Shown here: piece by piece, positions 1 through 22,078 of the stretch | Numbering within the stretch: position 1 is the first letter of the stretch | How the letters are laid out: each line of letters begins with the position of its first letter | DNA from: a virus | DNA length: 22,078 nucleotides | IMG/VR virus record: IMGVR_UViG_3300047325_000014 | Span: 1-22,078 of that record | Reading direction: 5' to 3' (one strand) | The notes under the pieces: generated by a model | Told to the model about the DNA's origin: nothing | Database searches by the model: none | Seen by the model: only the letters and a program-made list of their open reading frames with translations | Made by a program: the position numbers and the translations under genes

Positions 1-969
1 CAGCTTATCAGCGGCCAGGCGTCGGGCATGTGCGACACCCTCGACAGCGATCAGAGCGGCACCGCGCCGACAACCTACACCTGGTCGATCATGTACGATG
101 ACATGGTCGCGAACATTGTCACGATCACCGGCAGCGTCACTGGGGGCGTCCAGGGGGCGCGCACCACAACGCAGGTGGCATATGCGAGCTACACGCCGCC
201 CGAGGACGGTTATGGGCCAACGCCTTATGTCGTCGGTGGCACCACGCATGCCTTCGCCGCCTCGAATTTCACCAATTCGGTAGAAGTGCAGGGCACATAC
301 ACCGTCACCAGCTCCGACAACTATCCGGGCGTGGTGTGCTATTTCCAGGGCCGCAAGGTCTTTGCCGCGTCGCTGCAGGATCCGCAGACCGTCTGGATGT
401 CGAAGCCGAACCTGTTCCAGAACATGGATTATTCGGTCCCGGCCGAAGATGACGACGCGATCGACATCACCATCAACGCCCAAGACTTGAGCACTATCGC
501 GCACGCGACGCCGATGTCGGCGGGGTTGGTGCTCCTGACCGCAGACGGCGCATGGCAGGTCACCGGCGGGGGGCTATATGAGCCGGTGACGCCGGCGTCG
601 GTAAATGCTCAGCCCCAGGCATTTTCCGGCGCCTCCGATCTGCAGCCGCTGCGCATCGGGTACGAGCTGTTCTATGTCCAGGCGCGCGGCTACGCGGTGC
701 GGAAGTTGTCATATAATTTCTACATCAACACGTACACCGGAACCGACGTTTCGGTGCTTTCGGCGCATCTTTTCGATGGCCGGCAGATCGTCGAATGGGC
801 TTGGGCCGAGCAGCCGTTCTATAACATCTGGTCGATCCGCGATGACGGGGTGGCGCTGTCGATGTGCTATCTGGCGGAGCAACAAATTCAGGGCTGGGCG
901 CGGCACGATACGCAAGGCTATTGGCGCTCGGTCGCCTCGATCCCGCAGAAAAGGGCAACGGTCGTATGA
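1..969 (+). CDS. Tail nozzle/stabilisation-type protein, N-terminal part (5' partial)
   Basis: The frame is open from the first base of the window, so the true start lies upstream; 322 residues are visible. The motif series YPGVVCYFQGRKVFAA, then QTVWMSKP, then EDDDAIDITINAQ, then VLLTADGAWQV, and finally WSIRDDGVALSMCYL followed by GWARHDTQG, is what I know from phage proteins usually annotated as packaged-DNA stabilisation / tail nozzle (P22 gp10 or T7 gp12 position, often labelled E1-FCCH-domain protein). In those proteins the chain normally continues after the GWARHDTQG block into a C-terminal half. Here it stops after ...SVASIPQKRATVV, and the matching C-terminal half is found in the next reading frame. 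The stop codon TGA (967-969) overlaps the next ATG (966) as ATGA. The family call rests on motif memory, not a search. Confidence 0.75.
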   Translation, partial: QLISGQASGMCDTLDSDQSGTAPTTYTWSIMYDDMVANIVTITGSVTGGVQGARTTTQVAYASYTPPEDGYGPTPYVVGGTTHAFAASNFTNSVEVQGTYTVTSSDNYPGVVCYFQGRKVFAASLQDPQTVWMSKPNLFQNMDYSVPAEDDDAIDITINAQDLSTIAHATPMSAGLVLLTADGAWQVTGGGLYEPVTPASVNAQPQAFSGASDLQPLRIGYELFYVQARGYAVRKLSYNFYINTYTGTDVSVLSAHLFDGRQIVEWAWAEQPFYNIWSIRDDGVALSMCYLAEQQIQGWARHDTQGYWRSVASIPQKRATVV

Positions 970-1655
970 CGCTGGCGACACCCGCGATTGTCCAGCAATC
1001 GTTTGCCCAGGCACTGACCGCACCTGCGACCTTGACGCTGCCCAACCCGGTTACGGTCGGCAATTTGTTGGTGATGCTGGGTGTGGGCGGCGGCGACGGT
1101 GCCGATGATGCTTTTGGCTTTGGGGGAGAGAGCAACCCGTCCGGCTGGTCGAATTTGATTCACAGCTTCACGGATTACGTCGGTTTGGCGGTTTATACAA
1201 AGCTTGCCACCGAATCGACGCCGCCTGTGCTGACCGTTCCGTACGCTGGCACCTCGACCCAAGCCGTTGTGATTTTTGAGATTGAGAACTTTTCTACCAT
1301 TACGCCGTTTAATCCCGAAGTCAGCGTCGATGAGTTTCAGATTTCGGCGGGGCCGGTCGGCGCCGCAACCGATGTCGCATCGCTTTACTTGGCTTTGGCC
1401 GTCGACGTCACTACCGGTCTGACTTATGTCGGCGAGGACGGCACGACATGCGGCCAGACCTTGGCGGGCGTAAATCTTTTTGAGTCGGACAGTTATACCG
1501 GCGTCGTCGTCAGCGGAACCTCGGAAGAGCCGTTCACATTCAACTGGCAGCAATCCGCGGTGGGCGTGTACCACAACACTAGCGGGGGTTTGGCCGGCGT
1601 CCAGCTTTCGCCCGGCACCGTCCCGACACCGACGCCAGGCACGGCCAGTTCGGAA
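966..1655 (+). other. Inserted beta-rich surface module in the nozzle protein
   Basis: This segment encodes roughly residues 1-230 of the second nozzle ORF and separates the two halves of a protein that is normally continuous. Its markers are PAIVQ (6-10), GNLLV (32-36), SGWS, VYTKLATESTPPV and AVVIFEIEN. The same markers, in the same order, recur at the tail fibre C-terminus (13283-13885). The 3' boundary is estimated from where canonical family sequence resumes (EDFVYF). A lectin-like or jelly-roll fold is an inference from the strand/turn pattern only. Confidence 0.6.
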
Positions 1656-2852
1656 ACCAACAGCGAGGATTTTGTCTATTTCGTTGCCGAGCGGGTGACG
1701 ATCCGCGACGGCGTTCCCTACCATTATTATACCGTCGAGATGATGGCCTCGCGCTATTTCGGCGGCAATTTCGCGCAGGCCAAGCCGTCCGAGGTCGAGA
1801 ACGCTTATTGCGTCGACGCCGGCCGCCAAATCCTGCCCGGCAACCCGGCGGCCGATTTGTGGATTACCCTTGAAAACCAAGGCGCCATCGGCTCGGTCGA
1901 CGTCGTGACCGGCGGGTCCGGCTATCCTTCGCCTCTGCTTGGGCAAATCGTGGACCTCAACGGGCCGGGCGCTGGTGCGACCGTGTCGATCACCGTCACC
2001 GCCGGCGTCATCACCGCCATCGTTGTCGACAGCGCGGGCTCTGGCTACGTGCAGCCGGAGATCCAGCTTGCCGCCAGCAGCGGCGCGGGCGCGGTTCTGA
2101 CGCCGCTGGTGAGCAACACCTGCTCGATTTACGCCGACGCCGCGGTGTGGGCATCCGGCAACGTCGGCGACGTCATCCGCGCCAGCGGCGGCAAAGCCCA
2201 GATCGTCACCGTATCCAGCCCGCAGCTCGTGCAGTGCAACGTCTTGCAGTCGTTCACCGCCTTTATGCCCAACACCCAGCAGGTCGCACCTGCAGCCGCC
2301 GGTTATTGGTCGGAGGGCGCGCCGGCTGCGATGGTCGGATATCTCGACCACCTTGAGGGGCAATCCGTCGTGGGCCTGGCCGACGGCGATGTGTTCGGGC
2401 CCCTGACCGTCACCGACGGCGCAATCAGCCTGCCGATGCCGGCTTCGCTGATCTCGGTTGGCCTTGGCTACACCGCCCAGCTTCAGACGCTGCGGCTGGA
2501 CCTGCCGGGTGGTGGCACGATTCAGACGAAGCGCAAGAAGATTTCGGCGGTCAACGTGCGGGTGCAGGACACTCAGGGGCTTTACGTCGGGTCGCGCTGG
2601 GACATGCTCAAGCCGATCATCCCCGCCGGCTATGTCGCCAGCAATAATCCGGTGCCGTTCTCGGAGGGTGGCGGCGTGCAGATGACCGCGTATCTCGGCA
2701 TCTACGGCGAGACGACGGTCCGGTTTGAGGACCAGCGCATCAACATGGATCCGTCATGGAACCCTGACGGCCAGGTGTGCATCCAGCAATCCAACCCGCT
2801 GCCCGCCAGCGTGCTTGCTGTGGTGCCGGAAGTCACGATGGGCGACACATGA
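966..2852 (+). CDS. Tail nozzle-type protein, C-terminal part, with inserted beta-rich module
   Basis: This encodes 628 residues from ATG 966, which overlaps the upstream stop as ATGA; AAAAGGG (949-955) could serve as Shine-Dalgarno. The frame is open further upstream, but that stretch lies inside the preceding gene. Residues 1 to about 230 form a beta-rich, Gly/Thr-rich module (PAIVQ, GNLLVMLGV, SGWS, AVVIFEIEN), ending in a PTPTPG linker. From EDFVYFVAERV (about residue 235) the sequence resumes the canonical C-terminal half of nozzle/stabilisation proteins. It has two GSGY repeats (about 305-385; SVDVVTGGSGYPSP and IVVDSAGSGYVQPEI), then HLEGQSVVGLADG, VGLGYTAQLQTL and KRKKISAVNVRVQDTQGLYVG. 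It probably assembles with the upstream product in the tail. A sequencing indel in the A/G run, which would fuse the two genes into one, cannot be excluded. Confidence 0.75.
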   Translation: MTLATPAIVQQSFAQALTAPATLTLPNPVTVGNLLVMLGVGGGDGADDAFGFGGESNPSGWSNLIHSFTDYVGLAVYTKLATESTPPVLTVPYAGTSTQAVVIFEIENFSTITPFNPEVSVDEFQISAGPVGAATDVASLYLALAVDVTTGLTYVGEDGTTCGQTLAGVNLFESDSYTGVVVSGTSEEPFTFNWQQSAVGVYHNTSGGLAGVQLSPGTVPTPTPGTASSETNSEDFVYFVAERVTIRDGVPYHYYTVEMMASRYFGGNFAQAKPSEVENAYCVDAGRQILPGNPAADLWITLENQGAIGSVDVVTGGSGYPSPLLGQIVDLNGPGAGATVSITVTAGVITAIVVDSAGSGYVQPEIQLAASSGAGAVLTPLVSNTCSIYADAAVWASGNVGDVIRASGGKAQIVTVSSPQLVQCNVLQSFTAFMPNTQQVAPAAAGYWSEGAPAAMVGYLDHLEGQSVVGLADGDVFGPLTVTDGAISLPMPASLISVGLGYTAQLQTLRLDLPGGGTIQTKRKKISAVNVRVQDTQGLYVGSRWDMLKPIIPAGYVASNNPVPFSEGGGVQMTAYLGIYGETTVRFEDQRINMDPSWNPDGQVCIQQSNPLPASVLAVVPEVTMGDT

Positions 2853-3301
2853 ACCTCGTGCTGATCCGGGCCGCCAAGGAGAGCGATGTCGCGCGGCTCG
2901 CCCCACGGCTGCGGCCGGAAGATCGTCAGGAGTGCTTGGCAGTTGGCCGCGATCCCGGCACCATGATCGCACACAGCTTGGCGGCGTCGCATGAGGCGTT
3001 TGCCGCCGAGCGCGATGGCCAGATCATCGCCATGTGGGGCTTCGGCGCGGTCGGTTTGTTCGGCGAGGCCGAGGCGTGGCTCCTGACGGCGCCGGAGATC
3101 GAGCGTCACAAACGGCTTTTTCTGAAGCTCAACCGCGATTTTATCCGGGACATTTTTCGGTTTCACGACAGCATCATCTGCCACGTGCACGCGGATTATT
3201 GCCGCGCCGTCCGGTGGCTGGCGTGGCTCGGCTTTCAGCCGGTCGGTACGGTGACTGTCAACGGCGCCGCGTTTTTGCAGATGCGCCTGCGGAGACAATA
3301 A
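2849..3301 (+). CDS. T7 gp13-like internal virion protein, GNAT fold
   Basis: This encodes 150 residues beginning at ATG 2849, which overlaps the upstream stop as ATGA. MNLVLIRAAKESDVARLAPRL at the start, then RPEDRQEC, the central MWGFGAVGLFG with EAWLLTAPEIERH, and the late RAVRWLAWLGFQPVG match the phage Gp13 family. Members have an acetyltransferase (GNAT)-like fold and are small internal virion or assembly proteins in T7-like phages. The late WLAWLGF helix/strand is the most conserved signature of the group. Enzyme activity is not established for the family. Its position between the nozzle and the gp14-like gene fits T7 gene order. Confidence 0.8.
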   Translation: MNLVLIRAAKESDVARLAPRLRPEDRQECLAVGRDPGTMIAHSLAASHEAFAAERDGQIIAMWGFGAVGLFGEAEAWLLTAPEIERHKRLFLKLNRDFIRDIFRFHDSIICHVHADYCRAVRWLAWLGFQPVGTVTVNGAAFLQMRLRRQ

Positions 3302-3304
3302 AGC

Positions 3305-3844
3305 ATGAACGGGTTGCCGCGACACTGCGCAGATCGGATGCCCGGCGTCTGTTTTGGCCCGCTGCTGCTCGGCGCGATGGTTGTGGGCACCGCTGCGGCC
3401 GCGGTCGGGTCGTATTCCCAGGCGCAGTTTCAGGCCGGGGTGATGAAGCAAAACGCCAAGATCGCGACGCAAAATGCCGGCATCGCCGCCACGCAAGGCC
3501 AGCAGCAGGAATATGAGCAGTCGCTGAAAACCCGGGCCGAGGTCGGCGAGCAGAAAGCCACGCAGGCGGCGAACAACGTCACCGGGCCGTCGGCGGCGAA
3601 TGTGGTTGCGGGCACCCAGCAGGCGGGCGAGCTTGATCAGTCGAACCTGAAATTCAACACCATGGCGCAGATCAGCAACTACAACACCCAAAGCCAGCAG
3701 GATATGACGCAGTCGAATTCTTTGAAGGCGGCGGCGCCGATCAACGCGTTTTCGACGATCCTGGGGGGTGCGAGTTCGCTCGGCAGTACGTGGCTGAAAT
3801 TCCAGCAGTTCGGATCGCCTGGGTTTGGGTTGGTTAATGGCTGA
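3305..3844 (+). CDS. T7 gp14-like internal core protein
   Basis: This encodes 179 residues. GGAGA (3291-3295) sits 9 bases before the ATG at 3305. A hydrophobic, alanine-rich segment at about residues 16-38 (GPLLLGAMVVGTAAAAVGSY) is followed by a long Gln/Asn/Ala-rich helical region with QAQFQAGVMKQNAKIATQNA and NVVAGTQQAG. This layout (one membrane-type segment, then a helical region) is typical of the small core/ejection proteins at the gp14 position, which in T7 enter the host envelope with the DNA. Sequence similarity to T7 itself is not visible, so the call rests on layout and position. Its stop shares one base with the next ATG (TGATG). Confidence 0.7.
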   Translation: MNGLPRHCADRMPGVCFGPLLLGAMVVGTAAAAVGSYSQAQFQAGVMKQNAKIATQNAGIAATQGQQQEYEQSLKTRAEVGEQKATQAANNVTGPSAANVVAGTQQAGELDQSNLKFNTMAQISNYNTQSQQDMTQSNSLKAAAPINAFSTILGGASSLGSTWLKFQQFGSPGFGLVNG

Positions 3845-6033
3845 TGCCGACAGTCCCTAACTACGCCTTTGCCGACACCCAGCCGGATGCGAAACTTGCG
3901 TCGCTAAATCCGGACGCCGGTACGGCCGCCGATCAAGCCGTCGCCGGCCTTGGGGATACCGTACAAAAAGGCGCGGACCAGCTCACCGACACCGCCCTGC
4001 AGCTTCAGCAGACCAAGGACCAGGCCGACGCTTACAATGCCGTCAACCAGATGGACGCGGCAAAGCGCAACATCCTGTTCGGGCCCCAGGGCTTTTATTC
4101 GCTGCAGGGCAAGGATGCGGTCGATGCCTATCAGCCCACGCTCGATAAGCTGAACGCGCTGCAAAAGCAGTATGCAGGCACCCTGAGCAACCCGTTTGCC
4201 CAGCAGGTCTATAACCAGACCTCGTCCTATATGCTGAACCGCGAAATGGACTCCATGGCGCAGCACTCGGCCCAGGAGACGATCACGTATCGAAATGGGT
4301 CGATCAACGGCATGATTGATTCCGCCGTGCAGAACGGCGCGCTCAACTACAACAACCCGACGATGACCGATGCGGCGATCCACACGTCCATCGACGGCGC
4401 CCGGCAACTGGCGCAGAGCGAGGGGCTTTCACCCGATGCGACACAGGATTTGGTGACGAAATCGACCTCGCAGGCAGCGGCGGCGATCCTGGATGCCGCG
4501 ATGGCAAAGGACCCGGTCGCGGCCTCGAAGCTTTATGACCAATACAATTCCGCCGGCTATCTTGACGCGGCCACATCCGTAGAGGTCGGCGCGCGCATCC
4601 GGCGGGCCACCATGCCGGGCGTGATCGCCAACATCAGCGATGGCGTCCTTGGCATCGGCCACACCTTCATCAGCAGCGATCAGGCAAACCGCCAATGGCA
4701 GGTGGAGAGTGGCGGCCATCAATTCGGCGCAGACGGCCAGCCCCTGACGTCGCCTAAGGGGGCCGTCGGCGTTGCGCAGCTTTTGCCGGACACGGCGAAG
4801 ATGGTGGCGCAGCAACACGGCATTCCGTTCGATCCTGTGAAACTGGCCAACGATCCGGACTACAATAAATCGCTTGGCACGTTCTACATGAACGACTTGA
4901 TGGCGAAATTTAACGGCAACTACCCCGTTGCCTTGGCGGCCTATAATGCGGGACCGAACAATCCTGGGGTGATGCATTACGCCGCCACCGGCGATATGTC
5001 CCAGCTTCCGCCCGAGACGCTGAAATACGTCGAAGACATCGCCGGCCCGAGCCTGTCCAGCCCGCAACCGTCTGCGGTTGGAATGAACATGGACGATCTG
5101 GGCGCCAAGCTGCCGGCGCTTATGCAGCAGGCATCCGATGCCGCGACGGCGATGTACCCGGATCAGCCCGACGCCGGCGACCAGGCGGCGCAGCGCGTGC
5201 TGGCGGATTATTCCAAGCGAAAGCAGGCCTATGACGATGCGCAGAGCGGTTCTTTCAACATCGTGCAAAGCGCCATCATGCAGAACAAATTCACCGATCC
5301 AGGCCAAGTCCAGGCGATGGGCGGCGATGTGGCGACGGCTTATGCAGACCTCGACCCGGAGCATCAGCGCAGCGTCCTGGCCCTGATGAAGCACAATATT
5401 CCGGGCCAGGATACCAAATGGACGCCGCAGGGGCAGCAGACCATCGACCAGCTTCGCGGGCTTTACTACACCAACCCGCAGGCGTTCGCTAAAGTGAACC
5501 TGCTTTCTCCGCAGATGCTCAACCTCATCCCGCAGGACCAGATTTCGGAATTGTCCAATCTTCAGGCGCAAACCGCCTCCGCCGGCGCGCGGGGCATCTC
5601 GCCAAGCGATATGGACGGCGCTCTTGGCTATGTTGCGCCGATGCTGGTGAGTGCTGGCGTCGGCGTGAAGGCTGGAAAGATCGACAAGGACGATGCCGGC
5701 TATCAGCAATTCGCCGGCGTGTTCGGCCAGGACGTGGAGGCGTTCTACGCGAAAAACAACCGGATGCCAGACGTCTCGGACTTGCGCGCAATCACCCAGC
5801 GCCTACTCGTCCAAGGGACCGTCGCCGGCAGCGGCGGGATGTTCTTTGGTCCCAAGGCGACCCGGCTTTACCAGCAGGAGGGCGCTGGCGGCGATATCTC
5901 GAAATTCCAAGCCGACATTCCGGGGCCGGCGTTGCAGGCGATCAACACCGCCTACGCCAAGCAGAACGGCGGGCGGTTGCCTGACGTGGCGACGGCGACG
6001 CAAATCTACCTCTCGACGCTCGGGCCGCAATAA
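3844..6033 (+). CDS. Internal virion protein with lytic transglycosylase (SLT) domain
   Basis: This encodes 729 residues starting at ATG 3844, one base overlapped with the preceding stop. Residues 1 to about 270 are helical and Gln/Asp-rich. A lytic transglycosylase domain follows: WQVESGGHQF with the probable catalytic Glu288, then SPKGAVGVAQLLPDTA (about 303-318) and LAAYNAGPN (Tyr367, Asn368 region). These are the hallmark ESGG, GVAQLLP and AYNAGP motifs of soluble-lytic-transglycosylase-type enzymes, which cleave the glycan strand of peptidoglycan. About 350 further helical residues follow, ending in LPDVATATQIYLSTLG. It is likely ejected with the DNA to open the cell wall locally. In T7 the transglycosylase sits at the N-terminus of gp16, whereas here it is in the gene before the giant protein. 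Confidence 0.85.
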   Translation: MPTVPNYAFADTQPDAKLASLNPDAGTAADQAVAGLGDTVQKGADQLTDTALQLQQTKDQADAYNAVNQMDAAKRNILFGPQGFYSLQGKDAVDAYQPTLDKLNALQKQYAGTLSNPFAQQVYNQTSSYMLNREMDSMAQHSAQETITYRNGSINGMIDSAVQNGALNYNNPTMTDAAIHTSIDGARQLAQSEGLSPDATQDLVTKSTSQAAAAILDAAMAKDPVAASKLYDQYNSAGYLDAATSVEVGARIRRATMPGVIANISDGVLGIGHTFISSDQANRQWQVESGGHQFGADGQPLTSPKGAVGVAQLLPDTAKMVAQQHGIPFDPVKLANDPDYNKSLGTFYMNDLMAKFNGNYPVALAAYNAGPNNPGVMHYAATGDMSQLPPETLKYVEDIAGPSLSSPQPSAVGMNMDDLGAKLPALMQQASDAATAMYPDQPDAGDQAAQRVLADYSKRKQAYDDAQSGSFNIVQSAIMQNKFTDPGQVQAMGGDVATAYADLDPEHQRSVLALMKHNIPGQDTKWTPQGQQTIDQLRGLYYTNPQAFAKVNLLSPQMLNLIPQDQISELSNLQAQTASAGARGISPSDMDGALGYVAPMLVSAGVGVKAGKIDKDDAGYQQFAGVFGQDVEAFYAKNNRMPDVSDLRAITQRLLVQGTVAGSGGMFFGPKATRLYQQEGAGGDISKFQADIPGPALQAINTAYAKQNGGRLPDVATATQIYLSTLGPQ

Positions 6034-9000
6034 TGGCCGACCCGCTCGCGGCCGCTGCGCCCGCCGCGCCGGCGCCGCCGGATTGGGACAGTGTCGTCGG
6101 CAATTTCATGTCCGCCCGGCAGGGCCAAGCCAACGGCAATCTGACGGCGGCGCAAGGTGTTGATCCCGACAAGGTCGCTGCCGCACGGGTGTTGGCGCCG
6201 GTGCTGAACATTCCCGCCGCGGCCATGGAGGATGACCCGAAATTCTGGCAGGATCAGTTCACCCAGCGCACCAACCGCGCGACGGTCGGCACCGACGCCA
6301 ACCTCGCGTCATGGCTGGCAGCGACGCCCGACAACGCGAAGCTGGCCAGCGACGACATCCAGAATCTCGGCGTCGTCGGGCGTTTCGCGCGCGGCTTCAA
6401 CGAAGCGACGCTGCAAAGCCAAGCCAATCAGATTGAGGCGTCGGAGGGTGCGCACATCGCGTCGCCGATGCAGATGGATTTCCTGCAGACGCTGAAGGAG
6501 CAGCTTGGCCAGTACCAGGATGCCGACGCCGCGGCGGCCGCGCTGGCGCCGGCATATACCGGCCCGCGCGCGTCTCGGCAGTCGATGCTCGGCCCCCCGC
6601 CCGCGACGCCGGGCCAGAACCCCAGCCCGACCATCGGCGACTTCGCCCAAGGCGCTGGCGGGTTTGCCTCGGGCGTCGTAAACACTGCGCCGGAAGTCGT
6701 GGTCGGCGCCGGCACCGGTGCTGCGCTGGGTTCGCTGGCGGGCGGCGTCGGCGCAATTCCGGGCGCCATCGGCGGCGCCGGGCTCGGCCTCGTCACCGGG
6801 TTTGCCGGCCAGACGGCGGTCGATACCTATGGCCAAACCTACGACACTCTTGCCAACGTCACGGACAAGCAGGGCAAGCCGGTTTCGGAGATCACGCGCC
6901 AGTCGGCGGCACTGGTCGCCGCCGGCTTGTCCGGCGCGCTGGCAACCGTCGGTGGCGGCGAGTTGTCGCCGTTCATCCGCGACATCGCCACCGAAGCCGC
7001 GACGCGCCCGGCGCTTTCTGCCGCGTTGGGACAGTTCGCCAAGAGCACGATCAAATCCGGCCTGACCGGGGCGTTTGTGAATGGCGGGATGGGCCTTGTG
7101 CAAACGCTGGCGCCGCAGGTGGCCGAAGCCGTCACGTCGCCGGACTTCCAGACCGTGTTCAACGATCCGGCACAGCGCGCCGCGCTGGTGACGCAAACCG
7201 TCGATCAGATGGAACAGGGTGCTGCTCTGTTCGGATCGCTGCACGTGCCGATGGCGGGCGTTTCGCTGCTAACCGATGCGGCGCGGGCCGACGCCGCGAC
7301 CCGCGCGCTGCAGTCCTGGCAAGGTATGCAAAGTGCGGCCGCCGGCTCGAAGCTGCGCAACCGGGCGCCTGACGCCTTTTCGGCGCTGATGGACACGTAC
7401 AACGGCGGCGGATCGATCTTCGTGCCGGGCGAACGGCTGCAGGAGCTCTATCAGGGCATCCAGTCGCACCCCGGCGCGCCCAACGATCCGTTCGCCTTCG
7501 TGCCGGACATGGAAGCGCAGATGTCGCGCGCCAGCCTGACGGGCGGCGATGTGGAAATCCCGATCTCCGATTTCACCGCGCACCTTGCCGGCACGCCGAT
7601 CGAGCAGCAGCTTCGCCCCGACATTCGGTTCAACGAAGACGGCATGACCATGCGCGAGGCGCTGGATTTCGACGCGCAGACAGCCGGGCATCAATTCGAG
7701 CCGGTCGATTTGTCGCAGACGCCGCACATGAAGGACGTGGAGGACATCAAACAGGACGTGCTCGACCAGGCGCGCAACGTCGGGATGACGGCGGATCACG
7801 CCGAGCAAGTGGCGACCCTGGTGTCCGAGCGCTACGGCGCCCGCGGCGCGCGGCTCGGACAAAGCCCTCTCGAGTTGTACAAGTCGGAAGGCATCCAGAT
7901 GACGCGCGATCCCGGCGTCGTCGCCGGGCCGGCCCAATACACCGGAATTGACGAGGCGATCGACGCTCTGCGCCGTGGCGACATCGGGCCGACGGACAAG
8001 CAGCTTTACGGCGACTCTCTGGTCGATTTTCTGACCAAACGGGGCGGCATCAAAGACGATGGCGGCGAACTGGCCGCACTCGGCGTCAAGGGCAAGCTGA
8101 TCAATCCGAAGGGCATGAGCCTGGATGAAGCGGTTGCCGCGGCGTTTCAGCCGGGCGCATTCGACAAGGCCGGGCAGGGCTATTTTCCGGACCACACCGA
8201 GGACAGCCCGCCCGACCGGAACGATCTGCTCGACGCAATCCAAGGGGGTCCGCGATACCTCACCCCTTCCACGGACACGCTGAAGAAGGCGCAGTTTCGC
8301 GACACGGTCCGGCAACTTGATCAGTTTTTGAACGAGCGCGGGATAGACATCAAAACCGCCAGCAATTTAGACATCAAAACCGCCCTTGATCAGACGCTAA
8401 ACCAGCCCGACGGCGCTGCCGGCGCGCGCGGGTCTATCTCAATGGGCGAGGGCCGGCGGATCATTACGTTGTTTCGCGATGCCGACCGCTCCACGATCCT
8501 GCACGAGCTTGGGCATCAATGGCTCGACGAGGCGCTACGCGATGCTGAGCGCGAGGATGCGCCCCAGGAGATGCGCGACGATGCCGCCACGCTGCGCAAA
8601 TGGCTGGGGCTTAAGGACGGCGAAAAGGCCAGCGTCGAAGCCCACGAGAAATTCGCTCAGGGGTTCGAGCAATACCTGATGGAGGGCAAAGCGCCCTCGT
8701 CGGCGCTGCGGCTGGCGTTCCAAAAATTCGCGCTGTGGCTGACCCGGATTTACCGAACCATGGCCGGTCTGGGCGCGCCCATCAACGACCGGGTGCGCGG
8801 CGTGATGGACCGCCTGCTGGCGACGGACGATGCAATCGAGGATGCGCGGAGCGGGCTGGCGATCAAAAACCCGCTTTTCCGGACGCCCGAGGAAGCGGGC
8901 ATGACGGTGGGCGAATTCGCCGCTTACACCGGCATGATGCGCAAAGCCGAATCCGCTCAGTACGAGCGCGTGCTGCGCCGCGCGTTGCGCGTCGAGGAAA

Positions 9001-12000
9001 TGAAGCGCAAGGCCGAATGGAAGCAGGCGGAGGACGAGGCGCGGCCGGGCATCGAAAAGCAGGTAAAGTCGCGCCCGGTCCTGCAGGCGTGGAAGCTTCT
9101 CGCGTCGGGCAAGGATATCCTCGACCCGTCCAAGGACGTGATGGGCGGAAAGCTGTCGCTGGCTGCGGTGAAAGAGATTCTGGGACCGGCCTACGGCCGT
9201 TTTCCGCGGGGTCTGACCGCCGAAGATGGGATGCACCCCGACACGCTGGCGCCGGCGCTGAGCTACGCCAGCGGCGAGGATATGCTGCGCGATCTGGTCA
9301 ACGAGAATGTCGGCCGCGAAAACGCTGCCATGCAGCTCGGCAAAAAGCTGGGGTTCGACGCCTATGTGTCGCGGCTTGTCGACCAGGCGCTTGATCAGCA
9401 CCTCGAAGAACGGTTCGGTGATCCGCTGCAGGACGGCACGCTCGAAGAAGCCGCGGCACAGGCAGCGCACAACGAAAGTCAGCGCGACGTGATCGCGGCG
9501 GAGATGCGCCAGCTCGCCAAACAGGTCGGCGCGAAACCGCCTTACTCAATTAGGCAGGTGGAGGCTTGGGCAAAATCGAACCTGGCCGAGACCGCGATGA
9601 ACAAGGCGACAAGGGTCGGCATGTACCGTCGCGCCGAGGCAAGGGCCGGCCGCGACGCCGAACGCGCGCTGCTGCGCAAGAATCCGGTGGAGGCGTTCAA
9701 GGCCAAACAGCGGCAGATGATCGCGCACGCCTTTGCCACCGAGGCGCAGCGGTTGCAAAACACGTGGCAGAAAACCACCACGTACTGGCGCAACGTCGCC
9801 CGCCAACCGACGCGTGCCGGGACCGCACAGCCGTTTCTCGACCAGGTGCACGGCATTTTGGATCGGCTCGGCGTGCCGGTGAAACGCGACGCCGGAGAAC
9901 TGGCGCGGGGCCTCAAAGGCAAGCCGCTGGATGGATTTGTCCGCGATCAGGCCGCAGCCGGGTACGATTTGTATGTGCCGGATTTCCTGCGCGACGGCAC
10001 GTTCAAGGGCTTCTACGGCGAATTGACCGCCGATCAGTTTGAGGGCGTGCGGGACGCTGTGACGTCGCTGCTGACGGCCGGGCGGGCGCAGGAGCAGGTG
10101 ACGCTGGATGGCAAGCGCGTGGCGCTCGCCGATCTGGTCGACGAGGCGGTCGATCGCATGATGGCGCTCCCGGATCGCGCGCAAAGCAACCGGCTGCGAC
10201 CCGACCGCATCCTTGATGTGCGCGATGTGCGAGGCGCCATGCACGCCATGGCGACGTTTGGGCGCCAGGTGGATGCTTCGCTGCTGAAGATTGAGCAGAT
10301 GTTCTCGCAGCTCGACGGCGACACGCGCGGACCGTTTCTGCGGTTGTTTGACCGCCTGAAGGAGGCAGAGCACGCCGAGAAAGATCGGTTGGAAGGCATC
10401 GCCGGGGATTGGCGGGCGATGAAAGCGACGATGCCGCCAGGGTGGGCGAAATCGCTGCGCCAGCGCATGACGATCCCGGAATTGATCAATCCGGACACTG
10501 GCAAGCCTTTCGAGATGGACCGCAACGAGTTGATCGGCATGGCGCTCAACGTCGGCAACACCGGCCCGACATCGAATTTCGAGAAGCTTATCAAGGGGTT
10601 CGGCTGGGACGGCGATATCGTCATGCGCGTCCTGCGCCAGCGCATGACGAAGGCCGATTGGGATTTTGTTCAAGGCGTCTGGGATATTTTCGAGAAGATG
10701 ACGCCGGACATCGAGGAAATGCACCGGCGCGTCACGGGCGTCGGCTTTCCGCGCGTCGAGGCCAACCCGATCGAGACGCCGCACGGCATCTACCGCGGCG
10801 GCTATTTCCCGGTCATCTATGACGCCGGCAGGGCCAAAACAGCCAAGGGTGCCGAGGCTGGCCTGTTCGAGCCGACCTTCTACCGCGCCACCACCAGTAA
10901 GGGTCACACCATCGGCCGCGTCGAGTATAGCGCGCCGCTGAAGCTCGGCCTTGATCAAATTCCCTACAAGATCAGTCAGGTGGTGCATGATCTGACCCAC
11001 CGGGAAGCGATCATGGATGCGTGGAAATTCCTGAACCGGCCGGAAATCACCGGCGCTGTTAAGCAAAAGATGGGTCCGGAATATGCCGGCCTGTTCAATC
11101 CCTGGCTTCGCGATCTCGCGAACAATGCCAACACCGACGACAAAAGCCTGCAGTGGATGGACAACGCCATCCGGCGGGTCCGACTCGGCACCTCGGCCGT
11201 GCAGATTGGGTTCAGGGCCACCACCGTTCTGAAGCATTCGCTCTCGGCGCTGTCGAATTCCATCGGCGAGGTCGGCGGTCCGCAGCTTATCCGCGCCAGC
11301 CGGGACGTGTACGGGCCGAACGGCAAGGCGATGCGCGACATGATCCTGGAAAAATCCGGCGAAATGCGGCACCGGATGGAGAATATCGACCGGGATGCAC
11401 GCGAAAGCCTGAAGGCGTTGATGGGCGAGGCGGGGTGGATTCAGCAAGTGCAGCGCCTGGGATTTTATCCGGTGGCGGCGATGGACATGGGCACTGCGGT
11501 CCCGACATGGCTGGCGGGCTATCGGCGGGCGCTAGAGGGTGGCGCCGGCGATGATGAGGCGGTGAAGGCGGCTGATCGCACCGTGCGGTTCGCCCACGGC
11601 TCGGCAGGGGCCGCTGATTTGTCCGCGATCCAGCGGGGCGCCGAATGGCAGAAAGCCTTGACGATGTTCTATGGCTTCTTCAACCATATGTATAACCGGG
11701 AGCGGGCAACCGTCGTTCTGGGCAAGCGCGCGATCCGATCAGCAAAGGCGGGTGACTATGTCGGTGCACGACGTGATTTCGTTGCTGTGGCTGGGCGCAG
11801 CCTCTATTATTTGCTTGTCCCGGCCATGGTTGAATCGATGGTTTCGGGGACAGCCAGCCCCGAACAAGAGGGTTACTTTGAGTGGGGCGCGAAGGCGATC
11901 GTAGGCCAAGTCGCCGCCGGCATTCCGCTCGTGCGCGACCTCGCGACATCGGCGCTTGAGGGCTACAGCTACGAAGTGACGCCCTTGCAGCAGCCGGTCG

Positions 12001-12239
12001 AAGAGGCCGCCACCAGTGCCGCCGATCTGGCGAAAGTCGTCGGCCTGGATCAGGGTCAGGTTTCGGCCAAATGGCTGCAGCACGCCATCGACACGGTCGG
12101 CTATGCGACCGGATTGCCGGCGGGCCAGGCGGGCACCGCGGCGCAATATCTCTGGGACATCGGCGACGGCGAGGCCGATCCGCAGAACCTCGGCGATTTT
12201 CTCCACGGCCTGATGCACGGGGTGCCGGTGCAGCACTGA
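6033..12239 (+). CDS. Giant internal core/ejection protein (gp16 position, polyvalent-protein type)
   Basis: This encodes 2068 residues; its ATG (6033) overlaps the previous stop as TAATG. The N-terminus is Ala/Pro-rich. Residues about 204-263 are a glycine-zipper hydrophobic stretch (GAGTGAALGSLAGG, GAIGGAGLGLVTGF) that could insert in membranes. Around residues 690-730 lies an acidic region ending DHTEDSPPDRNDLLDAI. At residues 824-828 there is an HELGH zincin-type motif (ITLFRDADRSTILHELGHQW), followed by HEKFAQGFEQYLMEGKAP (about 871-888), where a third metal ligand could lie. Long charged helical regions follow. The C-terminal ~350 residues (RLGTSAVQIGFRATTVLKH, FAHGSAGAADLS, MFYGFFNHMYNRERA) resemble the LPD38-like end domain of phage polyvalent proteins. 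Peptidase activity and ejection with the DNA are inferences from motif and gene position. Confidence 0.7.
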   Translation: MADPLAAAAPAAPAPPDWDSVVGNFMSARQGQANGNLTAAQGVDPDKVAAARVLAPVLNIPAAAMEDDPKFWQDQFTQRTNRATVGTDANLASWLAATPDNAKLASDDIQNLGVVGRFARGFNEATLQSQANQIEASEGAHIASPMQMDFLQTLKEQLGQYQDADAAAAALAPAYTGPRASRQSMLGPPPATPGQNPSPTIGDFAQGAGGFASGVVNTAPEVVVGAGTGAALGSLAGGVGAIPGAIGGAGLGLVTGFAGQTAVDTYGQTYDTLANVTDKQGKPVSEITRQSAALVAAGLSGALATVGGGELSPFIRDIATEAATRPALSAALGQFAKSTIKSGLTGAFVNGGMGLVQTLAPQVAEAVTSPDFQTVFNDPAQRAALVTQTVDQMEQGAALFGSLHVPMAGVSLLTDAARADAATRALQSWQGMQSAAAGSKLRNRAPDAFSALMDTYNGGGSIFVPGERLQELYQGIQSHPGAPNDPFAFVPDMEAQMSRASLTGGDVEIPISDFTAHLAGTPIEQQLRPDIRFNEDGMTMREALDFDAQTAGHQFEPVDLSQTPHMKDVEDIKQDVLDQARNVGMTADHAEQVATLVSERYGARGARLGQSPLELYKSEGIQMTRDPGVVAGPAQYTGIDEAIDALRRGDIGPTDKQLYGDSLVDFLTKRGGIKDDGGELAALGVKGKLINPKGMSLDEAVAAAFQPGAFDKAGQGYFPDHTEDSPPDRNDLLDAIQGGPRYLTPSTDTLKKAQFRDTVRQLDQFLNERGIDIKTASNLDIKTALDQTLNQPDGAAGARGSISMGEGRRIITLFRDADRSTILHELGHQWLDEALRDAEREDAPQEMRDDAATLRKWLGLKDGEKASVEAHEKFAQGFEQYLMEGKAPSSALRLAFQKFALWLTRIYRTMAGLGAPINDRVRGVMDRLLATDDAIEDARSGLAIKNPLFRTPEEAGMTVGEFAAYTGMMRKAESAQYERVLRRALRVEEMKRKAEWKQAEDEARPGIEKQVKSRPVLQAWKLLASGKDILDPSKDVMGGKLSLAAVKEILGPAYGRFPRGLTAEDGMHPDTLAPALSYASGEDMLRDLVNENVGRENAAMQLGKKLGFDAYVSRLVDQALDQHLEERFGDPLQDGTLEEAAAQAAHNESQRDVIAAEMRQLAKQVGAKPPYSIRQVEAWAKSNLAETAMNKATRVGMYRRAEARAGRDAERALLRKNPVEAFKAKQRQMIAHAFATEAQRLQNTWQKTTTYWRNVARQPTRAGTAQPFLDQVHGILDRLGVPVKRDAGELARGLKGKPLDGFVRDQAAAGYDLYVPDFLRDGTFKGFYGELTADQFEGVRDAVTSLLTAGRAQEQVTLDGKRVALADLVDEAVDRMMALPDRAQSNRLRPDRILDVRDVRGAMHAMATFGRQVDASLLKIEQMFSQLDGDTRGPFLRLFDRLKEAEHAEKDRLEGIAGDWRAMKATMPPGWAKSLRQRMTIPELINPDTGKPFEMDRNELIGMALNVGNTGPTSNFEKLIKGFGWDGDIVMRVLRQRMTKADWDFVQGVWDIFEKMTPDIEEMHRRVTGVGFPRVEANPIETPHGIYRGGYFPVIYDAGRAKTAKGAEAGLFEPTFYRATTSKGHTIGRVEYSAPLKLGLDQIPYKISQVVHDLTHREAIMDAWKFLNRPEITGAVKQKMGPEYAGLFNPWLRDLANNANTDDKSLQWMDNAIRRVRLGTSAVQIGFRATTVLKHSLSALSNSIGEVGGPQLIRASRDVYGPNGKAMRDMILEKSGEMRHRMENIDRDARESLKALMGEAGWIQQVQRLGFYPVAAMDMGTAVPTWLAGYRRALEGGAGDDEAVKAADRTVRFAHGSAGAADLSAIQRGAEWQKALTMFYGFFNHMYNRERATVVLGKRAIRSAKAGDYVGARRDFVAVAGRSLYYLLVPAMVESMVSGTASPEQEGYFEWGAKAIVGQVAAGIPLVRDLATSALEGYSYEVTPLQQPVEEAATSAADLAKVVGLDQGQVSAKWLQHAIDTVGYATGLPAGQAGTAAQYLWDIGDGEADPQNLGDFLHGLMHGVPVQH
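8344..8384 (+). repeat. 17-base direct repeat within the giant core gene
   Basis: TAGACATCAAAACCGCC occurs at 8344-8360 and again at 8368-8384, a period of 24 bases (8 codons). It encodes the repeated peptide DIKTA in DIKTASNLDIKTALDQ, just upstream of the HELGH motif. The repeat keeps the frame. It is most simply a small in-frame duplication. Confidence 0.8.
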
Positions 12240-12245
12240 CGGCGT

Positions 12246-12262
12246 GGCGGCGTCCTGCCGCC
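12246..12262 (+). promoter_or_regulatory. GC-rich stem-loop upstream of the tail fibre gene
   Basis: GGCGGC (12246-12251) and GCCGCC (12257-12262) form a perfect 6-bp stem with a 5-base loop in the 41-base gap between the giant core gene and the fibre gene. No T-run follows, so it is not a textbook intrinsic terminator. It could be an RNA-processing or stabilising hairpin, or chance in GC-rich DNA. Confidence 0.3.
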
Positions 12263-12280
12263 GGTCGCTACTCTGCGCGC

Positions 12281-13885
12281 ATGACATTGACCAATACGCA
12301 GGTCTCGGTGACGTGGGAAGGCAATGGCCTGACCACGACGTTTTCATACGGTTTCCCGATCCCGTCCTCGGCCTATTGCGCGCTCGAATACATCGACGCC
12401 GAAGGCAACGTGACGCCGATCGCGCCCTCGAATTTTTCGATCTCCGGCGCCGGGAGCGCCACCGGCGGCACGATCACCTATCCGCTGACCGGGTCGCCGA
12501 TTGCCGCCGGCACGTCGCTGACGCTGACGCGCAAGGTGCCCTATCAGCAGTTGTTCAAGGCCAATCCGCTTGGTCCAGTCTACGGCCCAGCGGTCGAAGC
12601 GGCGCTCGACTTCATCGTTATGGAAATTCAGCAGCTCGACGCTGTCACCGGGTTCTTGAATGTCGACGGCACGCTGGTCGACGAAATCAATTTCAGCGGC
12701 ACCGCGGTCAATGCGACGCTCTCGAATGGCACGCTTTCGGTGGTGATTACTGAACTGGTCGGCCCGCAGGGCGAGGAGGGCCCGCAGGGGTCTATCGGCC
12801 CGCAGGGCTCTATCGGTCCGACGGGGCAGCGCGGCTCGGATTGGTATCAGGGCACCGGCGCGCCGGGCTCGTTTTCCGGGCAGTTGCAGAACGATCAGTA
12901 TCTCGACGGCACGACGGGCAATACCTACACGCTGGCCTCGGGCGGGACGTGGACGGAGCGCGGCAATATTCGCGGGCCGCAGGGGCCGGTCGGCAACACC
13001 GGGTCAGTGGGGCCGCAGGGCGCGCCTGGTACCAATGCCATCATCGTGACCGGCGGCACCGTGACCATGAGCGGCACGGCGTTCGAGCTCGAATTTGGGT
13101 CCGGGCTTGAGTTGAGCGAAAGCGGCACCGTCGTGTCGATCGCGGCGACTGGCACATCGTCCGGTGGCATCGACGTGGTTTATGGCACAACATCATTGAC
13201 CGCAGTTTCCGGATTGGTCATTGAGCCCGGCATCACAGCCACCGGTACGTCGGGCGGCCTTGTCACGCTTTCGGCCGCAGTGGGCGGCGGTGGTTATTCT
13301 GCAGGCACTGTTCCAAACGTGGTTCAAGTTGCATACAGCACATCATCTTCTGGATCGGCAACGTTTGCCACCGCTCCAACAGACGGAAATTTGCTTGTAG
13401 CAATGAACTTCAACTCATCTAGTCAAAATGCAAATACCGGCTGGAGCATCCAAAGTTCAAATGGATCTGGGACAGATTACGGGACCACGTTGACCAAAAT
13501 TGCTGGTGCAGGAGAGTCTACCACGCAGACTCCAGTCTCGGGGGCTGGTGCAGGTGCCACAGTTATCTGGGAAATTTCTGGCCAAAATGCTACTAATTAT
13601 CTTGTTGGCGCTCTAAGTCAGTCAGAAGTAAGTGGCGGAACAAACGCGCCTATTTTGCTTCCAAACGGTTTCAACTGTTTGGGATTGTCGGCAGTCGGCG
13701 TTGTGCCAGGCAGTACAATTACCAATGCGGTAAATTCTGGTACTCAAGACGTATTATCAAACTCAGGATCAAGATATTTGGTTGCTGGGCACACCGATTT
13801 AAGTAAAACGCCCATGGTAGGCATACTGTGCGCTTTTGCTGGCGGATCGCAAAGCAAAAGCTGCACAGCATTGATTTCATCATGA
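12281..13885 (+). CDS. Tail fibre protein with collagen-like repeats and AT-rich exchangeable tip
   Basis: This encodes 534 residues. ATG 12281 is chosen because MTLTNTQVSVTWEGNG starts a domain resembling the virion-attachment N-terminus of T7-like tail fibres (VPYQQLFKANPLGPVYGPAVE, then ALDFIVMEIQQLD, about residues 90-125). No clear Shine-Dalgarno precedes it. Collagen-like Gly-X-Y blocks lie at residues 161-185 and 232-252. Between them is a DWYQGTGAPG ... YLDGTTGNTYTLASGGTW segment often seen in fibre shafts. Residues from about 335 onward form a separate beta-rich tip (PNVVQ, GNLLVAM, TGWS, ATVIWEISG). That part has far lower GC and uses codons such as TTA and AGA. Binding of a host surface receptor is the expected role. 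The stop overlaps a tiny downstream ATG as ATGA. Confidence 0.8.
   Translation: MTLTNTQVSVTWEGNGLTTTFSYGFPIPSSAYCALEYIDAEGNVTPIAPSNFSISGAGSATGGTITYPLTGSPIAAGTSLTLTRKVPYQQLFKANPLGPVYGPAVEAALDFIVMEIQQLDAVTGFLNVDGTLVDEINFSGTAVNATLSNGTLSVVITELVGPQGEEGPQGSIGPQGSIGPTGQRGSDWYQGTGAPGSFSGQLQNDQYLDGTTGNTYTLASGGTWTERGNIRGPQGPVGNTGSVGPQGAPGTNAIIVTGGTVTMSGTAFELEFGSGLELSESGTVVSIAATGTSSGGIDVVYGTTSLTAVSGLVIEPGITATGTSGGLVTLSAAVGGGGYSAGTVPNVVQVAYSTSSSGSATFATAPTDGNLLVAMNFNSSSQNANTGWSIQSSNGSGTDYGTTLTKIAGAGESTTQTPVSGAGAGATVIWEISGQNATNYLVGALSQSEVSGGTNAPILLPNGFNCLGLSAVGVVPGSTITNAVNSGTQDVLSNSGSRYLVAGHTDLSKTPMVGILCAFAGGSQSKSCTALISS
13283..13885 (+). other. AT-rich C-terminal tip module of the tail fibre
   Basis: GC content falls sharply here. 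By hand count, row 13381-13440 has 23 G/C of 60 and row 13741-13800 has 24 of 60, against 38 of 60 in row 12721-12780 of the same gene. High GC returns immediately after the stop codon. The encoded ~200 residues share the motif order PxVVQ / GNLLV / GWS / TK(L,I)A..ES / VI(F,W)EI with the module at 966-1655. The pattern indicates acquisition of the receptor-binding tip from a lower-GC source. Confidence 0.7.
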
Positions 13886-13938
13886 GCGGTGGCACCATTG
13901 CCGCCGGCACAGTCCGCGTTTACGGCCTCACGCCCTAA
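13882..13938 (+). pseudogene. Relic of a former tail fibre C-terminus (18 codons)
   Basis: A tiny frame reads MSGGTIAAGTVRVYGLTP and then stops at TAA 13936-13938. It lies in a different frame from the fibre, its ATG overlaps the fibre stop (ATGA), and its GC content is back to the genome norm. The pattern GTIxxGTVRVYG is the kind of ending I know from many phage tail proteins. I therefore read it as the leftover end of the original fibre gene after tip replacement. It could still be translated by coupling as an 18-residue peptide. Confidence 0.5.
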
Positions 13939-13952
13939 AGAAAGGACTCGAA

Positions 13953-14171
13953 ATGTCATCGCACGATTGGATCGCCGGCGCCGTCAAACACAAAGGCGCA
14001 CTCCGGGAAAAAGCCAAAAAGGCTGGCATGAGCACGCACGCTTTTGCCGAGGCGCACAAAGGCGATGGCGGCAAAACAGGCGCGCAGGCGCGGCTCGGCC
14101 TGACGCTCATGGGCATGCACGGCGGCAAGTCCGCCTCCGAGAAGATGCACGATAAGTCTTTGAAGAAGTAG
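13953..14171 (+). CDS. Small conserved phage protein of unknown function
   Basis: This encodes 72 residues, starting HDWIAGAVKHKGALREKAKK and continuing AHKGDGGKTGAQARLGLTL. AAAGGA (13941-13946) lies 6 bases before the ATG, a good ribosome site. The protein is strongly basic and rich in Lys, His and Ala, with no membrane segment. Short proteins beginning (H/Q)DWIAGA(V/I)KHPGAL are common in phages, often near structural genes, but I know of no established function. Nucleic-acid binding is possible from its charge but not shown. Confidence 0.7.
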   Translation: MSSHDWIAGAVKHKGALREKAKKAGMSTHAFAEAHKGDGGKTGAQARLGLTLMGMHGGKSASEKMHDKSLKK

Positions 14172-14242
14172 CGCGCCGCCGCCGGCGTGGCGGAGCAAAT
14201 TTGGCGCCGATATTGTCGGGTCAACCAGCGAAAGGCCCTTCC

Positions 14243-14548
14243 ATGGATCGACCTGATTTTCCCGCTCTGGCGCGCGGTGGCATTTCCAACACGGCCAAAG
14301 CGCCGGTGCGCACGTCCGCGCTGCACGCAGCCGCGTCGACAGCGGGTGCCGGCGGCGCCGCCAGCGTGTCCGGCGGTGCTGCGACTCATGAGACGCCGGC
14401 CGAGAAGCTGACGGCCGACATTGCCGAGCTTCGTTCGATGCCTGTCACCATTGGCACGCTGAGCGGGTCGTTCTCGTCGTTGGTGATCACCAATTCCGGC
14501 GCGCCCGGCGCCGTGCTGGCCGGCGGCACCCTCACAATCAACCTCTAA
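14243..14548 (+). CDS. Hypothetical phage protein, N-terminal RPxFPALA motif
   Basis: This encodes 101 residues from ATG 14243, with AAAGG (14231-14235) as ribosome site. An in-frame TTG at 14201 preceded by GGAG is an alternative start that would add 14 residues. The N-terminus MDRPDFPALARGG is followed by a low-complexity Ala/Gly/Ser stretch. A compact beta-rich C-terminus follows (MPVTIGTLSGSFSSLVITN, ending GAVLAGGTLTINL). No signal peptide or membrane helix is evident. I do not recognise the family. The next protein shares the RPxFPALA motif near its start, which hints at a common interaction or duplication. Confidence 0.6.
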   Translation: MDRPDFPALARGGISNTAKAPVRTSALHAAASTAGAGGAASVSGGAATHETPAEKLTADIAELRSMPVTIGTLSGSFSSLVITNSGAPGAVLAGGTLTINL

Positions 14549-14565
14549 GCGAAAGCGAAAATCCG

Positions 14566-14787
14566 ATGCCCGAAGAACAGCGCCCCGCCTTTCCCGCCCT
14601 GGCCCCCGCGCCTGCACCCGGCACGGCCGCAGCCACCAGCCAAGCCGCGCCGCCGCTTCTGAGCGACGTTGAGGCCGACGCGACCAAGGTCGAGTCCTAC
14701 TTCCTGGCGCACCCGCTGATCATGTTCGGCACCGGCGCGCTGATCGGCGCATGTGTCGCCCTCGTGATCGTACACACTCTTTTCTGA
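14566..14787 (+). CDS. Small single-membrane-segment protein, holin candidate
   Basis: This encodes 73 residues: a Pro/Ala-rich N-terminus (RPAFPALAPAPAPG), a short acidic helix (SDVEADATKVESYF) and one C-terminal hydrophobic segment (HPLIMFGTGALIGACVALVI, about residues 49-68) ending two residues after His-Thr. It lies at the head of the lysis cassette, so it could be a small holin or holin regulator. No family is recognised, and a single terminal membrane segment alone does not prove holin function. The ribosome site is weak (GCGAAAAT). Confidence 0.5.
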   Translation: MPEEQRPAFPALAPAPAPGTAAATSQAAPPLLSDVEADATKVESYFLAHPLIMFGTGALIGACVALVIVHTLF

Positions 14788-14790
14788 GCC

Positions 14791-15060
14791 GTGGGCGTTG
14801 TCCACGACATCTTCGCAGGCTCGGACGGCAAGGTCGATGAGCAGGCTCTCGTGTCCGTGCTCGGCTTCCTGCTTGGGTGCTTTTACCAGGGGTGGAGCGT
14901 GATCAAGCTTCAGCAGCCATTCGACGCCGGCGGTTTCGGCATGTTCGTCGGTGCGCTGGTCGGCGGAAGTTGCGCCGGGTTCGGCCTGCGCTCGGCATTT
15001 GCCGGCGGCTCCATTCCCATCCCCGTTCCGAAAGGTGGCGGCTATGACAATCCAAACTGA
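14791..15060 (+). CDS. Two-membrane-segment protein, probable holin
   Basis: This encodes 89 residues from GTG 14791, three bases after the preceding stop. Two hydrophobic segments are visible: ALVSVLGFLLGCFYQGWSVI (about 19-38) and FGMFVGALVGGSCAGFGLRS (about 49-68). They are separated by a short polar loop (KLQQPFDAGG) and followed by a Pro/Gly tail. Two membrane helices directly before the spanin pair and in the same operon as an endolysin lacking a signal sequence fit a class II-type holin that releases the endolysin. No sequence family was recognised. The gene end overlaps the start of the next gene by 17 bases. Confidence 0.55.
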   Translation: MGVVHDIFAGSDGKVDEQALVSVLGFLLGCFYQGWSVIKLQQPFDAGGFGMFVGALVGGSCAGFGLRSAFAGGSIPIPVPKGGGYDNPN

Positions 15061-15412
15061 TCTCATCGCTGGCCTCGCGGTCGGCCTCGTCATCATCGGC
15101 TTGGTTGGCGCGGTCGTGGCGGAGCGAGCCCAGGTCAAGGCCGCGAACGCCAATACCGCGGCGGCCGAGACGCAGCTCACTCAGGTCGAGGCGATCAACG
15201 CCGCCAACGTCGCGGAGATCGCAAAGTTCAAGGCGAGCGAAGCGCGGGTGAACGCGGCCGCTACGCTGCTGGCCCAGGAGGTGGCGGCGGACCAGGCGGG
15301 CACGGACGCTGCTGTGAAGAAATATTCCGCGCTGGCGGGGCAGTCCGGCCAGGACGCCAAGGATGCGCCGGTGCTGTCGTCGTATTTCGCCGACCTGAGG
15401 GGGCAGAAATGA
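15044..15412 (+). CDS. Rz-like inner-membrane spanin (i-spanin)
   Basis: This encodes 122 residues from ATG 15044, with AAAGGTGG (15031-15038) as ribosome site. An N-terminal membrane segment (LIAGLAVGLVIIGLVGAVVA, about residues 7-26) is followed by a long Ala/Gln/Glu-rich helix with heptad character (VKAANANTAAAETQLTQVEA onward to about residue 95). This is the expected architecture of an Rz-type spanin anchored in the inner membrane with a periplasmic coiled coil. The downstream lipoprotein gene overlaps by ATGA, giving a separate, not nested, Rz/Rz1 pair. Together they would disrupt the outer membrane in the last lysis step. Confidence 0.75.
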   Translation: MTIQTDLIAGLAVGLVIIGLVGAVVAERAQVKAANANTAAAETQLTQVEAINAANVAEIAKFKASEARVNAAATLLAQEVAADQAGTDAAVKKYSALAGQSGQDAKDAPVLSSYFADLRGQK

Positions 15413-15681
15413 AGCGCTTGTGCATGGCTGCGGCCCTGTCCCTCGCCGGATGCGCCGGCACTCCGCCGCCGCAGATCGTGACCAAAATCCAGTTCGTGCA
15501 GCCGGACATCCCCTCGTCGCTGCTGACATGCGCGCCCGAGCCGGATGCGCCGGCGACGGATATGCAGGGGGATGCGGTGCGCTACATGGTGCTTCTGCGC
15601 GGCGCCTGGCTCGACTGCTCGGATCACCTCAAGGCGGTGGGGGCGGCCCTTGCTGATCCAGACCTGCAACCGGAAAAATAA
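15409..15681 (+). CDS. Rz1-like outer-membrane lipoprotein spanin (o-spanin)
   Basis: This encodes 90 residues beginning MKRLCMAAALSLAGCAGTPP. It has a basic N-terminus, a hydrophobic stretch and the lipobox LAGC with Cys15 as the predicted lipidated residue. A Pro-rich stretch and a Cys pair follow (SLLTCAPEPDAPA, LDCSDHL). ATG 15409 overlaps the upstream stop as ATGA. A small lipoprotein directly after an Rz-like protein is diagnostic of the outer-membrane spanin subunit. At 90 residues it is longer than classical Rz1 but normal for separate-gene spanins. Confidence 0.75.
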   Translation: MKRLCMAAALSLAGCAGTPPPQIVTKIQFVQPDIPSSLLTCAPEPDAPATDMQGDAVRYMVLLRGAWLDCSDHLKAVGAALADPDLQPEK

Positions 15682-16089
15682 GTGCCGCCTCGTGCTCCGC
15701 CCGGGGGAATCTCGGCCATCACACAACTGTCAGAACGGGTGACCCGTTTGGAAACCTGGGCCGATGGCAAGGAGCGCTTGGACAAGTTGCGGGACGAGCG
15801 CATCGAGGAACGGCACACCGAAACCCAAAAGAAACTTTCGTCAAACGGAGACCTGATGAACGAGGTCTTGGACGAAATCCGAAGCACGCGCACCGACAGC
15901 GCGATTGAGTTATCGGGCATCCGCGAGACGGTCAGGAAGATCGAACTGCAGACCGCCGACGACAGGGGTGCCGAGCGCGTTCGTAAAGGCATCCGCGGCG
16001 GCATTTTTCAAATTTTGCTGGCGGTGCTGAGCGGCGGCGTCCTGACGGCGGCAGGCAGGTGGATTCTGAAGATCTTTGGGGTGGGATAA
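15682..16089 (+). CDS. Coiled-coil protein with C-terminal membrane segment (XhlA-like)
   Basis: This encodes 135 residues from GTG 15682, immediately after the previous TAA. The N-terminal half is a charged helix with heptads (ITQLSERVTRLETWADGKER, later SIRETVRKIELQ-type repeats). The C-terminal ~28 residues are hydrophobic (IFQILLAVLSGGVLTAAGRW). This layout resembles XhlA-type proteins that cooperate with holins and endolysins. It may help regulate or assist lysis; the match is architectural only. The endolysin start follows its stop by two bases, so the two are probably co-translated. Confidence 0.55.
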   Translation: MPPRAPPGGISAITQLSERVTRLETWADGKERLDKLRDERIEERHTETQKKLSSNGDLMNEVLDEIRSTRTDSAIELSGIRETVRKIELQTADDRGAERVRKGIRGGIFQILLAVLSGGVLTAAGRWILKIFGVG

Positions 16090-16091
16090 AA

Positions 16092-16550
16092 ATGACCGAT
16101 CCGGTTGAGACGGCCGCGAAAATGGCCGAGGGCTTCGAAGGCTTCCGCGCTGCACCGTACCAGGACGTGGCGGGCTATTGGACCATCGGGTTCGGCTCCC
16201 GGTACGACATCAACGGCCAGCCAGTGACCGCCAACACGCCGCCGGTGACAGGGGCGCAGGCGGATCAGATGATGCGGCGCGATTTGCAGTCGGCGTTCGA
16301 TGAGATTTCTCGTTCGGTAAAGGTGCCGATCACCGACAACCAGAAAGCTGCGTTTGCGGATTTCATCTACAACCTCGGTCCCGGAAACTGGGAGGCGTCG
16401 CGGCTGCTAAAGCTGCTCAATGCCGGGGATTATGCCGGTGCAATCGCGCAGATGGACTTGTGGGACAAGGCCGGCGGGCAGGTTTATTCGGGACTGCTGC
16501 GGCGCCGACAGGCTGAGACGGCCTTGGCAGAAACGCCGGACGCGCCTTAG
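16092..16550 (+). CDS. Endolysin, GH24 lysozyme (muramidase)
   Basis: This encodes 152 residues from ATG 16092, with GGGGTGGG (16078-16085) upstream. The catalytic signature is clear: FEGFRAAPYQDVAGYWTIGF carries Glu16, Asp25 and Thr31 in the E-x8-D-x5-T spacing of T4/P22-type lysozymes. Further family motifs are DNQKAAFADFIYNLGPGNW and SGLLRRRQAE. The enzyme hydrolyses the beta-1,4 bond between MurNAc and GlcNAc in peptidoglycan. The N-terminus has no signal peptide or SAR segment, so release should depend on a holin from the cassette just upstream. This is the last gene of the late operon. Confidence 0.93.
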   Translation: MTDPVETAAKMAEGFEGFRAAPYQDVAGYWTIGFGSRYDINGQPVTANTPPVTGAQADQMMRRDLQSAFDEISRSVKVPITDNQKAAFADFIYNLGPGNWEASRLLKLLNAGDYAGAIAQMDLWDKAGGQVYSGLLRRRQAETALAETPDAP

Positions 16551-16554
16551 CCTC

Positions 16555-16794
16555 TTACGGCGATACACAAACCTTCTTGTCTATCGGTTCGGAGGATTTT
16601 CGATACTCTAGCCCCGGTTTAGCATTTCGTTCGATTGCGTGTAGGCTCTGCAATTCCAAGTTCTCCGCCCGGCGCCGGAGCAAGTATCTTTTCTTGCGAG
16701 CGCGCTTGCCCGGCTCGCCGGCTACCTTGTGCCACGCATCGGCGCATAGCATGGCCGCGCGGCGGTCGCGGATGGGGTCTGGCGGCGTGCTCAT
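16555..16794 (-). CDS. Hypothetical small basic protein, last gene of the early operon
   Basis: This encodes 79 residues, rich in Arg and Lys (EPGKRARKKRYLLRRRAENL). Its ATG (16794) overlaps the stop of the upstream gene as ATGA, supporting it as a real cistron. The early part (MSTPPDPIRDRRAAMLCADA) is helical and charged, and no domain is recognised. The base composition near its 3' end is more AT-rich than its neighbours. Its stop codon lies 4 bases from the stop of the converging endolysin gene. Nucleic-acid binding is conceivable from charge alone. Confidence 0.6.
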   Translation of the reverse strand: MSTPPDPIRDRRAAMLCADAWHKVAGEPGKRARKKRYLLRRRAENLELQSLHAIERNAKPGLEYRKSSEPIDKKVCVSP

Positions 16795-17144
16795 ATCCGG
16801 GATTTCCTATCTTTCAACTCCGCCCTGGTGGCTTTGATCCAAGCGGGCATGTTTTTGGCATGGCTGACAAAGTCGTTACCGCGCCTGCTGGTCTCGCGGT
16901 AAGTGATTGTCTTTGGATTGATTTTTAGAATCTCGCGGGTAACGCCACCCGGCGTTACCCAAATTTGTCCGACCTCGACCAGTGCGGCGGCCGCCTCAAC
17001 CTCAGCCAAGTATGCCGCAATCGCGAAACCTATGGTCCGCTCATTGGCCGAAAGCTCGTTGTCGTCACAGGTTGCTTCGCGGCTATTGGCAGCGGCGACG
17101 GCGGCGGCAAGCGCGCGGCCGTGGGTTAAGGGGGCAATCCTCAT
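16791..17144 (-). CDS. Hypothetical early protein, 117 residues
   Basis: The start ATG 17144 overlaps the upstream stop (ATGA), and the stop at 16791 overlaps the next ATG. The N-terminal half is Ala-rich and helical (ALAAAVAAANSRE, FAIAAYLAEVEAAAALVEVG). The second half has a beta pattern, IWVTPGGVTREILKINPKTI, then TYRE, followed by a basic C-terminus (KATRAELKDRKSRI). The TPGGVTREILKINPKTITY stretch recalls small beta-barrel segments seen in phage accessory proteins, but I cannot name a family. Confidence 0.65.
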   Translation of the reverse strand: MRIAPLTHGRALAAAVAAANSREATCDDNELSANERTIGFAIAAYLAEVEAAAALVEVGQIWVTPGGVTREILKINPKTITYRETSRRGNDFVSHAKNMPAWIKATRAELKDRKSRI

Positions 17145-17362
17145 GGTCTGGACCTTATGTCATTGGTTGGAGGGACAAACCGCGAAGGTATCCATTCAGC
17201 ATCGCGGCGAATATTGACCCAGCAGACTAGCGTGTGCCAGATGCCAGTTTGTTCGCACAGTCTGTTCTCGACAATCTTAGCCAGTTGAAGATGCCCGCCC
17301 GGCACTTGCACTGAGGCGTGCGCGCCAAGGCGGGGCAAATCGGCTATTTCCATGTCGCTCAT
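17141..17362 (-). CDS. Hypothetical early protein, 73 residues
   Basis: The start at ATG 17362 is preferred over an in-frame ATG at 17401, because 17362 overlaps the upstream stop as ATGA and follows AGGAG at about 10 bases. It begins MSDMEIADLPRLGAHASVQV and contains HLQLAKIVENRLCEQTGIWH and EWIPSRFVPPTNDI. The beta-rich pattern with a late WIPSRFV could be a small SH3-like or KOW-like fold. No family is recognised. Confidence 0.65.
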   Translation of the reverse strand: MSDMEIADLPRLGAHASVQVPGGHLQLAKIVENRLCEQTGIWHTLVCWVNIRRDAEWIPSRFVPPTNDIRSRP

Positions 17363-17580
17363 TTGGTGTCCGCTCCTATGAGAGATTGATAGCCTTCGCA
17401 CCGATCAAATCCGACGCCGGAGACTTCGCGGTAATTGGCGCGCACATACCGTAGGCCGGAAAGCGCGTCGAACAGGGCTTCTTCAAGGGCTTTGACGCGC
17501 TCACGCAAATCGCAATCTTCCGGCACCATCGGATCAGGGCGCGGATCGTTCGCCGCCATATCGGGCGCGTCACCGGCCAT
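17359..17580 (-). CDS. Hypothetical early protein, 73 residues, coiled-coil segment
   Basis: It starts at ATG 17580, inside the last 11 bases of the methyltransferase gene, with GGAGGG 8 bases upstream. The N-terminus is Asp/Pro-rich (DPRPDPMVPEDCDL), then a heptad-like helix (RERVKALEEALFDALSG) and a Tyr/Arg-rich tail (RYVRANYREVSGVGFDRCEG). The ERVKALEEAL helix is common in small phage proteins. The function is unknown. Confidence 0.65.
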   Translation of the reverse strand: MAGDAPDMAANDPRPDPMVPEDCDLRERVKALEEALFDALSGLRYVRANYREVSGVGFDRCEGYQSLIGADTK

Positions 17581-18880
17581 TCAGAATTCCCTCCACCATT
17601 TGAATCCGCTCGCCGATTTTTCGCACCACCGGCACGGCCCATGAATTGCCCAGCGCCTTGTACCGCGGTCCATCTGCGGCGATTTTTCCGTGGTATGGAA
17701 TGGCGGTGTAATCGTCGGGAAATCCCATAAGCCTCTCGCACTCGCGCGGGGTGAGGCGACGGACGGTTTGAGCCACGCGCGCGTAACTCGTTTGTTTCAT
17801 TTCCGGCTGCGCTGAGAGAGCGCCGGAAATATCCATTTCGCGCAATTCGTCACGGGTATTTTGTGCGAAGGCAACGGCGGTCGGATTGGTCGCACCCATT
17901 GATGGGGCGATGTCAACCGCGCTAGCGCATTGCGTACCGGACAACCGGGACGGGAACGCCGTTGGTCCCAACGGCGTTCCCCGTCCGGTCCCGTCCTCGC
18001 TGGCGTCAAAGCCCTCGCCCGTCAGCGTGTGGGTGATGAATGTCTCGCTCTCGAAGTCCAAACGCCCATGCGGTCCCGCATGGGCGTTGCAGGCCGTGGC
18101 TACTTCGATAGGGCCGGAAGTGTTGTTGCCGCCGTATGCTACAGGCACATAAGTTTCGAGATCAGCGGCGTTCGCACACGCTGTGCCGCGCGCGGTCGAC
18201 AGGGTGTTGGCGACCTGGATGGTGGCTTGGTCCAAGCCACCATCCAGGTCGAAATCCGTCCCTAAGCCGCCGCCGCCCGTAGTGCGGCTGCTAATTGTGG
18301 GGGCAACGTCTTTCCGCGCTTTTCGGCGCGGCGCAGGATTCCAACGCAAGCTCTCGCGCTCAAAAAGTACCGATGCGGCAGGTCGCCAGTCTCCAATATA
18401 TCCGACAACGAACACACGGAACCGTCGCTGAGCCAAGCCGGCATATTGAGCGTCAAGGCACCTGTAGGCCCACCCATACCCGCATTCGCCCAGCTTCCCG
18501 AGGAAGGCGCCAAAGTCCCGTCCGCCGTTTGACGACAGGACACCGGGCACGTTTTCCCAAACAAGCCACCGGGGACGAAGGCGGTCAGCCAGTCTAATAA
18601 ATTCGAGGGTGAGGTTGCCACGCTCGCCGCCCATGCCCGCGCGGAGTCCGGCGATGCTGAAATCCTGGCAGGGTGTTCCTCCGCAAAGAAGTCCGATTGA
18701 TTCATATTGTCCCGCCTGAATGGTTGTGAAATCGCCGTGTAACGGTACGTCAGGGTAATGATGCGCCAAAAGGGCACGGGGAAACTTTTCGATCTCGGAC
18801 AGAAACGCGGGTCTCCAACCCAGCGGTTTCCATGCCACGCTGGCCGCTTCGATACCGCTGCAAATTGAACCAAAAATCAC
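17570..18880 (-). CDS. DNA C5-cytosine methyltransferase
   Basis: This encodes 436 residues from GTG 18880, overlapping the preceding stop as GTGA. The conserved motifs are complete and in order: I, FGSICSGIEAASVAW (3-17, AdoMet binding); IV, GGTPCQDFS with catalytic Cys71; VI, WENVPG (Glu109); VIII, QRRFRVF (151-157); IX, RRLTPRECERLMGFPDDYT (374-392); and X, YKALGNSWAVP (407-417). The ~215 residues between VIII and IX form the target-recognition region, with GFDASEDGTGRGTPL-type motifs common in phage enzymes. It would methylate cytosine in a specific DNA site, most likely to protect phage DNA from restriction. No partner endonuclease is in the window, so it looks like an orphan enzyme. Three strong palindromes lie inside its target-recognition coding region. 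Confidence 0.93.
   Translation of the reverse strand: MIFGSICSGIEAASVAWKPLGWRPAFLSEIEKFPRALLAHHYPDVPLHGDFTTIQAGQYESIGLLCGGTPCQDFSIAGLRAGMGGERGNLTLEFIRLADRLRPRWLVWENVPGVLSSNGGRDFGAFLGKLGECGYGWAYRCLDAQYAGLAQRRFRVFVVGYIGDWRPAASVLFERESLRWNPAPRRKARKDVAPTISSRTTGGGGLGTDFDLDGGLDQATIQVANTLSTARGTACANAADLETYVPVAYGGNNTSGPIEVATACNAHAGPHGRLDFESETFITHTLTGEGFDASEDGTGRGTPLGPTAFPSRLSGTQCASAVDIAPSMGATNPTAVAFAQNTRDELREMDISGALSAQPEMKQTSYARVAQTVRRLTPRECERLMGFPDDYTAIPYHGKIAADGPRYKALGNSWAVPVVRKIGERIQMVEGILNGR
17952..17981. repeat. Palindrome 1 in the methyltransferase gene
   Basis: GGGAACGCCGTTGG (17952-17965) and CCAACGGCGTTCCC (17968-17981) form a perfect 14-bp inverted repeat with a 2-base spacer TC. With small internal mismatches it extends to about 17944-17989 (ACCGG ... 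CCGGT). It lies within codons ~300-310, in the GRGTPLGPTAF region. Confidence 0.9.
18061..18088. repeat. Palindrome 2 in the methyltransferase gene
   Basis: AACGCCCATGCGG (18061-18073) and CCGCATGGGCGTT (18076-18088) form a perfect 13-bp inverted repeat with a 2-base spacer TC. It lies within codons ~265-273, in the peptide NAHAGPHGR. The centre again reads GGTCCC. Confidence 0.9.
18211..18251. repeat. Palindrome 3 in the methyltransferase gene, 20-bp arms
   Basis: CGACCTGGATGGTGGCTTGG (18211-18230) and its exact reverse complement (18232-18251) are separated by a single T. This 41-base near-perfect palindrome lies in codons ~210-223 (DLDGGLDQATIQV), at the start of the target-recognition region. 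Its centre reads GGTCC, as in the other two. Confidence 0.95.
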
Positions 18881-18951
18881 GCCCTCACCCGCACCTTCTG
18901 CGTAACGACAACATTTTTGCCCAGCGTGCCGGCGCGGTCATTGGTGCTCAT
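18877..18951 (-). CDS. 24-residue ORF between DnaQ-like and methyltransferase genes
   Basis: The frame encodes MSTNDRAGTLGKNVVVTQKV followed by RVRA. ATG 18951 overlaps the upstream stop (ATGA), and its stop overlaps the methyltransferase GTG (GTGA), so it bridges the two genes exactly. It may be a functional micropeptide, or mainly a device that carries ribosomes to the methyltransferase start. No family is recognised. Confidence 0.45.
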   Translation of the reverse strand: MSTNDRAGTLGKNVVVTQKVRVRA

Positions 18952-19271
18952 TTGCTTGCCTCATCTATCAGTTTTTGGATTGCGCTGGCGGCATCCGCAT
19001 TTGTGCCACAAATGTATATTTGCGTGACCAGCGTTTCACTGACGCCGACGGCCATCGCGACGTCCTGGGTGATGCCGTGGATGGCCGCCACCTCGTCAGG
19101 AATTGTCCAGCCCTCCGGCCGCACGATCAGGTTGACCGAGGCCATCGGCTGTTCCGTGATGGGGTTGATCAACATCGCCCCGAATTGGACGATGTGCGGC
19201 TGCTGCGGCGCGTCCGAAGGGTTTTTGAAGTCGGGAAGGCCGGTGGTTTCGGTGTCGTATGCTAAGATCAT
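18948..19271 (-). CDS. Short DnaQ-like 3'-5' exonuclease-related protein, C-terminally truncated
   Basis: This encodes 107 residues. The N-terminus AYDTETTGLPDF carries the Exo I acidic pair (Asp6, Glu8) of DEDD exonucleases, followed by HIVQFGAMLIN and DEVAAIHGITQDVAMAVGVS, all typical of phage DnaQ-like proteins. Full-length relatives of roughly 170-200 residues then carry the Exo II (AHN..FD) and Exo III (H..D) motifs. Here the chain ends with TQIYICGTNADAASAIQKLI and a few more residues, so two of the metal-ligand motifs are missing. It is probably catalytically inactive, or a relic, although its ATGA overlap with the next ORF is intact. It follows the YqaJ-type nuclease with a one-base overlap (TGATG). 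Confidence 0.75.
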   Translation of the reverse strand: MILAYDTETTGLPDFKNPSDAPQQPHIVQFGAMLINPITEQPMASVNLIVRPEGWTIPDEVAAIHGITQDVAMAVGVSETLVTQIYICGTNADAASAIQKLIDEASK

Positions 19272-20050
19272 CAGTAAAAATCCCCACCGTCCGGAACGAG
19301 CGCCGGATCGAATTCGCGGTTAAATGCGTTGCTTGGGTCATGCCGTTCGCGCGCCTGGAACCCTCGCGGCCGGATATAATCTGCTGCGGTAACAACGGGC
19401 ATCGGCACCCATTCGCCGGCGGCGCGGGCCACTTCCAGCGCTCGGTCGAGCGTCTCATAGAATTTTGGCATTTCGGTGTCGAACAGCTTCATCCAAGCCT
19501 CGTCGCGCCATGTACGTTCGCGTTTGGATGGGGCGCCAGGCAGGTATGATACGCGGTCGACGAAGTCGAACTCGCCGACCCAGATTTGTCCTTGCGCCTG
19601 CACGATGTAGTCTTTGCCGAAGCCCGCGACCACATATTCAAGATGGGTATGAGGATAGGGGCATTTAAATTCGCAGCCACCTTTGAGGTCGTTGCCGGTG
19701 ATGATCAGGCGGTCGGGCGATGCGCCGGCCCGGCCGTCATCGGTCACCAGCAGCCCTACCTTCGTGGTTTTCCAGCCCGTTTCGAATTCGTAGTCGGCTG
19801 CAGCCTGGGGCTCCAGAGTTTTTCCGCGGATGATCGCAGGTAGGTTGCTGATGTCGCCGATTGGCCTGCCTTGTTCATCGTAGCATTGGCCAAGGAGGAT
19901 TTCGGTCGCCAGACGGTAGGCTAGTTGTGGCGCCTGCGCAGACGGCTTGCCGCCGGGGGTGATGATTTTGTGGAATTCGCTGGCAGTGGGACGGCCCATC
20001 TTGTGCTGCTTCCACTCGTCAGATCCCTGTTCGCAGTTGATGACTTTCAT
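19271..20050 (-). CDS. YqaJ / lambda-exonuclease-type recombination nuclease
   Basis: This encodes 259 residues. ATG 20050 overlaps the ERF stop (ATGA), with GGGAG upstream. Motifs of the PD-(D/E)XK viral recombinase group are visible: GSDEWKQHKMGRPTASEF at the start, RGKTLEPQAAADYE (Glu80), GASPDRLI (Asp113), GCEFKCP (Glu127, Lys129) and YIVQAQGQIWV (Gln151). The spacing of Asp113 to Glu127-x-Lys129 matches the lambda-exonuclease core. The enzyme is expected to resect dsDNA ends 5' to 3', leaving 3' single strands for the partner annealing protein encoded just upstream. Such pairs repair or recombine phage genomes. Confidence 0.9.
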   Translation of the reverse strand: MKVINCEQGSDEWKQHKMGRPTASEFHKIITPGGKPSAQAPQLAYRLATEILLGQCYDEQGRPIGDISNLPAIIRGKTLEPQAAADYEFETGWKTTKVGLLVTDDGRAGASPDRLIITGNDLKGGCEFKCPYPHTHLEYVVAGFGKDYIVQAQGQIWVGEFDFVDRVSYLPGAPSKRERTWRDEAWMKLFDTEMPKFYETLDRALEVARAAGEWVPMPVVTAADYIRPRGFQARERHDPSNAFNREFDPALVPDGGDFY

Positions 20051-20886
20051 GGCCGATCTCCCGGAAAATCGTCATCGGCCGAAGCGGTGGTTTTCCTTGC
20101 GTGTTGCAGCTTCCTTTTGAGTGCTGTGACAACGCGTGGAAAATCGGACGCCTTGAGATCGTCGATTGCCTCTGCGTTCATGTGGTCCCGTATCCACGGA
20201 TAGAAGCTGTCGGTTTCGATCTTTGCCTCGACCAGCGCTTTCAAAATCGTGGAGATTTCCGCTTTTTGCTCTTCGTTGATGCGGACCAGATGCGCCTTGT
20301 TTTGCTGCTCGGCGTTTCCGTCCCGGTCCTGATCGGCGATCACGACGTTGAAAATCATGCACGTTAGGTAGCGGCGCAGATAAGTCACGGTGCTGCCGGT
20401 GGCCTGGATGTCGGTTTTATTGGCGTTGCCGCCTGAGCCTTTGTTGTCCAAGCCGCCGGTCAAATCGTAGAGCTCGCTGTGACCGGCTTCATGTCCGACT
20501 TTGCACACCACTTTTATCGCGCCGCTGGGAGCCTCGGCTTGGTTGAAGGACAGCGAGAAGCCGTGCTTGGAGTAGATGGGCCTGATGACCTCGTCCACAG
20601 CCTCCAGCCGGGCGTAGCGGCTCTTGGTGTGGTTGTTCTGGGCGTCCTTCGTCACCGGCCCCATTTCGCCTTGGGCAGCGCTCATGGCCCGCTCAAACTT
20701 TACGCGCGCCTCGTCGGCCAAAAACTTGCGCTGCATGTCGAACAGCATTTCGAGGCGGGCAATGTCGACGGTGGGGTCGAAGGCCGCGCGCTCGATGATG
20801 TTGAGCATCGCGCCGGCATTCGACGAAAGGACCGGAGATGATGCGGTCGGCGGTTTCGATTCGGTGGTTTTGACGATTTCGTTCAT
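20047..20886 (-). CDS. ERF-family single-strand annealing protein
   Basis: This encodes 279 residues from ATG 20886, overlapping the upstream stop; GGAG lies 8 bases before. The ERF core spans about residues 60-195: FERAMSAAQGEMGPVTKDAQ, then SRYARLEAVDEVIRPIYSKH, GFSLSF, and a late TGSTVTYLRRYL with IADQDRDGNA. The C-terminal ~80 residues are charged and helical, ending in an acidic DDDFPGD tail, a common docking element in annealing proteins. It should coat and anneal complementary single strands produced by the YqaJ-type nuclease downstream, an arrangement equivalent to Red beta/exo. Confidence 0.9.
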   Translation of the reverse strand: MNEIVKTTESKPPTASSPVLSSNAGAMLNIIERAAFDPTVDIARLEMLFDMQRKFLADEARVKFERAMSAAQGEMGPVTKDAQNNHTKSRYARLEAVDEVIRPIYSKHGFSLSFNQAEAPSGAIKVVCKVGHEAGHSELYDLTGGLDNKGSGGNANKTDIQATGSTVTYLRRYLTCMIFNVVIADQDRDGNAEQQNKAHLVRINEEQKAEISTILKALVEAKIETDSFYPWIRDHMNAEAIDDLKASDFPRVVTALKRKLQHARKTTASADDDFPGDRP

Positions 20887-21089
20887 TGGCCAATCTCCAT
20901 CTTGCAGCCCGGCACCAACCCGGCCCGGATCGCCATCACCACCGTGCGTGCTGCGGCTTCGTCGATTGCCGGCACATTCTGCACCAGTGCCGCGACAGCG
21001 ATGCGCATGGCGTCGCTGGTGGCTTTTGCCGCCCGCTCGACGGGGCTGATTCGGGTGCGCCTGCGCGTGGGCGGGGTGAATGCGTCCAT
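20883..21089 (-). CDS. Hypothetical small early protein upstream of ERF
   Basis: This encodes 68 residues from ATG 21089, chosen over an adjacent GTG (21092) because GGAGG lies 7 bases upstream and the ATG shares a base with the preceding stop (TGATG). A basic N-terminus (TPPTRRRTRISPVERAAK) is followed by Ala-rich helices (SDAMRIAVAALVQNVPAIDE, AARTVVMAIRAGLVPG). The helical Ala/Val pattern could mediate dimerisation. No family is recognised. Confidence 0.6.
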   Translation of the reverse strand: MDAFTPPTRRRTRISPVERAAKATSDAMRIAVAALVQNVPAIDEAAARTVVMAIRAGLVPGCKMEIGQ

Positions 21090-21205
21090 CACGCCACCTC
21101 CGCTTCGACCGGCGCCGGAACGATGGCGGGCTTTAGAATAGCTTCATAAGCTGCGCGGGCCGCGTAAATGTCGCCGACATAGGCGAGGATGGTGCGGAGG
21201 GTCAT
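21089..21205 (-). CDS. 38-residue ORF between HTH and small early gene
   Basis: It reads MTLRTILAYVGDIYAARAAY, then EAILKPAIVPAPVEAEVA. ATG 21205 overlaps the HTH gene stop (ATGA), and its TGA overlaps the next ATG (TGATG). Both junctions fit the tight packing of this operon, which supports translation. A helical first half and a Pro/Val tail are visible. The function is unknown. Confidence 0.5.
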   Translation of the reverse strand: MTLRTILAYVGDIYAARAAYEAILKPAIVPAPVEAEVA

Positions 21206-21423
21206 GGTTCAAACTCCCGAAAAACCCGTTTGCATTCAAAACCAAGCGCCATCGCGATGTTTTCACCGATGGCGCGGCGACGATTAAGTATGTCAGACAC
21301 ATATGCGGCACTAAAACCGTGCTTATCGCCCCACGCCTTTTGTGATCCAAATTCGCGGCACTTCGCTTTGAGTCGATCAATTAAGTCCGCTTCCTCCGCC
21401 CACCATTCGCGCTCATGTTCCAT
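21202..21423 (-). CDS. Cro/CI-type helix-turn-helix regulator
   Basis: This encodes 73 residues from ATG 21423, with GGAGG 5 bases upstream. The helix-turn-helix is clear at about residues 27-50: SQKAWGDKHGFSAAYVSDIL, then NRRRAIGENIAMALG. The Gly-Phe-Ser turn and the YVSDIL recognition helix are typical of Cro/CI (XRE) proteins. A small HTH protein early in a phage operon likely represses or tunes early transcription. No divergent partner repressor and no operator were identified, since the operon extends beyond the window. Confidence 0.8.
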   Translation of the reverse strand: MEHEREWWAEEADLIDRLKAKCREFGSQKAWGDKHGFSAAYVSDILNRRRAIGENIAMALGFECKRVFREFEP

Positions 21424-21530
21424 CACACCCTCCGCTCACGCCAAACCCGCAACGCCCGTTCGGCCCGCTCAATCGCGGCATCGGCCAGGACTTTCGCCTC
21501 GGTTTCGATGCTTATGATGAGGTCCATCAT
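21423..21530 (-). CDS. 35-residue ORF upstream of the HTH gene
   Basis: It reads MMDLIISIETEAKVLADAAI, then ERAERALRVWRERRV. ATG 21530 overlaps the zinc-finger gene stop (ATGA), and its TGA overlaps the HTH ATG (TGATG). A single amphipathic helix rich in Glu, Ala and Arg accounts for most of it. The function is unknown. Existence is supported by the two exact overlaps. Confidence 0.5.
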   Translation of the reverse strand: MMDLIISIETEAKVLADAAIERAERALRVWRERRV

Positions 21531-21910
21531 GTTGCCTCCAACGAAGCGCTGATGTCTTTTACGATCCGATAAATCGTGCGGGCGTCTTCGACGGTTTTAA
21601 TTTCGCCGGTATGGTATTGGCGTCCGATCTTCTGGCTGATCAGAGCATAGATTTGACCTCGTGGCATCCGGTTCGTTTTCCAGATCGGATCAAGAATTGC
21701 ATGGACGTGACTGCGCGCTTTGCGCAGTTCTGGCGTCGGAATATTGCCGAGCGGTTTCTCGCTTCCGGGGTGGCAGCCTACGTAGTTGCCGCAAGCCTGG
21801 CAGCGCCAAAACCGCTTTTTATGAAGGTCCGCCCGGTGAGGATAGATGTCACGCCCGGTCGCACGAACCGCTTCGACGTTGGTTTGGCAACCGCAGCACC
21901 AAATCTGCAT
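21527..21910 (-). CDS. Zinc-finger protein, DUF3268-like
   Basis: This encodes 127 residues from ATG 21910, which shares a base with the preceding stop (TGATG); GGAGG lies 10 bases upstream. Cys5/Cys8 and Cys37/Cys40, with a further Cys46-His47, surround DIYPHRADLHKKRFWRCQAC and GNYVGCHPGSEKPLG, a signature of small phage/bacterial zinc-finger proteins (DUF3268 as I recall it). The second half (ELRKARSHVHAILDPIWKTN) is helical, ending with ARTIYRIVKDI. Nucleic-acid binding is likely; the precise role is not known. Confidence 0.8.
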   Translation of the reverse strand: MQIWCCGCQTNVEAVRATGRDIYPHRADLHKKRFWRCQACGNYVGCHPGSEKPLGNIPTPELRKARSHVHAILDPIWKTNRMPRGQIYALISQKIGRQYHTGEIKTVEDARTIYRIVKDISASLEAT

Positions 21911-22078
21911 CACGCCCGCCCCTCCGCAATCGCCTCAAGCCGCGCCACGCGCCGCGCGAAAACGTCGGCCAAGCCGTTAATCGCCCAGCGCTCGACCGGG
22001 CCGGCGTCGTCGGCCATGTGCGCCATGACCTCGCGGTGGTGATGGAGTTGCGCGCGGGCGCTGACCAAAGTTTCTTCG
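21910..22078 (-). CDS. Partial early gene at the window edge (C-terminal 55+ codons)
   Basis: The frame is open to the window edge, so the start lies beyond it. The visible end reads ETLVSARAQLHHHREVMAHM, then ADDAGPVERWAINGLADVFA, then RRVARLEAIAEGRA. It is helical and rich in Ala, Arg and His. Its TGA overlaps the zinc-finger ATG (TGATG). No family can be assigned. Confidence 0.6.
   Translation of the reverse strand, partial: EETLVSARAQLHHHREVMAHMADDAGPVERWAINGLADVFARRVARLEAIAEGRA

Follow-up and report, generated by a model that had tools for sequence, protein, structure and literature searches.

In short-tailed phages, fibres and spikes are usually regarded as the only parts that recognise the host. 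The 936 phages carry related carbohydrate-binding modules (CBMs) in Dit and in the neck and tail (PMC6669499), and evolved Dit proteins improve adsorption to polysaccharide-coated hosts (PMC10688798). In Vibrio phage OWB, TTPA and the nozzle protein TTPB bind a host receptor, Vp0980 (PMC7241545). For the nozzle protein gp12 of phage T7 (tail tubular protein B), residue C554 takes part in the disulphide bond by which the propeller is closed (PMC6702177).

Here we analysed a 22,078-base IMG/VR virus record (hereafter the window), which carries the tail genes of a short-tailed phage in the order nozzle, small protein, lytic transglycosylase, large internal protein, fibre and lysis genes; named-phage relatives have the same order. 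Our overall reading, to which we assign a probability of roughly 0.6, is that the fibre tip and a hairpin of the nozzle carry copies of one shared module, that the nozzle is built of two chains, and that both copies bind the host. Two side observations concern the gene neighbourhood: the large internal virion protein (window positions 6033-12239) has an LPD22 domain of the polyvalent-protein type close to its N-terminal start, and Limnohabitans phage DC33 (PQ492659.1), filed under Inoviridae, has a 39-kb podophage-type gene order including a nozzle, so that the filing is probably a taxonomy slip. The nozzle region of the window contains the following features:

1-969, plus strand: ORF1, C-terminal part (propeller) of the first nozzle chain, truncated by the window start (full length 883 aa in sister contig L002); phrog_376 E 7e-69, profile 270-504; 8ck1 residues 311-538.
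950-955, plus strand: Shine-Dalgarno-like AAAGGG upstream of ORF2, read directly (GAAGGGG in L004).
966-969, plus strand: ATGA, the ORF2 start overlapping the ORF1 stop, at the nozzle gene break (TGATG in L004).
966-1640, plus strand: nozzle copy of the inserted module (ORF2 residues 1 to about 225); controlled profile matches, missing from relatives.
1641-2852, plus strand: rest of ORF2, nozzle C-terminal part; phrog_376 489-711, E 4.8e-32; 8ck1 609-827.
1863-2114, plus strand: second ORF2 insertion, a Gly-Ser-Gly-Tyr-type (GSGY) repeat; phrog_19630 E 1e-8, phrog_438 E 9e-7.

Homology across both ORFs, together with gene order, points to a podophage nozzle protein of the gp12/TTPB type. On phrog_376, the ORF1 match extends to profile position 504 and the ORF2 match begins at 489; on the Carin-1 tail nozzle (8ck1), ORF1 aligns up to residue 538 and the rest of ORF2 to 609-827; the Pfam nozzle family PF25675 was matched below its cut-off only. 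Taken together, ORF1 and ORF2 cover the propeller and C-terminal parts of the T7 gp12/Carin-1 nozzle in an end-to-end alignment, and relatives share the gene neighbourhood of the window. However, the protein is encoded here by two genes instead of one, and it has a hairpin module of about 225 residues and further insertions. The chain is interrupted by a stop and restart at 966-969, which is kept in L002 and L004.

The position of the interruption was compared among nozzles. In the uninterrupted nozzles of all 13 named phages compared, one to three residues separate the strand '..ESVA.IPE' from 'EDVLYVVVRR', and in the 77 readable out-of-clade sequences among the 80 nearest IMG/VR nozzles the hairpin measures 1 to about 18 residues. 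Neither a module nor a break lay between the hairpin strands in any of these 77 or 13 sequences; L200 has a stop 18 residues beyond the hairpin site and L235 ends at a contig edge. In the window, in L002/L003 and in L004/L005, by contrast, the first gene stops exactly in the hairpin and the second opens with the module. The nozzle copy is present in all five clade contigs that cover the nozzle, the L004 lineage included, where the module is 36% identical. The nozzle copy is therefore an insertion in one propeller hairpin that also splits the gene into two that overlap. The equivalent site in T7 gp12, aligned by eye, is the loop following C554 (the gp12 profile alignment reaches only residue 466). 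Two lineages with 48% identity between their ORF2 products both retain the break, which argues against a sequencing error.

The two genes overlap by ATGA in the window and L002 and by TGATG in L004, each time preceded by a Shine-Dalgarno-like stretch. In each of the two lineages ORF2 occupies the -1 frame, and some 120 nt ahead of it are open in both frames, as would suit a programmed -1 frameshift that joins the frames into one nozzle chain and leaves some free ORF2; however, none of the three overlap sequences contains a slippery heptamer, and a Shine-Dalgarno-like site with a start codon stands at the module's first residue, which makes frameshifting improbable. Instead, the cutting of the gene into two overlapping genes suggests that the nozzle most likely consists of two polypeptides per subunit, the second starting with the module. 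The nozzle copy begins at the initiator methionine, like many free members of its family; the start codon may thus have arrived with the insertion.

Several further observations were made on nozzle proteins. The GSGY-type repeat at 1863-2114 is shared with other phages' virion and baseplate proteins but is missing from nozzle relatives. Compared with the Carin-1 nozzle, ORF1 of L002 (7353-10004) has an extra insertion at residues 106-192 and ~260 extra residues between 235 and 653. Pseudomonas phage UFJF_PfDIW6 (L141, 3571-6040) has two annotated 'tail tubular B' genes, with a break near residue 158, elsewhere than here. The nozzle of Vibrio phage PS25B.1 (L132, 2177-4498) was deposited as 'chitin-binding type-3', and other Vibrio nozzles are labelled E1_FCCH; when these 'chitin-binding' and 'FCCH' labels were followed up, our scan matched only E1_FCCH, in another part of the protein.

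We next consider the second copy, in the tail fibre, for which the following features were found:

12281-13885, plus strand: tail fibre gene; N-terminal anchor phrog_13893 E 1.5e-10; 28lx/8ck1 tail fibre.
12762-13044, plus strand: collagen-like stalk segments of the fibre; Pfam Collagen E 9e-6, slightly under cut-off.
13292-13882, plus strand: module, fibre-tip copy; family profile, AlphaFold all-beta, GC 0.47, GC3 0.38.
13291-13932, plus strand: exchanged cassette, differing from sister G001; blastn, flanks 96% identical.
13882-13938, plus strand: probable remnant of a previous fibre tip, MSGGTIAAGTVRVYGLTP*; translation, out of frame after the fibre stop.

The initial annotation had proposed that a single domain family occupies two tail sites, on the grounds of markers shared in one order at nearly equal spacing. 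All of the markers were found in that order in nozzle ORF2 (PAIVQ 6-10, GNLLVML 32-38, SGWS 59-62, YTKLATEST 77-85, VVIFEIEN 101-108) and in the fibre tip. Their spacing is close from P to GNLLV (26 residues in the nozzle, 24 in the fibre) but unequal from GNLLV to GW (27 against 17), a stretch in which the nozzle copy is longer by about 10 residues. Compared directly, the two segments showed a marginal likeness (BLASTP E=0.002, 30% identity over 105 aa; the pairwise score was equalled by 8 of 1000 shuffles), too weak to decide the question.

Searches of named phages by tblastn with either module returned no match, and the family was therefore reached via a motif pattern (GNLLVA...GW) in IMG/VR. 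A first profile was built from 28 viral domains found by this pattern, with the fibre tip included, the nozzle excluded, and terminases that carry only the bare motif set aside before alignment. As selection by pattern favours the motif, motif-kept shuffles and the terminase decoys served as controls. The nozzle module matched the 28-domain profile with E=1.7e-10 and 39 bits over almost its whole length (profile 4-192), while the terminase ORFs reached 11-15 bits. With a family profile free of the fibre, the fibre tip scored 76 bits and the nozzle module 30.5 bits, against at most 17.2 bits for 300 motif-kept nozzle shuffles; 9.4 bits remained when the nozzle motifs were masked, and composition bias amounted to 18 bits in this test. 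The L002 nozzle copy was missed by the fibre-free profile under HMMER default filters.

Profile-profile comparison, which the initial annotation had named as a check, gave the same answer: hhalign aligned the nozzle modules to the fibre-free family with a score of 62.0 (96.5%), compared to at most 31.8 for motif-kept shuffles, 17.7 for full shuffles and 10.2 for eight other pieces of the virus. In this test the diverged L004 nozzle copy was not detected as a family member by itself. With a profile made from nozzle copies only, the first seven non-self ranks were all family members; a rank test of all carriers against non-carriers showed no bulk difference, so that only the top ranks argue for homology here. 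The marginal pairwise scores, the 18 bits of composition bias and the large share of the score lost on masking are what one would expect if two unrelated beta-rich domains merely shared a GNLLV...GW motif by chance or composition. Against this, the true hhalign score is double the highest value among motif-kept shuffles and sixfold that reached by other parts of the virus, terminases sharing the motif fail to match, and the top seven non-self matches of the nozzle-only profile all belong to the family; chance resemblance is very unlikely. At the level of sequence, these comparisons establish that nozzle module and fibre tip are homologous over about residues 4-148. Beyond about residue 148, homology is suggested by strand order in predicted models: the fibre-tip AlphaFold model is all-beta (pLDDT 79, pTM 0.81), and the nozzle-module model, which is weak (pLDDT 58.6), agrees with it in strand order but could not be superposed on it.

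The GNLLVA...GW family is large and widespread, is described by neither Pfam nor NCBIfam, and is without a solved relative. Among 42 members, none had a confident match in Pfam or NCBIfam and two had weak matches in PHROGs; the module itself matched no curated model in these three collections, and no solved relative was found in the PDB by sequence or fold. A BppA-like CBM fold was likewise not recovered (5e7t, E 1.0, TM 0.25, non-significant; no PDB sequence match). The family occurs in IMG/VR, BFVD and bacterial MAGs. In BFVD, 35 predicted viral proteins match the fibre-tip fold at E<=1e-3, several of them annotated as minor tail proteins. Bacterial or MAG contigs account for four family matches; in two of these the module belongs to a long protein and is preceded by a membrane- or signal-like start. 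Members form the C-terminus of fibre-like proteins, begin at residue 1 of long tail or surface proteins, or occur in pairs, and a search for fusions, also proposed beforehand, found LamG, SPRY, right-handed beta-helix and Ig-type domains as partners. Compared to the rest of the family, the nozzle copies are outliers with a long loop before GW and a diverged last third. Double use of the module is also seen elsewhere: L155 (2573-5573) and L156 (3044-5543) both have two adjoining fibre-like genes, each ending in a module copy (the second copy of L156 being weak, E 4e-4), and each of these viruses uses the module twice.

The fibre consists of a T7-type anchor, collagen-like segments and a Gly-rich joint, followed by the module, which makes up the final 197 residues. 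Sister phage G001 is 96% identical up to 13290 and again from 13933, with an unrelated tip in between (blastn), and GC3 falls from 0.79 ahead of the fibre tip to 0.38 within it. The fibre-tip copy is thus a recent and separate arrival as a low-GC cassette. The out-of-frame stretch past the fibre stop, MSGGTIAAGTVRVYGLTP*, which we take to resemble fibre ends, may be left over from the end of a previous tip. Fibre tips also differ between L010 and L011 (contigs of L004 and L005), which are otherwise near-identical; both end in the common last residues SGTISGNFYLYRRSLTLP.

The distribution of the two copies bears on their origin. The nozzle copy is found in all five of the clade contigs that cover the nozzle and the fibre copy in the window only, the fibres of the L002 and L004/L005 contigs ending differently, in line with the proposal of separate acquisitions; the further claim that the pair is not a recent local duplication held up as well. 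In a family tree the fibre tip clusters with those of other viruses (98/88), away from the nozzle copies. A clade forced to unite fibre and nozzle was not rejected (p-AU 0.10), so that the case for separate origins rests mainly on distribution. This tree test leaves formal room for one copy having been derived from the other within this virus lineage; given that relatives carry the nozzle copy only, that GC3 differs (0.70 in the nozzle copy against 0.38 in the fibre copy), and that the fibre tip clusters with foreign fibre tips, such internal copying is hardly credible. The nozzle copy is old and stable, while the fibre copy is recent and swappable.

What the two copies do can be approached through their positions. 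The initial annotation had envisaged a receptor-binding unit at two sites of the virion. For the fibre tip, position makes a good case for this: the module is C-terminal, behind collagen-like and Gly-rich parts, and is exchanged as a cassette between near-identical phages. For the nozzle copy, a binding role is inferred. Surface exposure of the module is likewise presumed, its place in the virion being deduced from homology. Both copies are most likely adhesion modules, with the fibre tip as the main receptor-binding domain and the nozzle copy as an accessory binder. Both would bind the host surface, probably glycans; the fibre tips would make the first, specific contact, and six nozzle-borne copies would ring the DNA exit and provide an accessory contact near the envelope that could help the nozzle to seat before the gate opens.

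The L004 nozzle copy is unrecognisable alone, and nozzle copies may therefore have lost their ancestral function. If so, the nozzle module could be a structural spacer or assembly clamp that braces the propeller or a fibre dock, with binding lost and only the fibre tip acting as an adhesin. The stability of the nozzle copies over time, their divergence (36% between lineages, with the L004 copy undetectable alone) and the location of the module precisely where the chain is broken and might require bracing are consistent with such a role, whereas all near relatives manage without the module and other family members sit at exposed ends of tail or surface proteins; we regard a purely structural role as possible but on balance unlikely. 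A bolder version of the adhesive reading is a two-chain gate, in which the module lies beside the propeller closure and couples envelope binding to channel opening, so that the adhesin is part of the trigger; this is doubtful.

Taking both copies as adhesion modules, the nozzle copy is most likely a podophage counterpart of the evolved Dit proteins. As with the evolved Dit/BppA-type CBMs of 936 lactococcal siphophages, the module is inserted in a core tail protein and is missing from the relatives' version, and related modules are reused at several virion sites beside the receptor-binding protein. The 936 modules, however, belong to siphophages, have a known CBM fold and have been shown to bind, whereas here the carrier is a podophage nozzle, the domain is undescribed and binding is presumed; moreover, unlike in evolved Dit, the insertion coincides with a gene break. 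OWB TTPA/TTPB show that adsorption can involve a nozzle protein, but that comparison includes no inserted module. We found no earlier report of a module in the nozzle hairpin in the open-access literature. If our reading is correct, an adhesion-type domain in the nozzle hairpin would give these phages a second host contact at the DNA gate, apparently an additional hold on the host at a location where none had been noticed before. The finding would also define a widespread tail-domain family that has neither a curated entry nor a solved structure, and it offers a natural site at which the nozzle tolerates a 225-residue insertion.
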